From Phycisphaerales bacterium (GTDB lineage Bacteria; Planctomycetota; Phycisphaerae; Phycisphaerales; UBA1924): a stretch of DNA of 64,000 nucleotides. Each line of letters starts with the position of its first letter. Within the stretch, counting starts at the first letter, position 1. The notes beneath the pieces are model-generated. The model made no database searches, was not told the origin of the DNA, and saw only the letters and a list, made by a program, of their open reading frames with translations. The translations under genes and the position numbers were made by a program. Shown in pieces: positions 1 to 64,000 of the stretch. The stretch is taken from the NCBI GenBank assembly GCA_029260395.1, contig JAJDDJ010000002.1:62001-126000 (forward strand), in the 5' to 3' direction.

Positions 1-133
1 TCATCTGCTTGAACCGCTGAATCATGCTCAGGAACACCAGACCTATCGCGATCCCGAACAGGTACATGCTCAGCCGTTTGAGAAAGTCGCGCCTAGGCGA
101 GTGTCGCGGTGTGGATGGCTGACCGGGGCGCAT
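1..133 (-). CDS. Small membrane protein, 3' end cut by window edge
   Basis: An ATG at 133 opens a frame of 44 codons that runs off the window without a stop. The visible product has a basic, proline-rich start (MRPGQPSTPRHSPRRD), then a hydrophobic stretch (about residues 22-37, YLFGIAIGLVFLSMI) that would form one membrane segment, then RFKQM. It lies 13 bp downstream of the HAD gene on the same strand and could be the last gene of the BFN-truD-HAD operon. I do not recognise the family and cannot judge its full length. Confidence 0.5.
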   Translation of the reverse strand, partial: MRPGQPSTPRHSPRRDFLKRLSMYLFGIAIGLVFLSMIQRFKQM

Positions 134-146
134 GGCGGACTCTAGT

Positions 147-803
147 TCAAACGTCGATCCCGAGTGACGCGAGGTGCCCCCTGATCTGGTCTGCGGGGTC
201 ACCATCGTGATCGATCTGCTCGCTCCGCCACCCACGGCGGCGCGCCGATGCGACGTTCTCCTCGAGATCATCGAAAAACACGATCCGCTCAGGCCTTGCA
301 CCCGTCTGCACTTCAAGCGACCGGTAGATAGCCTCGTCCGGCTTGACCTGCCCAAGCAAGTGGCTGCCCAAGCGGACGTCGAGCGTGCCAACCGTCGGGA
401 AGTCCGGCTCCGAGCCATCCGCCGAGGGCAAATGCCTGCGCCAATGGCCCGCATTCGTGTTGCTGAGCAGGGCTGTGCGCACGTGCTCGACTGCGTTGAG
501 CCGTGCGATGAGTTCGGCCATGCCCGGGTACTCCGAGATGAGCCAGGCGTCATGCAATCGAGCTGCATCGCCTGAGCTCAACCTGCCTTCGGTGAGCCGC
601 GAGAGCCCGTCACAAAAAAAGGCGCAATCGATCTCGCCGAGCTGGTACCGCTGAGCAAGAGCGGATCTCGCTTCAGCCATCCCAGGCTTGAAGTCGTCTG
701 CGTCGGTGGTCAGCCCCGCCCGCTCGCAGCCCTCTTCCCACGATCTACAGATGCGCAGCACGACCCCGCCCCAGTCGAACACTACCGTGATCCGGTCGCT
801 CAC
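147..803 (-). CDS. HAD-superfamily hydrolase (YihX-like)
   Basis: 218 aa, the usual length for a HAD-IA phosphatase. Motif I is FDWGGVV (residues 9-15), motif II is LLSNTNAGHW, the motif III lysine is in QVKPDEAIY and motif IV is FFDDLEENV, in the right order with a helical cap between I and II. Motif I carries G where many phosphatases have the second Asp, as in the YihX/epoxide-hydrolase-like branch, so the substrate may be a small phosphate ester but cannot be named. The start codon overlaps the truD stop by 4 nt, so the gene is translationally coupled to truD. Confidence 0.85.
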   Translation of the reverse strand: MSDRITVVFDWGGVVLRICRSWEEGCERAGLTTDADDFKPGMAEARSALAQRYQLGEIDCAFFCDGLSRLTEGRLSSGDAARLHDAWLISEYPGMAELIARLNAVEHVRTALLSNTNAGHWRRHLPSADGSEPDFPTVGTLDVRLGSHLLGQVKPDEAIYRSLEVQTGARPERIVFFDDLEENVASARRRGWRSEQIDHDGDPADQIRGHLASLGIDV

Positions 804-2122
804 CGTCGGCCCTCCGCACGCACCGCGGAGGCATCGACAGCGCCGTTCTTCATCAGTTCATCCATCACCACCGTCGCGAAGCTGCCCCTAGGCAGATCGA
901 ACGCGCACCGCAAGTACGGCCCGTGCGCATCGGCCCCGCCTTCGACCTGATGGTCCGTCACAGGCACCCGGAGCGGCCGACGCGAGCCTGCAAACACCTC
1001 GCCTGCCGTTCGTGCAAACCGCTCCAGCGAATCCAGATTTAGCCCAACATCGGAGAGTGATCGCAGCTCCAGCGCATCCGCCTCGCCAGCAGCTCTGGGC
1101 ATCCGACCACCCCACATCGGGCCGGTCGGGCTCGACCTCTGGGCGCTCGCGTCGGCCTGAGCCTGCGCCAGGGTGTGCTCCGAGACCGCACTCTCGCTGC
1201 GGTCGCTGTGGCTCATCATGGTGTCGCCAGCGCTCGGCGTGTCCCAGCTACCTTCCCCGATCCGGGCATCGAGCACGCGGTTGAAGAGCGCGGATTGGAA
1301 CGCGGATAGGTAAAACGCCCGCGCTCGTCGATCGATCGAACGAACCGCCCGCTTGGCCCCGTCCCCGCGCGCGAGCGCCCGAAGCGCATGGCACTCGGCC
1401 TTTAGGAGCCTGGGGAACCCATCGAGCGCGGCTCGGTAGTCGCCCGCTGCGTATTGCGCCCTCGCTTCGGCTTGCGGTTCGGGCAGGTCAAGGCTCGGCC
1501 CGAGGAGGGCATCGAGCGACGCCTGCCAGTCCTCACGCACCATCGCGAGTCCGACCAAGTGATTGTTGCCAAGGTGCCCGAACCTCTGGGGGCCGAACCG
1601 GTTGGGGATGCCGGTCGTCGCGAGCCGGTCCATCTGTTTGGAGGCCTGCCACGCGGCATTGAGCGGCACGCCCCGAATCCGGATCGAGAACCGGTTGCCC
1701 TTGAGCTGGCCCCGCCGAAGCTTGTGCGTGTGGAGGTCCGCCCACAGCACGCTGATGCGGTCGTGGCGGAGCATCGAGAAATCCTCGAAGCGCCGGCCCG
1801 GCGCGTGAACGCTGAAGACCTGCCGGGTGATCGCGTGCTTGTCTTTGAGCCCCGCAAAGCCGACGCCCTTGGGTTCAACACCGAAGTGCTGGGCAACGAC
1901 ATCGACCACATCGAACGTCGAGAGGTCGCGTTTTTCGATCATCAGGTACAGGTGCTCGCCCTGACCCGCCGGCTGAAACAGCGGGATTTCCTCAACGAGA
2001 AAGTCCTCGGGCCGTTCCTTGATGACCCCGCCGATCGGGGCTGCGTCCGCGGTGATGTACGACGGCGCGCGCGAGCCGTTGGCGAACTCCGCGGCACCGT
2101 TAGCAGTTTCGTGCGCGCTCAA
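800..2122 (-). CDS. truD: tRNA pseudouridine(13) synthase TruD
   Basis: 440 aa. TruD converts U13 of some tRNAs to pseudouridine. The family signature GFAGLKDKHA is at residues 88-97, where the Asp of KDK (about residue 94) is the expected catalytic nucleophile, and a second signature NRFGPQRFG lies near residue 174. The protein is longer than E. coli TruD (about 350 aa); the extra length includes a Ser/Ala/Gln-rich stretch around residues 300-340 (SDRSESAVSEHTLAQAQ) that looks like a low-complexity insertion in the TRUD domain. It overlaps the BFN gene upstream and the HAD gene downstream by 4 nt each. Confidence 0.95.
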   Translation of the reverse strand: MSAHETANGAAEFANGSRAPSYITADAAPIGGVIKERPEDFLVEEIPLFQPAGQGEHLYLMIEKRDLSTFDVVDVVAQHFGVEPKGVGFAGLKDKHAITRQVFSVHAPGRRFEDFSMLRHDRISVLWADLHTHKLRRGQLKGNRFSIRIRGVPLNAAWQASKQMDRLATTGIPNRFGPQRFGHLGNNHLVGLAMVREDWQASLDALLGPSLDLPEPQAEARAQYAAGDYRAALDGFPRLLKAECHALRALARGDGAKRAVRSIDRRARAFYLSAFQSALFNRVLDARIGEGSWDTPSAGDTMMSHSDRSESAVSEHTLAQAQADASAQRSSPTGPMWGGRMPRAAGEADALELRSLSDVGLNLDSLERFARTAGEVFAGSRRPLRVPVTDHQVEGGADAHGPYLRCAFDLPRGSFATVVMDELMKNGAVDASAVRAEGRR

Positions 2123-2544
2123 GTCTGGTCGCTCGCTGATTCGATCACCCGTTCTTCGACCAGAATCGGCACGCGCGACGCGATGCCCAGCGCGATCGCG
2201 TCGCTCGGCCGGGCGTCCACATCCACGATCTCGCCGTCCGAGGCCTGAAGCTTCAGGGTCGCGTAGTAGGTGTGGTCGTCGATCGAGTTGATCTCGACCG
2301 ACACCAGCTCCGCCCCGAGCGATCCGATGACCGATGCCAGCAGGTCGTGGGTCTGGGGCCGCTTGACAGCGATGCCCTTAAGCCGGCGCTCAATAGCCTG
2401 CGCTTCGGGCAGGCCGATCACGATCGGGAACGATCGCAGCGCGTCCTCGCTGGTGCCATTGATCGGAATCTCGCGGAGCTCGATCATCTGGAAATCGGTC
2501 AGTTCGCGGATCAGGATTCGGCTGAGCTGCATCGGAACGAGCAA
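2119..2544 (-). CDS. BFN (DUF151) domain protein, bifunctional-nuclease family
   Basis: 141 aa, almost entirely one BFN domain. The N-terminal half has the pattern FPIVIGLPEAQAIERRLKG and the C-terminal half has VDARPSDAIALGI followed by PILVEE, both typical of the family. Plant and bacterial members have been reported with nuclease activity, but many bacterial ones are uncharacterised, so the role here is open. The open frame begins with TTG at 2544, with a GGGAG 6 nt upstream; an ATG at 2532 is the alternative start. The stop overlaps the truD start by 4 nt, giving an operon BFN-truD-HAD. Confidence 0.85.
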   Translation of the reverse strand: MLVPMQLSRILIRELTDFQMIELREIPINGTSEDALRSFPIVIGLPEAQAIERRLKGIAVKRPQTHDLLASVIGSLGAELVSVEINSIDDHTYYATLKLQASDGEIVDVDARPSDAIALGIASRVPILVEERVIESASDQT

Positions 2545-2642
2545 GGCGGTCTCCCTGTCACGCGGCCTTAGGACGTAGCGCGGTGCCCGGGCCGAACGAC
2601 AGTAGGGGCGCCGAGGCCCATCCGGCAGGCCCGCTCGGGGGG

Positions 2643-2648
2643 TACGCT
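2643..2648 (+). promoter_or_regulatory. TACGCT -10-like box, probable leaderless start
   Basis: TACGCT ends exactly 6 nt before the ATG at 2655 of the glycosyltransferase gene. This matches the TANNCT-N6-start pattern seen before many genes here. It also argues for the ATG at 2655 over upstream in-frame starts. Confidence 0.5.
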
Positions 2649-2654
2649 CCGGGC

Positions 2655-3824
2655 ATGGAAATGCTCACCGCTGCACTCATCTGGCTCCTTGCGATGCTCT
2701 CGATCGGGTGCGGCTTGTATTGGCTGGTGGTTGCGGGCCACGTGATCCATGCCCGGTGGGTATTGCCAACGCTGCGCAAGGGCTTGTCGCTGCCGGCTCC
2801 CGAGGTGCCGGTCTGCGTCATCGTGCCCGCTCACAACGAGGAGGGCACGATCGGCAAGCTGGTCGCTTCGCTGCGGGAGCAGGACTACGAGCATCTGCAC
2901 GTGCTGCTCGCTCTGGATCGATGCACAGATTCAACCGCTCAGCAGGCGACCGACGCGATCGGCGGGGACAGCCGGTTCACGGTGATCGAGATCGATGAGT
3001 GCCCGGACGGCTGGTCTGGCAAGGTCCACGCCCTTTGGCACACTGTTCAGCGAGCGCCGCAAGCCCAGCAAGCGGAGGCCCTGCTGTTCATCGACGCGGA
3101 TACCTCGATGCACCCCGGCTGCATTCGCTCAGCGATGGCGCTCATGGAGCAGCGGGGCGACGACCTGCTCAGCGTGCTGAGCTCGCTCGAGGTTCGCTCA
3201 TGGTACGAGATGCTCTCGCAGGCGGCAGCGTGTTTCGTGCTCACCGTGTGGTACCCGCCCGTGCGCGCGAGCCGCGAGCATCGACGCCGACCCTTCGCCA
3301 ACGGACAGTTCTTGCTGTTCCGAAGATCGGCGTACGACACCGTCGGTGGGCACGAGTCCATGGTCGGGCACCTCCTCGAAGACATGGAGTTCGCCCGGCG
3401 GATCGATGCGTCCGGCCTGCGGACATCAGTGCTCTTCTCTGCCGGCCTGCACAAGTGCCGGATGTACCCCACGTGGGACTCGTACTCCAGTGGATGGAGA
3501 CGTATCTACGTGGAGTGCGCGAAGCGCAAGGTCAGCCGTCTGCGGGCCGCTGCGGTTCGTCTAATCGTCACCGCTGCGCTGCTGCCCGCGCTGGCCCTCG
3601 CGTGCCTGTGGGTGGTGCCCTGGGCCGGCTGGGTCGGTCTTGCGGGCTTCGGCGTAGGCCTTGCAGCCGTGGCTTGGGGCGGAGGCATTTCGCCTTTGGC
3701 GATTGCAGCGTTCCCGGTCGGCGCGCTGATGATGGGCCAGATTCTGTTCAGCGCCGCCGCTAACCTTAAACGCCGGGTGCCGACGCGGTGGGGTGGAAAT
3801 ACCTACATCCGAGAGCCCCGCTAG
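2655..3824 (+). CDS. Family 2 glycosyltransferase, membrane-bound
   Basis: 389 aa. An N-terminal membrane segment (residues 5-30) is followed by a GT-A domain: VIVPAHNEEGTIGKLVASL near residue 56, the metal-binding DAD-type motif LLFIDADTSMHPGC, then FANGQFLLFRRSAY and LLEDMEFARR, which supplies the ED of the acceptor site. Three further hydrophobic segments form the C-terminus. The pattern resembles HpnB (hopanoid-associated) and CrtQ-like carotenoid glycosyltransferases, so a lipid acceptor is likely, but the substrate is not shown. The start at 2655 is chosen because the TACGCT box lies just upstream and the protein begins with the membrane segment. exbD follows 9 bp later. Confidence 0.8.
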   Translation: MEMLTAALIWLLAMLSIGCGLYWLVVAGHVIHARWVLPTLRKGLSLPAPEVPVCVIVPAHNEEGTIGKLVASLREQDYEHLHVLLALDRCTDSTAQQATDAIGGDSRFTVIEIDECPDGWSGKVHALWHTVQRAPQAQQAEALLFIDADTSMHPGCIRSAMALMEQRGDDLLSVLSSLEVRSWYEMLSQAAACFVLTVWYPPVRASREHRRRPFANGQFLLFRRSAYDTVGGHESMVGHLLEDMEFARRIDASGLRTSVLFSAGLHKCRMYPTWDSYSSGWRRIYVECAKRKVSRLRAAAVRLIVTAALLPALALACLWVVPWAGWVGLAGFGVGLAAVAWGGGISPLAIAAFPVGALMMGQILFSAAANLKRRVPTRWGGNTYIREPR

Positions 3825-3827
3825 GCT
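3822..3827 (+). promoter_or_regulatory. TAGGCT -10-like box, probable leaderless start of exbD
   Basis: TAGGCT is followed by 6 nt and then the ATG at 3834. It overlaps the stop codon of the glycosyltransferase gene, so exbD may have its own promoter. Confidence 0.45.
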
Positions 3828-3833
3828 GCTGGC

Positions 3834-4301
3834 ATGAGGCGTGTGCGAAGGACGACTGCTGGCGAGGTGCGGTTCGAGATGACGCCGCTCATCGACGTGA
3901 TCTTCCTGCTGCTCACGTTCTTTATCTTTGCGCTGATGGTCATGGTGCGGGCCGACACGCTCGATATCGAGTTGCCCACGCTCTCGGCCGCGGGCGACTC
4001 GGCCAGGGGCGACTCGATTACCGTCACCCTGACCGAAGACGGCTCGATCCGCGTCGACGGCGAGCCAGCCCCACCTGTTGAGCCTTTGCCGGGCGATGTG
4101 AACCCGCCGCTGCCCGCGTGGGTACAAGCGGTGCAGCGCGCACGCGCGGACCGCCCGGAGGCGGCGATCGTGCTCATCGCCGACGAACGCGGCCGAGTGG
4201 GCGATCTCGTGGGCCTTTTCAACGGCTTGCGCGAAGCGGGCATCGAGGCCCGGATCGGGCTCTTGAGCCGGCCGCCCTCTGAGGGCCAGTCAAGCCCGTG
4301 A
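3834..4301 (+). CDS. exbD: ExbD/TolR-family biopolymer transport protein
   Basis: 155 aa. The N-terminus FEMTPLIDVIFLLLTFFIF is the ExbD/TolR membrane segment with the conserved Asp (LIDVIF) that takes part in proton-driven energisation of the outer membrane. The rest is a periplasmic domain (PTLSAAGDS... ending IGLLSRP) of usual size. ExbD normally works with ExbB and TonB; the next gene is TonB-like, but no ExbB/TolQ/MotA gene is visible in this window, so the channel partner must be elsewhere. Confidence 0.9.
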   Translation: MRRVRRTTAGEVRFEMTPLIDVIFLLLTFFIFALMVMVRADTLDIELPTLSAAGDSARGDSITVTLTEDGSIRVDGEPAPPVEPLPGDVNPPLPAWVQAVQRARADRPEAAIVLIADERGRVGDLVGLFNGLREAGIEARIGLLSRPPSEGQSSP

Positions 4302-4326
4302 GCTAGGATTCCTATCAGGCCACGGC

Positions 4327-5397
4327 ATGAAGCAGCACAGCCAGATCATTACAACCGCAGGCGTGTTCAGCGAGGAGCCCTCGTTCCTGCGCGATCCCCT
4401 CATCTGGGTGCTGGCCGTATTGAGCCTGGTTCTGCATCTGCTCGTTGCGCCGAATATTCTTGGGATTCCGAGCAAGCCAAGAACACCGAGTTGGGCAGCC
4501 GCCGACGATGCACCACTGCCGCCGCAGCCTCCCAAGGTCCGTGCGGGCATCGAGAAGAGCGAGCGATCCACGCTTACCTGGCTGGGCTTTGCCGAGCCCG
4601 AGCCGCACGAGGCCAAACTCGACACGCTCGACCAAGCCGCCCTGAGCCCGACGCCGGTCGCGGCTCCGCCCAATCCTGTCAGTGAGCCCGTCGCGGGCAC
4701 CCCAGCCGACGCGAGGCCAACTCCAGTCGAGCAGCCCGAGGCGTCACCGACTCCCGCGATGGCGGAGGCTGTTGAGCAGAGCATTACCGACGGGCTCAGC
4801 CAGGCAATCGAGCTCGTCGCCAACGTCCGCGAGCAGGCGCTGATTGCCGTGGCCCGCGCTCAACTGGCCGCCAGCCAGCGGGCTCAGGCCGTGCCAGCAC
4901 CCGAGGCTGAACCTGTGAAGCCTGTAGCCCCGACCGAGCCGGTGGAGGCCGTCCAAGCGGCCGCCAAGCCGGGCATCGACCCCGACGCCGATGGCAAGGA
5001 CGACAAACCCAAGGCCGGCCGGGTGACCGCAGCAGAGGCTGCGGTAGAGTCGCCCAAAGACTCGCTGGCTACGTCGACCATCAAGCCGATTCGGGTGCGT
5101 CCCGGCAAGCCCGCAGCTGCCGAGGGGCTTGATATCACGACCGTCCGCCCCAAGTGGACGTATGTCACCCGTTTGAGCGCCCTGCCTCGAGACCCGGTGA
5201 TCGCGGTCGATTTCGCGAAGGATGGCCGGGTGCTGCGGGCCGCCTTCGTGGTGGGCAAGAGCACGGGCGACGACCGGGTCGACGGCCCGCTGCTCGATGC
5301 CATGTACAACTGGACCGCCAAGGGCAAAGCCTTGGACGATCTTCCTTTGGACGGCACGATTCGCATGACCTTTGCGATCGATCTGGGGGCGCGATGA
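4327..5397 (+). CDS. TonB-like periplasm-spanning energy transducer
   Basis: 356 aa. One hydrophobic segment (about residues 22-43, DPLIWVLAVLSLVLHLLVAP) is followed by a long Pro/Ala/Glu-rich region (about 45-265) fit to cross the periplasm. The C-terminal domain (VIAVDFAKDGRVLRAAFVVGK ... LDAMYNW ... IRMTFAIDL) has the beta-alpha-beta pattern and SG-like spacing of TonB C-terminal domains. With ExbD directly upstream, an ExbD-TonB pair is the simplest reading. Sequence similarity to classical TonB is low, so TolA-like or other periplasm-spanning roles remain possible. The stop overlaps the next start by 4 nt (ATGA). Confidence 0.65.
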   Translation: MKQHSQIITTAGVFSEEPSFLRDPLIWVLAVLSLVLHLLVAPNILGIPSKPRTPSWAAADDAPLPPQPPKVRAGIEKSERSTLTWLGFAEPEPHEAKLDTLDQAALSPTPVAAPPNPVSEPVAGTPADARPTPVEQPEASPTPAMAEAVEQSITDGLSQAIELVANVREQALIAVARAQLAASQRAQAVPAPEAEPVKPVAPTEPVEAVQAAAKPGIDPDADGKDDKPKAGRVTAAEAAVESPKDSLATSTIKPIRVRPGKPAAAEGLDITTVRPKWTYVTRLSALPRDPVIAVDFAKDGRVLRAAFVVGKSTGDDRVDGPLLDAMYNWTAKGKALDDLPLDGTIRMTFAIDLGAR

Positions 5398-6032
5398 GTT
5401 CCGCTGCGAGACACAGCAGTCGTTCTCTGAACAGACTCCAGCCGCGAGACTCGCGGGCCGATGACACGCGGATGCCCCGCCGGTTCATTCACATCGCAGC
5501 ACTCGCGATCATGGCCTCAGCCGCCCCTTGCGCCGCTCAGGACCTTCAACGAGTCGAAGAGGTCTGGGCCGATGCCGGTCCGCTTAACCAGAGCTTCCGG
5601 CAGATGCCGGTCGATATGCGTCGGCCCACAGGCTTTGAGTACATCTACCGCGTGCCGGGCGCGGATGGCCTGCTGACCCGCATCGATGGCGGCATGGCGG
5701 CGGTATTCCCACGGTCGGTGTACTCATCCGTGCGGGGCGGCGGAGTCACCCCTCTCATCCCGCCGGGCACGGTGTTTCATGTGGGCGGCCTGCGTGACTT
5801 CGTGCCCCCGCCCGCCAGCCCTTGGGCCTCGCGCCCTGGCCCCGGCGAGTTTGTGCCCCACTCGATGGCCCAGCCGATCGTTCGCAGACTCGTTGCGCGG
5901 ACGCCTCGTTCCGCTGGCTCACCTGTGATGGCGGACCCGGCTTCGAGCGAGCCGACCGTGAGCATCTGGGATGATGAGTTCTACCGCCGGGATCAGATCA
6001 ACGCGCTGCTGGGCGTGGGATTCGAGCGTTAG
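5394..6032 (+). CDS. Secreted protein of unknown function
   Basis: 212 aa from the ATG at 5394, which overlaps the stop of the TonB-like gene. An in-frame ATG at 5472 gives a more typical signal peptide (MPRRFIHIAALAIMASAAPCAAQ) and may be the real start. The mature part has no recognised domain; it is rich in Pro, Arg and Gly (RVPGADGLLTRIDGG, FVPPPASPWASRPGPG) and ends in YRRDQINALLGVGFER. Co-transcription with exbD and the TonB-like gene suggests an envelope role, which is inference only. Confidence 0.6.
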   Translation: MSSAARHSSRSLNRLQPRDSRADDTRMPRRFIHIAALAIMASAAPCAAQDLQRVEEVWADAGPLNQSFRQMPVDMRRPTGFEYIYRVPGADGLLTRIDGGMAAVFPRSVYSSVRGGGVTPLIPPGTVFHVGGLRDFVPPPASPWASRPGPGEFVPHSMAQPIVRRLVARTPRSAGSPVMADPASSEPTVSIWDDEFYRRDQINALLGVGFER

Positions 6033-6048
6033 CTCGCTCCAAAATGAA

Positions 6049-6076
6049 AGACCCCCGCGCGGCTGCACGGGGGTCT
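6049..6076. terminator. Intrinsic terminator between convergent genes
   Basis: AGACCCCCG pairs perfectly with CGGGGGTCT across a 10-nt loop. Read on the minus strand, the stem is followed by CTTTCATTTT, so it best terminates floA. It also sits 17 bp after the stop of the plus-strand operon. Confidence 0.8.
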
Positions 6077-6102
6077 GCTGATTGGCGGGGCAGTCGAACG
6101 TG

Positions 6103-7200
6103 CTACGGACGTTCTTCGGGCTTGGCAATGGACGACCGCATATCCGTGTCGGCGACGACGTTCTTCATTCGGTAGTAATCCATGATGCCCATGTTGCCCG
6201 AGCGAAACGCCTCGGCCATGGCCTTGGGAACTTCCGCCTCGGCCAGCACAACGAGGGCGCGGTTCTTCTCGACCTCGGCCTTGAACTCCTGCTCGAGCGC
6301 GACCGCGAGCGCACGCCGCTTCTCGGCTTCGGCCTGGAACCGGCGTTTGTCGGCCTCGGCTTGGTCCGCCTGCAGGGCGGCGCCGATGTTGTCGCCCACG
6401 TCGATATCCGCAATATCAATCGACAGAATCTCGAACGCGGTGCCCGCATCGAGCCCGCGCGCCATCACGGCCTTGGAGATGCGGTCGGGGTTCTCGAGCA
6501 CTTCCTTATGGCTGCCCGCGGAACCGATCGCCGAGACGATGCCCTCGCCCACTCGGGCAACGACGGTTTCTTCGGTCGCACCACCGACAAGCCTGGGCAG
6601 GTTGGTGCGGACGGTTACGCGGGCGCGGGCTTTGAGCTGGATGCCGTCCTTGGCGACGGCGTCGATCGTCCGCCGACCTTGCTCGGGGTTGGGGCAATCG
6701 ATGACCTTCGGGTTTACGGACGTGTTGACCGCGTCGAAGATGTCCCGGCCCGCAAGGTCGATGGCGGTGGCGGTGTCCCAGTCGAGCTCAATGCGGGCCT
6801 TCTGGGCCGCGATCAGCGACGAGACGACGTTGGGGACGCGCCCGCCCGCGAGGTAGTGGGTTTCCAGCGCGTTGGTCGAGACGTCGATGCCAGATTTCAC
6901 CGCACGGATTCGGCTGAGCACGATCGTGCGGATGTCCACCTTGCGAAGCCTCATCCCTACAAGGTCGAGCAGCTTGACGCGGGCATTCGAGAGCAGCGCC
7001 TGGATGTAGAGGTTGATGAACTGACCGACCACAAACACGAGCAGCAACGCCACAAAGAAGATGACGATGCCGATGACCACCCATGCGGCGTTGGGCAAGC
7101 CGAGCAGTTTACTGCTGTTCGCACCGCCGCCTTGCTGGGCAGCGGCACCGCTGGCGGTCAGCATGAGTAAGAGCAGCGGGGCTTGGGTCGGTCGGTTCAT
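6103..7200 (-). CDS. floA: Flotillin-like protein FloA
   Basis: 365 aa. The product starts with a Gln/Gly-rich secreted-like N-terminus and a membrane segment ([32 protein letters not shown]), followed by the SPFH-type FloA domain ([52 protein letters not shown]) and an Ala/Glu-rich coiled coil ([20 protein letters not shown]). FloA proteins organise membrane microdomains. The two neighbours upstream are NfeD-family proteins, a common pairing with flotillin-like genes, which supports the call. Confidence 0.95.
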
Positions 7201-7267
7201 TGGGCTTGCTCCAGAGTGTCGGGCCTGCTTGCAAACGGCCCGGGCGGAAAGTCTGAGTTGAAGAGGC

Positions 7268-7273
7268 AGAGTA
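7268..7273 (-). promoter_or_regulatory. TATACT -10-like box upstream of floA
   Basis: Read on the minus strand, a TATACT hexamer lies about 67 nt before the floA ATG, in the 86-bp gap after the NfeD gene. No convincing -35 was found. floA could therefore have its own promoter besides read-through. Confidence 0.35.
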
Positions 7274-7286
7274 TACGTTGAGCGGC

Positions 7287-7808
7287 CTAGCCGGGCCGAA
7301 CCTTGAGCGTGCCAAAGCCCGTCGAGGCGACCTTTATGGGCTGACCCGCATCAATCGCGACGGTCTCGGCCAGCGCGTCATACCGCTTGCCCCCAATCTC
7401 GACCAGGCCCGCTGGCCTGAGATCGGTCACAGCCTTGCCCGCCGAGCCGATGAGGGCATCGAGCGAGTGCAACGCCTGCGATTGCTGCTGGCCCTTGAGT
7501 TCATCGCGGTCGACCCCACCTTCGCCGTGGATGAGTCTTCGGCCTAAGGCCGTGTCAGGCCAGATCTTGAGCATGAATCCGCCTGCCATAGGGCCTAGCA
7601 CCACGATCACCAGCATACCGATCACGCCCCACGCGGGCTGGTCGCTCATGAACAGCACGACCACGCCTGCGATCGCCGTGGCCGCGGCGGCCAGCGAGAG
7701 CACCCCATGCGAAGGGATGAACATCTCGGCGACCAAGAGCAGGAACCCTGCCGCGACGAGCCCGAAGCCGATGAGCAGTGCGTTCTCCACGTTGCGAGTC
7801 TCTCCCAT
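7287..7808 (-). CDS. NfeD-family membrane protein (short form)
   Basis: 173 aa. Three or four hydrophobic segments ([61 protein letters not shown]) precede a C-terminal OB-fold NfeD domain ([32 protein letters not shown]...). This is the short NfeD form, without a protease domain. It stands between the long NfeD protease gene and floA, and is expected to act at the membrane with FloA. Confidence 0.9.
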
Positions 7809-7831
7809 TCGTTCGAGCGTTGGCTCAGGAC

Positions 7832-9727
7832 TTACGCGGTTTCGACCGCCTCGACGACGACGCGGAAGCCGTCGGCCTCCACCACGTGGACACGTACGCC
7901 GGGATCAATGTACCCGGTGGAACTCACAACGTCGATCACGTCGCCCGATGCCGAATCGTCCGACTCTTCGGTAAACAGCTGCATCCTGCCCGACGGCCGG
8001 AGCACGGTAAGCGTCACGCCCTGCGTGCCGAGCGGGATAGTCGTCTTTCGGGCCAGCACAGAAAGCAGCGTCGGCTGGTCCGGGTCGTGTTCGCTCTTGA
8101 GAATGAGTCGGTTGATGACTGGGAGCCGGCCAAAGTTCTTGGCGATGACGAACATGCCCCCGAGCGAGACCCCGCCAGAGAGCAAGAGCGTCGCGAGCGA
8201 GTACAGCACCCCCGTGTTGTCGCGTTCGATGCCTGGAAAAGTTTGCTGGCCTGTATCGAGGAATATCCCGAGTAGCCCGGCGAACAGCGCGAGCAGCCCA
8301 ACCACGCCCGGCACACCAAAGCCCGGGAACACGAAGATCTCGAGCAGTATGAACAGGATGCCGCCGAGGATCGCTGCGATGGCCCACCAGCCCGCTGCCC
8401 CGATCATGTACGGCGGGATGACCAGCGCGAGCAGGGCCACCAACGCCACCGCTCCCGGCAGCACCAGCCCCGGATGGGTCATCTCAAGGAACAGGCCCAG
8501 CAGGAATACCACCACCAGCAGCCCCTTGACGGGAAGGCTGCTCATGAACCGAACAAGCGATTCGGACCAGCTCGCGTCAAAGCGTTCGAGATGCTCGGCC
8601 TGGAAGAACGCCATGAGCTGCTCGTCGTTGGTGACGGGGTCGGCCCGAGTTCCGGTCAAGTCCACATTGGCCGCAAAGCCGTAGCGGACCATGTCGTTCG
8701 AGCCGATTACGACCGCGCCGCGTCCGCTGAGCAACTTGGCTTCTAGCTGGTAGCGAGCCGGGTCGTTGAAGTCGATGATCGGTCTCAGGCTCGTCCGGGA
8801 CTCACTGATGGCGATCTGTTCTTCGATCTGCCTCTGCACGCGCTCGACATCCGGTGAAGCGGGCGTGAAACCTCCCGAGGGCGGGTTGGTCGGGCGCTCC
8901 GCAGCATCCGGATCTGCGATCGGCGGCTCGTCAGATGCTGCGGGCGGGGCCACGCTGCCAACGATCGCGTCCGCGAGCACCGGCTGGAGCACGGGTTCGT
9001 CTGGATAGAGCTTCTCGAACTCCGCACGGTCGATAGCGAAACGCACGCCGGTGGTCCGGTCGTGCACCCACCAGAGCTCGGCATCGTCAGCGACGATGGC
9101 TTGGCTGAGCAGTTCGTCCCGCGCGTACCTGCCGAGCGATTCGTTGTGGCGCTTTGTAAAGGCGTCGATCCGCTCGAACAGCACCGGGTAGATCTTTTCT
9201 TTCTGCACATCGTCCGGCTCGATCATCCCGACCATCGGGGAGAACCCGACGACCTTGGCATCGCCGAAGCTCGACGATTTACTGACCACGATCTCTCGGC
9301 ATGACAGCGCGACGATCGCCCCGCCCGAGTACGCAGAGTCGTGCACCCAAGCCACGGTGTTCTCGATGGCCGAGTTCTCGATGGCCGAGCAGATCTCCAG
9401 CACTGCGCCGACCTCGCCGCCGGGCGTGTCGAGCTCGATCACGATCGCATCCGCGCCGGCCTGCTCCGCATCGGTGATCCGCCGCTGAACACTCATCGAT
9501 GTGATCGCGTCAATTGGCCCCTGGATGGTGATAACAGCCACACGCGCCGCAGCCCGGTAGGCGGGCACGGAGCGGACGGTTCCATCGCTGGTTTGAATGG
9601 AATCCTGCTGGGCCCAGGTGGCTGCCACCGAGAGCAACGCCAATAGGCACCACGCGACCGCTGCCAGCCGCTTGAGGGCAGCCAATTGCGGGCGTCCGTG
9701 CCTTTGGCGTTTCCGGTTCACATGCAT
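7832..9727 (-). CDS. NfeD-family ClpP-class membrane serine protease (long form)
   Basis: 631 aa from the ATG at 9727. A signal peptide (LAAVAWCLLALLSVAATWAQ) is followed by a ClpP-class protease domain with IVIELDTPGGEV (oxyanion region) and DSAYSGGAIVALSC, which carries the likely catalytic Ser. After a linker come several membrane segments (GLLVVVFLLGLFLEM, LVLPGAVALVALLALVI, ILGGILFILLEIFVFP) and a C-terminal OB-fold NfeD domain (TQGVTLTVLRPSGRMQL, EADGFRVVVEAVE). A TAAACT box 7 nt upstream supports this start. Long NfeD proteins are thought to work with stomatin/flotillin proteins, matching floA downstream. Confidence 0.9.
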   Translation of the reverse strand: MHVNRKRQRHGRPQLAALKRLAAVAWCLLALLSVAATWAQQDSIQTSDGTVRSVPAYRAAARVAVITIQGPIDAITSMSVQRRITDAEQAGADAIVIELDTPGGEVGAVLEICSAIENSAIENTVAWVHDSAYSGGAIVALSCREIVVSKSSSFGDAKVVGFSPMVGMIEPDDVQKEKIYPVLFERIDAFTKRHNESLGRYARDELLSQAIVADDAELWWVHDRTTGVRFAIDRAEFEKLYPDEPVLQPVLADAIVGSVAPPAASDEPPIADPDAAERPTNPPSGGFTPASPDVERVQRQIEEQIAISESRTSLRPIIDFNDPARYQLEAKLLSGRGAVVIGSNDMVRYGFAANVDLTGTRADPVTNDEQLMAFFQAEHLERFDASWSESLVRFMSSLPVKGLLVVVFLLGLFLEMTHPGLVLPGAVALVALLALVIPPYMIGAAGWWAIAAILGGILFILLEIFVFPGFGVPGVVGLLALFAGLLGIFLDTGQQTFPGIERDNTGVLYSLATLLLSGGVSLGGMFVIAKNFGRLPVINRLILKSEHDPDQPTLLSVLARKTTIPLGTQGVTLTVLRPSGRMQLFTEESDDSASGDVIDVVSSTGYIDPGVRVHVVEADGFRVVVEAVETA

Positions 9728-9734
9728 CCCTACC

Positions 9735-9740
9735 AGTTTA
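9735..9740 (-). promoter_or_regulatory. TAAACT -10-like box before the NfeD protease gene
   Basis: On the minus strand TAAACT is followed by 7 nt and then the ATG at 9727. It fits the leaderless pattern seen elsewhere in the window. Confidence 0.45.
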
Positions 9741-9752
9741 CGCACGGCTGGT

Positions 9753-10313
9753 TCACGCGATGGTGCTCTTGTCAGTTCGTGAGAGCTCCAATTGCTCAAC
9801 GTTCCAGGCCAGTTTTTCGCCCGTGCAGTCGATGTGCACCGCAAAGAACCCTGGCAAGGCCTCAGAACCCGGCGGGCTGTCGCATTGCTGGATCAAAGGC
9901 CATATCACCGATCGGTCGGTTTGAGGCAGCTTGAGCGAGGCGATCGAGTCGGGCTCATGCCAGCGGAGCACGCCTTCGGGGATTTCCCTTGCCTCAACCT
10001 CCACGGGTCCCAGCACGCGGTAGTAGAACATCAGCCAGTGCCCCTTGCCCTCAAAGGCCTGTTCGCTGATGAGCCCGCCCAGATGCAGCCGGTCGATGGG
10101 CACGTGGATGCCCGCTTCCTCAGCGATTTCTCGCTGGGCGCATTGGGCGGGTGATTCGCCCGTATTCAGGTCCAACTTGCCCCCGATGGGGGAACTCAGG
10201 CCGAGATTGGGGCTGCGGACCCGGTCGAGCAGCAGCACCCGGCCTCGGACGTCGCGAAGGTCGCAGAGGCAGGCGAGGCGGTAGGGCAGCGATTGGACGT
10301 CGTGGGCAGCCAT
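9753..10313 (-). CDS. Nudix hydrolase
   Basis: 186 aa from the ATG at 10313; a longer frame reaches 10403 but lacks domain content. The Nudix box reads GGKLDLNTGESPAQCAQREIAEEAGI, with the essential REIAEEAGI helix intact. The first Gly is 8 residues before the first Glu instead of the canonical 6, so the loop is two residues longer than GX5E. The N-terminus (LACLCDLRDVRGRVLLLDRV) resembles 8-oxo-dGTPase/MutT-like members, but the substrate cannot be assigned. A TACGCT box lies 6 nt before the start. Confidence 0.85.
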   Translation of the reverse strand: MAAHDVQSLPYRLACLCDLRDVRGRVLLLDRVRSPNLGLSSPIGGKLDLNTGESPAQCAQREIAEEAGIHVPIDRLHLGGLISEQAFEGKGHWLMFYYRVLGPVEVEAREIPEGVLRWHEPDSIASLKLPQTDRSVIWPLIQQCDSPPGSEALPGFFAVHIDCTGEKLAWNVEQLELSRTDKSTIA

Positions 10314-10319
10314 ACACGG

Positions 10320-10325
10320 AGCGTA
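10320..10325 (-). promoter_or_regulatory. TACGCT -10-like box of the Nudix gene
   Basis: On the minus strand TACGCT, 6 nt, then the ATG at 10313. This favours the shorter Nudix frame. Confidence 0.5.
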
Positions 10326-10390
10326 GCCGGGGGCAGCACCGCCGAGACCCAAGAACCAACGAGGTGATGGGATCGGAGGTCGCTTGCCGA

Positions 10391-10396
10391 TAGGCT
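10391..10396 (+). promoter_or_regulatory. TAGGCT -10-like box of murC
   Basis: TAGGCT is followed by 5 nt and the ATG at 10402, supporting that start over the in-frame TTG at 10384. Confidence 0.5.
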
Positions 10397-10401
10397 CGGG
10401 C

Positions 10402-11913
10402 ATGAGCCAGCCCCGCCGAGCCCCTGCTGATCCGCCGAAAGCACCCGTTGAAGGTGCCTCATGGGAGGTCGCCGATCGAGCGGTCTACTGCATCGGGATC
10501 GGCGGCTGCGGCGTGTCCGGGCTGGCCCGCATGCTCAAGGCACGCGGAGCGAGCGTTGCAGGCTCTGATCGCGATGAATCCCCGCTCGTGCGCACGCTTG
10601 TGGATGAGGACATGCCCGTATCGCTCGATCAGCAAGCGGGCGTGCTTCCCGATGCGTGCGACATCGTGGTGGTCTCGGCAGCGATTGATGCCGCCCACCC
10701 GGAGGTGCTCGAGGCCCAGCGACGAGGCATCGAGATGCTGACCTACGCCGAGGCTCTGGGCCGGTGCATGGCCGATTCGACCGGTGTCGCGCTGGCTGGC
10801 ACACACGGCAAGAGCACGACGACCGCCATGCTCGGTGCGCTGCTCGTCGATGCGGGTCTCGATCCAAATGTGATCGTCGGCGCGGGCTGCCGACAACTCG
10901 TAAGCGGCTCGCTTAATGGCTCAGGTGCTGCGGAGGGCTTTCGACTAGGCGCACCGCTCGTGCCCACTGGCCGCTTCGCGGGCGAACGAGGCTTGCTGCT
11001 GGCCGAGGCGTGCGAGTTTAACCGCTCTTTCCATCAGCTCCGCCCGAAGATCGGTTCCATCTCGACGGTCGAGGCCGACCATCTTGACATCTACGGCTCG
11101 CTTGACGCGGTCGTGCAGGCATTCGCCGAGTTCGCGGCTCTTCTTCCGGCAGCCATCGACGGCGGGATGCTGCTTATCGCTGAGCAGGGCGCACACAGGC
11201 GTGAGATCACCGCGGGCCTCGCCTGCGATGTGCAGACCATCGGCTGGAATCCGCAGAGCGACTGGGTGGTCGCGTTCGATCCCGAATCGCATCGCGTCAC
11301 GCTCGAGCACGAAGGACGAGCCGCGACGTGGACCATGAGCCTGCCCGGTGCGCACAACGCGATGAATGCCGCGACCGCTGCGGCGCTCGCCTGGCACCTC
11401 GGAGCGGAGCCCGAAGTGATCGGGCGGTCGCTCAGCGCGTTTGCGGGCGTGGAGCGACGCACACAACTGCTCGGCGAGCGGCAAGGGGTCCGCGTGTGGG
11501 ACGACTACGGGCACCACCCGACCGAGGTGGACGCCACGCTTTTGGCCTTACGTGGCTTCGACAAGCCGGAGACCAAGGGCGGCAAGCTCGTGTGTGTGTT
11601 TCAGCCTCACCAGCACTCGCGTACACGGTTCTTGCTGGATGAATTTGCGAGCGCGTTCGAGCACGCGGATGTGGTCATCGTGCCGACGATCTACTTTGTC
11701 CGCGACACCGAGGCGGAGAAGCAGAAGGTCAGCTCGTCGGATCTTGTAGACCGCCTGCGTGCGCGCGGCGTGCGGGCGATGCACCTGCACCCGTTTGAGG
11801 CCATCGTTGAACAGCTCGAGAACGTCTGCACGCCGGGCGACACGCTTGTTGTGATGGGCGCTGGCCCGGTGTGGAAGGTCGCCCACGATTTCATGCGGAC
11901 CGGCGGCAACTGA
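10402..11913 (+). CDS. murC: UDP-N-acetylmuramate--L-alanine ligase MurC
   Basis: 503 aa. MurC adds L-Ala to UDP-MurNAc in the cytoplasmic stage of peptidoglycan synthesis. An N-terminal Rossmann motif (YCIGIGGCGVSGLARML, residues 29-45) precedes the ATP-binding loop GTHGKST (133-139), the central-domain Glu/His region (EACEFNRSF, EADHLDIYG) and a C-terminal ligase domain with DDYGHHPTE and FQPHQHSRT, both diagnostic of MurC. First gene of a murC-murB-ddl-ftsQ-like cluster with 1-nt and overlapping junctions. Planctomycetes were once thought to lack peptidoglycan; this cluster supports a wall. Confidence 0.96.
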   Translation: MSQPRRAPADPPKAPVEGASWEVADRAVYCIGIGGCGVSGLARMLKARGASVAGSDRDESPLVRTLVDEDMPVSLDQQAGVLPDACDIVVVSAAIDAAHPEVLEAQRRGIEMLTYAEALGRCMADSTGVALAGTHGKSTTTAMLGALLVDAGLDPNVIVGAGCRQLVSGSLNGSGAAEGFRLGAPLVPTGRFAGERGLLLAEACEFNRSFHQLRPKIGSISTVEADHLDIYGSLDAVVQAFAEFAALLPAAIDGGMLLIAEQGAHRREITAGLACDVQTIGWNPQSDWVVAFDPESHRVTLEHEGRAATWTMSLPGAHNAMNAATAAALAWHLGAEPEVIGRSLSAFAGVERRTQLLGERQGVRVWDDYGHHPTEVDATLLALRGFDKPETKGGKLVCVFQPHQHSRTRFLLDEFASAFEHADVVIVPTIYFVRDTEAEKQKVSSSDLVDRLRARGVRAMHLHPFEAIVEQLENVCTPGDTLVVMGAGPVWKVAHDFMRTGGN

Positions 11914-11914
11914 G

Positions 11915-12850
11915 ATGCCCCGCGCACTCGACGAGTTGGTGATCCTTCGCGATGCGCCGATCAGCACGTGGTTCCGAGTTGGTGGGTGCGCCGACCGGCT
12001 CGCCAAGCCAGCCTCGCTCGATCAGCTGCGGGCGTGCATCGATACCGACCCGGGCCTGCTGGTCTTGGGCGACGGGGCCAACTTGCTTGTGGACGATGGG
12101 GGCGTGGGGCCGCTGGTGGTCGAGTTGAGCAGCCCCGGATTCAGCGCGCGGTCTGAGCCGACTCCACAAGCCGATGGCACCTTGCGGCTGAGCGTGGGCG
12201 CAGGAGTGAGGCTGCCCAGGCTTATCAGCGACTGCGTGGCATCGGGCCTTGGCGGGCTTGAGCGTCTGGCTGGATTCCCGGCGTCGATCGGCGGGGCTGT
12301 GCGCATGAACGCGGGCGGCGCGTTCGGCGAGATCGCCGATGTCATCGCGTCGATCGCAGGGGTCGATCGGCAGGGCCGAGCCATTACCCTGGAACGCGAG
12401 CAGATCGATTTTGGGTACCGACGCAGCGGGCTCGAATCGCTCATCATCACCGAGGTCGAGCTGTCGTTACGACCAGCACCGAGAGCGGAGCTGGATCAAA
12501 GGCGTCGCGAGGTCATGGAGCACAAGAAGGCCTCGCAGCCATTGAGCGAGAAGAGCGCCGGTTGCTGCTTCAAGAATCCGACGCTTGCATGCGATGTGGA
12601 CAGCATCGGTGCCGCGGGCGAGAGGGTGTCGGCGGGGCTGGTGATCGACCGTGCGGGCGGCAAGGGAATCGCGGTAGGCGGCGCGCGTGTAAGCGAGGTC
12701 CATGCGAACTTCATCGTGACCGAGCCGAGCGCCAAAGCGGGCGATGTGATCCGCCTGATCGACGAGGTGCGCGGGCTCGTGCAGGATCGATTCGGCATCG
12801 ATCTTCATCGCGAGGTCGTGGTCTGGGGCCGAGAGGGGGAGTTGTCTTGA
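11915..12850 (+). CDS. murB: UDP-N-acetylenolpyruvoylglucosamine reductase MurB
   Basis: 311 aa. An FAD-dependent enzyme that makes UDP-MurNAc. The FAD domain shows LLVLGDGANLLV and FPASIGGAVRMNAGGAFGEI; the substrate domain shows FGYRRSGL, SAGCCFKNP (Cys in the position of the catalytic Ser/Cys) and a C-terminal HREVVVWG with the expected catalytic Glu. The start is 1 nt after the murC stop, and the end overlaps the ddl start by 4 nt. Confidence 0.95.
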   Translation: MPRALDELVILRDAPISTWFRVGGCADRLAKPASLDQLRACIDTDPGLLVLGDGANLLVDDGGVGPLVVELSSPGFSARSEPTPQADGTLRLSVGAGVRLPRLISDCVASGLGGLERLAGFPASIGGAVRMNAGGAFGEIADVIASIAGVDRQGRAITLEREQIDFGYRRSGLESLIITEVELSLRPAPRAELDQRRREVMEHKKASQPLSEKSAGCCFKNPTLACDVDSIGAAGERVSAGLVIDRAGGKGIAVGGARVSEVHANFIVTEPSAKAGDVIRLIDEVRGLVQDRFGIDLHREVVVWGREGELS

Positions 12851-13794
12851 CCGGGATCGAATCCAAGCCATCGGTTCTGGTGCTGGGCGGCGGGCCGGAT
12901 GCAGAGAGACCGGTGAGCATCGAGAGTGCAGCCGCGGTGGCATCGTCGTTGGCGAAAGCGGGCCACGAGGTGCGCGCAGTGACGATCGATCGGCCGAGCG
13001 CCTCAGAGCTTGCAGCGATGCAGGGCGAGGTGGTGTTTCCGGCGCTGCACGGGTCTTGGGGTGAGGGCGGCGGGTTGCAACAACTTCTTGAACGAGACGG
13101 CCGGCCGTTTGTGGGCAGCGGCGAGTCAGCAGCCAGACTCGCGATGGACAAGCTCGCGACCAAGCTTGTTGCAGCGAAGTTGGGCTTGCCGACGCCCTGT
13201 GCGTGCGTGGTGAGGCCTGGGGACACCGGCTGTTCTCTCCAAGCGCCCGCTGTGATCAAGCCGGTGTTCGAGGGTTCAAGCGTGGGGCTGTTCGTGTGCC
13301 AGGACGATGAATCGATCGCTCACGCTCTGGTATCGCTCGACAGCCAGTACTCGCCTTGGCTGGCTGAGGCGATGATCGCGGGGCGGGAACTGACGGTGGG
13401 CGTTCTCGCAAGCGACGGTGGAGGCCTGACGGCGCTTCCGATCGTGGAGATTCGGCCCAAAGGCGGCGTGTACGACTACAACGCGAAGTACCAAAGAGAC
13501 GATACCCAATACGTGGTGGACCCCGAGCTTCCAATCGGGATCGCGGCGATCTTGGGTGAGCACGCGGTGCGCGTGGCTCAGGCGATCGGGGTTCGGCATC
13601 TGGCGAGGGTTGATTTCATGCTCGATGGGGACGGTGTCGGCTGGCTGTTGGAAGTGAACACGATGCCAGGTTTCACGTCGCATTCGCTGTTTCCGATGGC
13701 AGCAGCGGGCGCGGGGCTGGACATGCCAGCCCTCACGAGCAGGCTGGTATTGGCCGCCGCGATGAGCGAGACGCGAACGAAGCAAGGAGTCTGA
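12847..13794 (+). CDS. ddl: D-alanine--D-alanine ligase
   Basis: 315 aa from a TTG start that overlaps the murB TGA (TTGA). The ATP-grasp signature residues are present: LGGGPDAERPVS near the N-terminus, FPALHGSWGEGG, PAVIKPVFEGSSVGL, LAEAMIAGRELTVGVL, and the metal-binding end EVNTMPGFTSHSLFP. It makes the D-Ala-D-Ala dipeptide for peptidoglycan. Longer in-frame extensions into murB exist but add no Ddl sequence, so the TTG is preferred. Confidence 0.94.
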   Translation: MTGIESKPSVLVLGGGPDAERPVSIESAAAVASSLAKAGHEVRAVTIDRPSASELAAMQGEVVFPALHGSWGEGGGLQQLLERDGRPFVGSGESAARLAMDKLATKLVAAKLGLPTPCACVVRPGDTGCSLQAPAVIKPVFEGSSVGLFVCQDDESIAHALVSLDSQYSPWLAEAMIAGRELTVGVLASDGGGLTALPIVEIRPKGGVYDYNAKYQRDDTQYVVDPELPIGIAAILGEHAVRVAQAIGVRHLARVDFMLDGDGVGWLLEVNTMPGFTSHSLFPMAAAGAGLDMPALTSRLVLAAAMSETRTKQGV

Positions 13795-13795
13795 G

Positions 13796-14719
13796 ATGGC
13801 GAGTCGCAAAAAGAAGCAAGCCGAGCCGTGGTTGGAGCGTCGCGGTGTGCGCATGGCGGGGTTTGTGCTGCTCGGTGTGCTCGCAGCGGGGCTGCTGGGC
13901 GGCGCTGGCTACGGCGTGTGGACGGTCGATAGCAAAGCGAAAGCACTGCTGGCTCAAGAACGACAGCAGGTGGTCATCGACTGGCCTACGAGCGTGGACC
14001 CGGTGAGCGGCGAGGCGCGGTACCTGCACGACATGCCGATCCGCAGCGAAGTGCAAGCGCAAGTCGAGGCAATGGTGAACCACGAGCCCGAGCCGTTCGG
14101 GCCAGCCGTGCTGGAGCAGGTGGGCGAGTGGCTCGCGGGCTCCGGTTGGTTCGACGGCGAGCCCACGATCCGACGGCAGGACGCGACGACGTTGCGCGTT
14201 GAGGGCGCATGGCGCCGGCCCGTTGCATTGGTGCGATACGGCCGGGGCGAGCTTGCCCGCGACTACCTCGTTGATCACGAACTCAGGCTGTTGCCGAAGA
14301 TTTACGCCGTCGGAGAGCGACAAGCTCGTTATCTCACGGGCGCGACGCACGCGCCGGCTGGCAACGCGCCATGGTCGCCCGACTATGAGACAACCTGGCC
14401 CGATACGAGCCTGAAAGCGGGTCTCGAACTGCTCATGCTATTGGCAAGGCAGCCGTACGCGGGGCAGGTGGCGGGGGTGGATGTGCGGGATTACTTCGTC
14501 GAAAACCGGCTGACGATCATTACCGAGCGAGGCTCGCGTGTGGTTTGGGGCGGGCCTGTGGGCGAGTTCATCCCCGGCGAAGCGGACACACAGCAGAAGC
14601 TGACGCACCTGCTGCAGTTCTACAACGACCCGGCGTACGGACGGCGAATCGATGCAGGGCTCGATCGGCTGGAGATCTTCGATCGGCAGGTGGTCATCGA
14701 TCGGACAGGCCGAAGGTGA
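13796..14719 (+). CDS. FtsQ/DivIB-like bitopic division protein (candidate)
   Basis: 307 aa. A basic cytoplasmic start (MASRKKKQAEPWLERRG) leads into one membrane segment (MAGFVLLGVLAAGLLGGAGYGVW, about 19-41) and a long periplasmic part. The C-terminal part (GSRVVWGGPVGEFIPGEADTQQKLTHLLQF... LEIFDRQVVIDRTG) resembles the FtsQ beta domain, where a short v-lG strand precedes a KL-rich helix and closing strands. Gene order murC-murB-ddl-X equals the place of ftsQ in many dcw clusters. A good POTRA match is not evident by eye, so the assignment rests on topology, position and the C-terminal pattern. An ATG 1 nt after the ddl stop has AAGGAG upstream. Confidence 0.55.
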   Translation: MASRKKKQAEPWLERRGVRMAGFVLLGVLAAGLLGGAGYGVWTVDSKAKALLAQERQQVVIDWPTSVDPVSGEARYLHDMPIRSEVQAQVEAMVNHEPEPFGPAVLEQVGEWLAGSGWFDGEPTIRRQDATTLRVEGAWRRPVALVRYGRGELARDYLVDHELRLLPKIYAVGERQARYLTGATHAPAGNAPWSPDYETTWPDTSLKAGLELLMLLARQPYAGQVAGVDVRDYFVENRLTIITERGSRVVWGGPVGEFIPGEADTQQKLTHLLQFYNDPAYGRRIDAGLDRLEIFDRQVVIDRTGRR

Positions 14720-15516
14720 CCACGGGCGGGCGGGATCTCGATCTGTTCGGCCGGGCGCCGACGAAGACCTCGGACTGGTCGCACCGAAGGGGCGAGCCCC
14801 GATGGTTTGCGCTGTGGTGGACGGTGTTCGTGCTATCGAGCGCGATGATTGCCCTTGCGTCTGCGGGCGGACCGTTTGGGGGGTCGTTTGAGAGCTACCA
14901 ACCGGCGCTACGCCTGCTGATGCTTGGGCTTGGTTGCGGCGTGGCGCTGCTTTGGCCCGCGACACGGCTGAGCCAGGAGCCGCCCGAAGGCGGTCTGAGC
15001 GGCGTGCTGTCGTCTGTGCTGATGGATCTGATTGTCGTGCAGGTGCCTGTGCAGGCGGTGCTTCTGCCGTTGGTAGTGCTCGCGCGGTGGCCCCTAGGTG
15101 TGGTGCTCACGCTGGGGCTCCACGCGCTGGCGTGGGGCGTGCTCGTGGGCGCGATTCTGTCTGCGGCGCTGGCCCGGATCCGCTGGCGTGGCAAGCCTGA
15201 TGGCGACCACGCCTGGGTCTGGATGCTTGTTTTCTTCGCGATGGTGCTCGCAGCGCCGATGGGCGAGATCGTGATTCTGGGCGCTGGTGCCACCGGTCGA
15301 TCGCTCGATCAGCCGTCACTCGTCGAGTGGTGGTGGCTCATGTCGCCCGCGACTGGCGGGCTGGAGATCACCCGGCCCCGGCCTTGGGCGGGGGCTGAGC
15401 TGGCTCTGGTGCATGAGCACGTGGTGGCCGCGGCGATCGTGCTCGGAGCGGGCCTGCTGGCCTGGACGGGGCTGACGATCGGCGCGAGAGTGGCACGCGG
15501 GCGCGGACGCGCCTAA
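14716..15516 (+). CDS. Polytopic membrane protein of unknown function
   Basis: 266 aa from a GTG that overlaps the previous stop (GTGA). A charged N-terminus ([25 protein letters not shown]) is followed by about six hydrophobic segments, for example [53 protein letters not shown] and [19 protein letters not shown]. No recognised family. Coupling to the FtsQ-like gene suggests a wall or division role, but this is inference from position only. Confidence 0.7.
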
Positions 15517-15563
15517 AAGTTCTGATTCAAGCGATTGTTCTGAGACGTTCGAGGAGCTGGCAC

Positions 15564-16025
15564 ATGGATTTGATTACCCCAGACGAGGTCGCGCGGATCA
15601 AGACCAGGCTCAAGTCCCTGCTCGACAACCGCTCTGTGATTTCTGAGCGCATCGCTGAGGCACGCGAGCTTGGCGATCTCAAGGAGAACGCCGAATATCA
15701 CGCTGCACGCGAGCAGCAGGGGCTCGAAGAGGCCGAGATCCGCAGGCACGAAGCTCGCCTCAAAACGGCGCAGGTCGTCGACGCTGAGCAGCAGGGCGAT
15801 GTGGTGTTCCTCGGCTCCAAGGTGCGTCTTCGCGAGGTGGACACCGGCGACGAGGACACGTTCTGCCTCGTCGGTGAGGCCAGCGGCGATCCGATGCTCG
15901 ACTACGTCGAGGTCACGGTGACCAGCCCCATGGGCGAGGCGCTGATGAAGTCGCGCGTTGGCGAGACCATCAGCGTGCGCGCGCCAAGAGGCGTCAAGCA
16001 GTTCGAGATCATCGCGTTCGAATGA
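15564..16025 (+). CDS. greA: Transcription elongation factor GreA
   Basis: 153 aa, the normal GreA length. An N-terminal coiled coil carries the tip acidic residues ([25 protein letters not shown], about residues 31-55), which enter the RNA polymerase channel to stimulate transcript cleavage. The C-terminal globular domain shows [40 protein letters not shown] and the end motif FEIIAFE. A GAGGAG lies upstream of the ATG. A strong hairpin follows the gene. Confidence 0.95.
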
Positions 16026-16071
16026 GGCTCTGTCGCTTGGATCGCGGGAACTGAGTCATGCCACAAAGAAA

Positions 16072-16091
16072 CCCCGCTCGCGAGAGCGGGG
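16072..16091. terminator. Bidirectional intrinsic terminator after greA
   Basis: CCCCGCTC and GAGCGGGG form a perfect 8-bp stem with a GCGA loop, followed by CTGTTGTTCTC on plus and by TTTCTTTG on minus. It separates convergent greA and the anchor-B gene. Confidence 0.85.
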
Positions 16092-16119
16092 CTGTTGTTC
16101 TCACGGGATTGCGAGTGCC

Positions 16120-17397
16120 TTAGCGACCGATCTCGGCGGCCTCGCCCGAAAGGCGGACAAGGAACAGCCCCCGTTCGATGTCGCTGATGAGCAGCGTGCC
16201 GCTGGGCAGGTAGGGGTAGTTGCTCCAGTTGCCGTTGAAGGCCGCGTCGTCGTCGTCGGGGTAGGTGTCGAAGTAGGCGATCTCGTAGGGCTTCTCGCGG
16301 TCGGTGATGTCGAAGATTCGCAGGCCCGAGCGGTAGTTGCTTTGGAACATCAGCCGATCGGTCGTGTAGAGGTTGTGGTCGATGGCAGCGAGGCCGGACG
16401 AGACGGTGCCCGCGTAGTAGGGGCTCTCAAGGTCCTCGACGTTGAAAATGCGGGTGGTGGTCTCGGTGACGGAGTTGCCCTCGTCGAGCTCGTCGTTGAT
16501 GTAGATGTACTTCTTGTCGGTGCTGAGCCAGCCCTGGTGGGCGTAACGGGCCCGGGACCACAGAGCCGTCGACAGCGTGAACATGTTGTTCTTGTCCGTG
16601 ACGTCGACGATGCGCAGGCCCGTCTGATCGGAGCCGCCGCTGAAGCCCGAGAGCACGAACGCGACCTCACGGCCGGCGTACGGGCCTTCGGTGTAGCTGA
16701 CGACCTGGGCATCGTGGATGTACATCTGGCTCCATGAGCCAGCGATCGCCGGGTTGTTGGGGTCCGTCACGTCGATGGCGACGAGCCCGCCGTTGGCGAT
16801 ATTGGCCCCGACGAGGTACAGGTACCCGCTGTCCGGGTTAGAGACGATGTTGTGGCTGGTGGAGTGGCCGTTGATCTCAGCGTTCTGGACGAGGGTCACA
16901 ATGCCGTCGTCGATGCGGGACATGTCCATGACCTGGATGCCCGCGCCGGCTTCGGACACGCCGTAGGCATGGGTGCCAATGACCTTGACATCGTGCCAGG
17001 TGCTCGCGGGGCCCTCGATAACCGTGAGGATCTCCGGGTTGGTGGGGTCGGTGACCTCAACGAAGCCGAAGCCTTTCTCGAGGCCCATGATCGCATACTC
17101 GCGGCCTGACGGCGAGGCGTAGCCCCAGACGTCGTTGCCAGCGCCGTGGTCGCCCTCGAACTTGTCGAGCGGCAGCCACGCCAGCGGATCGACGTTGTTG
17201 CGAGGGAACTGATCGAGATCAAGGTGTTCCGCGTGGTCGTGCCCATCGCCGGCCTCGGCCTTGACGGGCGGCTGGCGGTCCTCGTCACGGGCAGCAGCGG
17301 TCTCCTGCGCGCTGGCCAGTGGCGCGAGCAGGCCCGCAGCCAGAACCAAGGCGAGCGTTCGGGGTGAGGCCACTGATTCAAGCGGATGCAGGGTCAT
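16120..17397 (-). CDS. Secreted choice-of-anchor B family protein (LVIVD-type repeats)
   Basis: 425 aa. A signal peptide (LALVLAAGLLAPLASAQ, ending near residue 31) precedes repeated beta-propeller-like units: FGFVEVTDPTNPEILTVI, GLVAIDVTDPNNPAIAGSW, GLRIVDVTDKNNMF, GLRIFDITDREKPYEIA. These are the LVIVD-like D(V/I)TDPxNP repeats of the choice-of-anchor B family, whose members are exported and often carry varied C-terminal anchors. Here the tail (LISDIERGLFLVRLSGEAAEIGR) has no sorting signal. A GGAGC precedes the ATG. Function is unknown. Confidence 0.85.
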   Translation of the reverse strand: MTLHPLESVASPRTLALVLAAGLLAPLASAQETAAARDEDRQPPVKAEAGDGHDHAEHLDLDQFPRNNVDPLAWLPLDKFEGDHGAGNDVWGYASPSGREYAIMGLEKGFGFVEVTDPTNPEILTVIEGPASTWHDVKVIGTHAYGVSEAGAGIQVMDMSRIDDGIVTLVQNAEINGHSTSHNIVSNPDSGYLYLVGANIANGGLVAIDVTDPNNPAIAGSWSQMYIHDAQVVSYTEGPYAGREVAFVLSGFSGGSDQTGLRIVDVTDKNNMFTLSTALWSRARYAHQGWLSTDKKYIYINDELDEGNSVTETTTRIFNVEDLESPYYAGTVSSGLAAIDHNLYTTDRLMFQSNYRSGLRIFDITDREKPYEIAYFDTYPDDDDAAFNGNWSNYPYLPSGTLLISDIERGLFLVRLSGEAAEIGR

Positions 17398-17623
17398 GGA
17401 TAGCTCCGGCCAAGGGTAAGATCGTCGCGGGTCGTCCCGTCAATAACTACGGCCCGACTGAGGCTCACAAGGGGCACGGGCACCCGGGAGAGCATGAGGG
17501 CAGCCATAGCGTACCGTCCGAGAGGCCCCCGGTTCTAGGGCAAAGGGCCCGCGGCAGACATTTCCCAAGCGAACAGAAGACGGATTCCTAGAGCCAAACG
17601 GGCTCAAGCGGGTATACAAGAGC

Positions 17624-18499
17624 ATGAACAGACACTTTCAACGAGCGCTGGCAGGCTGGACGGCGGGGGCCTTTGCGGTGATCGGGCTGGCTGGACCAGT
17701 TCAGGGGCAGGCCCGCGATCCGGCGGCTGAAGCGGGTGACTTCGGCCTCATGTGGATCGAGGCCGACGCAAAGCCCACGCTGGCGATCTCGTGGCAGGAC
17801 TCCACCGGGCACCGGCACAGCCACTCAGTGCAACTCGCGTACACCGAGGCCGAGCAGCGGGTACGGGTGGCGGACAATCTGGAGCTGTACGTTTCGGTGG
17901 GCGGCACTCGGTTGGAAGCGGGCGCGGGCCACCCGAGGGGAGCGGTGGTTCGGATCGGCGTGTACAAGGCGGACAAGCTGATGCCGATGTTCGGGCCGAT
18001 CGATCCTGCTGAGCCGATCGTGATCGAGCTTGACGGGGTCCGCTTCGAGAGCCCCGCGGTGCCACGGCCTGAGAGCATTGTTCAGCACTTGTCCTACGCG
18101 GTGGACGACGTGGTCGCGTGCGGGCTGACCAAGGAGTATGTGAACATGTACAACTTGGCGAGCGAGGAGGACACACTCAACCGCCGAGCGATCGGCAAGC
18201 GCGGCCGGTCAGGTGTGATCCGCACGGACACCCGAGACTTCGAGGGCGCGGAAGTGGAATCACGGCAGGTGGCGCTGGCCCGATTGGGGACTCGGCCGGA
18301 CGGCACGGTCTCGCTTTGGGCCTCGCTTCCCTACCAGTTGCTGCGGCACCGGGGAGACCCCTCGCAGCTCGATCTGCCCGGCACATTCTTCGAGCCGTAC
18401 TACTTCCATCTGGAGTTCGAGGCGGTGCCGCCGGATGTCGCGGAGCGCGAGTTCGGGCTCGTGCAGGACGAGGTGCGGTTTGACGCGGACCTCGACTAA
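17624..18499 (+). CDS. Secreted protein of unknown function
   Basis: 291 aa. The first 29 residues (RALAGWTAGAFAVIGLAGPVQGQA) form a likely signal peptide. The rest contains no recognised domain; it alternates beta-strand-like segments (PTLAISWQDSTGHRHSHSV, VVRIGVYKADKLMPMF) with a central charged region and ends EFGLVQDEVRFDADLD. A TATACA box lies 5 nt before the ATG, so the gene may be transcribed leaderless. The 226 bp upstream separates it from the divergent anchor-B gene. Confidence 0.65.
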   Translation: MNRHFQRALAGWTAGAFAVIGLAGPVQGQARDPAAEAGDFGLMWIEADAKPTLAISWQDSTGHRHSHSVQLAYTEAEQRVRVADNLELYVSVGGTRLEAGAGHPRGAVVRIGVYKADKLMPMFGPIDPAEPIVIELDGVRFESPAVPRPESIVQHLSYAVDDVVACGLTKEYVNMYNLASEEDTLNRRAIGKRGRSGVIRTDTRDFEGAEVESRQVALARLGTRPDGTVSLWASLPYQLLRHRGDPSQLDLPGTFFEPYYFHLEFEAVPPDVAEREFGLVQDEVRFDADLD

Positions 18500-18640
18500 G
18501 ACGGCGTGATTCTGGTCGCGGCTGTTGGACCTGAGACTGGTTCTCAACTACCCTGTCGTGGTTACTCACTTTGTACTCAAATGGCCCTTGGAGGCCCTGA
18601 GGGCACACGGGTGATGTTGAGACCACAGGACGGGTCGAGC

Positions 18641-19477
18641 ATGCCGAGGCTTCGCAAACCGGGATTCACGCTGATCGAGTTGTTGGTGGTGATCGCGATC
18701 ATCGCGCTGTTGATCGGCATCCTGCTGCCTGCCATGGGCCAGGCCCGCAAGGCGGCGCAGTCGGTCAGATCATTGGCCGCGACTCGGAGCCTTCAGGCGG
18801 CGTGGGTGCTGTACGCGAATGACTCGAAAGATTGGGTCATCGAGGGCTTTCTCGATCGGACCGATCCGCGGATCGGGCGGGGCGATTTTCTCGATGAACG
18901 CGGCGAGCCAATCTACGAGGGCTTGGTCGCACAGCGCTGGCCCTATCGGCTGGGGCCGTGGTTTGATTACCAGTGGGAAGGCACGACGCACGTCAACGAG
19001 CGCGAGACTCTGGCCGACGAACGGGCGACGTTGCTGAAGGAACCCAACGGGTGGGCCTCATGGCGGTACCATGTGTCGGCGATTCCGTCGTTCGGGCTGA
19101 ATCAGGACTATGTGGGCGGAAACGCTGCGGTGCCGAACTTGATCCGTGAGAAGCGTGGCGCGGTTCGCCGAATCGCCGACGCGTTCAGGCCGTCGTCGCT
19201 GATCGTGTTTGGCTCGGCTCGGCTCAAGAGCAACACGTTCGATGAGGCGGGCCACCTGTGGGTGAGCCACGCGCCTATCTACGGCACGGTATTCGAGCGT
19301 GATTCGGCGTCGGAGTCATTCGGGCATGTGGACCCCCGGTTTGGAGGGTCGGCGTCGGTGTCGTTCGTCGACGGGCACGCGGGTCTGATAACCGTCGATG
19401 AGATGATGGACCGCCGAGTGTGGGCCAACAAGGCTGCACTCAAGGACAAAGCAAGCTGGGACTGGCGTGCCGATTGA
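18641..19477 (+). CDS. Prepilin-type N-terminal cleavage/methylation domain protein
   Basis: 278 aa. The start is set at 18641, where [21 protein letters not shown] gives the class III leader: cleavage is expected between G and F, leaving N-methyl-Phe, and Glu5 is present. The C-terminal end ([21 protein letters not shown]) matches the DG motif typical of planctomycete pseudopilins (DUF1559-like), which occur in large paralogous sets. It probably belongs to a type II secretion- or pilus-like filament. The 141 bp upstream hold no other gene. Confidence 0.85.
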
Positions 19478-19482
19478 CCCGG

Positions 19483-19773
19483 TCAGTGGGTCGGAGCCAG
19501 CTCTGGTACGGCCTCCCCGGGGCCATATTTAGAATTTCCTGATTCCGGCTCTCGAGCCTCGAGCGCTGCCGCAAACCATTCGACCGCCTCCATCAGTGGG
19601 AGCCTGCCGTCTAGGTACTCGACCACAGCGGTGAATGACTCGCTCCAGTCTCCGCAGTTGACGTACAGCACTTCGGACTTGGCGGTCGGTCTCCTGTATC
19701 GCTTGAGGAGCGAAGCGAGCTCAGCGGCCCGGCAGCCGCTTCTGCCGAGGTGCGAACCGCTGATAAAAACTGC
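19483..19773 (-). pseudogene. Remnant of LpxH-like (COG2908) metallophosphoesterase with internal deletion
   Basis: The frame from 19773 to the stop at 19483 reads AVFISGSHLGRSGCRAAELASLLKRYR at its start and VLYVNCGDWSESFTAVVEYLDGRL near its end. These match the extreme N-terminus (xFISDxHLGxxGCxAxxLLxFL) and the C-terminus (YVNCGDWVESxTALVExxDG) of UDP-2,3-diacylglucosamine pyrophosphatase-like metallophosphoesterases. The roughly 180 residues normally between them are gone, the metal-binding SD has become SG, and there is a TGA (19774-19776) and a TAA just upstream in frame with no start codon. It is therefore a decayed, internally deleted gene. Confidence 0.75.
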
Positions 19774-20088
19774 TCATTATTGGGGATGTACAGACATCGC
19801 TCGACCTAAGGGCTGGGGACTCGTTCGCCTTCTTAAGCGCGCCGTGTGGCCGACTGTGCCGCACGGGGAATGCATGCTCGTGATCGAATGCGCGTGTTTG
19901 CTGGGCTGCATCAGCAATCATCGGACAATGCCAACAAAGGCCGAGCGGCCGTGCGGTCTTGAGGGCGTGCTTTTCCGGGGATCCTGTTAGGTTGTTTCAA
20001 GAGCTGGTCCGGAAGCACCGATGACCCCCAAGACTTAGCGGAGCAAAGCGATGTGGGCAGCCGAGCGATGCACGGCGAAAGAACGACG
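19774..20088. other. Intergenic region without recognised gene
   Basis: About 315 bp between the metallophosphoesterase remnant and cheX. Open frames here are short and have no recognisable content; the stretch probably includes more of the decayed gene's upstream part and the promoter of the cheX operon. I see no RNA gene or clear hairpin. Confidence 0.4.
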
Positions 20089-20586
20089 ATGGACACTTCG
20101 TACATACCGCCTGTCATGAAGGCCATCAAGCAAGTGTTCTCGACGGCGCTGGACCTGCACGTTGAACTCGGTAAGGCTCAGCTCTCGCCGGACCCGCTCG
20201 CGTCGCACGATGTGTCGGCGATTATCGGGTTCTCGGGCGAGTACAGGGGTTCACTCGTGCTGGCCTTCCCTTCCGACGTTGCTCAGCGAACAGTCTCGCG
20301 GCTCATCGGAGAGGATGTATCGACTGAGAGCGCCGATTTCTCAAGAGCTGTCGGTGAGCTGGCGAATCAGGTAGCGGGCAGCGCGAAGATCGGTTTCGAG
20401 GGGAAAAAGGTCTCGATCTCGAGCCCCTCGGTCATCATGGGCTCGAGCCACCGCGTCAGGCCATCCAAGGATATGCCCGTGGTGCAAATATCCGCCGATT
20501 GCGAGTTCGGGCGGTTCACCATAGAAGTCTCGCTGAGACACGAAGTGTCCGAGGTGACGGGCAGCAATCTTGCAAAGCCAGCCTAA
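20089..20586 (+). CDS. cheX: CheX-family chemotaxis phosphatase
   Basis: 165 aa from the ATG at 20089 (in-frame ATGs at 20053 and 20068 are alternatives). Both the CheX-like repeats and the phosphatase helix motif ExxN (GELANQVAGSAK) are present, followed by ISSPSVIMGSSHRV and the closing strands. CheX removes the phosphate from CheY~P. No cheA, cheY or flagellar gene is in the window, so it may serve a general two-component or pilus-linked system. It begins a three-gene operon with a small gene and fapA. Confidence 0.85.
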   Translation: MDTSYIPPVMKAIKQVFSTALDLHVELGKAQLSPDPLASHDVSAIIGFSGEYRGSLVLAFPSDVAQRTVSRLIGEDVSTESADFSRAVGELANQVAGSAKIGFEGKKVSISSPSVIMGSSHRVRPSKDMPVVQISADCEFGRFTIEVSLRHEVSEVTGSNLAKPA

Positions 20587-20603
20587 AGGGAGGGAGAGCA
20601 GCG

Positions 20604-20831
20604 ATGAACGTCGGGTTTCGTGATGACCTAAGAACGGTACGGGGCATCGAGAATGAACTGCTCAAGTGCATCGGGCACACGGAGCTGCTCGATTCGACCG
20701 AGGCTCATGCGAACACCTGCATCGTCCAATTCTTCAGGCCGAACGGCCCGATCGCCCGCATTGAGGAGAGACGCGAGATGGCCGCCGGTGCCAACGGGTA
20801 CCGAGTGGCGGCCGCCAGATCTGTACCGTGA
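20604..20831 (+). CDS. Small protein of unknown function in cheX-fapA operon
   Basis: 75 aa, no recognised family. It is preceded by a very strong ribosome-binding site (AGGGAGGGAGA about 9 nt before the ATG at 20604) and sits 17 bp after cheX and 3 bp before fapA, so it is almost certainly translated. The sequence is charged (FRDDLRTVRGIENELLKC, RIEERREMAAG) with no membrane segment. A link between CheX and FapA functions is possible but unproven. Confidence 0.6.
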   Translation: MNVGFRDDLRTVRGIENELLKCIGHTELLDSTEAHANTCIVQFFRPNGPIARIEERREMAAGANGYRVAAARSVP

Positions 20832-20834
20832 GCC

Positions 20835-22289
20835 ATGTCCAAGCCCGATGAACAACTCAAGTACGTGTCGGCTCGCCTCGACGAGCAAGCGATCACGTGC
20901 GAACTGTCGATCGATCCTGGGTTCGAGCCCGACGATGCATCGTCCGAGCTGTGCCTGTCTGTGCTAACGGAAATTGGGATTGTGGTTACGCCTGAGATCC
21001 GCGAGAAGATCGCAGACTGTATCAATCGGTACGGAGCGAGCCAGGAGCGCACGTGCCGGGTCACGCTCGAAGCCACGCCTCCGATCCAAGGCGACGACGG
21101 CTGGTTCGAGTGGGCAGCGGAGTTCGATCCAGCTCTGCGCGACAAGCCGGCGGTCGAGGATCAAGCGGTTGACTTTTACAACCAGTCCCCGTTCGTCTGC
21201 GTGGAATCGGGCGAGGTGGTCGGACGCATTCATCCGCCCGGTCCCGGTACCGACGGCTTGAGCCTGCTTGGCCTGGGCATCCCAGCCCTAGATGGCCGGC
21301 CCGCACCGATCAAAATAGAGGAATCACTCAGCGTTAGCGACGACGGCGAAGTGACCACGCAAGTTGCGGGATCGATCGAGTACGAGGCGCACACGCTGCG
21401 GATCTCCCAAGAGCTGGACATACAGGGCAGCGTGGACTTTGGCACCGGGAACATCGACTTCGATGGGAAGGTGACGATCCGCGGCGGGATCCGTGACAAC
21501 TTCAAGGTGAAGGTCAGAGATGACTTGCATGTCTTTGAGGTCATCGAAGCCGCACAGGTGCAGGCGGGCCGCGACTTGTTCGTGTCGAGCGGGGTGACTG
21601 GCCACGACAAAGCGACAGTAGAGGCGGGTCGTCACGCGCGGGCGCGGTACATGCGCCAGGCGACGGTTCGTGTGGGACGCGATCTGAGGATTCAACGAGA
21701 GCTGGTCAACTGTGACACGATTGTCGGCGGGTCGCTGCTCATACCGATGGGTGATCTGGTGGGCGGTGTGACGCACGTGCTCGGGAGCGTGCACCTGGCG
21801 ACCCTCGGCTCCGACGGCGGCATTGCCACGGAGATTCACCTCGCGTCGAGTCCTTCGCTTGAGCACCAGATTCGCCGAGTCTGCGCGGAGCTGGCAGCCG
21901 TCGAACGCAAGCTCGTTCCGGTTACGGACGAAATCGCCGACTTCCGAAAGAGCCGCGCCAACCCGAACGCCCACGCAAGGGCGCGCCTCGCCGAGCTTGA
22001 TGCTATCGAGGCGGGTCTCTCCGGCCGGGCCAGTCGGATGCGAGCGCTTCTGGTAAACCTCCGCTCGGGGTTCGCAAGGCTGCGGAAGGTCGAGCTTCTG
22101 GTCATGCGGGTGATCTATCCGGGCACTCGGGTGGTGGTCGGCGATGTGGTCGCGGACATCGATTGTGGGCTCAAGGGGCCGGTCTCCATCCTGCACCATG
22201 AGAAGCGGGGCTTGATCGTGCGTGACCAGGGCGGCGGCGAGATGCCGTTGGCCTCGATCGCTCGGATGCGGGAGCGCAAGGCCAGCTAG
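20835..22289 (+). CDS. FapA/DUF342 polymer-forming-like protein
   Basis: 484 aa. An N-terminal region (residues 1-110) is followed by the DUF342/FapA signature: FYNQSPFVCVESGEVVGRIHPPGPGTDGLSLLG, then a right-handed beta-helix-like stretch (GSVDFGTGNIDFDGKVTIRGGI, VFEVIEAAQVQAGRDLFV) and a C-terminal coiled coil (LAAVERKLVPVTDEIADFRKS). In Vibrio FapA affects flagellar assembly; in other bacteria the role is unclear. Co-transcription with cheX fits a motility- or surface-linked task. Confidence 0.85.
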   Translation: MSKPDEQLKYVSARLDEQAITCELSIDPGFEPDDASSELCLSVLTEIGIVVTPEIREKIADCINRYGASQERTCRVTLEATPPIQGDDGWFEWAAEFDPALRDKPAVEDQAVDFYNQSPFVCVESGEVVGRIHPPGPGTDGLSLLGLGIPALDGRPAPIKIEESLSVSDDGEVTTQVAGSIEYEAHTLRISQELDIQGSVDFGTGNIDFDGKVTIRGGIRDNFKVKVRDDLHVFEVIEAAQVQAGRDLFVSSGVTGHDKATVEAGRHARARYMRQATVRVGRDLRIQRELVNCDTIVGGSLLIPMGDLVGGVTHVLGSVHLATLGSDGGIATEIHLASSPSLEHQIRRVCAELAAVERKLVPVTDEIADFRKSRANPNAHARARLAELDAIEAGLSGRASRMRALLVNLRSGFARLRKVELLVMRVIYPGTRVVVGDVVADIDCGLKGPVSILHHEKRGLIVRDQGGGEMPLASIARMRERKAS

Positions 22290-22292
22290 CAT
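22287..22292 (+). promoter_or_regulatory. TAGCAT -10-like box before queE
   Basis: TAGCAT overlaps the fapA stop, followed by 7 nt and the GTG at 22300. It supports the GTG start of queE. Confidence 0.4.
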
Positions 22293-22299
22293 CCCGGCT

Positions 22300-23046
22300 G
22301 TGACCGATGCTCTATCGAAAGATCCCGGTGCGACCATGCTGCCCATCAGCGAGGCGTTCGTGTCTCTTCAGGGTGAGGGCAAACTGACTGGCGTGCCTAG
22401 CGCGTTTATCCGCGTTGCGGGCTGTAACATGCGTTGCGTGTGGTGCGATACACCCGAGGCGAGCTGGGATGCCAAGGGCGAACCAAAGGGCGTCAATGAA
22501 CTCGTCAGTTGGGTCCGTTCCACGGGGCTTCGGCACGCGGTGCTCACGGGTGGCGAGCCGATGCTCTTCGAATCCCTTGGGGCGCTCGCGGCACAACTCC
22601 GAGGCCTCGGTGTTCATGTCACGATCGAGACCGCTGGCACCATCGACCGCGATTGGCCCATTGACCTTTTGAGCCTGTCGCCCAAGCTGGCCAACTCGGC
22701 GCCGATCGACGACCCTCGCGATCCCAAGCGAGTTTGGGAGGCACGGCACGAGGCCGTGCGAGCGGACATCACGCCGCTTTGCCGACTGCTACGACGCGCC
22801 GCCAACCGGGGCACCGAGGTCCAGCTCAAGTTCGTGGTCACGCAGGCGGCAGATTTGACCGAGATCGAATCGCTGCTCGGACGCGTTGGGCCGGTGAATC
22901 CCGCCGACGTTCTACTGATGCCCGAGGGAACTACAAACCCCGATCCCTCAGCGATCGGGTGGGTGGTTGAGGCGTGCCGCGACCGTGGATATCGGTATGC
23001 GCACCGGCTGCACATCGAACTGTTCGGCCACGCCCGCGGCACGTAG
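22300..23046 (+). CDS. queE: 7-carboxy-7-deazaguanine synthase QueE
   Basis: 248 aa from GTG 22300; ATG at 22336 is the alternative. A radical SAM enzyme of queuosine/preQ0 synthesis. The N-terminus shows SEAFVSLQGEGKLTGVPSAFIR and the cluster-binding motif GCNMRCVWCDT (Cys at about 42, 46 and 49, the CxxxCxxC pattern). HAVLTGGEPML is the SAM-binding glycine motif and LSLSPKLANS is a QueE hallmark. queC follows 59 bp downstream. queD and queF are not in the window. Confidence 0.95.
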   Translation: MTDALSKDPGATMLPISEAFVSLQGEGKLTGVPSAFIRVAGCNMRCVWCDTPEASWDAKGEPKGVNELVSWVRSTGLRHAVLTGGEPMLFESLGALAAQLRGLGVHVTIETAGTIDRDWPIDLLSLSPKLANSAPIDDPRDPKRVWEARHEAVRADITPLCRLLRRAANRGTEVQLKFVVTQAADLTEIESLLGRVGPVNPADVLLMPEGTTNPDPSAIGWVVEACRDRGYRYAHRLHIELFGHARGT

Positions 23047-23105
23047 CCGCGCATAGCATCGCCCGTAATGCAAGCGCTGCCTACCACGAACCATGGTGAA
23101 CTCGC

Positions 23106-23849
23106 GTGAGCCGGCCCGCCGTGGTGCTGCTCTCTGGCGGGCTCGACAGCGCGACCGCGCTGGCTCTGGCGCGCGAGCAGGGCTTTCGGCCACACGCGAT
23201 CACCTTTGACTACGGCCAGCGGCACCGTGTCGAACTTGAACGAGCTGGTGCCATTGCCGACTCGCTCGGGGTCGAGTCGCACACCGTGTTCCCGATCGAC
23301 CTCCGCGTGTTCGGTGGCAGCGCACTGACCGCTGACATTGATGTGCCCAAGCCCGGCGAAGGCGCAGCCAGCCATATCGGAGGCTCAATCCCGCTCACTT
23401 ACGTCCCGGCTCGCAATCTCGTTTTCCTGTCGATCGCGGTAGCGCTGGCAGAGGTTCGCGGCTCGCTTGATGTGTTTATTGGGGTCAACGCGGTTGATTA
23501 CTCGGGGTACCCGGATTGCCGGCCCGAGTTCATTGATGCGTACGCCAAGGCAGCAGGCCTCGCGACGCGCATCGGTGTCGAGAGTGAAAGCGACCGGCCG
23601 CTGAAGATCCACACGCCGCTGGCTGGTCTGAGCAAGGCCGACATCGTGAGGCTTGCGGTCCGACTTGGGGTGCCCATGGAACTGACCGTGTCGTGTTACG
23701 ATCCCACGCTTGCGTGCGGTCCATGCAACGAGTGCGAAGCGTGCGTGCTCCGTTCGCGAGGCTTTGAACAGGCGGGCATCACCGACCCAGCGGTCCAGAC
23801 ATGGGCGCAAGACAAAGGGAGACACGACGGTGCGCATCAGACTGGCTGA
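23106..23849 (+). CDS. queC: 7-cyano-7-deazaguanine synthase QueC
   Basis: 247 aa from a GTG start. QueC turns carboxy-deazaguanine into preQ0 using ATP and ammonia. The PP-loop SGGLDSAT (residues 10-17) binds ATP, YVPARNLVFLSIA and VNAVDYSGYPDCRPEF are family blocks, and the C-terminal CYDPTLACGPCNECEAC supplies the zinc-binding cysteines. Its end overlaps the next gene by 20 bp. Confidence 0.95.
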   Translation: MSRPAVVLLSGGLDSATALALAREQGFRPHAITFDYGQRHRVELERAGAIADSLGVESHTVFPIDLRVFGGSALTADIDVPKPGEGAASHIGGSIPLTYVPARNLVFLSIAVALAEVRGSLDVFIGVNAVDYSGYPDCRPEFIDAYAKAAGLATRIGVESESDRPLKIHTPLAGLSKADIVRLAVRLGVPMELTVSCYDPTLACGPCNECEACVLRSRGFEQAGITDPAVQTWAQDKGRHDGAHQTG

Positions 23850-24759
23850 TCTTGTGGAGCGATCGAACTGGTGGGAGCTGGCGGGTCACGAGACCTCGTC
23901 GCTCGCGGATGCGTGGTGCCAAGCGCACCATGCGGTTCAACCAGCCGCAGAGCTGTCCAAAGCGTTTGCCATCCCGGAGTCGGACGACAGCCATACTGCG
24001 TTTGAGTGGGTGAACGGCCGAGTCATAACCGACGGCTATCTGCGGGGCCGTCTGATCGAGACGCCCCGAGGCGTGATTCGGTCGGCGCTGCGGCTGTTCG
24101 ACATGACACTCTTTCTCATCAACGCCAACGGTGATCTCTACGCTGAACTTCCGCTCGCAGGGAGCACCGTCGAGCAGGCTCACGGCTGGGTGCTCACCAC
24201 TACTATGAATCTCTTTGACATTCCAATCCGTCAAGTCACCGAGGCTGCGACTGGCCTGCCCAACCACGCGGTGGCCCGGGGCGAGCCTTTCGCCGAGCCC
24301 AACCAACTGGCGCTCATCGAGGTCGTCAGGCTGTACACCAATACCGCGAGTATGCTCGCAGCGATGGACGGCCCGGCGCATGAACCTTCAAGGCTCAAGC
24401 CCGACGTGCTCTGTTGGCCTCACCACTTCGATCTCGCCCGGTTGTTTGTGCTCGGAGAGACCGGGGAGGGCGCGATGAAGAGCACCATCGGCACGGGGCT
24501 GACGCCGCCAGATTCCCTCAGCACGTGCGGCTACTGGTATGTCTCACCATGGGAAAAACAGCGCGAATTCGAGAACGCTCCCCCCATGCCGCCGCTGCCC
24601 TTCGGCGGTTGGCATCAGCGAGACGGCCAGCGGCCCATGGCGATGCTCGGCATCGATGCCCTAGGCGGGATAGAGGACCAGCGCGAGCAGCACGAAATAG
24701 TCAGCGCGTTCTTAGCTGCTGCGTTCAACATCTGCGCCGAAGCACTCGAAACGGCGTAA
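23830..24759 (+). CDS. Uncharacterised protein, possibly DUF5996-like
   Basis: 309 aa from the GTG at 23830, preceded by an AGGGAG site inside queC. Features include WWELAGHETSSLADAW, FDMTLFLINANGDLYAELPLAGSTVE, CWPHHFDLARLFVL and a GYWYVSPWEKQREFENAPPMPPLP stretch. The HFDLAR block after a Trp and the Pro-rich aromatic end recall DUF5996 proteins, but this is a visual impression only. No signal peptide or membrane segment. Its position after queC may be incidental. Confidence 0.6.
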   Translation: MRIRLADLVERSNWWELAGHETSSLADAWCQAHHAVQPAAELSKAFAIPESDDSHTAFEWVNGRVITDGYLRGRLIETPRGVIRSALRLFDMTLFLINANGDLYAELPLAGSTVEQAHGWVLTTTMNLFDIPIRQVTEAATGLPNHAVARGEPFAEPNQLALIEVVRLYTNTASMLAAMDGPAHEPSRLKPDVLCWPHHFDLARLFVLGETGEGAMKSTIGTGLTPPDSLSTCGYWYVSPWEKQREFENAPPMPPLPFGGWHQRDGQRPMAMLGIDALGGIEDQREQHEIVSAFLAAAFNICAEALETA

Positions 24760-24771
24760 TCGCTTTCGTTG

Positions 24772-25191
24772 TTACGACGCGACCTTGATCTCGAGCTGCC
24801 AGTCGACTGCCTTGGTCGATAGCGCGTTGGATTCGAAGAACCGCTCCATGCGCGGCGGTACCAGTTCGTACTTCCAGCCCGAGTGGCCGACGGGCCTGCC
24901 GCTGGAATCGAGCCAGGTGAACTGGTACTGCACGCGGGTCGGGCCGTCCTGCACGGAGCGGATCGGGACGGTCACGCGAAGCGGTGAGCTGGTCGTTGCT
25001 GATTCAACGATCGGTCTGCCCTGCACGATCAGGCCAACGAGTCCGCCGGCCATCGTGATCTGCGGGTAGGCGCCCGTCACGAGTGGATCGGGGCCCGGGC
25101 TTGCGGGCGCGCGCGTCGTGTCCTGGTTGCAGCCGGTAAGGACGAGAGCGACGAAAGCGGCGATGATGGCGGTAGCGCGAACGATTGTCAT
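24772..25191 (-). CDS. YcfL-family (DUF1425) lipoprotein
   Basis: 139 aa. Signal peptide with lipobox LTGC (cysteine near residue 21). The mature part (VQGRPIVESATTSSPLRVTVPIRSVQDGPTRVQYQFTWLDSSGRPV) is the immunoglobulin-like YcfL domain. In enterobacteria ycfL lies next to lpoB, and here it closes an operon with two LpoB-like genes, so it probably sits in the outer membrane as part of the same system. It overlaps the upstream gene by 4 nt. Confidence 0.85.
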   Translation of the reverse strand: MTIVRATAIIAAFVALVLTGCNQDTTRAPASPGPDPLVTGAYPQITMAGGLVGLIVQGRPIVESATTSSPLRVTVPIRSVQDGPTRVQYQFTWLDSSGRPVGHSGWKYELVPPRMERFFESNALSTKAVDWQLEIKVAS

Positions 25192-26780
25192 GGTGATTCC
25201 TCCGTGGTGGTGATCGTTGGTGAGACGAGCAGGCTCAGCGCTCTGCCCTGTGTGCTTGTTGGGGTATACGTCGTGTGAAACTGGCCGAACAATCGGGTAA
25301 AACCGATGCTCCCGCCTTGGGGGGTGAACAGCGTGCTGCCGCCCTCAAGTACGTGCCCGCGTGCCTGCGACTGGTCACGGCCTTGGAGCAGATCGATGCT
25401 CTCGGCGCGGTACAACTCCATGAGGTCCTCGTAGCTGACCGACTCAGCAAGCCCCGCCCTCCGGTACTCAGCCATGAGCGCCCGCGTTGGCGTGCGCACG
25501 CACCGCCCACCGAGGACCCAGGGAAGCGTCGGTGTTTCAAGCGGACCGGTGACATCGTTGGCGTAAAATACCTGGCCTGACTCCGCCCAGCCAGTTGTTG
25601 AAGTCTCAGGCCAGCGCAGGAGGCGCACCGCAAGCGAGCCGTCTTCGTTTGGGCGAAGCCCGACGGGCCGCAGCGACGAACCCGAAGACTCGACCGAGAG
25701 CGCAGGGGGTTCGATTCCCATCTTGATCGGAGCGAGGTAGAACCGCTGGGGCAGCAGGTCGTCGTACCGCGAGTCAGCACGCGCGTTGGACTTGGCGATC
25801 AGTCCGATCAGCGCGGCACCGGCCCCTGCGAGTTGGGCGGCCGAGTCATCGCTGCTCGCGGCCACCGCGATTCCGCCCGCGGTCAGTACGTTGCCCGCCG
25901 CAGCCTTTGATCGTCGGCCCGCATCGAGGCCCGTCCACCGATGGTCACGTGCCATCGCATTGAGATCGGTCGTCCATGGCCACAGCGCGCTGCCCGAGGC
26001 ATCGCTCACCCGAAGGCCCTTTGCATTGCTCGGCGAGCGGTCGCGAAACACGACCTCCGTGCCGTCGCCACCCGAAGCGGTCCGTGCGGGCGAGCGTCCA
26101 GCTTCGATCACGAGCAGCGCGTCGTATGTGCCGTGCTCGAGTTCGTCGGCGAGGGCACGGACCCGGTCGCTCGCGGCGCGGGCCGCATCAAAGTGTTCGG
26201 CGGCTTCTTGCGCCCGGCCCATTTGCCGATTGGCCACGCCCGCCAGCAGTCGGCCCAGCAGAAACTCGGCCGTGCGCGAGTCGTCGTCCGCGTTGAGCCG
26301 CTGCAGCGATTCGATCGCAGCGGCCCGGGCGTTGCCCCATCGGCCAGTCATCATGTCCGCGATCGATACGAGACTGAGCGCGACCGCCTGCTCGTAGGGC
26401 TCGCCCTTCCAGAACCTCACACCCTGCTCGTTGACGAGGAACAGGTCCGGGCTGTTGTTGGCGTTGAGCCCCTGCGTGCGGAGCGTGTCGAAGACGTACT
26501 CGACCCTGCGCGAAGCAGCCTCGGGCAGCCCATCAAGCAGGGCCGCGTGCATCGCCTGCACCTCGTAGAGCAGCCGTTCGCGGCCTGCCTTGGGGTCATC
26601 GGCCCTCAGCGCCAAATCCACCCGCGCTCGGCTGGTATCGCCTCGGGCAAGCATGGCAGCGGTGCCCGGGTCGGGTGTGTACCCGCTTTGGCAGCCTGCA
26701 AGCGTTAGCGCGCAGCAAACCAACAGCGCGGCGCCAACCGTGGCGACAGGGAGACGAAATGGAGCGAATCGCGCGAGCAT
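25188..26780 (-). CDS. COG3014-type TPR-like lipoprotein
   Basis: 530 aa from ATG 26780, which shares one nt with the stop of the previous gene (TGATG). Signal peptide with lipobox LAGC. The mature N-terminal half is Ala/Arg-rich and helical (GKGEPYEQAVALSLVSIADMMTGRWGNARAAAIESL), like tetratricopeptide repeats, and the C-terminal part is beta-rich. Proteins of this group occur beside LpoB and YcfL homologues in gamma-proteobacteria. The exact job is unknown. Confidence 0.7.
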   Translation of the reverse strand: MLARFAPFRLPVATVGAALLVCCALTLAGCQSGYTPDPGTAAMLARGDTSRARVDLALRADDPKAGRERLLYEVQAMHAALLDGLPEAASRRVEYVFDTLRTQGLNANNSPDLFLVNEQGVRFWKGEPYEQAVALSLVSIADMMTGRWGNARAAAIESLQRLNADDDSRTAEFLLGRLLAGVANRQMGRAQEAAEHFDAARAASDRVRALADELEHGTYDALLVIEAGRSPARTASGGDGTEVVFRDRSPSNAKGLRVSDASGSALWPWTTDLNAMARDHRWTGLDAGRRSKAAAGNVLTAGGIAVAASSDDSAAQLAGAGAALIGLIAKSNARADSRYDDLLPQRFYLAPIKMGIEPPALSVESSGSSLRPVGLRPNEDGSLAVRLLRWPETSTTGWAESGQVFYANDVTGPLETPTLPWVLGGRCVRTPTRALMAEYRRAGLAESVSYEDLMELYRAESIDLLQGRDQSQARGHVLEGGSTLFTPQGGSIGFTRLFGQFHTTYTPTSTQGRALSLLVSPTITTTEESP

Positions 26781-27352
26781 CAATCGATGACCAGCCCCCG
26801 GGCGGCTCGCGCTACCTCGGTCGATGCCTGCCACGCGATGCCCGACGTGGCCCGCTCGGTAATCTGGTACTCCAACAAATACGCGTCACGCCTCGCGTTG
26901 CTCTCGCGCTGGTCGACCGAGCCCTCGCGGGCGACCGATCGGATCTGCGCGTCGAAGCGGTGCGTCGCGTCCGCGGGCTTCGTGACCTCGGGATCGAGCA
27001 GCCGGATGCCAGCCTCCCGCAGCGCTACTTGTACGCCGGTGTCGGAGAGCACCCGACTCACGACCATCTGCTCCTCGGAAACAGTGAAGCGATCGAGCGA
27101 CAGATTCGTCAACGGCTCGGCTCTAAGCAGCACCTCGCCTTGGGCCGGCGCTTCGCGGATGAACCGCGAACCAATTAGGCTCGCGCGAACTTCTGCAACC
27201 GCCTGATCGAGGTCGGCCATTCTGAAGCGAGCATTGCTGGCCTCGCGGCTTCCTGTTGTCGCGCATGAGGTCAGCACGAGCAGCGCGCTCAGACCAAGCC
27301 CGAGCAAACCGATCGGTCGAAAAACTGGAAGCGATGTGCGAGACATGCTCAC
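26780..27352 (-). CDS. LpoB-like lipoprotein (second copy)
   Basis: 190 aa. Lipobox LTSC after a short signal peptide. The domain pattern (RFTVSEEQMVVSRVLSDTG, DAQIRSVAREG, RRDAYLLEYQITERATSGIAWQASTEVARAARG) parallels the LpoB gene just upstream and the LpoB family, whose E. coli member activates the peptidoglycan synthase PBP1b. The ATG overlaps the upstream stop (ATGA). Two adjacent LpoB-like genes suggest a duplication or a heteromer. Confidence 0.7.
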   Translation of the reverse strand: MSMSRTSLPVFRPIGLLGLGLSALLVLTSCATTGSREASNARFRMADLDQAVAEVRASLIGSRFIREAPAQGEVLLRAEPLTNLSLDRFTVSEEQMVVSRVLSDTGVQVALREAGIRLLDPEVTKPADATHRFDAQIRSVAREGSVDQRESNARRDAYLLEYQITERATSGIAWQASTEVARAARGLVID

Positions 27353-27978
27353 CGTGTCTGGGCCAGATCGAACGAGTCGTTGAAAACGATCGTCCGCGAC
27401 TGGAGGTTGGTCAGCTTGAACTCGAAGAAGTATCGCCGGGTCTCGCCGCCGCGACGCGATGACTCGAGAAAGTCTCCCCTCAGAACGTATGTGATGCGGG
27501 CGTCGTACCGATCGGTCCTCGGGTTCATGTCGCCGCCGGAGGGCTGGATGCGCCGGTACTCGGCCTCCATGTCGTCAACCGATTCCACAAACATCACGCG
27601 GTTGGCGACGATGTCGCTCCGAAGCAGATTGCTCCGAAGGCGGCGCTGGATAAGCTCGAAGTCCTGCGTGGGCGTGTCCGTGCCGTTGGAGATGTTGCCG
27701 AGTTCCACCACGACCCGCGTGGCCGACTGGCTGATCTCGGGGATGCTGGATATGCGCCGGGCCAACGACTCCGCGACCTGGTCGCTGAACTCCCAGAGTG
27801 CTGGTGCGCTGGCGGAGTTCGACGCGCGGTCAGCGGGCGTGGTCGCGTAGGGGTTGATGCGGCCGCCTGAGTCCCCGACGCTCGTGCGTGGCGTGGACTC
27901 GCAAGCGGTGAGGGCGGACAGCACGGCGGCAGCGGCTGCGACGCGGACGATCAGGCGGGGAAAGTGGGGCAGGGGCAT
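27349..27978 (-). CDS. LpoB-like penicillin-binding-protein activator lipoprotein
   Basis: 209 aa from ATG 27978, with GGAGG 6 nt upstream. Lipobox LTAC. The mature region has DQVAESLARRISSIPEISQSATRVVVELGNISNGTDTPTQDFELIQRRLRSNLL and ends YFFEFKLTNLQSRTIVFNDSF, which follow the LpoB pattern (defined start of the TolB-N-like fold). Expected at the outer membrane, acting on a class A PBP; none is encoded in this window. Confidence 0.75.
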   Translation of the reverse strand: MPLPHFPRLIVRVAAAAAVLSALTACESTPRTSVGDSGGRINPYATTPADRASNSASAPALWEFSDQVAESLARRISSIPEISQSATRVVVELGNISNGTDTPTQDFELIQRRLRSNLLRSDIVANRVMFVESVDDMEAEYRRIQPSGGDMNPRTDRYDARITYVLRGDFLESSRRGGETRRYFFEFKLTNLQSRTIVFNDSFDLAQTR

Positions 27979-28102
27979 GGTGGTTCCTCCGGGTAGGTGG
28001 GCGCGTGGCATCGGGCCCGGCCTCTGCCAGAGTGTATTGGTGAACACTAACTTGTGTTTCGTCAAAACGAAAAAGAGTCACGTGATTGGGTGAGCAGGTC
28101 AG

Positions 28103-28345
28103 TCAGGCGACGTCGACGGACGAACGATTGAGCTGGGAGGCCAACTCGTGGGCCGCCTCCCGATTACCGCAGCGTTGGTGCGTTGCCCAGCCGTTGCAAC
28201 TGAGCCTGCGCCAGACCCACCAGTGCCCACCCTGGTCTGTGTCCGCCCTGAAGCTCGGCTTCGCCTCGACGAACATGGACTCTCGAAGGCCAGCGTCAGC
28301 GCGATTGGGGTCTTGGGGGTAGTGGTCGGAGCGATCCGTGATCAC
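28103..28345 (-). CDS. Small protein of unknown function
   Basis: 80 aa from a GTG with a near-perfect ribosome-binding site (GGGAGGT, 5 nt spacing). The product is Trp/His-rich in its second half (GGHWWVWRRLSCNGWATHQRCG). It lies 124 bp upstream of the LpoB-like operon on the same strand. No family recognised and no signal peptide. The strong start site is the main evidence that it is real. Confidence 0.5.
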   Translation of the reverse strand: MITDRSDHYPQDPNRADAGLRESMFVEAKPSFRADTDQGGHWWVWRRLSCNGWATHQRCGNREAAHELASQLNRSSVDVA

Positions 28346-28619
28346 GAGGCACCTCCCTTGTCAGAACCAGCGTTGCTCGACACCGAAAGCTCGGCGCCCT
28401 CAGCGTTCTCAACTTCGTCCTTGGAGGGGGACACACTCCTCGGCCACGCTCTATTACCGCAGAAATCCGCTCCGGTGTCAAGCCGACATGAAGTCGGAGA
28501 AAAGAGTCGGCGGATGCTTCCGGCATCATTCGGCGTTTCGATCGCCGCCCTGAGCCTGCTGAACGGTTGAGCACTGGCCTGGTCGTCCACGTCACGAACA
28601 AAGAGAAAGCAAAGAAAAA

Positions 28620-28638
28620 CCCCAGCCAATGGCCGGGG
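28620..28638 (-). terminator. Intrinsic terminator after the DUF3467 gene
   Basis: On the minus strand CCCCGGCC-ATT-GGCTGGGG, one G-T pair, is followed by TTTTTCTTTG. It ends the DUF3467 transcript. Confidence 0.8.
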
Positions 28639-28700
28639 CTCGTCGTCTGGCTCGGGTTTCGCCCGAACGAAAGAGCGGTAGGGGGGTAGGGACGGAGGGG

Positions 28701-29048
28701 TCAGGCGTCGCCGGACTCAGCCAAGCGGGGGCCATCGGCGGCGGGCTTGGGCTGCTGAAGGGCGATCTCGCCGTTCTGCTCCTCGTACCGGCGGATGATC
28801 TGGCCGAGGCTGATCGCCAGGCGCTTGGCGCCGGACCAGTTCATGATGGTGCGGTTGCCCACGCTGAACATGATCGCGGGCTGGCCGTCCTGGCCCTGAA
28901 CGGGCAGGTTCATGCCGAAGTCCATCACGACCTCGTCCTGGGTGGTGGAGGTGCGAATGGTGTTGGCGTAGGTGTTGGTCATCTTCGACTCGTCGATGCG
29001 GAGCTGAATCTGACGCTGGTCGCCCTGTGCTGCTTTGGTCTCGCTCAT
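28701..29048 (-). CDS. DUF3467 protein
   Basis: 115 aa from ATG 29048, with AAGGA upstream. The core IRIDESKMTNTYANTIRTSTTQDEVVMDFGMNLP is the DUF3467 pattern, followed by a second half NWSGAKRLAISLGQIIRRYEEQNGEIAL. The family is short, cytoplasmic and uncharacterised, common in planctomycetes and some Gram-negatives. Monocistronic, with its own terminator. Confidence 0.85.
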   Translation of the reverse strand: MSETKAAQGDQRQIQLRIDESKMTNTYANTIRTSTTQDEVVMDFGMNLPVQGQDGQPAIMFSVGNRTIMNWSGAKRLAISLGQIIRRYEEQNGEIALQQPKPAADGPRLAESGDA

Positions 29049-29334
29049 GGAATTGGATCCTTCAAGAAAGGTGGATTGGCGGGTGTCTGGGGCCCCTGCG
29101 GGGCTGTCGGAGGGGCTGGCTGCCTCATGGGCGGGCTGGCACCTGCGAACTGGACGATAGCAACGCCGGGGGCGGTTGTCGTGCCGAGCGGAGGAGAGAA
29201 CCGGGAGGCTCAGCGTGAGGCATCGGCCAAAGGGGGTGTTCGTCCGATGTACCGGGACCCGACCATCGCAGGGGCATGGGGTCGTCGCGAGGGAATTGCG
29301 ATGGTTGGGCCAGCCCGCTGTTACGATCGGAGCC
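29049..29334. other. Divergent intergenic region
   Basis: 286 bp between the divergent DUF3467 gene and the 29335 gene. Contains the TACGAT box of the latter at its right end. No other feature seen. Confidence 0.4.
29322..29327 (+). promoter_or_regulatory. TACGAT -10-like box
   Basis: Lies 7 nt before the ATG at 29335, in line with the leaderless pattern. Confidence 0.4.
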
Positions 29335-29664
29335 ATGGCGAACAACTGGGCCCAAGATCCGCAACAACTCCTGCCGCGCGAGCTGCGTGCGCGATGGGCG
29401 GTTGTTCCGAAGGCGGTGCTCTATCAGATGGTGATCGTGGGCGCGATCATCGGAGCGGGCGCAGCGGTCTCGACTGTCGGGTTTGTCGTCGGCCCAAGGT
29501 GGATGGTGTTCGGCTTCCCCGCGGCGCTCGGGCTGGCACAGATGCAGAACATGCTGATCCCGTGGACGCGCCGGGCGGAGCGTGCCATGGAGGAAGTGGG
29601 TGAAGTGCCCGAACGCGGAGAGGTGGGCGGCGGGCCGGGCGATGGGCCGCCTGACGAGCCCTGA
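29335..29664 (+). CDS. Small membrane protein of unknown function
   Basis: 109 aa. Two hydrophobic segments (VLYQMVIVGAIIGAGAAVSTVGFVV and WMVFGFPAALGLAQMQNMLI) between a charged N-terminus (WAQDPQQLLPRELRARW) and a Gly/Pro/Glu-rich tail. No recognised family. The TACGAT box supports this start over upstream codons. Confidence 0.6.
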   Translation: MANNWAQDPQQLLPRELRARWAVVPKAVLYQMVIVGAIIGAGAAVSTVGFVVGPRWMVFGFPAALGLAQMQNMLIPWTRRAERAMEEVGEVPERGEVGGGPGDGPPDEP

Positions 29665-29774
29665 GCGTGAGCGATGGGCGTTCGCAATAGTTTGTATGCC
29701 TGCGCGCCCGCAGCAAGCGCGGGCATGCCATCTCCCCCTCCCCCTCGATGCCTTACTGCCTTTCCCTGCTCTGC

Positions 29775-29780
29775 TACTCT
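29775..29780 (+). promoter_or_regulatory. TACTCT -10-like box of fmt
   Basis: TACTCT, 8 nt, then the fmt ATG at 29789. Confidence 0.4.
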
Positions 29781-29788
29781 GAACAGCG

Positions 29789-30748
29789 ATGAAGCTGTGG
29801 TTCTTTGGTTCTGGTGCGTTCGGGCTGCCGACGCTTGCTCGGCTCGCGGGCGAGCACGACGTGGTCGGAGTGGTCACGCAGCCCGATCGGCCCGCGGGCC
29901 GGGGCCGCAAGCTCGCGGCCAACCCCGTCGCCGCCTGGGCGGCCGAACGCTTGCCCGATGCGCCGATCATCAAGGCCGAACGAGTGAGCCGCCCCCCCCC
30001 GGCCGAACTCATGGAGTCGGACGCCGACGCGTGGGTGGTCATCGCGTTCGGGCAGAAGCTCTCGGCCGAGCTTCTCGAGGGCCGGTTCGCGATCAACCTG
30101 CACGCCTCGCTGCTGCCCCGGTGGCGCGGCGCCGCGCCGATCAACGCGGCGATCCTCGCGGGCGACGCGACAACCGGCAACAGCGTGATTGGCTTGGCAG
30201 ACCGCATGGACGCGGGCGTTATCTATGGCCAAACCACACGAGCGATCGAGCCGGCGCAGACCGCGGGCGAGCTGCACGACCTGCTCGCAGCCGACGGCCC
30301 GGACCTTGTGCTGAGCGTGCTGGCCCAGCACAAGGCTGGCACGCTTTCGCCGGCCTATCAGGACGAGTCGCTCGCGACACTCGCCCCCAAGCTCAGCCGA
30401 GCCATGGCGGTCGTGTGCTTTGATGACCCTGCCAATGTGGTCGCACGCACGATCAACGCCCTGAGCCCGTGGCCCGGGGTATCAGTTGAAATCGCAGCTA
30501 CGCGCGTGAAGCTGCTGAGAGCGGTTGCCCAACAAGACAGCGTGCATGAATCGCTGCCCGGCACCATCATCGACGCTGAACAAGGAACGGTCGCGTGCGG
30601 CGGCGGAACGGCTGTCCGGCTGGTGGAAGTTACGCCCGCGGGCAAGCGGCCGATGGCGTGGGCGGACTACGCCAGAGGAGCGGCTAGAGTGGGGGGAGCA
30701 GCGTTGCAAGCGGGCACGATGGTCGCAGCTTCAGAGGTGAACTCGTGA
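29789..30748 (+). CDS. fmt: Methionyl-tRNA formyltransferase
   Basis: 319 aa. Formylates Met-tRNAi for translation start. N-terminal GSGAFGLPTLARL and TQPDRPAGRGRKL, then the catalytic block INLHASLLPRWRGAAPINAAILAGD with the Asn-His pair, followed by GNSVIGLADRMDAGVIY and a C-terminal OB-like domain. An 8-C run near 29994 is read in frame without disruption. The stop overlaps the next gene (GTGA). Confidence 0.95.
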   Translation: MKLWFFGSGAFGLPTLARLAGEHDVVGVVTQPDRPAGRGRKLAANPVAAWAAERLPDAPIIKAERVSRPPPAELMESDADAWVVIAFGQKLSAELLEGRFAINLHASLLPRWRGAAPINAAILAGDATTGNSVIGLADRMDAGVIYGQTTRAIEPAQTAGELHDLLAADGPDLVLSVLAQHKAGTLSPAYQDESLATLAPKLSRAMAVVCFDDPANVVARTINALSPWPGVSVEIAATRVKLLRAVAQQDSVHESLPGTIIDAEQGTVACGGGTAVRLVEVTPAGKRPMAWADYARGAARVGGAALQAGTMVAASEVNS

Positions 30749-31455
30749 GCGGCAACTCGGCCCAGCCATGGCTCTGGTCGCTCTTGCCCAACTGGATCGC
30801 GGGCAAGCACAAGCGCGGCGAGCCCGCCGTGCCCCAACTGGCGCTCAAGCCAGAACCAAAGCCAGCAACCCAGCCCGAGCGAAGAGAATGGCCCAGGTCT
30901 GATGGCCCGGCACTCGTGCTCGCCCCGCTGCCCGAGGCGCTCTCGCAAGCCATGCCGATGCGCGAGCGCTACCCGCTGGTCGAGCGGGCGATGCTCGCCC
31001 GCTACGGCGTGCGTGTCCGCAAGTGGCGCAGCTCGACGAGCGGTGTCGCGTGGTCGGTGCTCTACAAGGACGGCAAGACCAGCAGGCTGATCGAATCGCC
31101 ACGCCCGCGCGGGCCGATGTCAGCAGCTGTCTTCCTGCACGAAATCGGGCACCACGCCATCGGCCTCGGCCGGTTCAAGCCGCGGTGCCTCGAAGAGTTC
31201 TACGCGTGGGCCTTTAGCCTGCACCAGATGCGTGAGCTGGGCTTGCCGATCACCGACCGGGTCCGCAAGCGCGCTGGCGAGGCGCTGGTGTACGCCGTGG
31301 ACAAGGCGGCCCGGCGGAAACTCAAACGCATTCCGGTCGTGCTTGTGGAGATGATCGAGGCCAGCCGAGCGGGCGATCTTGAGCGCATCGAGTCGCTGCT
31401 TGTTGAAGCGGGCGCACGCTTGTGCGCGCCTGCCGCCAACCCGACCCCGGCTTAG
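30745..31455 (+). CDS. Putative zinc metalloprotease (HExxH)
   Basis: 236 aa from a GTG coupled to fmt. The motif VFLHEIGHHAIGL near residue 130 is an HExxH zincin core, and a downstream Glu (RCLEEFYAWAFSL) is placed like the third ligand in ImmA/IrrE or similar small zincins. The N-terminus is Pro/Lys-rich and without a signal peptide, so the protein is likely cytoplasmic. Substrate unknown. The 3' end overlaps the convergent cyclophilin gene by 4 nt. Confidence 0.6.
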   Translation: MSGNSAQPWLWSLLPNWIAGKHKRGEPAVPQLALKPEPKPATQPERREWPRSDGPALVLAPLPEALSQAMPMRERYPLVERAMLARYGVRVRKWRSSTSGVAWSVLYKDGKTSRLIESPRPRGPMSAAVFLHEIGHHAIGLGRFKPRCLEEFYAWAFSLHQMRELGLPITDRVRKRAGEALVYAVDKAARRKLKRIPVVLVEMIEASRAGDLERIESLLVEAGARLCAPAANPTPA

Positions 31456-33323
31456 CCGAACTGAGCGATGTCGGAGAGGTTTTCGAAGCGCCAGGTATCG
31501 CCCGGAGCCCAGGTGTACCGCACGACCTCGTCCATGTTGTTGATTCCCACGACGCTGGTTCGTCCGCCGGGGGCGGAGATGCCGGTGATAGCGCCCGTCG
31601 GCGGCGTGTCGCTCGCGATCGCTGCACCCAGCGCGGACGCGGTCCACGAGGTCTGGCCAGGGGCCCACCAGTAGACGATGACTTCGCCCTCGGTATCGAG
31701 CCCGACAATGTTGAGCCCGTTCCAGCTGGTGACGTAGGTGGTGGTCGTGCTGGCCTGAAGCTGCGGGCCGTCGAGCGATGCGGTGAGGTTGAACGTGGAC
31801 CACTCGCCGCCGGGCACCCACCAGGTGGTGGTGAGATCGCCCGATTGGTCGGCGCCCGCGAGGTTGATACCGCCCCACGAGGTGAGGTACGGGCTCAGCC
31901 CGCCGGTGAGCACGGGCGCGCCCGTGATGTCGCTGAGGTTGTTGGTGGTCCAGAAGTTGAAGGCGTTGGAGGTCCAGACGGTGTGGATGTCGCCGTCGGC
32001 GTCGAGGCCCGCGATGTTGAGCCCGCCCCACGGCGTGACGTAACTGCTCAATGAGCCCACGAACGCGGGCGTTGTCAGGCCACGGGTCTCGAGGTCCTGC
32101 GTCGAGAGGTTGGCGAATGTCCAGTTGAGGGTTGTCGCGCCGTTGCTGGTGGTCGTTGTACCCGCGTAGAGCAGCATGTCGCCGTCGGAGGAAAGGCCCG
32201 CGATGAAGACCGTGCCGCCGATGCCGACGAATCTCGTCATCGACGAAGCGATCGTTTCGCCGCCGGTGGTGGTCGACAGATTGAGCGCGTCGTAGTCACC
32301 CTGTCCGTCGGGGGAGAGCATGACCAACCCGGCTCCGGTCGCGGCGAACAGCCGGGTACCGCCCCCGCCGCCCGAAAGCGGCGCATTAGAGTCGAACCAC
32401 GCGACCACCTGATTGGCGTTGGTAGGCGACTCGGCCGCAAGGCCAGCGTCGGTGATGCTGAACGTGTCGGCGCCCGTTTGCTCGATGACGACCGTGCCGC
32501 CGCCAACACTCGCGTAGCCGAGCACGAGCCCGTTGGCCGAACCCGCCGCCCCGCCGATCGGCGCTGGCCTCTCGGGGGTGAGGCCGCCTTCGGGCGTGTA
32601 CACCTGGCGGGCGCTGTTGATGGTGATGAGGTCCTGCGCACGGATCTCGGTCGTGGCGGGGGGTGCTACGAAGCTCTCGGTGAAGATCAGATCGCTGAAC
32701 AGGCCGTTGTCGACGTTGAAGACGCGCTGGCTCACCATCTCTTCGACGACATCCTGGCCCGCGATGATGCACGCGAAGACCGTGAACCCGCCGTTCTGGT
32801 TATCGAGGTTGGCGGAGTTGTCGTTGAGGTTGAAGAAGAATTGGTCGGTCGCGCTATTGGGGTCATCGCCGAGCTTGGCCATCGCGACGGTCCAACGCAG
32901 ATTCGACCGGCTGAACTCGTTGACGACCGGGTCCTGCGTCGTGACCGCTGTGTAGCCACGGAGCCCGTTGGGCGGGAACTGCTGGGGCGTGAGGAATGAT
33001 GTGCCGTTGGCGTCGTAGCGGAACGCACCACCCTGGATGATGAAGTCGCTCGAAGTCGACCCGGGCACCGGGTCGTTCACGCCCGGGATGCTGTCAATCA
33101 CCGCGCGGTGAAAGAAGGTGCCGTCGTAATCGCCGCGGTTGACGTAGCCGAGGAAGTTGTCGACCGTCGCGGGCGCGGTGTCGGTGTAGAGCTCCAAGAA
33201 GATGCTGCCGTAGGTCGTGTCGAGCTCGACCACCGGGTACGCGGGGTCAGTTGGCACTGCCGAGAGCAGCACACGGTGCTCAAGCGTGTCGAAGACCACG
33301 GACGAGGAGGAATCGTTTCGCAT
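31452..33323 (-). CDS. Exported cyclophilin-type peptidyl-prolyl isomerase with C-terminal repeats
   Basis: 623 aa from ATG 33323. The start MRNDSSSSVVFDTLEHRVLLSAV contains the LEPR-XLL motif used for export in planctomycetes. Residues about 30-215 are a cyclophilin domain (GSIFLELYTDTAPATVDNFLGYVNRGDYDGTFFHRAV, FIIQGGAF, FSRSNLRWTVAMAKLGDDPNSATDQFFFNL). From about 370 on there are several roughly 55-residue repeats with WGGLNIAGLDxxGDI and WWVPG pattern, probably a propeller-like binding domain. The protein is probably secreted. Confidence 0.8.
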   Translation of the reverse strand: MRNDSSSSVVFDTLEHRVLLSAVPTDPAYPVVELDTTYGSIFLELYTDTAPATVDNFLGYVNRGDYDGTFFHRAVIDSIPGVNDPVPGSTSSDFIIQGGAFRYDANGTSFLTPQQFPPNGLRGYTAVTTQDPVVNEFSRSNLRWTVAMAKLGDDPNSATDQFFFNLNDNSANLDNQNGGFTVFACIIAGQDVVEEMVSQRVFNVDNGLFSDLIFTESFVAPPATTEIRAQDLITINSARQVYTPEGGLTPERPAPIGGAAGSANGLVLGYASVGGGTVVIEQTGADTFSITDAGLAAESPTNANQVVAWFDSNAPLSGGGGGTRLFAATGAGLVMLSPDGQGDYDALNLSTTTGGETIASSMTRFVGIGGTVFIAGLSSDGDMLLYAGTTTTSNGATTLNWTFANLSTQDLETRGLTTPAFVGSLSSYVTPWGGLNIAGLDADGDIHTVWTSNAFNFWTTNNLSDITGAPVLTGGLSPYLTSWGGINLAGADQSGDLTTTWWVPGGEWSTFNLTASLDGPQLQASTTTTYVTSWNGLNIVGLDTEGEVIVYWWAPGQTSWTASALGAAIASDTPPTGAITGISAPGGRTSVVGINNMDEVVRYTWAPGDTWRFENLSDIAQFG

Positions 33324-33596
33324 TGCCTGGAACTCCCTAGCAGCAGTGTTGGTCAGGTCGCTCGACCTGACTCGGGTTATCTCGATAGGCCGACGCCTGG
33401 GGCCGTCGCCTCGGATGGTTCCCCCCCTCAGAGGTCGCAGCCGAGCCCGAGCGTTGCACGAACGCTCAGCCCGTACCGGCAACGGCTACCCATTCTTCGC
33501 ACACGATCGGCTCATGGTGCTGCGAATGCTGGAAGTTTTGTGCCCGTTCGGGCAAGGTCCAGCGGAATCCACCGAGAGCACGCCCGAGGCGGGGCT

Positions 33597-33602
33597 TAGC
33601 AT
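33597..33602 (+). promoter_or_regulatory. TAGCAT -10-like box of the mscS-like gene
   Basis: TAGCAT, 5 nt, ATG at 33608. Confidence 0.4.
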
Positions 33603-33607
33603 CGGCC

Positions 33608-35470
33608 ATGCACCCCCGAACGCTGCTGTGCGGCATGCTGCTGATTCTCAGTTCGTGCAAGGTCCTCGCCCAGGACGTGCCCCCGACGCAAGCCGAACCC
33701 GCGGCCCAGACGGCCCCCGCGCCGTCTGCCGAGCCATCCGAGCCGACCGCCCAGCCTGATCCGCTGCTGACCACGCCACGCGCAGCGGTCCTCACCTTCG
33801 TCGAATCGATGAAGTCCTTCGCCCAAACGCGCGACCGCGACGACCTGGACCTTGCCCTGCGGACGCTCGCGGTGTCCGATGGCACGACGGGTGCCGGGCT
33901 GGAAGAGGCGAGCCAGCTCTATGCCGTGCTTCTACGGCTAGGCGATCTCACGCTGGTGCCCGAAGCGCTGCCTGACTCGCTGCCTGCGGATCAGACCACC
34001 TACCAGCTCTACCCGGCGAATTCGCCGTTCCTGCGGGTCAACCTGACGGGCTACCGCGATGTGCAGCGGCTCGCGCCAGACAGCTCCATCGAGCTGAGCC
34101 TAAACGAACGCGGCGAGTGGCGGTTCTCCCAAGCCACGCTCTCGGAGATCGGTCAGATGCTCGCAGCGGTCGAGAGCATCGCCATCCGCGGCGGGAGCGA
34201 GGAAGTCCTCACGCCGGCCCAGTGGATTCGCCGGCACATGGTCCCGCCTGCCCTCAAAGAAGGCCGGCTGCTCAAGATCGAGTACTGGCAGTGGATCGCT
34301 ATCGCGGTCGTGCTGCTCGCGGGGTTCCTGCTCGATTGGTTCGTTCGGCTCGCGCTGGGCACGCTCGCGAAGATCGCGTTCAAGACCAAGGGCACCACGC
34401 CCGACCCGAAGATTGTCCGCAACGCCGTCAGGCCGTTTGGGTTGTTCGCTTCGGCGCTCGTGTTTTACTTCGGCGTTGATTACATCGGCCTGCCGGCAGC
34501 GTTCGTGTTCATCGCGCGGGTCGCGGTCACCGTGTTTTTGGTACTGGCTGCGGTGCAAGCGGCGCTTCGGCTGGTGGACCTGCTCGCGGACCTGCTGCAG
34601 CGCCGAGCCGTTGAGTCCGAGTCCAAGCTCGATGATGTGCTCGTGCCGCTGTTCCGCAAGGTGGCCAAGGTCATCGTGTTCATCATGGCGGTGATCTCGA
34701 TCGCCGAGTACTTCGAGCTGCCCTATCTCCCGCTGCTCAGCGGCCTCGGCATCGGCGGCTTGGCGTTCGCGTTCGCGGCCAAGGACACCATCGAGAACTT
34801 CTTTGGTTCGATCGCGGTCATTGCCGACCGACCGTTCGAGGTCGGTGACTGGGTCGTCATCGGAGACGCCGAGGGCACGGTCGAATCGCTTGGCATCCGC
34901 TCGACCCGCATCCGCACGTTCTACAACTCGCAGATCACCGTGCCCAACTCGGAGCTGGTCCGCGCTCGCGTCGACAACTACGGCCGCCGAAACCTGCGCC
35001 GCTACAAGACCATGCTCAACCTCGCGTACAGCACGCCGCCGGCGCGCATCGAGGCGTTTTGCGAGGGCATCCGCGAGCTGGTCCGCCAGCACCCCTACAC
35101 GCATAAGGCGAGCTACCACGTGTGGCTCAACGAGTTCGGGCCGCACTCGCTCGATGTGCTTGTGTACATGTTCTTCCAGACACCCGACTGGGCCACCGAG
35201 CTGCGCGAACGGCATCGGTTCATCCTCGACGTGCTCCGCCTCGCATCGGCCATGGGTGTCGAGTTTGCGTTCCCCACGCAGACGCTTCACCTGCGCCAGC
35301 CCAGCGAGGACCTGCCCGAGGCCTCCCCGCTCGACGAACAGCCCGACAGCGAGTCAGGATCCCGGAGCGCGGGAAGCGAGCTAGCACGCGAACTCGTCGC
35401 AGGAATGGAGTGGAAAGGCGACAAGCCCGGCGCTGTGCGGTTCGAGCCGCCAAAGCCTCGCGAAGGCTGA
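33608..35470 (+). CDS. MscS-family mechanosensitive ion channel with long periplasmic N-terminus
   Basis: 620 aa. Signal peptide (LLCGMLLILSSCKVLAQ) and a Pro/Ala-rich linker, then a periplasmic alpha/beta domain (about 60-215). Membrane segments follow (WIAIAVVLLAGFLLDWFVRLAL, LFASALVFYFGVDYIG, IVFIMAVISIAEYF). The pore helix and the MscS core are GLGIGGLAFAFAAKDTIENFFGSIAVIADRPFEVGDWVVIG, then IRSTRIRTFYNSQITVPNSEL and a C-terminal alpha/beta part. It should open under membrane tension. The tail is acidic and Ser-rich. It ends 6 bp from the convergent ftsY. Confidence 0.93.
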   Translation: MHPRTLLCGMLLILSSCKVLAQDVPPTQAEPAAQTAPAPSAEPSEPTAQPDPLLTTPRAAVLTFVESMKSFAQTRDRDDLDLALRTLAVSDGTTGAGLEEASQLYAVLLRLGDLTLVPEALPDSLPADQTTYQLYPANSPFLRVNLTGYRDVQRLAPDSSIELSLNERGEWRFSQATLSEIGQMLAAVESIAIRGGSEEVLTPAQWIRRHMVPPALKEGRLLKIEYWQWIAIAVVLLAGFLLDWFVRLALGTLAKIAFKTKGTTPDPKIVRNAVRPFGLFASALVFYFGVDYIGLPAAFVFIARVAVTVFLVLAAVQAALRLVDLLADLLQRRAVESESKLDDVLVPLFRKVAKVIVFIMAVISIAEYFELPYLPLLSGLGIGGLAFAFAAKDTIENFFGSIAVIADRPFEVGDWVVIGDAEGTVESLGIRSTRIRTFYNSQITVPNSELVRARVDNYGRRNLRRYKTMLNLAYSTPPARIEAFCEGIRELVRQHPYTHKASYHVWLNEFGPHSLDVLVYMFFQTPDWATELRERHRFILDVLRLASAMGVEFAFPTQTLHLRQPSEDLPEASPLDEQPDSESGSRSAGSELARELVAGMEWKGDKPGAVRFEPPKPREG

Positions 35471-35476
35471 CCCCGC

Positions 35477-36400
35477 TTATTCGCTGAACAGCGCTTCGAC
35501 GAACACCTCAGGCTCGAACGGCTGGATGTCCTCGGGTGTCTCGCCGACACCGATGAACTTCACCGGGATGTCCGTCGATTCACGGATCGCGACCACGATG
35601 CCGCCCTTGGCGGTTCCGTCGAGCTTGGTGAGCATGATGCCCGTCACGCCGGCGGATTCGCCGAACGCCTCGGCCTGCCTGAGCGCGTTCTGCCCGCTCG
35701 TCGCATCGAGTACGAGCAGCACCTCGTGCGGACCGCCCTCGATGTGCTTTGCGACCACGCCGCGGATTTTGGTGAGCTGCCGCATGAGCGGGTCCTGCGT
35801 CTGAAGCCGGCCGGCGGTATCAAGGATCACGACGTCCACGCCTCGAGCTTTGCCCGCCTGGCAGGCATCGAACGCCACCGCAGCTGGGTCGCCGCCCTGC
35901 TGGCCCTTGACGATATCGACCCCGAGCCGCTCGGCCCAGATCTCAAGCTGACGAACCGCTCCCGCGCGAAACGTGTCGCACGCGCCGAGCAGCACGGTCT
36001 TGTTCTGGAGTTGCAGCAGCCGCGCGAGTTTGGCGATCGAGGTGGTCTTGCCCACGCCGTTGACACCCGTCACGAGGATCACGCTCGGCCCGTCGACGGC
36101 GAGATTCAGCTCGCGGTCCGCTGGCGGCCACATCGCGATGAGGTCGTGCTTGAGAAACTCAAGCACCTGATCGCCCGTCTCGATCTCGCGCTCCTTGTAC
36201 GCCCTGCGCAGCTCGGCCATCAGCCGGCCCGTCGTGCGCACGCCCAGATCTCCCTCGATCATCTGCTTCTCGAGCGCGCTGAGCAGCGCCTCGTCGAGCT
36301 TCCGGCCCCGCAGCAGCGACCGCAGCCCGCCGACAAATCCTTCGCGGGTTCGGTCGAGGCCTTTCTTGATCGCGCCGATCGTCGCCCGGAACAGCTTCAT
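35477..36400 (-). CDS. ftsY: Signal recognition particle receptor FtsY
   Basis: 307 aa from ATG 36400, which overlaps the nusB stop (ATGA). N-domain helices (RATIGAIKKGLDRTREGFVGGL) are followed by the GTPase: GVNGVGKTT (112-120), DTFRAGAVRQLEIW, DTAGRLQTQDPLMRQL, TKLDGTAKGG and a C-terminal GVGETPEDIQPFEPEVFVEALF. No acidic A-domain, so membrane binding relies on the N-domain. Targets SRP-ribosome complexes to the translocon. Part of ribH-nusB-ftsY. Confidence 0.95.
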   Translation of the reverse strand: MKLFRATIGAIKKGLDRTREGFVGGLRSLLRGRKLDEALLSALEKQMIEGDLGVRTTGRLMAELRRAYKEREIETGDQVLEFLKHDLIAMWPPADRELNLAVDGPSVILVTGVNGVGKTTSIAKLARLLQLQNKTVLLGACDTFRAGAVRQLEIWAERLGVDIVKGQQGGDPAAVAFDACQAGKARGVDVVILDTAGRLQTQDPLMRQLTKIRGVVAKHIEGGPHEVLLVLDATSGQNALRQAEAFGESAGVTGIMLTKLDGTAKGGIVVAIRESTDIPVKFIGVGETPEDIQPFEPEVFVEALFSE

Positions 36401-36840
36401 TCGCTCTCCCCTGCTGGCGAACCCGACGGCATCTCGGCCGCGACACGCTTGAGCACGCGGTCGAGCAGTCCGTTGACGAACGCCGGTGATTTCTCGCCGC
36501 CGAACGTGCGCGCCAGTTCGACCGCCTGGCTTACGGCGACCTTCGGTGGCACCCGGCCGGTGGTCAGCTCGAAGTACCCCAGCCGCAGCGCCGTGCGGTC
36601 CGCCGCGGCCTGGCGGTGCGCGGGCCACTGCGGGGCCAGCAGGGCGAACTCGCGGTCGGCCTTGTCGCGAGCCTCGTACGCCGCGAGCGCCAGCGCGTAC
36701 GCCTTATCGCGCTCGGCATCCGTAAATTTCTCCGAATCATCAAGCGTCTGGCGCACCGCGCCGTCGTCCGCTCCGCCTCTGGCATCAAGTTGGAACAGCG
36801 CCTGGAACGCGAGCCTGCGGATGGCCTTGGGCGCCGCCAT
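36397..36840 (-). CDS. nusB: Transcription antitermination protein NusB
   Basis: 147 aa. All-helical NusB fold; conserved blocks are RRLAFQALFQLD at the N-terminus, VAVSQAVELARTFGGEKSPAFVNGLLDRVLK near the C-terminus. Binds boxA RNA with NusE for rRNA antitermination. The ribH-nusB order is common across bacteria. The start shares one nt with the ribH stop (TGATG). Confidence 0.93.
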   Translation of the reverse strand: MAAPKAIRRLAFQALFQLDARGGADDGAVRQTLDDSEKFTDAERDKAYALALAAYEARDKADREFALLAPQWPAHRQAAADRTALRLGYFELTTGRVPPKVAVSQAVELARTFGGEKSPAFVNGLLDRVLKRVAAEMPSGSPAGESE

Positions 36841-37367
36841 CAGTGGTCGCCCTTCGATTTGTCGCTCGGCGTATACGCAAGCCCGAGTGAGCTGCCGGGC
36901 CGGGCGGAACCGCTGCGTATCCGCCGAATCTGCTCGATGGCGCTGAGCAGCGCTCTCGCGGATTCGCCGCCCTTGTCGCTGCCGCCGTCGGCGTTGCCTC
37001 TCGCGCGGGACATCGCCTGCTCAACCGTCGAGCACGTCAGTACGCCAAAGCCCATCGGAACGCCTGTGGTCACCGCGATCGAGGTCAAGCCCTCGGCGAT
37101 CGAGTGGTTGATGTAGCGGTCGTGCTCGGTCTCGCCCTTGATGACGCATCCCAGCGCCAGCACGCCGTCCACCGAGCCAGACCTCGCGAGTTCGGCTGCG
37201 ATGACGGGCAGCTCGAACGCGCCGGGGGCCTCCACCACGGCTGGCCGATCGAGCACGGCCAGAGCCCCAGCGAGCAGCTGATCGGTCACCGCCGCGTTGT
37301 AACGGCTGATGACCACGGCTGTGCGCGCGGAGGCCGCTGTCTCAGGCATGTCTTGGTGCGTCGGCAT
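36840..37367 (-). CDS. ribH: 6,7-dimethyl-8-ribityllumazine synthase
   Basis: 175 aa from ATG 37367. Penultimate enzyme of riboflavin synthesis. Blocks: VVISRYNAAVTDQLLAGAL, VEAPGAFELPVIA, GVLALGCVIKGETEHDRYINHSIAEGL (His for catalysis) and PMGFGVLTCSTVEQA. The C-terminus after GNADGGSDKGGESARALLSAIEQIRRI is extended compared with many homologues by a Gly/Ser-rich tail. A TACCAT box lies 6 nt upstream. Confidence 0.95.
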   Translation of the reverse strand: MPTHQDMPETAASARTAVVISRYNAAVTDQLLAGALAVLDRPAVVEAPGAFELPVIAAELARSGSVDGVLALGCVIKGETEHDRYINHSIAEGLTSIAVTTGVPMGFGVLTCSTVEQAMSRARGNADGGSDKGGESARALLSAIEQIRRIRSGSARPGSSLGLAYTPSDKSKGDH

Positions 37368-37373
37368 CACCCG

Positions 37374-37379
37374 ATGGTA
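37374..37379 (-). promoter_or_regulatory. TACCAT -10-like box of ribH operon
   Basis: On the minus strand TACCAT, 6 nt, ATG at 37367; start of the ribH-nusB-ftsY transcript. Confidence 0.45.
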
Positions 37380-37438
37380 GGGCTCGCCGAAGGGCCCCAA
37401 CAGAGCCGAAAGCCGCTGGCCCGCACGCCGTTAGGGGC

Positions 37439-38491
37439 ATGCCAACAATCAGCCCGGTGCCAAGGCTTCTTGAACAACTTAACCCGTACCTCCGCGTGAC
37501 GCGCGTGTCGTCGGCCTTTGCCGCGGTGGCCAACGTCTGGTTTGTGGTGCTCTGGACGCGGGCGGTCGCTCAGGAACCGGGCACACCGGTGGTCGTGGAC
37601 GAGCCGGTGTGGATCCCGCTGCTGTGCTCGGCGATCGCCGCCATCGGGCTCTACACGCTCAGCGCGTGCATGAACGATCTGATCGATGCTCGGCGTGACC
37701 GCGCCTACGGCAAGGACCAGCCCATCGCCTCCGGGAAGCTGAGCACCGACGCCGGCGCGCACGTCGCGGTGCTGTCACTGATCGCCGCAGCCGCTGGCGC
37801 GACCCCGCTTGGACCGGTCCCTCTGCTGCTGACGCTCGCACTGGCGGCAGCCATTTTGCTCTACCACATCATCGGACGGTTCGTGCCCGCGCTTGGGCTG
37901 GCGATGGTCGGCGTGATCGTGGCTGGACAGATGCTCGTGCCCAACGCGGGCCTGCGGTTCCTCTGGCCCGTGTGGCTCGTGCTCACGCACACGCTCGCGA
38001 CGTTCGGTCTTGCGCATGTTCTTGGCCGAAAGGTCCCGCCGCTCTCGACCCGCGCGCTCATCGCCGCCATCTTTGGCTGGGTGCTCTGGTCGGCGGCGCT
38101 GCTCGTGCTCGGCTGGGACCGCTCGGCGGACGATGCAGTCGTTCGCACCATCGTCGGGCCGCTCCAATCCGAGCCGTTCTCGCGCGCCATCTGGCCCGAA
38201 TGGGTCAAGCCGTCGGCGGCGATCCCGCCCGCGATCTCCATCGCTCTGTTCATCGCGGTGCTCGCACGCAAGATGGCCTCGTCCGCGGGAAGTGGGCCGC
38301 GCGTGGGCGACAAGATCATCCGGTACGGAACTGCCTGGCTGCCCTTTCATGGTGTCGCGTGGATGATCGGGATCGGTGCCTGGACCCAGGCCGCCATCCT
38401 CGGTGTTCTGGGCGCTGCGGGTCTGTTCGGCATGGCCACGCTGCGCGAGGCGTACTCGCTCAGCAGCCAGCCCGTGACCTACCGGCTCTAA
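37439..38491 (+). CDS. UbiA-family prenyltransferase-like membrane protein
   Basis: 350 aa. About nine hydrophobic segments. The first aspartate-rich motif NDLIDARRDRAYGKDQPIASGKLS (near residue 80) is the NDxxDxxxD of UbiA prenyltransferases; a second Asp motif (DKIIRYG, near residue 285) is weaker than the usual DxxxD. The acceptor could be a quinone precursor, haem or another aromatic; the neighbourhood does not say. The gene ends 2 bp before the convergent MlaE gene. Confidence 0.8.
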   Translation: MPTISPVPRLLEQLNPYLRVTRVSSAFAAVANVWFVVLWTRAVAQEPGTPVVVDEPVWIPLLCSAIAAIGLYTLSACMNDLIDARRDRAYGKDQPIASGKLSTDAGAHVAVLSLIAAAAGATPLGPVPLLLTLALAAAILLYHIIGRFVPALGLAMVGVIVAGQMLVPNAGLRFLWPVWLVLTHTLATFGLAHVLGRKVPPLSTRALIAAIFGWVLWSAALLVLGWDRSADDAVVRTIVGPLQSEPFSRAIWPEWVKPSAAIPPAISIALFIAVLARKMASSAGSGPRVGDKIIRYGTAWLPFHGVAWMIGIGAWTQAAILGVLGAAGLFGMATLREAYSLSSQPVTYRL

Positions 38492-38493
38492 AG

Positions 38494-39333
38494 TCAGAAC
38501 ATTTCGAGCGCGTAGAACACCGCAGTGAAGAGCAGGTCGGCGATCACGATCGCCACCACACATTCCACCACGGTCCGCGTCGTCGCGTTGCCCACGCCCT
38601 CGGCCCCGCCTTCCACGTTCAGACCGTTGCGGCAGGCGATCAGCCCTATGAGCAGGCCGAACACCATCCCCTTAAACGCGCCGGTCATGAAGTCCATCAC
38701 GCTCACCTGCGCCAGCAGGTTGGCAATATACACCCGACCGGGGATGTCCAAGAGCGTCACTGAGATGCCGTACCCACCCGCGAGCGCCACCACATCGGAA
38801 TAGATGCCCAGCACGCTCATGCTGAGCACGGTCGCGGTCACACGGGGCACCACGAGGTAGCGCACGGGGTTGATCGCGTGGGCCTCGAGCGCCTCGATCT
38901 CTTCGCTGACCTTCATCGTCCCGAGCTCTGCGGCGATGGCAGCGCCCGCAAAGCCCGTCAACACGATCGCCCCGATGAGCGGGCCAAGCTCGCGGAGCAC
39001 CGCCTCCCCAATGACCCGGCTGACCTCGTTCCGCTGACCGAAATCATCGAGCGGCTGGGCGAGCTGCATCGCCAGAATCACTCCCACGGCGCCGCTCACG
39101 AGTGAAACGATCAGGATCGACCGCACGCCCACTCGGACGATCTGGCCGATAATCAGCGGCATGCCCACCGTGGTGCCGGGGCTGAACAGCGCTGAGAGAA
39201 GCCGCTGAATTGTCTCAAAGAAAAGCAGCAGCACATCGCCGGCGTGGGCCATTATCCCGATCGCCTGCGGCAGCGGCGGGACCCTCAGCAGCACTCCGAG
39301 AAACCCGCCAGAGTTGGATGACGATTCTGCCAT
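38494..39333 (-). CDS. MlaE-family ABC transporter permease
   Basis: 279 aa. The MlaE/YrbE fold is clear: RVGVRSILIVSLVSGAVGVILAMQLAQPLDDFG, VIGEAVLRELGPLIGAIVLTGFAGAAIAAELGTMKVSEEIEALEAHAINPVRYLVVPR and the C-terminal FGLLIGLIACRNGLNVEGGAEGVGNATTRTVV. Moves phospholipids between membranes. The ATPase (MlaF) and MCE protein (MlaD) are not downstream here; instead a STAS protein lies directly upstream, as MlaB-type STAS proteins do in Mla systems. Confidence 0.92.
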   Translation of the reverse strand: MAESSSNSGGFLGVLLRVPPLPQAIGIMAHAGDVLLLFFETIQRLLSALFSPGTTVGMPLIIGQIVRVGVRSILIVSLVSGAVGVILAMQLAQPLDDFGQRNEVSRVIGEAVLRELGPLIGAIVLTGFAGAAIAAELGTMKVSEEIEALEAHAINPVRYLVVPRVTATVLSMSVLGIYSDVVALAGGYGISVTLLDIPGRVYIANLLAQVSVMDFMTGAFKGMVFGLLIGLIACRNGLNVEGGAEGVGNATTRTVVECVVAIVIADLLFTAVFYALEMF

Positions 39334-39342
39334 GCGGCGGAG

Positions 39343-39690
39343 CTACCCCTCGATGGCCGCGCTGGCCGTATCCGCGATCTCAAAGAACTGGTGAAGTCGG
39401 GCGATCTCGAATACCGCACGCACTTTGGTGGTCAGCCCGCACAGCACGAGCGGGACTTTCTGTGTGCGTGCGTTGCGGGCCGCTTCGACCAGTGTGGCCA
39501 GGCCCGAGCTGTCCATGTACTCGACCTTTGCGAGATCGACCACGAGTCTGCTCGGCTTGTCGCCGAGCGCCTCGCGAAGCGCCGAGCGCAGCGTCGATGA
39601 CCGGCTCATGTCTACGTCGCCCTCGGGCCTGAGCACGGTGGACTCGCCGTGCTTCTCACTTGCAATGTTGAACTTCCCGTCACCCGTCAT
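39343..39690 (-). CDS. STAS-domain anti-sigma factor antagonist
   Basis: 115 aa. ESTVLRPEGDVDMSRSSTLRSAL and LVVDLAKVEYMDSSGLATLVEAARNA are the SpoIIAA/RsbV motifs; the Ser of MDSSG is the expected phosphorylation site. It overlaps the start of the kinase gene by 11 bp on the same strand, so the pair should work as partner-switching antagonist and anti-sigma kinase. Being beside MlaE, it could alternatively be an MlaB-type regulator. Confidence 0.9.
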   Translation of the reverse strand: MTGDGKFNIASEKHGESTVLRPEGDVDMSRSSTLRSALREALGDKPSRLVVDLAKVEYMDSSGLATLVEAARNARTQKVPLVLCGLTTKVRAVFEIARLHQFFEIADTASAAIEG

Positions 39691-40195
39691 TCGACACTCT
39701 CCCTTGGTCCGCCGAGCCCGCCGGCGATGCGCCCGCCTGATCCGCGTCTTGTGAATCGTCCTTCTGCACCAGCCGCTTGTAGAGCGTCAGACGCATGCCC
39801 GCTGGCTCACGGGCCTCGTACTCGACTTCGTCCATGACTTCTTTGATGATGTGCACGCCCAGCCCGCCTGGCCGAACGTCGTCCAGCTCTCGGCCCCTGA
39901 TGATCGTGGGGTCGATCTGTCGGGCCTCGTCCTCGATTACGACCAACATGCCCGGGTCTTGGCCGTCCTTGCGGCCGGGCCACACGCTCAGCCAGATCGG
40001 CCGATCCGTAGCCCTGTCGTAACCGTGGCGGATGATGTTGCACAACGCCTCGTCCACGGCGAGGGCGATCTGCGAGCAGGCCATCTCGTCGAACCCGAGC
40101 CGCTGGGCGACCGAGGCGATGAGCTGGCGCGCGCCGCTGAGGTACACCGGGTCCGAACGCAGCTCGAGGTACACATGGGGCTTGGTATCAGCCAT
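39680..40195 (-). CDS. RsbW/SpoIIAB-type ATP-binding anti-sigma kinase
   Basis: 171 aa from ATG 40195. Histidine-kinase-like ATPase: N-box DEALCNIIRHGY, G1-like VVIEDEARQIDPT, G2-like RPGGLGVHIIKEVMDEVEYE. C-terminus is an Asp/Ala/Ser-rich tail. Expected to phosphorylate the STAS protein and bind a sigma factor not seen here. Start overlaps the stop of the upstream lipoprotein gene. Confidence 0.88.
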   Translation of the reverse strand: MADTKPHVYLELRSDPVYLSGARQLIASVAQRLGFDEMACSQIALAVDEALCNIIRHGYDRATDRPIWLSVWPGRKDGQDPGMLVVIEDEARQIDPTIIRGRELDDVRPGGLGVHIIKEVMDEVEYEAREPAGMRLTLYKRLVQKDDSQDADQAGASPAGSADQGRVSNDG

Positions 40196-40616
40196 CGTCA
40201 CCTGCCTCGGGTGTGGTCGGTCCCGCTAGGTCTTCGGGCACCAGCCGGCCTTGCTCGTAGTCTTCTTCCAACCGTGCGATCGCGGCCTGCCGCTGGGCCC
40301 ATGTGCCACCGTGGTCGAAGTCTATGGGCCTGCCGACGATCCACTCAATCGCGTTGGAGGCGATGAGCCGGGTCGCCGGGTCCTCGCTGTCGAGCAGGGC
40401 GAGCAAGTCCGGGATGGCCTTGGCATCCTGCTCGTTGGCAGCCCGGACTGAAGCATCAATCCGGGCCCCGGGCACCGACGAGTCAAAGCCCGTCGGAATC
40501 GGCACGCAGCCCGCGAGCGTAGCTGCCAACGCCAAAGCAGCCAGCCGACCAGCCGGCGCGCGCGGCGTTCGGCGGAGGGGCTTCTGGCAAGTTCGCGGAT
40601 CGGTCGGGCAACGCAC
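40188..40616 (-). CDS. HEAT-repeat-like lipoprotein
   Basis: 142 aa. GTG at 40616 preceded by TAGGAT with 6 nt spacing. A long basic n-region (RRTPRAPAGRLAALALAATLAGC) ends in lipobox LAGC. One HEAT-like unit (AIPDLLALLDSEDPATRLIASNAIEWIVG) follows. It heads the lipoprotein-RsbW-STAS-MlaE set, an arrangement that could couple envelope sensing to partner switching, though this is inference. Confidence 0.65.
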   Translation of the reverse strand: MRCPTDPRTCQKPLRRTPRAPAGRLAALALAATLAGCVPIPTGFDSSVPGARIDASVRAANEQDAKAIPDLLALLDSEDPATRLIASNAIEWIVGRPIDFDHGGTWAQRQAAIARLEEDYEQGRLVPEDLAGPTTPEAGDDG

Positions 40617-40622
40617 GCGGGC

Positions 40623-40628
40623 ATCCTA
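40623..40628 (-). promoter_or_regulatory. TAGGAT -10-like box of the lipoprotein-RsbW-STAS-MlaE set
   Basis: On the minus strand TAGGAT, 6 nt, GTG at 40616. Confidence 0.45.
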
Positions 40629-40740
40629 CCCGCAAGCGCCCCGCCGCACGATGGCCCCCGCCCGGTCCCGTATCCCTCCGGGAGGTGAGCCAATGGCCTA
40701 GCCTGTCGGCTCCGGTCTTTCCCCAGCAAGGATCGTCCCC

Positions 40741-42306
40741 ATGCCAGCCCCGCTGCCCCACGACGAGGTCGTCCCGGTTATCGATTTCGGAGCCCAGACC
40801 TCGCAGTTGATCGTCCGCAGGCTCCGCGACGAAGGTGTGTTCTCCGTTCTCCTCGCCCACGACACCCCAGCCGAGCAGATCGCGGCGATGAAACCCAAGG
40901 GGATTGTGCTTTCTGGAGGTCCCTCCTCGGTCTACGAGGACGGTGCGCCCACCTGCGACCCCAAGATTCTCGAACTCGGCGTGCCCGTGCTGGGCATTTG
41001 CTACGGCATGCAGTGGGCCTGCCAGGCCCTCGGTGCCACCGTCAATCCGGCTAACCACCGAGAGTACGGCAGGGCCAGCCTCTCCATCCAACAGCCGGGC
41101 ACCCTCTTGCACGCCGTTCCCAACGACACAACCGTCTGGATGTCCCACGGCGACCAGATATCCGATCTCAAGGCGGCAAACCTCAAGCCCCTGGCATCCA
41201 CGCCGACGTGTCCCTACGCCGTCGTCGTCTCGACCGATCAAGATCACCCTTTTGTGGGGGTCCAGTTTCATCCTGAAGTCACGCACACGCCCCACGGCGT
41301 GGACATTCTCCGCAATTTCTTGTTCGGCATCTGCAAGTGCGATGGTGGCTGGCGCATGGCCGAGTTCGCCGACCACGCCATCGACGCCGTCCGCAACCAA
41401 GTTGGCGATGCCCACGTGGTCTGCGGCCTCTCTGGCGGCGTGGATTCCTCGGTCGCTGCGGCGCTGCTTCACAAGGCCGTCGGTGACCAACTCACCTGCG
41501 TGTTCGTCGATACCGGCATGCTCCGCAAGAACGAGAGCCTGCTGGTTGAGCGCACGTTCCGCGACCACTTCAAGATCGACCTGCGCGTGGCCAACGCCGA
41601 GACGGAGTTCTTGGCCGATCTCGAAGGCATCGACGACCCGCAAGAGAAGCGAAAGCGCATCGGTCACCGGTTTATCGAAGTCTTCAAGCAGCACGCTGCC
41701 GACATTCCCAACGCCACGTTCCTAGCACAAGGCACGCTCTACCCGGACGTGATCGAGTCGGGCCATTCGCTCGCCGGCAAGGCCGCGGGCATCAAGCTTC
41801 ACCACAACGTGGGCGGCCTGCCCGAGCAGCTCGGGTTCGAGCTGGTGGAGCCGTTGCGTGATCTGTTCAAGGACGAGGTCCGCCGCCTCGGCGAGGTGCT
41901 GGGCGTACCCGATCAGATCGTCTGGCGGCACCCGTTCCCCGGGCCGGGGCTGGCGGTGCGCGTGCTGGGCGATATCACCAAGCCCAAGCTCGATTTGCTT
42001 CGTGAGTGCGACGAGATTCTGCTTGAGGAGATCGTCGCAGCCGAGCTGTACCGCCGGACCAGCCAGGTCTTTGCGGTGCTGCTGCCCGTGCGTTCGGTCG
42101 GCGTGATGGGTGACGGCCGAACGTATGAATCGGTCGTGGCTATTCGAGCCGTCGAAACGCAGGACTTCATGACCGCCGACTGGGCCCGGATCCCGTACGA
42201 CGTCCTGGCGCGAATCTCCAACCGCATTATTAACGAGGTCCGGGGCGTCAACCGCGTTGTCTACGACATCTCGTCCAAGCCTCCGGCCACCATCGAGTGG
42301 GAATGA
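40741..42306 (+). CDS. guaA: GMP synthase (glutamine-hydrolysing)
   Basis: 521 aa. Class I amidotransferase domain with GICYGMQ (Cys at residue 87) and [10 protein letters not shown], then the ATP-PPase with [15 protein letters not shown] and the C-terminal dimerisation domain ending [12 protein letters not shown]. Makes GMP from XMP. The last 39 bp are repeated 558 bp downstream, where the copy encodes the same [12 protein letters not shown] followed by a stop, so the present 3' end was probably supplied by an inserted element. Confidence 0.96.
42266..42304 (+). repeat. Left copy of guaA 3'-end direct repeat (att-like)
   Basis: 39 bp inside the end of guaA. Identical to the copy at 42824-42862 in 36 of 39 positions; the last 19 bp are perfectly shared. 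The three differences are all third-codon changes. Confidence 0.8.
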
Positions 42307-42329
42307 GTTTGATCGCAGGAAACGCGCGC

Positions 42330-42770
42330 ATGGAAAGCGAACTATTCAATGCGATAGAGGATCATGATGGTCATGCACAGGTCATCCACGCAGCGATAGT
42401 TCGCTCTAATGAGATATCGCCGATTCGGATTGGATTTGCGTCTTGGTCTAGCCCCAAGCTTGCTGCCAAAGAATTGAGATCGTGCGGCTTCAAAAAGCCA
42501 TTTCTGCGGTCCAGCAAGGACTGGGTCAGGAGCACGTTAGCGAGTAACGCCCGCGCGTTCGCCGCGTTGGCTCCCCACATTGAACTCTCCATGGTGTATG
42601 AGGGCAAGGTGTGCAAATGGTATGGATACGGCCAGGCGCAACCCAGTTTGAGCTGGGAAGAGGCCCGGGCTTTGGGGCCCATTATCCTCTCGCGGTTGCC
42701 CAAGATCTTTGTAGTGTTTCAATTGGGCGTAGAGCCTGCTGGTTTTTCTGACCTCTTAGAAGGCATGTGA
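42330..42770 (+). CDS. Cargo protein of the guaA element, unknown function
   Basis: 146 aa from ATG 42330, with AGGAAA upstream; the frame is open from 42297. Less GC-rich than its neighbours in wobble positions. No recognised domain; notable parts are FASWSSPKLAAKELRSCGFKKPFLRSSKDWVRS and KWYGYGQAQPSLSWEEARALG. Soluble, with no signal peptide. As the only gene in the insertion it could be a defence, anti-phage or toxin-related protein, but nothing in the sequence proves this. Confidence 0.55.
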   Translation: MESELFNAIEDHDGHAQVIHAAIVRSNEISPIRIGFASWSSPKLAAKELRSCGFKKPFLRSSKDWVRSTLASNARAFAALAPHIELSMVYEGKVCKWYGYGQAQPSLSWEEARALGPIILSRLPKIFVVFQLGVEPAGFSDLLEGM

Positions 42771-42823
42771 CAGATTGCCATGGAATTCGTGCGGAGCGGA
42801 TTTCAGATGATGCGACCTGTACC

Positions 42824-42862
42824 ACATCTCCTCCAAGCCCCCAGCCACCATCGAGTGGGAAT
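42824..42862 (+). repeat. Right copy of guaA 3'-end direct repeat (att-like)
   Basis: Encodes [12 protein letters not shown] and a TAG in a frame without upstream coding continuity. Followed at once by the terminator that guaA would be expected to have, so this is probably the original chromosomal end. Confidence 0.8.
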
Positions 42863-42864
42863 AG

Positions 42865-42881
42865 CCCCGGCGGGGCCGGGG
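42865..42881 (+). terminator. Hairpin after the displaced guaA end
   Basis: CCCCGGC-GGG-GCCGGGG, a perfect 7-bp stem followed by TTGGCTCC. Likely the original guaA terminator. Confidence 0.65.
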
Positions 42882-42969
42882 TTGGCTCCAGTATCCGCCA
42901 CGTGCGCCGCACGGTATCGTGCGCCCACCGTGGACCATCCCTGAACCTCGAATCGAATCCGGAGAACTC

Positions 42970-43617
42970 ATGAACAAGCAAGCACGCGTTACCTCACTCC
43001 TCGCTCTCACCGCTGGTGGTCTGGCGATCGCCGGAGCGCTCTCGGGATTTGGCAAGCCAGCCCCGAGTGAGGCCTCGGCCCCGGCCGTCATGCTGCCTGC
43101 GTTCCCCGCCTCGGCGGTGGGCGACTACGCAGCCGACAACGTCCACTCCAGCGTCATGTTCAAGACCACCCACGCGGGCGTTACCAATTTCTACGGCCGA
43201 TTCAACTCGATGACCGGCGAGTTCACCATCGCCGAGAACCCCGCCGACAGCACTTTCGAGTTCTCTATCGATACCACTAGCATCGACACCAACAGCACCA
43301 ACCGCGACGACCATCTCCGCAGCCCCGACTTCTTCAACACCGAACAGTTCGACACCGCCACGTTTACTTCAACCGGCATCGTGGCATCAGACGACGGCCC
43401 GCACACTCTCAATGGCGACCTCACGCTAAACGGCGAGACGAAAGCCATCGAAGCCCACCTTACCTTCACCGGCACCGGCGAGTTCCGGGGCAAGCAGGTC
43501 GCTGGCTTTGAAGCGGTCTTCACCATCAAGCGCAGCGAGTTCGGCATCACAACCTACCTTGGCCCGATCGGTGACGAGGTTACCGTGACCATCGCGGTCG
43601 AGGGTCAGAAGCAGTAG
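42970..43617 (+). CDS. YceI-family periplasmic protein
   Basis: 215 aa from ATG 42970 with GGAG upstream. N-terminal hydrophobic signal (SLLALTAGGLAIAGALSGFG), then the lipocalin-like YceI domain: YAADNVHSSVMFKTTHAGVTNFYGRFN, FEFSIDTTSIDTN, RDDHLRSPDFFNTEQFDTATF, LTLNGETKAIEAHLTF and FTIKRSEFGIT. YceI proteins bind isoprenoid-like ligands; the role here is unproven. Confidence 0.92.
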   Translation: MNKQARVTSLLALTAGGLAIAGALSGFGKPAPSEASAPAVMLPAFPASAVGDYAADNVHSSVMFKTTHAGVTNFYGRFNSMTGEFTIAENPADSTFEFSIDTTSIDTNSTNRDDHLRSPDFFNTEQFDTATFTSTGIVASDDGPHTLNGDLTLNGETKAIEAHLTFTGTGEFRGKQVAGFEAVFTIKRSEFGITTYLGPIGDEVTVTIAVEGQKQ

Positions 43618-43677
43618 TTTTCTGTTCACTACCGTCAGCCCTCACGGCTCGATTCCCAGCGGGGTCGGGCCGCTTTC

Positions 43678-44640
43678 ATGCTTCTTTCGCTCGCCGCGCC
43701 AACTCAAACCGGCCTTGATCTCTCGCTGTTCATCCCGCCCGACCCGGTCAAGACCGCGCTGCTCGCTGGTGTTGTGCCGGGTGTGATCGCTGCGCTGGCG
43801 TTGTTGTTCATCTGGTGGCGCAAGCCAAAGGCCGAGAACCCCACGCTCACCAACGACCGCCGTCGATGGCTCATGCCCATGACCATCGCTGGCCTCGCGG
43901 TGTTCGCAGAGATCACGATTCGTGGCTGGCCGAATGGGTTCTTGCCGGCACAGGTCGGCAACCGATTCGTGTTGCTCGGGCTCCTGCTTGGTATCGCGGG
44001 CATCGCTCAGGCAGTGACGCGACCCACTCGAATCGGCTGGCTTCTCGGCGTGATGCTGGCTTTCGGAGCCGTGGTCTGGCTGCTCGTCGGCCCGGCTCTG
44101 TCGCCCGACCACCGCAAGTTTGCGATGGGCCTCGCGCACGGCGGGGTGTTTATCTTTGCGATCTCCTTACTTGCTGCGTGCCTCGATTGGGCGCACACCC
44201 GCGCCCCGGGCTGGCGCGTGCCGCTCGCGGCGATGCCCGCTTTCGCGCTCGCTGGTCCAGCGCTCGTACTCGCCAACACCGCGCCCGCAGCTCAGCTTTC
44301 CGCAATCCTGCCTGCGGTCGTCGGGGCAGCCGTGCTCATCGCCCTGTTCCGCCCTCGGCTGAGCCTGTCGCGCGGCCCGTGGACCGTGCTGATAGCTTGG
44401 CACGTGGCGCTCGTGCTCTACAACACGTTCTGGGGCTACAGGGGTTTATCCGCTCCTGCAGCGGTGATGCTCGCGCTCGCGCCCATTGGCGGGATAGTGC
44501 CCGCTCTGCCCAAACTGCGCTCGAATAAGCCCATCGTCGGCGTGCTCATCGGCGCCGCGGTCTCGGGCGGGCTTGCTCTGGGCACTCTGGTGCTCGCCTA
44601 CCAAGCTGCAGCAAACCAACCCGTGGACGCCTATTACTAA
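43678..44640 (+). CDS. Polytopic membrane protein of unknown function
   Basis: 320 aa with about eight or nine hydrophobic segments spread over its length (LLAGVVPGVIAALALLFIWW, FVLLGLLLGIAGIAQAV, ISLLAACLDW, VLIAWHVALVLYNTFWGY, GVLIGAAVSGGLALGTLVLAY). No recognised motif. It ends 4 bp before the GNAT gene, suggesting co-transcription. Confidence 0.7.
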   Translation: MLLSLAAPTQTGLDLSLFIPPDPVKTALLAGVVPGVIAALALLFIWWRKPKAENPTLTNDRRRWLMPMTIAGLAVFAEITIRGWPNGFLPAQVGNRFVLLGLLLGIAGIAQAVTRPTRIGWLLGVMLAFGAVVWLLVGPALSPDHRKFAMGLAHGGVFIFAISLLAACLDWAHTRAPGWRVPLAAMPAFALAGPALVLANTAPAAQLSAILPAVVGAAVLIALFRPRLSLSRGPWTVLIAWHVALVLYNTFWGYRGLSAPAAVMLALAPIGGIVPALPKLRSNKPIVGVLIGAAVSGGLALGTLVLAYQAAANQPVDAYY

Positions 44641-44644
44641 GACC

Positions 44645-45238
44645 ATGGCCACGATCGACCCAGTAGACACCCGCGAATTGCTCGAAGCCGGACCCCGGGT
44701 CGGCCTGCGCTACCTCATGGAGTCCGACCGCGACGCCTACACCAAGCTGCGCTGCGAGAGCCGATCGCACCTCGAGCCGTGGGAGCCTGCGCCATTGCCA
44801 GGGGTCGATCCCTACAGCATCACGTTCTTCGACCGTCAACTCATCGGTGTGCGAACCATGACCAGCGAAAAGCTCGCCATCGTTCGGCTCGACGACCGCG
44901 CGCTCGTCGGGCACATGACCATCGGCGGAATCATCCGTGGGGCCGGGCAAATGTGCCACCTTGGCTACTGGATGGGCGAGCCCTTCAAGGGACGGGGCTA
45001 CATGACCGAAGCCATCGGGCTGACGCTGGCTCACTGCTTTGTGCGCATGGGCCTGCACCGCGTCGAGGCCAACATTCAGCCTCACAACAAGCCATCAATC
45101 CATGTCGTGCGCACGTGCGGATTCCGTTACGAGGGGCTCTCCAAAGGACTCGTGCAGATCAGAAGCGAGTGGCGCGACCATCTGCGGTACGCCATTACCG
45201 CTGACGAATGGAATCCGTTGGCAAGCGGTCACCGCTGA
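44645..45238 (+). CDS. RimJ/RimL-type GNAT acetyltransferase
   Basis: 197 aa. GNAT motif A is CHLGYWMGEPFKGRGYMTEAIGLTLAHCF (acetyl-CoA loop GRG-M) and motif B is LHRVEANIQPHNKPSIHVVRTCGFRYEG. The whole layout is that of RimJ/RimL, which acetylate protein N-termini, but members also modify small molecules. Its 3' end overlaps convergent purK by 44 bp. Confidence 0.85.
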   Translation: MATIDPVDTRELLEAGPRVGLRYLMESDRDAYTKLRCESRSHLEPWEPAPLPGVDPYSITFFDRQLIGVRTMTSEKLAIVRLDDRALVGHMTIGGIIRGAGQMCHLGYWMGEPFKGRGYMTEAIGLTLAHCFVRMGLHRVEANIQPHNKPSIHVVRTCGFRYEGLSKGLVQIRSEWRDHLRYAITADEWNPLASGHR

Positions 45239-46334
45239 GCCAGCGTTCAGCCCACGCGTCGGCCATCTGCTGTGCCTCGATTGAGCTCGCGGCGCTCCAG
45301 GTCAGATGCCCGAGCTTTCGGCCCGCTCTCGGGGACTTGCCGTATAGATGCACGCTCGCGCCCGAGCTTTCGATCGCCAACGCCGGGGGCAGCTCACCGA
45401 CCAGGTTGATCATGGCTGCTCCCCCGGCAAGGCCAGGTTCCACCATCGGTAGCCCCATGACGGCGCGCAGGTGCTGGCTGAACTGGTCCGTGCTGCCCGC
45501 GTCGAGTGTCCAGTGGCCCGAATTGTGTACGCGGGGTGCGAACTCATTTCCGATCAACGCGCCATCGTCGGTCTCGAACAACTCGAGGGTCAGAACCCCG
45601 ACATGACCAAGGTGCTCGGCGAGCCTCATCGCGTGCGCACAGGCGGAACCGGCGCTGCTCGCTGGCGCGACCGACCGGTGCAAAATGCCCCCAACATGCA
45701 CGTTTTCCGTAGGGGCAAATGCGCTGATATCGCCCCCGGCGTTGCGGGCCACCACGACACTGATCTCTCGGCGGAAGGGTACGAACGACTCAAGAATGCA
45801 AGGCCTCGCTCCCACCGCTCGCCACGCCCCTTCGAGTTGGTTGAGCGCACGAAGCACGAACTGGCCCTTGCCGTCGTATCCGTCTCGGCGGGTCTTGAGC
45901 ACAGCGGGCAGGCCGATCTGCTCAACCGCCGATGCCAGTCGCTGTAGCGAATCGACCGCTGCGTTCGCCTGTCTCGGGATGCCGATGGCCTCGAACAGCT
46001 GCTTCTCCGCGATCCGGTCCTGTGCTACCCGCAGCGAGTCAGGGCCCGGGTGGACCGCGCGGCCCGCTGATCGAAGGGCCTCGAGCGTTCGCACCGGGAT
46101 GTTCTCGAACTCCAACGTGACCACGTCACAAGCCTGCGCGAATGCAAGCACCGCATCAACGTCATCGAACGCACCGATGGTCAGCGGCGCCTCGCTGCGC
46201 GCGCAAGCCTGTGCGTTCGGGTCGAAACAGGTGACGATCAGGTCGAGTGCCTTGCCCGTGCGGGCGAGCATCTGACCGAGCTGACCCCCGCCCAGAACAC
46301 CAACTCGTGCGCCGCGACCCGAATGGGCGCTCAC
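45195..46334 (-). CDS. purK: N5-carboxyaminoimidazole ribonucleotide synthase PurK
   Basis: 379 aa from GTG 46334, which overlaps the purE stop (GTGA). ATP-grasp enzyme of purine synthesis. [13 protein letters not shown] at the N-terminus, [43 protein letters not shown] and [30 protein letters not shown] are PurK signatures. A longer open frame upstream to 46607 is the shadow of purE. Confidence 0.95.
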
Positions 46335-46846
46335 GCCGAGTGCTCGCTGGGGTCGGGATTCGCCAGCACCCGCTGCGTTTGCTGGTCGCGGAAGGCGTCG
46401 AGCTTGCTCGCGATTTCCTTCCTTTCGGTCGCGAGCATCGCTGCAGCAAACAACGCGGCGTTGACCGCGCCCGCCCGGCCGATCGCAAAGGTCGCCACCG
46501 GCACGCCCGCGGGCATCTGCACGATTGACAGCAGCGAGTCCATCCCCGATAGCGCCTTCGACTGCACGGGCACACCCAACACGGGCACACGGGTATGGGC
46601 TGCGCACATGCCGGGCAAGTGGGCCGCCCCGCCCGCGCCCGCGATGATCGCCCGCAGGCCTCGGCTCTGAGCACCCTTGGCGTACTCGACCAGCAGATCA
46701 GGCGTGCGGTGGGCGCTGACCACGCGCGTCTCGGCGGGCACGCCAAGATCGGCGAGTGTCCGCACGGCATGCTCCATCGTTTCCCAGTCGGAAGACGACC
46801 CCATGATCACGCCCACCAGCGGGTTGTCGGCATCGGCATTCGGCAT
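46331..46846 (-). CDS. purE: N5-carboxyaminoimidazole ribonucleotide mutase PurE
   Basis: 171 aa. [13 protein letters not shown] at the N-terminus, [11 protein letters not shown] with the active-site Ser-Ala-His-Arg, [19 protein letters not shown] and [24 protein letters not shown]. Works with PurK directly downstream. GAGGGA precedes the ATG, and a TAGGCT box lies about 50 bp upstream. Confidence 0.95.
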
Positions 46847-46960
46847 GGGGTTCCCTCGCAGCTCAGCCCGGATGAGGCCTTGCCTAACAGCCTAGCAACT
46901 CCCACGCAGCCCGATCGCTCAGCACCGGTACAGCTTGGTGACCGACCGGGGCGGCGACGG

Positions 46961-47629
46961 ATGGCCAAGGGCATGGCTCATAGGATCGCGATCATCTCAG
47001 ACCATCGGCTGATCGCTTGGGCGTTCCGAAAGCTCATCGTGCAGCGGCCCACGCTCGAAGCCGTTGCAGAGTTGACCTTTGACGACAATCTCGAACGCAG
47101 CCTGGCTTCGGCAAGAGCCGAGTACGCCATCCTTCATTTCGACTGCCTCCCCGCAATGGCTGCGGCGCTGATCACCCGCGCCGGGCAGTTTGTAGCGCTC
47201 CCGCGCCAGCTCATCATGCTCCCCGCTGGCAGGCTCCGGCTGGCGACGGAACTGGCCAATCGTGGCACGGGCTCGGTGGTGCTCAACTCCGACAGCGTCG
47301 AGCGGCTGGGCGCGAGTCTCGATGCGATGGTCTCGGGCCGATTTTTGCACTCACCCATCATTGAGACCGAGCTAACCCGGCTCGCGGCGCAGGGGGTAGA
47401 CGAGATCGATGATGAGTATAAGGACCCGCTGGATGCGCTCTCGCCGCGCGAGCACGAGGTGCTGCGGCTGATCTCGCAGGGCATGAGCAAACGGCAGATC
47501 GCGGAGCAGCTCTCGCTCAGCGTCAAGACCATCGACAACCACGCCACGAGCCTGATGAGCAAGCTGGACATCCACGACCGCGTAGGCCTGGCTCGGTTTG
47601 CGTTCCGCGAGGGGCTGGTCGAGCCATAA
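46961..47629 (+). CDS. LuxR-type response regulator with degenerate receiver
   Basis: 222 aa (ATG 46961; ATG 46973 also possible). The N-terminal receiver-like part has an acidic start (IAIISDHRLIAWAFRKLI) and a possible phospho-Asp (AILHFDCLPAM), but the usual Thr/Ser and Lys switch residues are not evident. The C-terminal HTH is clear: LSPREHEVLRLISQGMSKRQIAEQLSLSVKTIDNHATSLMSKL. Divergent from purE. Cognate kinase not seen. Confidence 0.85.
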   Translation: MAKGMAHRIAIISDHRLIAWAFRKLIVQRPTLEAVAELTFDDNLERSLASARAEYAILHFDCLPAMAAALITRAGQFVALPRQLIMLPAGRLRLATELANRGTGSVVLNSDSVERLGASLDAMVSGRFLHSPIIETELTRLAAQGVDEIDDEYKDPLDALSPREHEVLRLISQGMSKRQIAEQLSLSVKTIDNHATSLMSKLDIHDRVGLARFAFREGLVEP

Positions 47630-47653
47630 GCGCCGACAATTGGTGCGGGTTCG

Positions 47654-47845
47654 TCATCGTTTGAGGCCGCACTCGGGGCACCTCGGCAGTCGGTACCAGT
47701 CGTACCCGCACTGCCTGCATGTGAGGCCGCCGGTCTGCGGAAGGTAGCTGGGCTTGCCCCAGGCTCGCTGGTACAGACGCAGCATCCTCCAGCAACCCGC
47801 CGCAAGAACAACCGCCAGCAGAATGAGGAGCACTAGTTCGGCCAT
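47654..47845 (-). CDS. Small membrane protein with zinc ribbon
   Basis: 63 aa. One membrane segment (LVLLILLAVVLAAGCWRML) and a C-terminal treble-clef-like zinc ribbon CRQCGYDWYRLPRCPECG. Planctomycetes carry many proteins with this CxxCGYxxxxLxxxCPECG pattern; another is at 58923-59726. Function unknown. Confidence 0.7.
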   Translation of the reverse strand: MAELVLLILLAVVLAAGCWRMLRLYQRAWGKPSYLPQTGGLTCRQCGYDWYRLPRCPECGLKR

Positions 47846-47940
47846 CGCTGCAATACTACGACTTGTGACACGCGAACGTTCAATGCCCTGGCTCGGCACC
47901 CGCAACCATGCGATCGGCGCTGGTACCATCAAAACCCCAC

Positions 47941-48026
47941 GGGCTCGTGGCGGAATCGGCAGACGCAGCGGACTTAAAATCCGCTTGGGGGCAACCCCAG
48001 TGAGGGTTCAAGTCCCTCCGAGCCCA
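47941..48026 (+). tRNA. tRNA-Leu (anticodon UAA)
   Basis: 86 nt cloverleaf of class II: acceptor GGGCTCG pairs with CGAGCCC and discriminator A; anticodon stem GCGGA/TCCGC encloses CTTAAAA, giving anticodon TAA; a variable arm TGGGGGCAACCCCA; T-arm GAGGG-TTCAAGT-CCCTC. CCA is not encoded. The downstream side is the insertion site of a putative island, and a tyrosine recombinase remnant reads into this gene from the other strand. Confidence 0.96.
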
Positions 48027-48520
48027 CTTGACACCTTTGCGAGCAATCTCGGCCAGCCGCACCTACTCGCGTAACTCGTGTTGTTTCAGCATCTTCCCGA
48101 TCGGGCTGCTTGGCCTTGCGAATCATCGCGGCTCCGTGCTGCGACGCATTCTTCGCCTCCAGTGAGCCGCGTTCGGCGACGCCGCCTCTCCGGCTGCCCT
48201 GGTCCTGTCCGGATCGGTGACCTGCAGCAAGTCGTGCCCGGCTGCAAGGAGCTGCGTGTTGCCCATCCAAGAGCCGCTCGTGTTGAGCGGGAAGTGCGCG
48301 GCTCGCTCTGATCGACGACTCGACCGAAGATTGTGCCACGCGCTCGGCCACGGCTTGAGCCCCGCCCTGAGAACGATCCTCCGAATCTGAGGGTTGAGAT
48401 TGCAGCCAACTCGGTAGCGACCAATCACGAACTCAGCGCCCTCCGCTGCGCTCTCGTAAGCATCCCGCATTACGCGCGATGCCCCGGCACGAGCTGGACC
48501 GCTGCTCGTGCATTCTGAAC
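47974..48520 (-). pseudogene. Decayed tyrosine recombinase (integrase) C-terminus
   Basis: One minus-strand frame (to 48123) contains SAAEGAEFVIGRYR, NLNPQIRRIVLRAGLKPWPSAWHNLRSS and SWMGNTQLLAAGHDLLQVTD, the catalytic C-terminal part of planctomycete phage integrases (R-box HNLR kept). The active-site Tyr in the usual HYLQVTD has been lost (GHDLLQVTD). The tail continues in another frame (SLEAKNASQHGAAM ... VGSEGLEPSLGLPPSGF) and its last residues are coded by the antisense strand of the tRNA-Leu gene. The N-terminal part is missing. Frameshifted and truncated, so inactive. Confidence 0.75.
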
Positions 48521-48528
48521 TTACCAAA

Positions 48529-48560
48529 GCTCCCGCCGACGCGTTGGCATCGGCGGGAGC
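48529..48560 (-). terminator. Hairpin at the end of the PEP-CTERM array
   Basis: GCTCCCGCCGA pairs with TCGGCGGGAGC around a 10-nt loop, 56 bp after the last stop of the array on the minus strand. No T-run follows, so it may stabilise the 3' end or be a Rho-type end. Confidence 0.55.
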
Positions 48561-48615
48561 ATCTCTCACTCGTACCCGAGAGTGCGTACGAGAACGAGAG
48601 AAACAGAGGGTGGAG

Positions 48616-49401
48616 TTACCGACGACGGCGGGCGGCTGCCAGGCCGCCGAAACCCAAGATCGCGGCGGACGCGGGAGTGGGAACCAGCGTCAGGTTGTCA
48701 AACGTGGCGCTGTAGTCAGCATTGCCTTGCCACGTCTGGAGGTAGGCCTGGTCGAGCTCGGTGGCGGTGGCGTAGATCGCATCGCTATCGGTGGCGACCA
48801 CGACGCCGTTGAACAGGTACTCGACGCTGGTGCCTGTGAAGCGAATGCCCAAGGTGTTGAAGACATCGAAGTTGATGGTGACAGCGGGCAGATCGAGAAT
48901 GTTCTGTCCCATCGCGCTGTCAAAGCCGTTGACAGTCGGCGAGAAAAGGGACACCTGCAGGCCGTTGCTGTCACCGTAGTTATACACACCCACGGTTGGG
49001 TACAGATCGTTGCCGATCGTTTGGGCAGGATCGTCGATGCGGGCCCACAAGTCACCGGCGAGCCTGGCCGCCGCGTCATTCCAACTCGAAGGGATGAAGA
49101 CTTCCACGGTCAGCAACGCGCCCGGGCCTGCGTTGAAGTCGCCGGCGGGTCCTGTCTGAATGCCGTGAAAGTTGTAGAAGCCGCTGGTTTGTCCGGGGGC
49201 ATCGGCCGCCGTGTTGTTGATCACCAGCACGTTGTTGTTGCCGTCATCAACGGTGAAGCCGCCCGGGTTGGCCCGGTCGATGCCGAAGTCAGCAGCCTGT
49301 GAGGCATCGTTGAAATCGGCTAGGTAGATCGGCTGCGCCGAGGCGATCTCAGCCCCGGCTACGGCAATAAGCGCGAATGCGAATAGGGTCTTGCGGTCCA
49401 T
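48616..49401 (-). CDS. Exported protein A with VPTPASA...RRRR sorting tail
   Basis: 261 aa from ATG 49401 with GGAGG 7 nt upstream. A signal peptide (LFAFALIAVAGAEIASAQ) leads to a beta-rich region (YLADFNDASQAADFG, GALLTVEVFIPSSWNDAAARL) like a jelly-roll. The C-terminus VPTPASAAILGFGGLAAARRRR is a PEP-CTERM-like tripartite signal: motif, hydrophobic helix, basic end, but with PTPASA instead of PEP. Last gene of the array. Confidence 0.8.
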   Translation of the reverse strand: MDRKTLFAFALIAVAGAEIASAQPIYLADFNDASQAADFGIDRANPGGFTVDDGNNNVLVINNTAADAPGQTSGFYNFHGIQTGPAGDFNAGPGALLTVEVFIPSSWNDAAARLAGDLWARIDDPAQTIGNDLYPTVGVYNYGDSNGLQVSLFSPTVNGFDSAMGQNILDLPAVTINFDVFNTLGIRFTGTSVEYLFNGVVVATDSDAIYATATELDQAYLQTWQGNADYSATFDNLTLVPTPASAAILGFGGLAAARRRR

Positions 49402-49637
49402 ATCCAATCCTCCAGTGTCCGGGCGTGCGAGTGAGCGGAACCGAGTTGCCCGGTGGCTCGGTTACGTTGGAAACCCGGTGCAGTCCGTTAGGCCTGCACA
49501 CGAGCGAGAGAGAGAAGAAAGAGACGGTTTTGCAAACCCCGCGCCAATGCGTTGGCATCGGCGGGAGCTCCTCTCGCTCGCAGTTGGTGCCAGGCGTGCT
49601 GGCGAATGCGGTTAGAGCGAGTGGTGGGTGGTTTGGC
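49402..49637 (-). repeat. Array intergenic module (A/B)
   Basis: One of five related 225-240 bp modules. It contains, on the minus strand, the sigma-54 promoter at 49531-49546, a GGAACCGAG...CTCGGTTAC hairpin and a GGAGG site before ATG. The 3' portion carries GCCGATGCCAACGC, as in the other copies. Confidence 0.8.
49531..49546 (-). promoter_or_regulatory. Sigma-54 promoter of protein A gene
   Basis: TGGCGCGGGGTTTGCA on the minus strand. Against TGGCACGNNNNTTGCA only one base differs, and the GG and GC doublets are spaced correctly. Confidence 0.7.
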
Positions 49638-50312
49638 TCACCGGCGACGGCGGAAGGCTGCCAGGCCGCCGAGGCCAAGCAGCGCTGCAGACGCGGAGGT
49701 TGGAACCACCACCATGTCTTGGTTGCTGCCGCTGGTCAACGCGAACAGTCCAGGGAAGCCTGCCGCAGAAATCTGGTCCACCAGGTAGATATTGGCCTTG
49801 ACCGAGACCGCGGCACTCGGCGCGTCGCTGCCATCAAGATGGAAGGTGCCCGTCGTCAGGTCGTCATTGGTGTCAAAGATCGTTTCCCAGATCGCCGCCT
49901 GTGCTCCGGCAGCCTTCGTGGCAGCGGTGTCGCCGGAGGCATCGTTCATCCACACGTTGTGAATTCGGGCGATCTTGCTCGCAAGCGAAGCACCCATCGG
50001 TGAATACGGACCGCCCGGCACCGGAGCCGTGGCGAGCGACGCACCGTCGTAGGTGTACGACCCGCCCACGCTCACGTTCTGCGTCAGTTCGATGCAGAAC
50101 GCTGTGAACGCCGGACCAGCGGGCTCTGAGAGCGTACCGCCCGTGCGTGTCCAGTTGAACACCCCAGCCTGCGTCGCAGCAAAGCCCGAGCCGCCGAGGC
50201 TCCACTTCACATCACGCTTTGGAGAGACGCTGTCCAGGGTCGCAATGATGTCTGCACTGGCGGTCAGCGTCGAACACCCAAGCGCCAAGATCGTAAACTT
50301 CATTCGGGTCAT
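49638..50312 (-). CDS. Exported protein B with VPTSASA...RRRR sorting tail
   Basis: 224 aa from ATG 50312 (ATG 50303 is an alternative), GGAGG 8 nt upstream. Signal peptide (KFTILALGCSTLTASA). The mature part (FNWTRTGGTLSEPAGPAFTAFCIELTQNVSVGGSYTY) recalls proteins with thioester or collagen-binding-like anchors, but no domain is certain. The tail is VVVPTSASAALLGLGGLAAFRRRR. The core shares no visible similarity with its neighbours. Confidence 0.8.
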   Translation of the reverse strand: MTRMKFTILALGCSTLTASADIIATLDSVSPKRDVKWSLGGSGFAATQAGVFNWTRTGGTLSEPAGPAFTAFCIELTQNVSVGGSYTYDGASLATAPVPGGPYSPMGASLASKIARIHNVWMNDASGDTAATKAAGAQAAIWETIFDTNDDLTTGTFHLDGSDAPSAAVSVKANIYLVDQISAAGFPGLFALTSGSNQDMVVVPTSASAALLGLGGLAAFRRRR

Positions 50313-50542
50313 CGGTTCGTCCTCCAACTGTGCCGAGCGTGCGAGTGAACGGAGCCGAGTTGCCCGGAGGCTCGGTTCCGTTGGAAACTCGGTGCATGCC
50401 GCTAGGCGTGCACACGAGCGAGAGAGAAGAGAGAGACTGTGTTGCAAACCCCGCGCCAACGCGGCAGCATCGGCGGGAGCTCCTCTCGCTCGCATATCAG
50501 TGTGCGAGAGAGAAACAGAGCGAGAGGAAAGAGTGGGGGCGA
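50313..50542 (-). repeat. Array intergenic module (B/C)
   Basis: Related copy with promoter at 50443-50458, hairpin arms GGAGCCGAG (50351-50359) and CTCGGTTCC (50371-50379), a GTGCATGCCGC...GTGCACAC inverted arm and a purine-rich GAGAGA tract. Confidence 0.8.
50443..50458 (-). promoter_or_regulatory. Sigma-54 promoter of protein B gene
   Basis: TGGCGCGGGGTTTGCA, one mismatch to consensus; identical to that of protein A. Confidence 0.7.
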
Positions 50543-51325
50543 TTACCGACGGCGACGGAAGGCAGCCATACCACCGAGACCGAGGATCGCAGCGGACGCG
50601 GAGGTGGGGACCAGCACGGGATTGGACACCACGTACCCCTCAGCACCGGAAACGTAGTTTGTAAGCGTATCGCCGAATACCCAGTTGAATCCGTACGCGG
50701 CGTTGGTGTTGAGATCATCGGGAGCACCAGAACCAACCGCGTTGATCGGGTTGGTGATGTATGAAGCAGAAGGTGCTTCAACAGTCAGCCCGAAGACATC
50801 GGCGAAGGTCATTGTCGCAGACGTCTTGCCGGTCGCGGTATGGACCCAGCTCGAGTCAGAGTTCCAACCGGGTGTCTCGTACACCTTAACTGGCTCGGCC
50901 GCGATGTCGCCCATGGAGAAGTCATACTGAATGCCGCCGCCACCGATACTGGTGCGGAAGGCAGCGAATGACCCGTTGGAGGGTTCGTTGGCGAGCACCG
51001 CAAAGTTGCCCAGGCCGTCGGTCACCCAAAGGTTGAAGTAGGGCGCAACGGCCGGGCCTGATCCAGCAGTGAAGCGAGTAGTGTCATCGTGTCGAGTGAT
51101 CGCCATCTGACTGATGCTGCCAACGGATGATCCATTTACAGCATCAGATCCAAGGGCACCCTTCATGCCGCCAGCGCTAATGACAAACTCGGTGCCGGTG
51201 GGCACGTAATCGGTGTTGGGCAGGATCTGGGTCCCCGCATCGCGGATGACGAAGTCGGTGAACTGGGCGTTAGCGCTGCCGGTGAGGGTGAGCATCGAGA
51301 GAGCGGTGAGGGTTACCTTGTTCAT
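50543..51325 (-). CDS. Exported protein C with VPTSASA...RRRR sorting tail
   Basis: 260 aa. The signal peptide MNKVTLTALSMLTLTG...AQ is nearly identical to those of proteins D and E. The mature core (FTDFVIRDAGTQILPNTDYVPTG, MAITRHDDTTRFTAGSGPA) is beta-rich with a repeated Gly/Ser/Asn composition and no recognised domain. The tail is VLVPTSASAAILGLGGMAAFRRRR. A GGAGG lies before the ATG. Confidence 0.8.
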   Translation of the reverse strand: MNKVTLTALSMLTLTGSANAQFTDFVIRDAGTQILPNTDYVPTGTEFVISAGGMKGALGSDAVNGSSVGSISQMAITRHDDTTRFTAGSGPAVAPYFNLWVTDGLGNFAVLANEPSNGSFAAFRTSIGGGGIQYDFSMGDIAAEPVKVYETPGWNSDSSWVHTATGKTSATMTFADVFGLTVEAPSASYITNPINAVGSGAPDDLNTNAAYGFNWVFGDTLTNYVSGAEGYVVSNPVLVPTSASAAILGLGGMAAFRRRR

Positions 51326-51552
51326 TACAGATCCTCCATGGTCCGGGCGTGCGAGTGAGCGGAACCGAGTTGCCCGGTGGCTCGGTTCCGTTGGAAACCC
51401 GGTGCACGCCGTCGGGCGTGCACACGAGCGAGAGAGAAGAGAGAGACTGTGTTGCAAACCCCGCGCCAACGCGTTGGCATCGGCGGGAGCTCCTCTCGCT
51501 CGCATATCGGTGTGCGAGAGAGAACGGGAGCGAGAGGAAAGAGTGGGGGCGG
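51326..51552 (-). repeat. Array intergenic module (C/D)
   Basis: Copy with promoter 51453-51468; hairpins GGAACCGAG/CTCGGTTCC and GTGCACGCC/GGCGTGCAC are perfect here. Between the previous stop and the promoter lies CCTCTCGCTC...GAGCGAGAGG, another stem. Confidence 0.85.
51453..51468 (-). promoter_or_regulatory. Sigma-54 promoter of protein C gene
   Basis: TGGCGCGGGGTTTGCA, same as A and B. Predicted start of transcription about 115 nt before the ATG. Confidence 0.7.
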
Positions 51553-52473
51553 TTACCGACGGCGACGGAAGGCAGCCATGCCACCGAGACCCAGGATCGC
51601 AGCGGACGCGGGGGTGGGGACGTTACTGACGACGACATTATCAAAGTAGAAACCGGCGCCAGCGTTGGCCATATTCGCAGTACCCGACTGACGGAATAGG
51701 AGCGAATCGACGGCCCTGGGGGACGTGGTGGGGACGCCACCGTCTGCCACGTTGTAGAAGAAAGATTCCCAGGTGGTGCCCGTATGTACGAGGCTCCCGT
51801 CGACCCACACTTTCATGATGTCATTGCCCATTTCCGAACCGGCAGCGCCGGGTCCGATGCCATCGACAAACTCGATCATCATCTCAACATTGTGCCAATC
51901 GGTGTAGCTCAGGCCTGTGGCAAGGGTCGACCCGTTGAAGGCGGTCCCTTCGGTGTCAAAAAACCCGACGTTGAAACCGGAACCGGTGTCTTGCATGTTG
52001 AGGTAGGACATGCGCAGCGTGCTCTGCTTGCCGCTCGCGGACACCGCCATGTTCATGCCGGGTTGAGCGGCTCCCGTAGCAGACTTGAAGTCCCACGAGG
52101 CATAGAAAAACTTGCTCCCAGCCGTTCCCGAGGACAGCGGCGGGCTGTTGGGCGAAGTGTGGTTCGTGCCGTAGTCGTTGTACAAGCCAGCGCCGGTTTG
52201 GCCTGCAATCTGAGGGGCGCTGTGCGAGAACGGCTGGTTGCTGTAGCTCGTTGCCGTGAAGCTATTCGAGATTCGCCAGACCTGGTTGCCGCTAAGGTCG
52301 ACGATCTCCTCGTCGAACAGCTCCCCGCTGTTGCCGAATGAGTCTTCGACGGTCCAGCCGCTCTGGCCGTTCACGCTTTGGTTCGCAGTGAATGATTCAA
52401 AGTCAGCCAATTGGGCGTTAGCGCTGCCGGTGAGGGCGAGCATCGAGAGAGCGGTGAGGGTTACCTTGTTCAT
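51553..52473 (-). CDS. Exported protein D with VPTPASA...RRRR sorting tail
   Basis: 306 aa. The signal peptide matches C and E. The core begins ADFESFTANQSVNGQSGWTVEDSFG and includes DWHNVEMMIEFVDG and FDNVVVSN, in the pattern of concanavalin-like (LamG-type) jelly-roll domains that often bind carbohydrates. The tail is VPTPASAAILGLGGMAAFRRRR. The core is unrelated to C and E. Confidence 0.8.
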   Translation of the reverse strand: MNKVTLTALSMLALTGSANAQLADFESFTANQSVNGQSGWTVEDSFGNSGELFDEEIVDLSGNQVWRISNSFTATSYSNQPFSHSAPQIAGQTGAGLYNDYGTNHTSPNSPPLSSGTAGSKFFYASWDFKSATGAAQPGMNMAVSASGKQSTLRMSYLNMQDTGSGFNVGFFDTEGTAFNGSTLATGLSYTDWHNVEMMIEFVDGIGPGAAGSEMGNDIMKVWVDGSLVHTGTTWESFFYNVADGGVPTTSPRAVDSLLFRQSGTANMANAGAGFYFDNVVVSNVPTPASAAILGLGGMAAFRRRR

Positions 52474-52699
52474 TACATATCCTCCAGTGCCGGGCGTGCG
52501 AGTGAGCGAAACCGAGTTGCCCGGAGGCTTGGTTCCGTTGGAAGCCCGGTGCATGCCGTTGGGCGTGCACACGAGCGAGAGAGAAGAGAGAGACTGTGTT
52601 GCAAACCCCACGCCAACACGTTGATGCCGGCGGGAGCTCCTCTCGCTCGCATATCGGTGTGCGAGAGAGAACGGGAGCGAGAGGAAGGGTGAGAGTCGA
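52474..52699 (-). repeat. Array intergenic module (D/E)
   Basis: Copy with promoter at 52600-52615. The GCC core has changed to CACGCC, so the -24 element has two mismatches, but hairpins and ribosome-binding site are kept. Confidence 0.8.
52600..52615 (-). promoter_or_regulatory. Sigma-54 promoter of protein D gene
   Basis: TGGCGTGGGGTTTGCA, two mismatches to consensus, GG and GC doublets intact. Confidence 0.6.
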
Positions 52700-53491
52700 T
52701 CAGCGGCGACGACGGACCGCAGCCAAGCCGCCGAGACCGAGGATCGCAGCAGACGCCGGAGTGGGAACCACGTTGATGTCAATCGTGGACATGCCCATGC
52801 TTGTCGTGCCGTCAAACGCTTCTAGGCTGATCGTGTACGTGCCCACGGCATCCACATCAAAGCCCGGCACAGCAGCGGGGAAGAAGGCGTAGCTCCACGA
52901 GTTCTGTGCGAGCGAGTAGGTGTCGATGTTGGTCGCGTACCCGGCAGCGTCGTTGGCACCATTCGAGATGGAAACGTCTGTGGCTGATGTGGTCGAGCTA
53001 TCGCCCATCGAGTGGTCCCACTGCACTCGGCCCAGGCCCGGATTGCTGCCGTTGATCGGATCAAAGGCACCGCCCGTAACGCTGGCAGAGGCATCGCCAT
53101 CCAAGGTCAGAACGTACGTGAAGTCATTGAGCGTGCGGCCAGGCGCCGAACCGTCGAAATCGGTGTTGATGGACCATTCGAACGACCACACCGGGGTGTT
53201 CGAGTTATCGCCAATGAACCCGAAGCCGCTGGGAGCCGCACCATTCTGGAAGGTGTATGAACCGTCCCCGTTCGAGTTAAACGTGTTCTCCGCCTGGTTG
53301 AGTGCGTTGAACCGAAGCTTGCCACGAAGGCCGATCTCGAGACCCGCAGAGCGTGAGGTGGTGAAAGACCCATTTGTGTTCCCAGAGCCGAAGATCACGT
53401 TGTTCGTGACATTCTGATCGAAGGCGACCTGAGCGTGGGCGCTACCGGTAAGAGCGAGCATCGAGAGAGCGGTGAGCGTTGCCTTGTTCAT
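52700..53491 (-). CDS. Exported protein E with VPTPASA...RRRR sorting tail
   Basis: 263 aa. Signal peptide MNKATLTALSMLALTG...AQ. The core (FDQNVTNNVIFGSGNTNGSF, LEIGLRGKLRFNALNQAENTF, VWSFEWSINTDFDGSAPGRTLNDFTYVLTLDGDASA) is beta-rich, with a different fold pattern from C and D. The tail is VVPTPASAAILGLGGLAAVRRRR. Confidence 0.8.
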   Translation of the reverse strand: MNKATLTALSMLALTGSAHAQVAFDQNVTNNVIFGSGNTNGSFTTSRSAGLEIGLRGKLRFNALNQAENTFNSNGDGSYTFQNGAAPSGFGFIGDNSNTPVWSFEWSINTDFDGSAPGRTLNDFTYVLTLDGDASASVTGGAFDPINGSNPGLGRVQWDHSMGDSSTTSATDVSISNGANDAAGYATNIDTYSLAQNSWSYAFFPAAVPGFDVDAVGTYTISLEAFDGTTSMGMSTIDINVVPTPASAAILGLGGLAAVRRRR

Positions 53492-53718
53492 TACATATCC
53501 TCCATGGTCCGGGCGTGCGAGTGAGCGGTACTGAGCTGCCCGGCGGCCCGGTTCCGTTGGAAACCCGGTGCATGCCGCTAGGCGTGCACACGAGCGAGAG
53601 AGAAGAGAGAGACTGTGTTGCAAACCCCACGCCAACGCGTTGGCATCGGCGGGAGCTCCTCTCGCTCGCATACCAGTGTGCGAGAGAGAAACAGAGCGAG
53701 AGGAAAGAGTGGGGGCGG
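53492..53718 (-). repeat. Array intergenic module (E/F)
   Basis: Copy with promoter at 53619-53634 and the same hairpins. Confidence 0.8.
53619..53634 (-). promoter_or_regulatory. Sigma-54 promoter of protein E gene
   Basis: TGGCGTGGGGTTTGCA, two mismatches to consensus. Confidence 0.6.
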
Positions 53719-54393
53719 TTACCGACGGCGACGGAGGGCGGCCACACCGCCAAGACCGATCAAGGCTGCCGATGCTGGTGCAGGTACGGTGAATGCAGCG
53801 AAGATAAAGTCCGGATCAGATGTGCCCGAGCCGCTGTCGATGTTCTCGATGTACACCGTCGAGATCGAATCACCGGCCATGAAGCCGAGCCCGAACAGAT
53901 CGAAGATCAACTGGTTCGCGTCTTCCGCCGAGCCGCCAGCGTTGTAGTTCGTCGCGGTCGCGGCCGTCGCCGGGATAAGAGCTCCGCCGTTGATGCTGAT
54001 CTGGAAACTCAAGCCTTCTGGGTCAACGAATGTCTGGCTCGATATCTCGTGGATCACGAGCTGGTTGGCAGCGGAGGACAATGTGAACGGCGTGGCGTAG
54101 TTCAGCTGCAGCCAGTCGGGAGTGGTCCTGTTATTGAGCGAGATCTGGTCGCCCGGATCGCTCCCGAACTGCCCGGCAGCGAGTTCCCCGAGCGTGAAGC
54201 CATCGACGCCCGCTGCCTGGTCCCACAGTTTGCCGTCAAAGGTAACGCCTGAGTTCACGTCGTCTCGGTACGTCACGGACGCACCGGCGAACTGACCGAG
54301 TTCATAAGTCAGTCCATTGATCGTGACTTCTTGGGCCGAGACCGAAGCGGTCACGCAGCTACCGACGAATACAAGGAGAATTGCAGCTTTCAT
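53719..54393 (-). CDS. Exported protein F with VPAPASA...RRRR sorting tail
   Basis: 224 aa from ATG 54393, with GGAGG 6 nt upstream. Signal peptide (AAILLVFVGSCVTASVSAQ) differs from those of C-E. The core (EVTINGLTYELGQFAGASVTYRDDVNSGVTFDGKLWDQAAG, IFDLFGLGFMAGDSISTVYIENIDSGSG) is beta-rich. The tail is VPAPASAALIGLGGVAALRRRR. First gene of the array on this strand. Confidence 0.8.
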   Translation of the reverse strand: MKAAILLVFVGSCVTASVSAQEVTINGLTYELGQFAGASVTYRDDVNSGVTFDGKLWDQAAGVDGFTLGELAAGQFGSDPGDQISLNNRTTPDWLQLNYATPFTLSSAANQLVIHEISSQTFVDPEGLSFQISINGGALIPATAATATNYNAGGSAEDANQLIFDLFGLGFMAGDSISTVYIENIDSGSGTSDPDFIFAAFTVPAPASAALIGLGGVAALRRRR

Positions 54394-54724
54394 ATCTTGC
54401 CTCCAAATGTGCCGAGCGAGCGAGTGTGAAGAACCGAGTTGCCCGGGAGCTCGGTTCCTTGGAAACCCGCTGCGTGCCGTTGGGCACGCGGCGAGCGAGA
54501 GAGGAGAGAGTCTGGATGTGAAGCCTGCTGAGCGGTTGTGCTCGCTCAGCAAGCGAGAGGAGATCGGAAACCCGGTGCACACCGCTAGGCATGCACGCGA
54601 GCGAGAGAGGAGAGAGAGTCGGTATGTGAAGCCTGCTGAGCGGTTGTGCTCGCTCAGCAAGCGAGAGGAGATCGGAAACCCGGTGCACGCCGCTAAGCCT
54701 GCACGCAGTGGTCAAGTGAACCTT
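54394..54724 (-). repeat. Leader region of protein F with tandem repeat units
   Basis: Contains two near-identical units of about 108 bp (about 54489-54596 and 54597-54700), each with GCTGAGC/GCTCAGC hairpin and GCGAGAGGAGATCGGAAACCC; in between are GTGCACACCGC-type arms. A sigma-54 box of the A-E kind is absent. Confidence 0.7.
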
Positions 54725-54928
54725 CTAGCCAGCGGCCGGTTCGCTACGCCTACTGCCTGGAGTAAGCCATTCAAGCAGCGTCGGCTTCTTGCCTTGGCCC
54801 GAGCACCGGCGATCGAGTTCGAGCTGCACGAGGTCACTCGCTTGACGGTTCGTCGCGTGTTCCACAGCGGTCATGAGCAGTTCTTCTGCTCGAAGTTCTT
54901 CAAGCCGCTCGCTGAATGATCTGAGCAT
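54725..54928 (-). CDS. Small protein of unknown function upstream of the array
   Basis: 67 aa from ATG 54928, with AAGGGAG 5 nt upstream, so translation is likely. Helical and charged (MLRSFSERLEELRAEELLMTAVEHATNRQASDLVQLELDRR). No cysteine pair or membrane segment except a single Cys. It may be a regulatory partner of the array, being in the same transcript as the 54951 gene. Confidence 0.5.
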   Translation of the reverse strand: MLRSFSERLEELRAEELLMTAVEHATNRQASDLVQLELDRRCSGQGKKPTLLEWLTPGSRRSEPAAG

Positions 54929-54950
54929 GTCGGCTCCCTTCACAAATCCG

Positions 54951-55370
54951 TTAGTTACATGACACTGGCAATGATCGTGCCACTTGCGACGAGGTCGTGC
55001 GAAGCCGCCTTCCAAGCGAATGCGGCGCGAGAAATCTGCTGATGAACTCCTCGGTCGTGCCGCAGAACGTGACATGCGTCCCGCTGTGTTCTGCGGCAGT
55101 AGGGTCAGGCGCAGCTCCCACGATGCAGACAACATGGTCGAGTGAGTCAAGCTGTGACATGAGTGCCGCAGCCGTGATTCCTGCGTTACTCGTGGTCGAA
55201 TCGACCACCACGGCGGATGCGTCGACTGCGATCGCTGTGCGGAGCGTGTGCGTTGTTGATGCGTTCTCGATGATCGTCCACTGGTGTTGCTGGGCTACCT
55301 GTCGCAACGCTTGGGAGCATCCTGCAGGCGCGACGACCAGCCATTCCGTTGTGCGTTGAATCTCATCCAT
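54951..55370 (-). CDS. Receiver-like or regulatory protein, sigma-54 dependent
   Basis: 139 aa from ATG 55370 (frame open from 55391, but the sigma-54 promoter overlaps that part). The fold pattern (WLVVAPAGCSQALRQVAQQ, TLRTAIAVDASAVVVDSTTSNAG, HVVCIVGAAPDPTAAEHSGTHV) resembles an alpha/beta receiver-type domain: LVVAPAG, AVVVD (Asp at the phospho position), CIVGA and TFCG strands. It lacks clear acidic pocket residues, so it is perhaps a degenerate receiver. That would fit the activator upstream, which has no receiver of its own. Confidence 0.5.
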   Translation of the reverse strand: MDEIQRTTEWLVVAPAGCSQALRQVAQQHQWTIIENASTTHTLRTAIAVDASAVVVDSTTSNAGITAAALMSQLDSLDHVVCIVGAAPDPTAAEHSGTHVTFCGTTEEFISRFLAPHSLGRRLRTTSSQVARSLPVSCN

Positions 55371-55386
55371 GATGGATGACATGCAT

Positions 55387-55402
55387 TGCAAGTGCCGTGC
55401 CA
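55387..55402 (-). promoter_or_regulatory. Perfect sigma-54 promoter
   Basis: TGGCACGGCACTTGCA on the minus strand fully matches TGGCACG-N4-TTGCA. Transcription would begin near 55376, just before the ATG at 55370. Confidence 0.75.
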
Positions 55403-55521
55403 GACATGCAGGGCCGGCGCAATGTGTGTGTTCAGGCGAAGCGGTTGCAAGATGCTACGAAGGGCTGTAGGGCCTCTCAAGAATGCTCCGGCTTGCGCCC
55501 GCAATCGGTCGTCTGCGCAAC

Positions 55522-55622
55522 GATGTCACGAGCCGGTCTCACACATTCCGCAGTGATGTCACATACAACAGCGCCGCGATGTCACACTTGTCACACTCGC
55601 ACGTAGTGGATGTCACACTTGC
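55522..55622. promoter_or_regulatory. Upstream activator sites: GATGTCAC direct repeats
   Basis: Four copies at 55522, 55555, 55578 and 55609; the last two share a 13-bp perfect core GATGTCACACTTG. They lie 120-220 bp upstream of the sigma-54 promoter at 55387-55402 and next to the activator gene, the usual place for enhancer sites. Further TCACAC half sites are in between. Confidence 0.6.
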
Positions 55623-55700
55623 AAATGGGAGCACATGAAAACACAGACGGCCGGTGGTGTCCACCGGCTCGCCCATGCCACTCATAAGCGAATGGTCGTG

Positions 55701-56621
55701 TTACGGAGTTGCGTTCTCTAGGAGCCGATAGAGGTGCCGGCGGCTCACACCCAGCCTGCGAGCCGCCTCGGATTTGTTCCCGCAGGCGTTCTCAACTTCG
55801 TCCGCGATCCGTCCTAGCGTCAGCCGGGACGGCCGGGGGGCTGATTGAGTCGCGGCAAGCCCCGCGAGTACCCGCGGGGGCAACGCTGATAGCTCCAACT
55901 CCGGCCCTCGCGAAAGGACCAGGGTGCGCTCGATGCAGTTTCCTAGTTCACGGATGTTGCCGGGCCAGTCGTACCGCATGAACGCTTCCATGAGCTCAGC
56001 CGACGGGTTGCGGGCTGGCAATCCCAGCAACTCCGCCTTCTTGACGATCAGGGCCTCGATCAACTCCGGGAGATCCTTCTTGCGGTCCCGCAGAGCAGGC
56101 ACATCGAGTTCCACAACCGCCAGGCGGTAGTAAAGATCCTCCCGAAAGGTCCCGGCTTCGACCATCGCTGGCAAGTCCCGGTGGGTCGCAGCGATAAATC
56201 GGACGTCCACAGCGTGCCGGCGCTCGCTGCCAACCGGCATGACCGTGCGATCTTCGAGGAGCGTCAGCAGCATGGCCTGCTGCTCCGCTGCAAGCTCTCC
56301 TACTTCGTCCAGAAACAGCGTGCCGCCTTCTGCCGCGCGGACCAGGCCGGACCGCTCTGCCGATGCCCCGGTAAACGCTCCTTTGGTGTGACCAAAGAGC
56401 TGTGATTCGAACAGGGAAGCGGTTAGCGAAGAGCAATCGGCAACCACGAATGGCTTTCGGCTGCGCCTGCTGACTGCGTGAAGGCGGCGCGCGTACACGC
56501 CTTTGCCCGAACCGGTCTCCCCGCCGATGAGCACGGTGACATCACTACCCGCCAAAGCTGTCTCGTCCCAAGTGGGCGCACTGCTCACGCCGATTCTGGT
56601 CGCGACCGATGCAACAGACAT
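55701..56621 (-). CDS. Sigma-54-dependent transcriptional activator without receiver domain
   Basis: 306 aa. Starts almost directly with the AAA+ domain: Walker [10 protein letters not shown] (about residues 33-41), the sigma-54 contact loop KGAFTGAS, Walker [10 protein letters not shown], the sensor and Arg-finger region [30 protein letters not shown]. The C-terminus is a Fis-type HTH ([32 protein letters not shown]). No N-terminal receiver or GAF domain, so activity must be set by amount or by a partner. Resembles PrsR-type regulators of PEP-CTERM clusters. GAGGAG lies directly upstream of the ATG. Confidence 0.88.
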
Positions 56622-57376
56622 CTCCTCGTCTCCTCCGGCCGGTCTCCACCGGCCATCCCACTCAGCGTCCTCTCTCCACTGAACTGAAGACTCCGAAAGG
56701 CGCTGGGCTCGTTTCTACACGGGCCGAGCGTTGTTGACCGTTGCACCCCTCGAACAACTTTCAGCCGGAAGTCCATCTGGGGCGGATCGGTTCACGCCCC
56801 AAAGTTCTTGTCGCGGGGTGAGTTAGTCCCCAACGGCCGGAAAGGTGAGTCTGGTCGTCTCTCCTTGAGGGAGCCCAGGGTCGGTTGTGCGATGACCCGG
56901 GAAACCCTAGTGCAACCAAGCATAACCTCGGATCGGTGAACCAAGCAACCTGACAAAGCAAGAAAAACAACGATGTCAACAAAAACGTGTAAAATACCAA
57001 AAAATATTGGGCTTTGTTCTCCATCCAACTGGGTGAACGCCCCTCCAGGCGTAGGGCACCGATTTTATAGGAATGTTCAGCTACGCGGACGGACGGGCAT
57101 AAAGGCTCGCTGGAGCTCAATATGGCCATGTTTGGGTAGGAGGCGGTCTATGTGGCGGGCGCCTGGGGAGCGCCGCTGGTATCGAGTGCCATCAATTGGC
57201 GCGGCTCGTCAGCTCTCAGTGCATACGAACGGTGGTGCGTGCGAGACGCTGGGAGGCACCCGAGAGGCAGAGCCACGATTCATTGACGAATTGAGAGTCT
57301 GGATCTACGGGAGGTGCGCGGAATTCCATGCTGCGTGAATCGAGATCGTCGGTTTCTCTTGCGGAAACCGTGCCTA
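56622..57376. other. Gene-poor region of the island
   Basis: About 750 bp with no convincing gene. The part at 56930-57010 is AT-rich, unlike the surroundings, and holds TTGACA-like sequences on the minus strand, possibly promoter material for the activator. The right part approaches the tRNA repeat. Confidence 0.45.
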
Positions 57377-57395
57377 TTCAAGTCCCTCTGAGCCC
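57377..57395 (+). repeat. Copy of the tRNA-Leu 3' end (attR-like)
   Basis: TTCAAGTCCCTCTGAGCCC matches tRNA-Leu positions 48007-48025 in 18 of 19 bases, same strand. No tRNA D- or anticodon arm precedes it, so it is a fragment. Confidence 0.65.
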
Positions 57396-57466
57396 GTGAA
57401 CCGGTCATTCCAATTGCAGGTAGGGGTTCACCGGCGGTGGCCCCTCCCTGCCCTCATATGCAAACA

Positions 57467-57492
57467 GGCCGCCCCCTTTGATGGGAGCGGCC
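57467..57492 (-). terminator. Terminator after the dockerin-tailed gene
   Basis: On the minus strand GGCCGCTCCC-ATCAAA-GGGGGCGGCC, one G-T pair, followed by TGTTTGC. It lies 33 bp after the stop of the 57526 gene. Confidence 0.7.
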
Positions 57493-57525
57493 CGTGAGAT
57501 GAGAACTTGTTTACAAGCCGCTGGC

Positions 57526-58512
57526 TTACGGGCAGGGCCCGATCAGGCCGAGCAGGGCGAGGAAGTCGCCGAAGCTCACCATGCCGTCGCCGCCAAGGTT
57601 GCCAAAGTCATCGGCGATGTCGCCGGTGCAGCCGGGCGTGCCGCCTGGGCAAGGTCCGATGAGGCCGAGCAGGGCGAGGAAGTCGCCGAAGCTCACCATG
57701 CCGTCAGCGCCGATGTTGCCAAAGTCGTCGGCGATGTCGCCCGTGCAGGAGCCGGTGTCGCCTGCGAGCCACGGGGCGTAGGCACCTGCCGAGAAGAGCT
57801 CAGCCGTGGTGAACGGGGAGGCGATGGAAGCCTCGTAGCCCTCAACAAAGTCGTAGACGTGGATGGTGTCGCCAGCCTCGTCCTCGATCAGGTACGCCTT
57901 GCCGCCGCCGACGGCGAGCCCGTCGATGTCGGTGCGGCCCGCGGGGTACGGCGTGATAAGCGTGATGGTGCCGTTGAGCTCGATCTGGTACAGACCACTG
58001 CCAAACGGCGTAGCGTCGTCGTTCGTCCCGTAGAACTGGCCGTTGTCGGCATCCAAGCCGCCAAAGTCGTAGTCAGCGGACGTGTAGTCGAGCAAGAGCG
58101 TGGCCTCACCGGTCACCGGGTTGACGCTGTACAGGCCCTCGGGAGACACGCCGCCATCGCCGCCGATGTTACGGGTGGCGTAGAGCGTGCCCTCGTCGTA
58201 TGCCAGGGAGACCGGCGAGGCGAGCGATCCGGCGATAGTGATGCTGCCTACGAGCGTGGGCGTGCCTGTGCCGTCCCAGCTGTAGAGCTGCGAGCCCGAG
58301 CTGATGTACAGGATCTCGTTGTCGTTGTCCGAGGCCATGCCCCAGACATCGATGTCGCTGAACAGCGGGGTGGCGACATTGGAGCCGTCGGAAACGCGCA
58401 CCTCATAAGCGGTGGTGACGCCAGCGGTGGTGTCGTCGAACGCGACGATGAGCTGGGCGTTGGCGGCGGACGCGGCCAAGCCAGCTGCGGCAAGCAGTGC
58501 AATCTTCTTCAT
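57526..58512 (-). CDS. Secreted protein with two GC-type dockerin repeats
   Basis: 328 aa from ATG 58512 with GAAAGG upstream. Signal peptide (KKIALLAAAGLAASAANAQ). The middle is a beta-propeller-like domain (VWGMASDNDNEILYISSGSQLYSWDG, LYSVNPVTGEATLLLDY). The C-terminus has two almost identical units with CTGDIADDFGN and DGMVSFGDFLALLGLIGPCP, the GC-type dockerin of planctomycetes, framed by Cys and able to bind calcium. Two copies, separated by GGTPG, suggest recent duplication. Confidence 0.85.
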   Translation of the reverse strand: MKKIALLAAAGLAASAANAQLIVAFDDTTAGVTTAYEVRVSDGSNVATPLFSDIDVWGMASDNDNEILYISSGSQLYSWDGTGTPTLVGSITIAGSLASPVSLAYDEGTLYATRNIGGDGGVSPEGLYSVNPVTGEATLLLDYTSADYDFGGLDADNGQFYGTNDDATPFGSGLYQIELNGTITLITPYPAGRTDIDGLAVGGGKAYLIEDEAGDTIHVYDFVEGYEASIASPFTTAELFSAGAYAPWLAGDTGSCTGDIADDFGNIGADGMVSFGDFLALLGLIGPCPGGTPGCTGDIADDFGNLGGDGMVSFGDFLALLGLIGPCP

Positions 58513-58922
58513 GGAAATAACCTTTCTCTCACGGATCAAAACAGATCAAACACAATCCGAGGGCCACGAAACTGGGGAGATCCCTGGGTACTGAGTCCGA
58601 GGTACGCAGCATCGGCTGCGTGAAGAGGGTCGTGGCCTCCTACTTGTCGCTGAGTGTACTGGCTCGGCGGTTCCAAGCAAGCCGAAAGAAATTGGCAAAA
58701 ACCATGCATTTATCAGCCGCCGTCGCGCGCTGGCCACAGCTCCCAGCAACGGAAACCGAACGCACTCCGTAGATTTACCAACGGGTTTCGATACGCCACT
58801 AGAGGCGCGCGCTTCGAGCTTCGCGATTCCATCAAGCCAGCGCGCGATCCGCTCGGTTCAAACTCGTAGCTTGGCCCTCGCTCGCGCTTCCCCGCGCACG
58901 AATTGAAAGCCCGGAGCAACCG
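58513..58922. other. Intergenic region with possible promoter
   Basis: 410 bp without a convincing gene. On the minus strand a TTGCTT-N16-TACACT pair (58653-58680) may drive the dockerin gene; support is weak. Confidence 0.35.
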
Positions 58923-59726
58923 CTAAGCGCCCGGTTCCCCGGTGTGGATCGTGGTGTTGTCAATGGAGCCCTGCGCGTGAGCGATGGGCCGAGCCCGATT
59001 CGCAAACCTGCACCGGCGCATGCCGAGGTACGCGAAGCCCTCGAAGATCAACAGGCCCCCGATCGCCGAGGCGATCGCCAGCACCGCGAAGATCACCGGC
59101 CAGTTGAACCACGCGCCGAAGATGACCGAGTGCCAGCGCTCGCTGTCGGCGATCATCGCCAGCGACGCAAAGCCCGACGCTGCCGCGCTTCCAACGAGCC
59201 ATCCAACCGAGCCGTGCGCCACGATCATGCCAGCGAGGATGCTGTCAAGTCGCCAGCCTCTTCTGCGCGCAATGAACCAGATGCCCGCCTGCTCCGTCTT
59301 GCTCAGGAGCCATAGCAGCGGGAACAGCGCCAACATGCACAGGATTGAACCAGTAGCAACCGAAGCCAGCCAGGGCAGCGAATCACCGGTCAGCCGTGCC
59401 CATGTGGCGTAGGCCCCCGACGCGAGCACACACGCGCCAATGAGCGTGAACTGCAGGAGCAGATGCGACCTGTGATGCTCTACCCGCAACGATTCCAAGG
59501 TCTGCTGCGGGTGGCGAACGGTCTGCCACCAAGTAGCTGTGAGCAGACGAATCGAGAACCGCTCGTCGGCCTGCCACGGCGTGCCGATCCGCCGCTCGGG
59601 CAGGCTCTCGCTGATCGGCTTGCCGCACTCCGGGCAGTCGCCGTCTGTTGGCAACCCCTCGATGACATAGCCGCACCGCTCACACAGCAGCGTGTACTCA
59701 TCCTCCCACGGCGTGGTGCGGGCCAT
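58923..59726 (-). CDS. Zinc-ribbon polytopic membrane protein
   Basis: 267 aa. N-terminal zinc ribbon CERCGYVIEGLPTDGDCPECG (about residues 15-35), a hydrophilic linker, then about five membrane segments (LLLQFTLIGACVLASGAYATWA, GSILCMLALFPLLWLL, MIVAHGSVGWLVGSAAASG, FAVLAIASAIGGLLIFEGFAYL). Typical planctomycete architecture; function unknown. A TACGCT box lies 7 nt upstream. Confidence 0.8.
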   Translation of the reverse strand: MARTTPWEDEYTLLCERCGYVIEGLPTDGDCPECGKPISESLPERRIGTPWQADERFSIRLLTATWWQTVRHPQQTLESLRVEHHRSHLLLQFTLIGACVLASGAYATWARLTGDSLPWLASVATGSILCMLALFPLLWLLSKTEQAGIWFIARRRGWRLDSILAGMIVAHGSVGWLVGSAAASGFASLAMIADSERWHSVIFGAWFNWPVIFAVLAIASAIGGLLIFEGFAYLGMRRCRFANRARPIAHAQGSIDNTTIHTGEPGA

Positions 59727-59733
59727 AGACGAA

Positions 59734-59743
59734 AGCGTACACT
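59734..59743. promoter_or_regulatory. Overlapping divergent -10-like boxes
   Basis: TACGCT on minus (59734-59739) and TACACT on plus (59738-59743) share two bases. Each is 6-7 nt from its start codon, at 59726 and 59750. Both genes may start as leaderless messages from this 23-bp gap. Confidence 0.55.
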
Positions 59744-59749
59744 CCCCGC

Positions 59750-60253
59750 GTGAGCATCCGCGTGGAGCACATCTCGGTGGATCACCCGCTGTACGAGGCG
59801 TCGTGCGAGCTGCGCAACCGCGTGCTGCTCGAACCCATCGGCTACTCGATGGATAAGTTCAAGGCCGACTACCCGGCGGTGGATACCGCCAGCGACCACT
59901 TTGTCGCGGTGATGGACCACCCGACGGGCCAAGGCGGCAAACGGGTGGTGGGCGTGGTGGTGCTCGTGCCGCCCGCTGGGCTCAAGAACGCCGCGCCGGG
60001 CATGGGCAAGCTCATGCAGATGGCCGTCGAACCTCAGCTTCAGGGCAGCGGGATCGGACGCCAGCTCGTGGCGAGGCTGGAGGCCCACGCCTACGGCACG
60101 CTCGGCTACGACCGGCTGTTTTGTCACGCGCGGGTGGATGCCGCCGAGTTCTACGCCCGACTCGGCTGGACCATCGAGGGCGAACTGTTCCAGGAAGCCG
60201 GGATCGACCACTACCGCATGGAGCACGCTCCCGCGGGCTCGGACAGCCGGTAG
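59750..60253 (+). CDS. GNAT-family acetyltransferase
   Basis: 167 aa from GTG 59750. Motif A shows GVVVLVPPAGLK ... GKLMQMAVEPQLQGSGIGRQLVARLEAHA (acetyl-CoA loop QGSGIG). Short and cytoplasmic, resembles YjcF/ElaA-like GNATs; substrate unknown. The end is AAEFYARLGWTIEGELFQEAGIDHYRM. Confidence 0.85.
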   Translation: MSIRVEHISVDHPLYEASCELRNRVLLEPIGYSMDKFKADYPAVDTASDHFVAVMDHPTGQGGKRVVGVVVLVPPAGLKNAAPGMGKLMQMAVEPQLQGSGIGRQLVARLEAHAYGTLGYDRLFCHARVDAAEFYARLGWTIEGELFQEAGIDHYRMEHAPAGSDSR

Positions 60254-60345
60254 CGAACGGGCGATCGACGCGGCCGAGCAAATCGCACCAAAGACTCCGC
60301 TTTGGGGTAGCCGAAACACTGCCAACCTGCCATACTGGTGTCAAG

Positions 60346-60813
60346 GTGGAACACAGCCGCTCCGCACAACCTGAAGCCAGTGCCCTTACCGATCAGCTCA
60401 GACGGGCCGGGCTCAAGCCCACTCGCCAGCGGGCCGCGATCTACGCCGCACTCGCCTCGACGGATTCCCACCCGACCGCGGTCGAACTCCACGAGATGGT
60501 TCAGCAATTCGAGCCGAGCCTCAGCCTTGCGACCGTCTACAACACGCTCGATGCCCTGACGGGCGCCAGCCTCTGCCAGAAGCTGCCCCCGACCGGCCCG
60601 GAGACCGCTTGGCGGTACGACGCCGACACCTCCGAGCACGTCCATGCCGCCACCCCGGCCGGCCGATGGATCGACCTGCCGGCCCGGCTCAGCCAGCGGC
60701 TGCTCGACTCGCTCGATCCTGAGATTCTCTCCGAGATCGAGCGGGCCACTGGCTCCAAGGTGCTCAGGGCAACCGTTCAGCTCACCATCGAGCCCGATAC
60801 TGAGCGGGAGTGA
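60346..60813 (+). CDS. Fur-family regulator lacking the Cys motif
   Basis: 155 aa from GTG 60346 (no good Shine-Dalgarno site, so the start is uncertain). DNA-binding domain: LRRAGLKPTRQRAAIYAAL and LHEMVQQFEPSLSLATVYNTLDAL. The dimerisation part has EHVHAATPAGRWIDLP, where Fur normally has HHHH--CxxCG; the cysteines for structural zinc are missing. It could sense metal by other ligands or be a redox- or peroxide-type variant. Confidence 0.8.
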   Translation: MEHSRSAQPEASALTDQLRRAGLKPTRQRAAIYAALASTDSHPTAVELHEMVQQFEPSLSLATVYNTLDALTGASLCQKLPPTGPETAWRYDADTSEHVHAATPAGRWIDLPARLSQRLLDSLDPEILSEIERATGSKVLRATVQLTIEPDTERE

Positions 60814-60928
60814 GCAAGCCTGATGCCGAGCTGGTAAACGGGGCTCAAGCCCGCGCCCCGACAGGCCGATAGCCCTTCTGGACCAGCTCGCACAGGCCTC
60901 CTGAGCGAGCCAAGACCGGAGGCTGACC

Positions 60929-61309
60929 ATGTCCGACCGCGACCGCCGCGAGGCAACCCGATTCACGCTCAAGCCCATGTACACCCGGGTGCTGGTCCGC
61001 CCTGAGGGCGAGCGGATGTTCACACTCGAGGGCCACGCGTACGACATCTCGATGGGCGGCTTGCGGTTCGAACTCGATCAGGAAATCCCAACGGGCAGCC
61101 CCATCGGCATCATGCTCGAACTGCCCGAGCCGGGCGACCCCCACGGCGTGCGACTCGTCGCCACCACCGGCACGGTGGTCTGGATCGACGACGACGACAT
61201 CCCCGGGCCTGTGCGCATGGCTGCGGTCTTCCATGCCTTCGAGACCGCCGACGACGAGCAGCGCCTCAGCCAGGCGCTCTCGACTGGGCGCTACGCCCAG
61301 GCCGCCTGA
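60929..61309 (+). CDS. PilZ-domain protein
   Basis: 126 aa. The c-di-GMP motifs RREATRF (RxxxR) and DISMGGLRF (D/NxSxxG) are at the right distance. Single-domain PilZ proteins act as c-di-GMP adaptors. No neighbour gives the target. The end is DDEQRLSQALSTGRYAQAA. Confidence 0.88.
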   Translation: MSDRDRREATRFTLKPMYTRVLVRPEGERMFTLEGHAYDISMGGLRFELDQEIPTGSPIGIMLELPEPGDPHGVRLVATTGTVVWIDDDDIPGPVRMAAVFHAFETADDEQRLSQALSTGRYAQAA

Positions 61310-61344
61310 GGCGGACAGTTCGGCTTAGCCAGATCCGCGGCCCC

Positions 61345-61350
61345 TACGCT
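61345..61350 (+). promoter_or_regulatory. TACGCT -10-like box of obg
   Basis: TACGCT, 6 nt, GTG at 61357. Confidence 0.5.
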
Positions 61351-61356
61351 TGGGCC

Positions 61357-62391
61357 GTGTTCATCGACAAAGCCTCCATCCAGATCCGCGCCGGAAACGG
61401 AGGCGACGGCTGCGTTTCCTTCAAACGCTCGCGCATGATGCCCAAGGGCGGGCCGGACGGCGGCGACGGAGGCGACGGAGGCTCGGTCTACTTCGAGGCC
61501 GACCTCGGGCTCAACACCCTCGTCGACTTCCGGGGCACACACCACTGGAAGGCCGAGCACGGCGAGCAAGGCACCGCGAACAACAAGCACGGCAAGAACG
61601 GCAAGCACAAGATCATCCGCGTGCCCCCCGGCACGCTCGTCATCGATGAAGCCACCGGCAACACCCTCGCGGATATCAGCGATACCGAGCCCCTCGAGGT
61701 CGCGCGCGGCGGGCGCGGCGGCATGGGCAACGACCGCTTCAAGAACTCCATCAACCAGGCCCCGCGTAAGGCCGAGCCGGGCGAGCCCGGCGAACGGTTT
61801 GATGTCCGTCTCGAACTCAAGCTCATCGCCGATGCCGGCTTCGTGGGACTGCCCAACGCGGGCAAGAGCACCCTGCTCGGGGCGCTGACCCGCGCCAGCG
61901 CCCGGGCGGGCAGCTACCCGTTCACCACGCTCACGCCCCAGCTAGGGGTGCTTGAGATCGACCCTCGCAGGCGGGTCGTGCTCGCCGACCTGCCCGGCCT
62001 CATCGAGGGCGCCGCAGACGGCGCGGGCCTGGGTCACCAGTTCCTTCAGCACGTCGAACGCACACGCGCCATCGTCCACCTTGTGGACCCGAAGCCCGCC
62101 GAGGGCGCAGCGGTCGAGAACTACCTGACCATCCGGGCTGAGCTTGCTTCCTACTCAGAAGAGCTCGCCTCCAAGCCAGAGTTGATCGTGCTGACCAAGG
62201 CCGATTTGCTTGAGGCGGAAGATGATGCGCAGGCATTGGCACACGAGTTCCGGCGTGCGCTGCGTCCGCAGATCGATGCAGATGTGCTCATCATCAGCGC
62301 GGCTACCAACGACGGGCTCGACGAGTTCAAAGAACGGCTCTGGACACTCGTGCACAGCGCCGGCCTCAAAGCGGGCGGGTGGAACGCCTAG
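61357..62391 (+). CDS. obg: Obg-family GTPase
   Basis: 344 aa from GTG. Gly-rich Obg fold (IRAGNGGDGCVSFKR, GGPDGGDGGDGGSVYF, GGRGGMGNDRF), then the GTPase: GLPNAGKSTLL, TTLTPQLGVLE, LADLPGLIEGAADGAGLG, LTKAD and a C-terminal ISAATNDGLDEF. Ribosome assembly and growth control. The Gly-rich segment is intact; no C-terminal OCT domain. Confidence 0.95.
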   Translation: MFIDKASIQIRAGNGGDGCVSFKRSRMMPKGGPDGGDGGDGGSVYFEADLGLNTLVDFRGTHHWKAEHGEQGTANNKHGKNGKHKIIRVPPGTLVIDEATGNTLADISDTEPLEVARGGRGGMGNDRFKNSINQAPRKAEPGEPGERFDVRLELKLIADAGFVGLPNAGKSTLLGALTRASARAGSYPFTTLTPQLGVLEIDPRRRVVLADLPGLIEGAADGAGLGHQFLQHVERTRAIVHLVDPKPAEGAAVENYLTIRAELASYSEELASKPELIVLTKADLLEAEDDAQALAHEFRRALRPQIDADVLIISAATNDGLDEFKERLWTLVHSAGLKAGGWNA

Positions 62392-62594
62392 CGGCGGCGG
62401 TTCACGACCAAGCACAATCCACACGCTGCCGCGAACGCGCCAACTCCAGGCGCAGGCACTACGGACGCGATCCTGAATCCGAAGTTTCCAGTAACCGCGC
62501 CACGTGCTTCCCCGGAAGTGATGTGGCTTGCGTCGAGTGATCCATTCCCGCCGGTCTGGCTTTGCCGAGACCACTCGATTCCACTCTGCGTTCA
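62388..62594 (-). pseudogene. Remnant of a formylglycine-generating-enzyme-like exported protein
   Basis: Between the tlyA-like stop and the obg end, one minus-strand frame reads GNGSLDASHITSG ... NFGFRIASVVPAPGVGAFAAACGLCLVVNRRR, the C-terminus of SUMF1/FGE-type exported proteins (GFRxAS followed by a PEP-CTERM-like tail). The EWN motif that usually precedes it occurs in another frame just upstream (NAEWNRVV). No start codon belongs to it, so this is a frameshifted fragment. Confidence 0.5.
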
Positions 62595-63224
62595 TCCTCG
62601 TGCGAGCGCCACCAGCCACTCGTGGTTGCCCTTGGCACGTTTGGAGCCGCCGGTGATGGGGCTCTGCGTCAGGCCAACGACCTTCACGCCAAGCTCGGGC
62701 AATCTCGCTGCTACGCGCTCAGTGACTTCTCGCGCGAACGCCTCGGGCAGAACGCCTTTCACGCCGTGCGCGCGCAGCTCATCCTTGCTGCACTCGTAGT
62801 GCGGCTTGATGAGCGACACGATCGTGCTTGCAGGGTCATCGTTTAACCACCGCAGCGCAGCGGGTATTGCCAGCGCCTGCCGGGTCCAGCTCAGATCGAG
62901 GCTCACAAAGCGCACGCGCTCGGGCGGCTCGGCGTATAGCGCGTTGGTGCGCTCCATCACGGTTACCCGCTCATCGTTGCGCAGCGTCCACGCGAGTTCG
63001 CCGTACGCGGTGTCCACGGCGTAGACCTTCGCCGCCCCGTGCTGGAGCCAGCAATCGGTGAAGCCGCCGACCGAGCACCCCAGGTCGGCGCACACGGCTC
63101 CGCTGGGGTCAATCCCGAACTCGGCGAGCGCGTGATGCAGCTTGAACCCGCCCCGGCTGGCGAACTTGAGCGGCTGATCTGGTGAAGGCTGGTCTGGTGA
63201 AGGCTGGTCTTGTGGGCTTGGCAC
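62592..63224 (-). CDS. TlyA-like FtsJ-fold rRNA methyltransferase without S4 domain
   Basis: 210 aa from GTG 63224. After a short Ser/Pro/Gln repeat (SPDQPSPDQP) comes KFASRGGFKLHHALAEFGI, CADLGCSVGGFTDCWLQHGAAKVYAVD (SAM site), LAWTLRNDERVTVMERTNAL and SLIKPHYECSKDEL, with GNHEW near the end. This is the TlyA methyltransferase core; the N-terminal S4 RNA-binding domain of TlyA is absent. Likely a ribose 2'-O-methyltransferase of rRNA. Confidence 0.85.
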   Translation of the reverse strand: MPSPQDQPSPDQPSPDQPLKFASRGGFKLHHALAEFGIDPSGAVCADLGCSVGGFTDCWLQHGAAKVYAVDTAYGELAWTLRNDERVTVMERTNALYAEPPERVRFVSLDLSWTRQALAIPAALRWLNDDPASTIVSLIKPHYECSKDELRAHGVKGVLPEAFAREVTERVAARLPELGVKVVGLTQSPITGGSKRAKGNHEWLVALARG

Positions 63225-63229
63225 CGGGC

Positions 63230-64000
63230 TCAGGCGATGGTGACGCGCTCGGCGGGCGCGAGCGGCACGACCATCGGCGACGGCGGCGCCGAGGCTGACT
63301 CGGGCTGGGCGGTGGGCAACCCGATGACCGCAATGCCCGCTTCGTCGGCCATCTGCAGCATCTGCTCGCGATCTACCATGATCACATCGCCCGCTGCGAG
63401 CGCCAGGCAGCTACCGCCGTGCTTGGCGAGGTTCTCGATCGTGCGCGGGCCGACGGTTGGCACATCGCTTCGGCGGTCGTGCCCGGCGCGCGCGCCCTTG
63501 CAGAGTGTCCAGCCCTTGGCTTTGCAAAGCTGACCCGAGCGTTCGATCATGCGGTCGGTGCCCTCGACGGCTTCGACTGCGATCACGTCGCGGTCGCGGA
63601 CCGCGACGGCCTGCCCCACATCAAGCCTGAGCATCTCGGCGAGCAGCGGCCAGACGAACGCGATGTCGCCGCGCTGTTCGTCGGTGGGGGGTTTGCGAGT
63701 CATAAGACCGGCGCTGGCGAGGTGATTCTGGATGGGGGCGGTCGAGTCCATAAGTCCAACTCCGTGTCGGTCGAGTTCCTCAGCGATGGCCGAGAGCAGC
63801 ACGCTCGATCGGCGGTCGTGCCGAAGCCGGCCGTACCACGCGCGGGCGGTGGTCACGTCCGGGATGTGACGGATGAGCCGAAGCGGGTCGTGCATCAGCT
63901 TGGCTTTGTCGACCATGCCGACCATGATCGCGTGGCGAACGCCCTGTTTGGCGAAAGCCTTGCCCCAGGAAGCGATCCGCATGATCCCGACCTCGCGGAA
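63230..64000 (-). CDS. lpxI: UDP-2,3-diacylglucosamine pyrophosphatase LpxI, 5' end cut by window
   Basis: Open to the window edge; at least 256 residues visible. FRGDIAFVWPLLAEMLRLDVGQAVAVRDRDVIAVEAVEGTDRMIERSG and KHGGSCLALAAGDVIMVDREQMLQMADEAGIAVIGLP are LpxI (DUF1009) signatures. LpxI hydrolyses UDP-diacylglucosamine in lipid A synthesis in bacteria lacking LpxH. The N-terminal domain is truncated outside. With the lpxH-like remnant at 19.5 kb, this suggests that LpxI is the working route. Confidence 0.9.
   Translation of the reverse strand, partial: FREVGIMRIASWGKAFAKQGVRHAIMVGMVDKAKLMHDPLRLIRHIPDVTTARAWYGRLRHDRRSSVLLSAIAEELDRHGVGLMDSTAPIQNHLASAGLMTRKPPTDEQRGDIAFVWPLLAEMLRLDVGQAVAVRDRDVIAVEAVEGTDRMIERSGQLCKAKGWTLCKGARAGHDRRSDVPTVGPRTIENLAKHGGSCLALAAGDVIMVDREQMLQMADEAGIAVIGLPTAQPESASAPPSPMVVPLAPAERVTIA

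Follow-up and report, generated by a model that had tools for sequence, protein, structure and literature searches.

A six-gene array and its probable control region

The window, i.e., the whole stretch of 64,000 nucleotides analysed here, comes from a planctomycete-type bacterium and carries six minus-strand genes (A to F) that a first-pass annotation had described as an array of exported proteins; all six products indeed begin like a signal peptide and end in a PxxASAAxxGxGG...RRRR-type tail. The array is part of a larger locus, in which probable control genes and sites (a short sigma-54 activator, repeats, a promoter and a receiver-like protein) lie directly upstream of the cargo. The products of genes A (48616-49401), B (49638-50312), C (50543-51325), D (51553-52473), E (52700-53491) and F (53719-54393) are all predicted to be exported. 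Those of D, E and F end in PEP-CTERM-type tails that score over the curated 16-bit cut-off of the TIGR02595 sorting domain, the tails of A, B and C fall under it, and B matches a thioester domain (PF08341, 25.8 bits; cut-off 22). Once exported, the cargo products would pass to the exosortase, of which the genome has one clear example (PF09721, 138 bits). The six passengers are mutually unrelated, and four of them have relatives in the arrays of other genera (A in G269, B in G032, C in G256 and D in G077). The shell that flanks them is alike within a genome: in an ungapped comparison of the last 72 nt, in which shifts distort some pairs, the mean was 0.65 for 28 within-genome pairs and 0.43 for 323 between-genome pairs. 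Passengers that are kept across genera in genome-specific shells offer a testable case of concerted evolution.

The activator gene (55701-56621, minus strand, as are all features given below) encodes 306 amino acids with an AAA+ domain (Sigma54_activat, PF00158, E 4.8e-60, residues 22-172), a Fis-type HTH (HTH_8, PF02954, E 1.4e-5, over the cut-off) and a GAFTGA loop, which place it among the sigma-54 activators (enhancer-binding proteins). A Pfam search found no receiver domain in it, its TIGR02915 score of 244 bits against a cut-off of 502.6 leaves it outside PrsR, and a search of the named genomes returned 80 loci at a best identity of 48%. Between this gene and the next lie TGTGACATC-type repeats (55518-55621; repeats D4, D7 and D8 together with pattern matches), which are putative activator sites some 125-215 nt upstream of the sigma-54 promoter TGGCACGGCACTTGCA (55387-55402), the sole exact match to the consensus in the 3.22-Mb genome. 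The 139-residue receiver-like protein that follows (54951-55370; alignment A3) has a profile that matches receivers in the PDB (best E 1e-6), and one member of its family reaches 14.3 bits with Pfam Response_reg, against a cut-off of 30.2; the phosphorylation residues (acidic pair, Asp and Lys) are not conserved across the seven aligned rows. Used alone as a query, this protein found no relative among the named genomes, and its single-sequence structure model (pLDDT 48) was too poor to serve as a search query. A second sigma-54-like site, TGGCACGATCATTGCC (54967-54982), with one mismatch, precedes ORF2 (67 aa; 54725-54928), for which a relative exists in G106 (37% over 51 aa; E 4e-9 when four sequences were compared). 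Only one sigma-70-type promoter was found in the region, against 1.6 expected.

Counting the window, the comparison took in 24 loci of the receiver-like protein. A sigma-54-like site lies upstream in 17 of them, a short activator gene is present in 14, and PEP-CTERM-type genes follow downstream in 12; a same-strand activator gene is missing from the stretch in 10, the site in seven and the cargo in 12, so that the trio is not universal. Neither activator gene nor site is present in L134, L137, L139, L143, L147 and L148, the activator of L090 lies on the opposite strand, L135, L136 and L144 have the site and no activator gene, and L097 has no site under the rule. The tail scan used a loose pattern, and false rows (e.g., L091, or L090 at 8 kb off) were excluded from the 12. 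For the 16 best matches to the receiver-like protein outside the training set, the corresponding figures are 10/16 for the site (up to two mismatches and no more than 250 nt upstream), 7/16 for a short activator gene upstream and 6/16 for PEP-CTERM-type genes downstream, where chance would place such a site in 0.016 of 280-nt stretches. Switch, cargo and a predicted folded leader element form a set that recurs in related genera. An activator gene next door, repeats that are putative activator sites, a perfect promoter and the same order in relatives lend good support to the prediction that the locus is under sigma-54 control.

Internal sigma-54-like sites and intergenic hairpins

The 3.22-Mb genome holds exactly five copies of TGGCGYGGGGTTTGCA, all of them before A to E, where the first-pass annotation had placed sigma-54 promoters, and a -24 GG and a -12 GC are present with the correct spacing. 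The sites before A (49531-49546), B (50443-50458) and C (TGGCGCGGGGTTTGCA, 51453-51468) agree with the consensus at 11 of 12 positions and those before D (52600-52615) and E (53619-53634), both TGGCGTGGGGTTTGCA, at 10 of 12. After A there is a double hairpin (48529-48599) whose second member is a perfect 14-bp stem with TTT; it has no sigma-54 match (8/12), and the suggestion that all four differences between the A-E sites and this sequence favour the consensus was dropped after a recount. Sites with at most one mismatch number five on the minus strand between 49531 and 55402 and 37 in the whole genome; since the reversed control pattern yields 40, such matches are noise genome-wide, but the local cluster is not.

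A double hairpin is present 3' of each cargo gene in the window. In A to E the sigma-54-like sequence falls on the terminator-like hairpin of the gene before, where it makes up the 3' arm and the T run. The five internal promoters, correctly spaced copies that overlap such an arm, are plausible candidates. The homologous spacers of relatives hold no sigma-54 match, the internal sites being seen only in the window genome. Another reading, possible although on balance doubtful, is that of one long operon whose transcription begins at the two upstream sigma-54 sites and runs on past weak terminators; the internal sites would then be terminator arms with a conserved tail and the hairpins intercistronic processing sites. 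In keeping with an operon, homologous double hairpins without a sigma-54 match occur in G106 and G022, a similar tail, TTTACAACAC, is found in G256, a pattern search found no TGTGACATC repeats near the internal sites, and the leader of F is not directly preceded by a site. The operon fits less well with five copies at 11 or 10 of the 12 consensus positions in correct spacing, as compared to the 8/12 after A, with the neighbourhood of the activator gene and exact promoter, or with the distribution of variable columns, which is 1/16 in the site and 8/11 in the facing hairpin arm (Fisher P 0.0006). Counting against the internal promoters, conservation equal to that of the 16-mer is reached by 33 of the 214 16-column windows in the alignment.

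The leader units

The GTGCACGCC hairpin (HP1) is one instance of a conserved unit that consists of a pyrimidine tract, CTCG, a stem of ~12 bp and CGGG, and it is matched by our unit model, R2, in the leaders of A (49468-49526), B (50382-50440), C (51392-51450), D (52539-52597) and E (53558-53616). The leader had been assigned to A to E, and F proves to have one as well, in tandem form (54394-54724; a 108-bp repeat in 2.0 copies), with R2 matches at 54460-54517, 54565-54623 and 54626-54683 and a half unit at 54518-54563. Both hairpins of the original description are present in the A-E modules, although full pairing is confined to C, whose HP2 (51360-51390, inverted repeat I20) is the intact copy; in A, B, D and E there is a mismatch in HP1 and at least one in HP2. 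What had been called a GAGAGA purine tract reads, on the coding strand, as pyrimidines.

Comparison across genera separates the two hairpins. The stem of HP1 shifts in sequence while its pairing is kept, with double changes in 9 of 13 pairs and a covariation of 0.380 vs 0.170 (0/500 shuffles), figures into which some pairing is built because the units from outside the window were chosen by a hairpin scan; within the window leaders alone the covariation is weak (2 pairs). HP2 was rejected as a conserved structure, since in none of its pairs have both partners changed among the six window leaders. Of the shared structured leader that had been proposed, HP1 therefore survives, with compensatory changes across six genera, and HP2 does not. 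The units, often in tandem, are found in six genera of one family. A whole-leader model, R1, was strong only in the window array and weak in G016 and G025 (in its own genome it matched the array and one further place at E 9), and R2 took over from it. Over 528,571 bases, every R2 match with E up to 1e-5 falls within one of these leaders or spacers, and four of the matches lie outside the training set. R2 finds no units in L091-L094 and L097, although activator and receiver-like protein are present there, and no Rfam family exceeds its gathering threshold, with only a chance-level match (21.6 bits vs 70) on the opposite strand.

The units are unlikely to be intrinsic terminators or attenuators of the ordinary sort for this bacterial family, present in these spacers by coincidence. 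Single units do occur between other genes in G040 and G054 and 3' of a PEP-CTERM-type gene in G053; against this, the stem is trailed by two or three T only, a terminator scan of the region (3 sites vs 4.8 in shuffles) reports none of the units, and the nine matches of R2 in its own genome all lie inside the array, which is unlike the behaviour of a general terminator. That the palindromes are instead DNA sites for a regulator such as the activator is improbable: inverted repeats near promoters are typical of activator sites, and F has several, but the exact promoter is preceded by repeats of a different kind, and a stem whose sequence varies between and within genomes with its pairing retained is not favoured by a sequence-reading protein. 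Recent tandem duplication leaving near-identical modules with a functionless fold would suit the 88% mean column identity of the five A-E spacers and the weak covariation inside the window, but differently sequenced units stand at the equivalent place in five further genera, and this already disfavoured reading is very improbable. For HP1, the refutation that the first-pass annotation had allowed for, modules duplicated recently and lacking a structure conserved in other genomes, therefore does not apply.

The leader may act post-transcriptionally. The ribosome-binding site is paired with a probability of 0.94-0.98 in the six window leaders, but masking of the site by the leader was rejected, for the pairing is no stronger than in shuffled leaders (transcripts starting at the predicted +1 for A to E; 10/10 leaders within the shuffled range, the lowest with 8/100 shuffles as high), and this lowers the odds for a translational gate.

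Proposed mode of action and known systems

What sequence and recurrence together establish is a short activator gene that lacks a receiver, a small receiver-like protein preceded by a sigma-54-type promoter, tailed cargo with export signals, a leader unit ahead of the cargo in six genera and, in the window, a double hairpin 3' of every cargo gene. We put at roughly 60% the probability that this is a locus dedicated to PEP-CTERM-type surface proteins, in which cargo and its sigma-54 control lie together, given the activator and RpoN, the unique perfect promoter and the local cluster, the recurrence, the leader covariation, the R2 matches, the exosortase and the cross-genus passengers. In such a locus the activator would bind the TGTGACATC repeats and open the sigma-54 promoter, and the receiver-like protein would tune either the activator or RNA. 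Genes A to E would each have a sigma-54 start of their own that arose inside the preceding gene's terminator, for which we see about even odds; the overlap of terminator and promoter suggests a route by which a tandem array can acquire separate promoters. The weakest step concerns the leader units, which, together with the 3' double hairpin, bracket each cargo gene. Their most likely role, though one we hold only tentatively, would thus be to fix where each cargo message is bounded and how long it persists; attenuation of transcription is a less likely function, and translational control through a bound protein or small RNA is unlikelier still. We also entertain, as a long shot, a split switch in which transcription would be initiated by the receiver-less activator, while the amount of cargo would be set by the receiver-like protein (or ORF2) through its binding to the tandem units on RNA, the cargo promoters of the window having been gained by terminator conversion; one short sequence would then end one gene and start the next in the window genome.

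The locus is a variant of sigma-54-controlled PEP-CTERM regulation not previously described in the open-licence literature searched, where we met no account of this arrangement or leader, which is not proof of absence. Rfam holds families of leader RNA elements of this general sort, none of which matches the one in the window. VpsR, like the present locus, combines an atypical receiver with a sigma-54-type activator, whereas here these are two separate proteins whose joint action is putative; the VpsR domain matches one family member, G069, at a sub-threshold 20.8 bits (cut-off 23.7). VpsR has a role in c-di-GMP signalling and biofilm formation. The pepA gene of Aquincola tertiaricarbonis is likewise a sigma-54-dependent PEP-CTERM gene, its dependence on RpoN1 having been established by primer extension and an rpoN1 mutant (PMC9850573), but it is a single gene in another phylum, and the portions of that paper drawn on here describe no tandem array or leader units. 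Closest in outline is the PrsK-PrsR-RpoN system of Proteobacteria, in which, as here, a sigma-54 -24/-12 site, a putative activator site and an activator are linked with PEP-CTERM genes whose upstream regions are long (PMC1569441). PrsR contains a receiver and is partnered by a kinase, whereas the activator in the window lacks a receiver, no kinase gene was found beside it, and a stand-alone receiver-like protein is present instead. Haft and colleagues (2006, PMC1569441) find the motifs to be common only to Proteobacteria among the species covered and expect that more PEP-CTERM regulators and DNA motifs are still to be discovered within and outside that group; the present locus supplies a concrete candidate regulator for PEP-CTERM genes, with a receiver-less activator, a stand-alone receiver-like protein, a leader element that has no Rfam family and a defined set of cargo.

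The array and the regulatory head ahead of F

The six-gene tandem array of exported proteins described by the first-pass annotation is present on the minus strand at 54393-48616 (F to A in reading order), in a draft genome of 3.22 Mb (window C2:62001-126000) that has one RpoN gene and one clear exosortase gene. All six genes encode a signal-peptide-like stretch at the start and a sorting-type tail at the end. The first-pass annotation took them for PEP-CTERM genes; in a genome scan F, D and E pass the curated PEP-CTERM model, which A, B and C do not, and we therefore call the six "PEP-CTERM-type". A tRNA-Leu gene (anticodon taa; 47941-48027, plus strand) lies just past the array end, and the gene at 57526-58539 encodes an exported protein whose C terminus carries two near-identical repeats, dockerin-like by eye.

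Ahead of F are found, in order, a sigma-54 activator (306 aa; 55701-56621, minus strand), TGTGACATC-type repeats, TGGCACGGCACTTGCA, a 139-aa receiver-like protein (54951-55370, minus strand), a second sigma-54-like site and a 67-aa ORF. TGGCACGGCACTTGCA is the genome's only exact match to the sigma-54 consensus; the second site has one mismatch. The activator's best match among 100 other genomes (G022, 65% identical) is likewise short, and a homologue of the small protein lies directly downstream in 6 of 13 activator loci retrieved (L089, L091, L092, L093, L094 and L097). An alignment of these homologues with the window protein (A3) matches response-regulator receivers in PDB (best E 1e-6), one family member falls just below the cut-off of the VpsR domain, and the phosphorylation residues of receivers are not conserved in the alignment. 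Activation by sigma-54 would act through the upstream repeats, and the receiver-like protein may have a tuning role.

The A3 profile finds matches at E<=0.01 in 322 of 400 genomes of the order, a number that is so high because ordinary receivers match as well. The test set was made up of the 16 best A3 hits that had no part in training, and it stops at E 2e-10, a limit of our choosing. Within 250 nt upstream, a sigma-54-like site occurs at 10 of these loci with at most two mismatches and at 9 with at most one, where 0.016 and 0.007 of 280-nt single-strand stretches, respectively, are expected to carry such a site; a short activator gene lies upstream on the same strand at seven (frames of 317-417 codons) and PEP-CTERM-type genes lie downstream at six. 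Among all 24 small-protein loci the site is present at 17, the activator gene at 14 and PEP-CTERM-type genes at 12. The sequences thus show which parts are present, in what order they stand and that they recur.

Upstream repeats were compared in 11 loci as raw motif occurrences. TGTGACAT-type motifs lie 100-216 nt upstream of the promoter, several in the window, G106 and G256 and two in G022; GGTAC/GTACC motifs occur upstream in G269, G081, G048 and G069; and neither type is clear in G032, G321 and G282. The putative activator-site motif varies between these two types by locus (L140, L149, L146, L093, L091, L092 and the window), as if it had changed together with the activator.

Shells and passengers

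The array copies resemble one another in their non-coding modules and at the ends of their coding sequences: C and D agree at 92.7% of positions in a 288-nt stretch that extends through the signal peptide and at 93.6% in a 172-nt stretch at the 3' end. No two of the six window genes resemble each other in their middle parts, or passengers (best E 0.11). In a comparison of 27 genes of this type from 12 loci, relatives in other genera turn up for four of the six window passengers, namely B (G032; 44%, E 1e-36), D (G077; 35%, E 2e-37), A (G269; 34%, E 5e-19) and C (G256; 63%, E 8e-92), and E and F have none. In G081 (L093), the final 72 coding nucleotides are 99-100% common to three PEP-CTERM-type genes with unrelated passengers, as if these tails had been homogenised within the genome. 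We read this pattern as old cargo inside shells that were probably homogenised within a genome. Passenger B (49638-50312) has a thioester domain (TED) over the Pfam cut-off (25.8 versus 22 bits), which points to a putative covalent adhesin.

Leader units and candidate internal promoters

The leader of F is a tandem array of units, each made up of a pyrimidine tract, CTCG, a stem-loop (HP1) of 30-32 nt in total, CGGG, one base and TT. By our search model of the unit, R2, two or three tandem units also precede the first cargo gene in G022, G106 (up to four by eye), G256 and G269 and a 50-codon ORF in G025, and units are known from six genera of one family. The proposal of a conserved hairpin gains support from an alignment of nineteen units from six genera (A4; the unit of B was put in by hand), in which both partners have changed in 9 of 13 pairs, pairing holds in 88.3% of cells as against 75.7% in shuffles, and covariation is 0.380 as against 0.170 (0/500 shuffles as high), a signal that is partly built in because the units outside the window were chosen by hairpin scan. 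Slid versions of the alignment bring the paired fraction down to 23-46%. We rate as the better check the R2 search of 30 sources (528,571 bases), in which 23 of 23 hits with E<=1e-5 fall in these leaders or in spacers ahead of cargo genes; four are outside training (L149:10762, L146:10301, window:54626 and L149:9656), and the L146 unit sits ahead of a second PEP-CTERM-type gene. At E<=0.01 R2 matches 13 of 101 genomes, and its nine hits in the own genome are all within the array. R2 finds no convincing unit in L091-L094 and L097, despite the activator and receiver protein there, and finds single units between other genes in G040 and G054. In several relatives single units lie between a gene that by eye resembles a phage-type capsid gene and the next gene, as in L153 (G040, position 1545 of the contig) and, by the weaker whole-leader model R1, in L035 (G016) and L043 (G067).

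How the leader acts is the weakest step of the proposal. What seems its most likely role, to which we give a probability of about 0.4, is in message boundaries and lifetime; this is favoured because every cargo gene of the window is flanked by units on its 5' side and by a double hairpin on its 3' side. Masking of the ribosome-binding site is not supported, since the site is predicted to pair in each of the six leaders of the window, though no more than in shuffled leaders. The short T run and a terminator scan argue against the unit as a strong terminator.

The two hairpins after each window cargo gene are homologous to those of G106 and G022. Ahead of A-E, the spacers carry a second hairpin whose 3' arm and T run form TTGGCGYGGGGTTTGCA, and sites of this type match 11 of 12 sigma-54 consensus positions before A-C and 10 before D and E; downstream of A, where no cargo gene comes next, the stem is perfect and the consensus match only 8/12. 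One of the 16 columns of this 16-mer is variable versus 8 of 11 in the facing inner arm (Fisher P 0.0006), but 33 of 214 16-column windows are equally conserved. The RNA of A-E would start inside the pyrimidine tract. Of the earlier claim that A-E have sigma-54 promoters of their own, the consensus-like sites hold up; against their activity are the absence of a sigma-54 match in the relatives' homologous spacers, the lack of activator repeats found close to the internal sites, and a similar tail, TTTACAACAC, in G256. From these sequence comparisons, the odds that the internal sites are active promoters appear about even.

Relation to known systems

The first-pass annotation knew of no described RNA element with this pair of hairpins before PEP-CTERM genes. 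We found no Rfam 15 family that matches the leader and no such element in the open-licence literature; no account of the whole arrangement was found there either, which does not prove that none exists. The available excerpts of a sigma-54 regulon survey that covers planctomycetes and cites earlier work on the Pirellula sigma-54 regulon (PMC12316311) do not contain the words exosortase, sorting or exopolysaccharide. Sigma-54 control of PEP-CTERM genes via PrsK and PrsR has been predicted in Proteobacteria (PMC1569441), and RpoN1 dependence has been shown for pepA of Aquincola (PMC9850573). The window activator differs from PrsR in that it fails the PrsR model and is built without PrsR's receiver.
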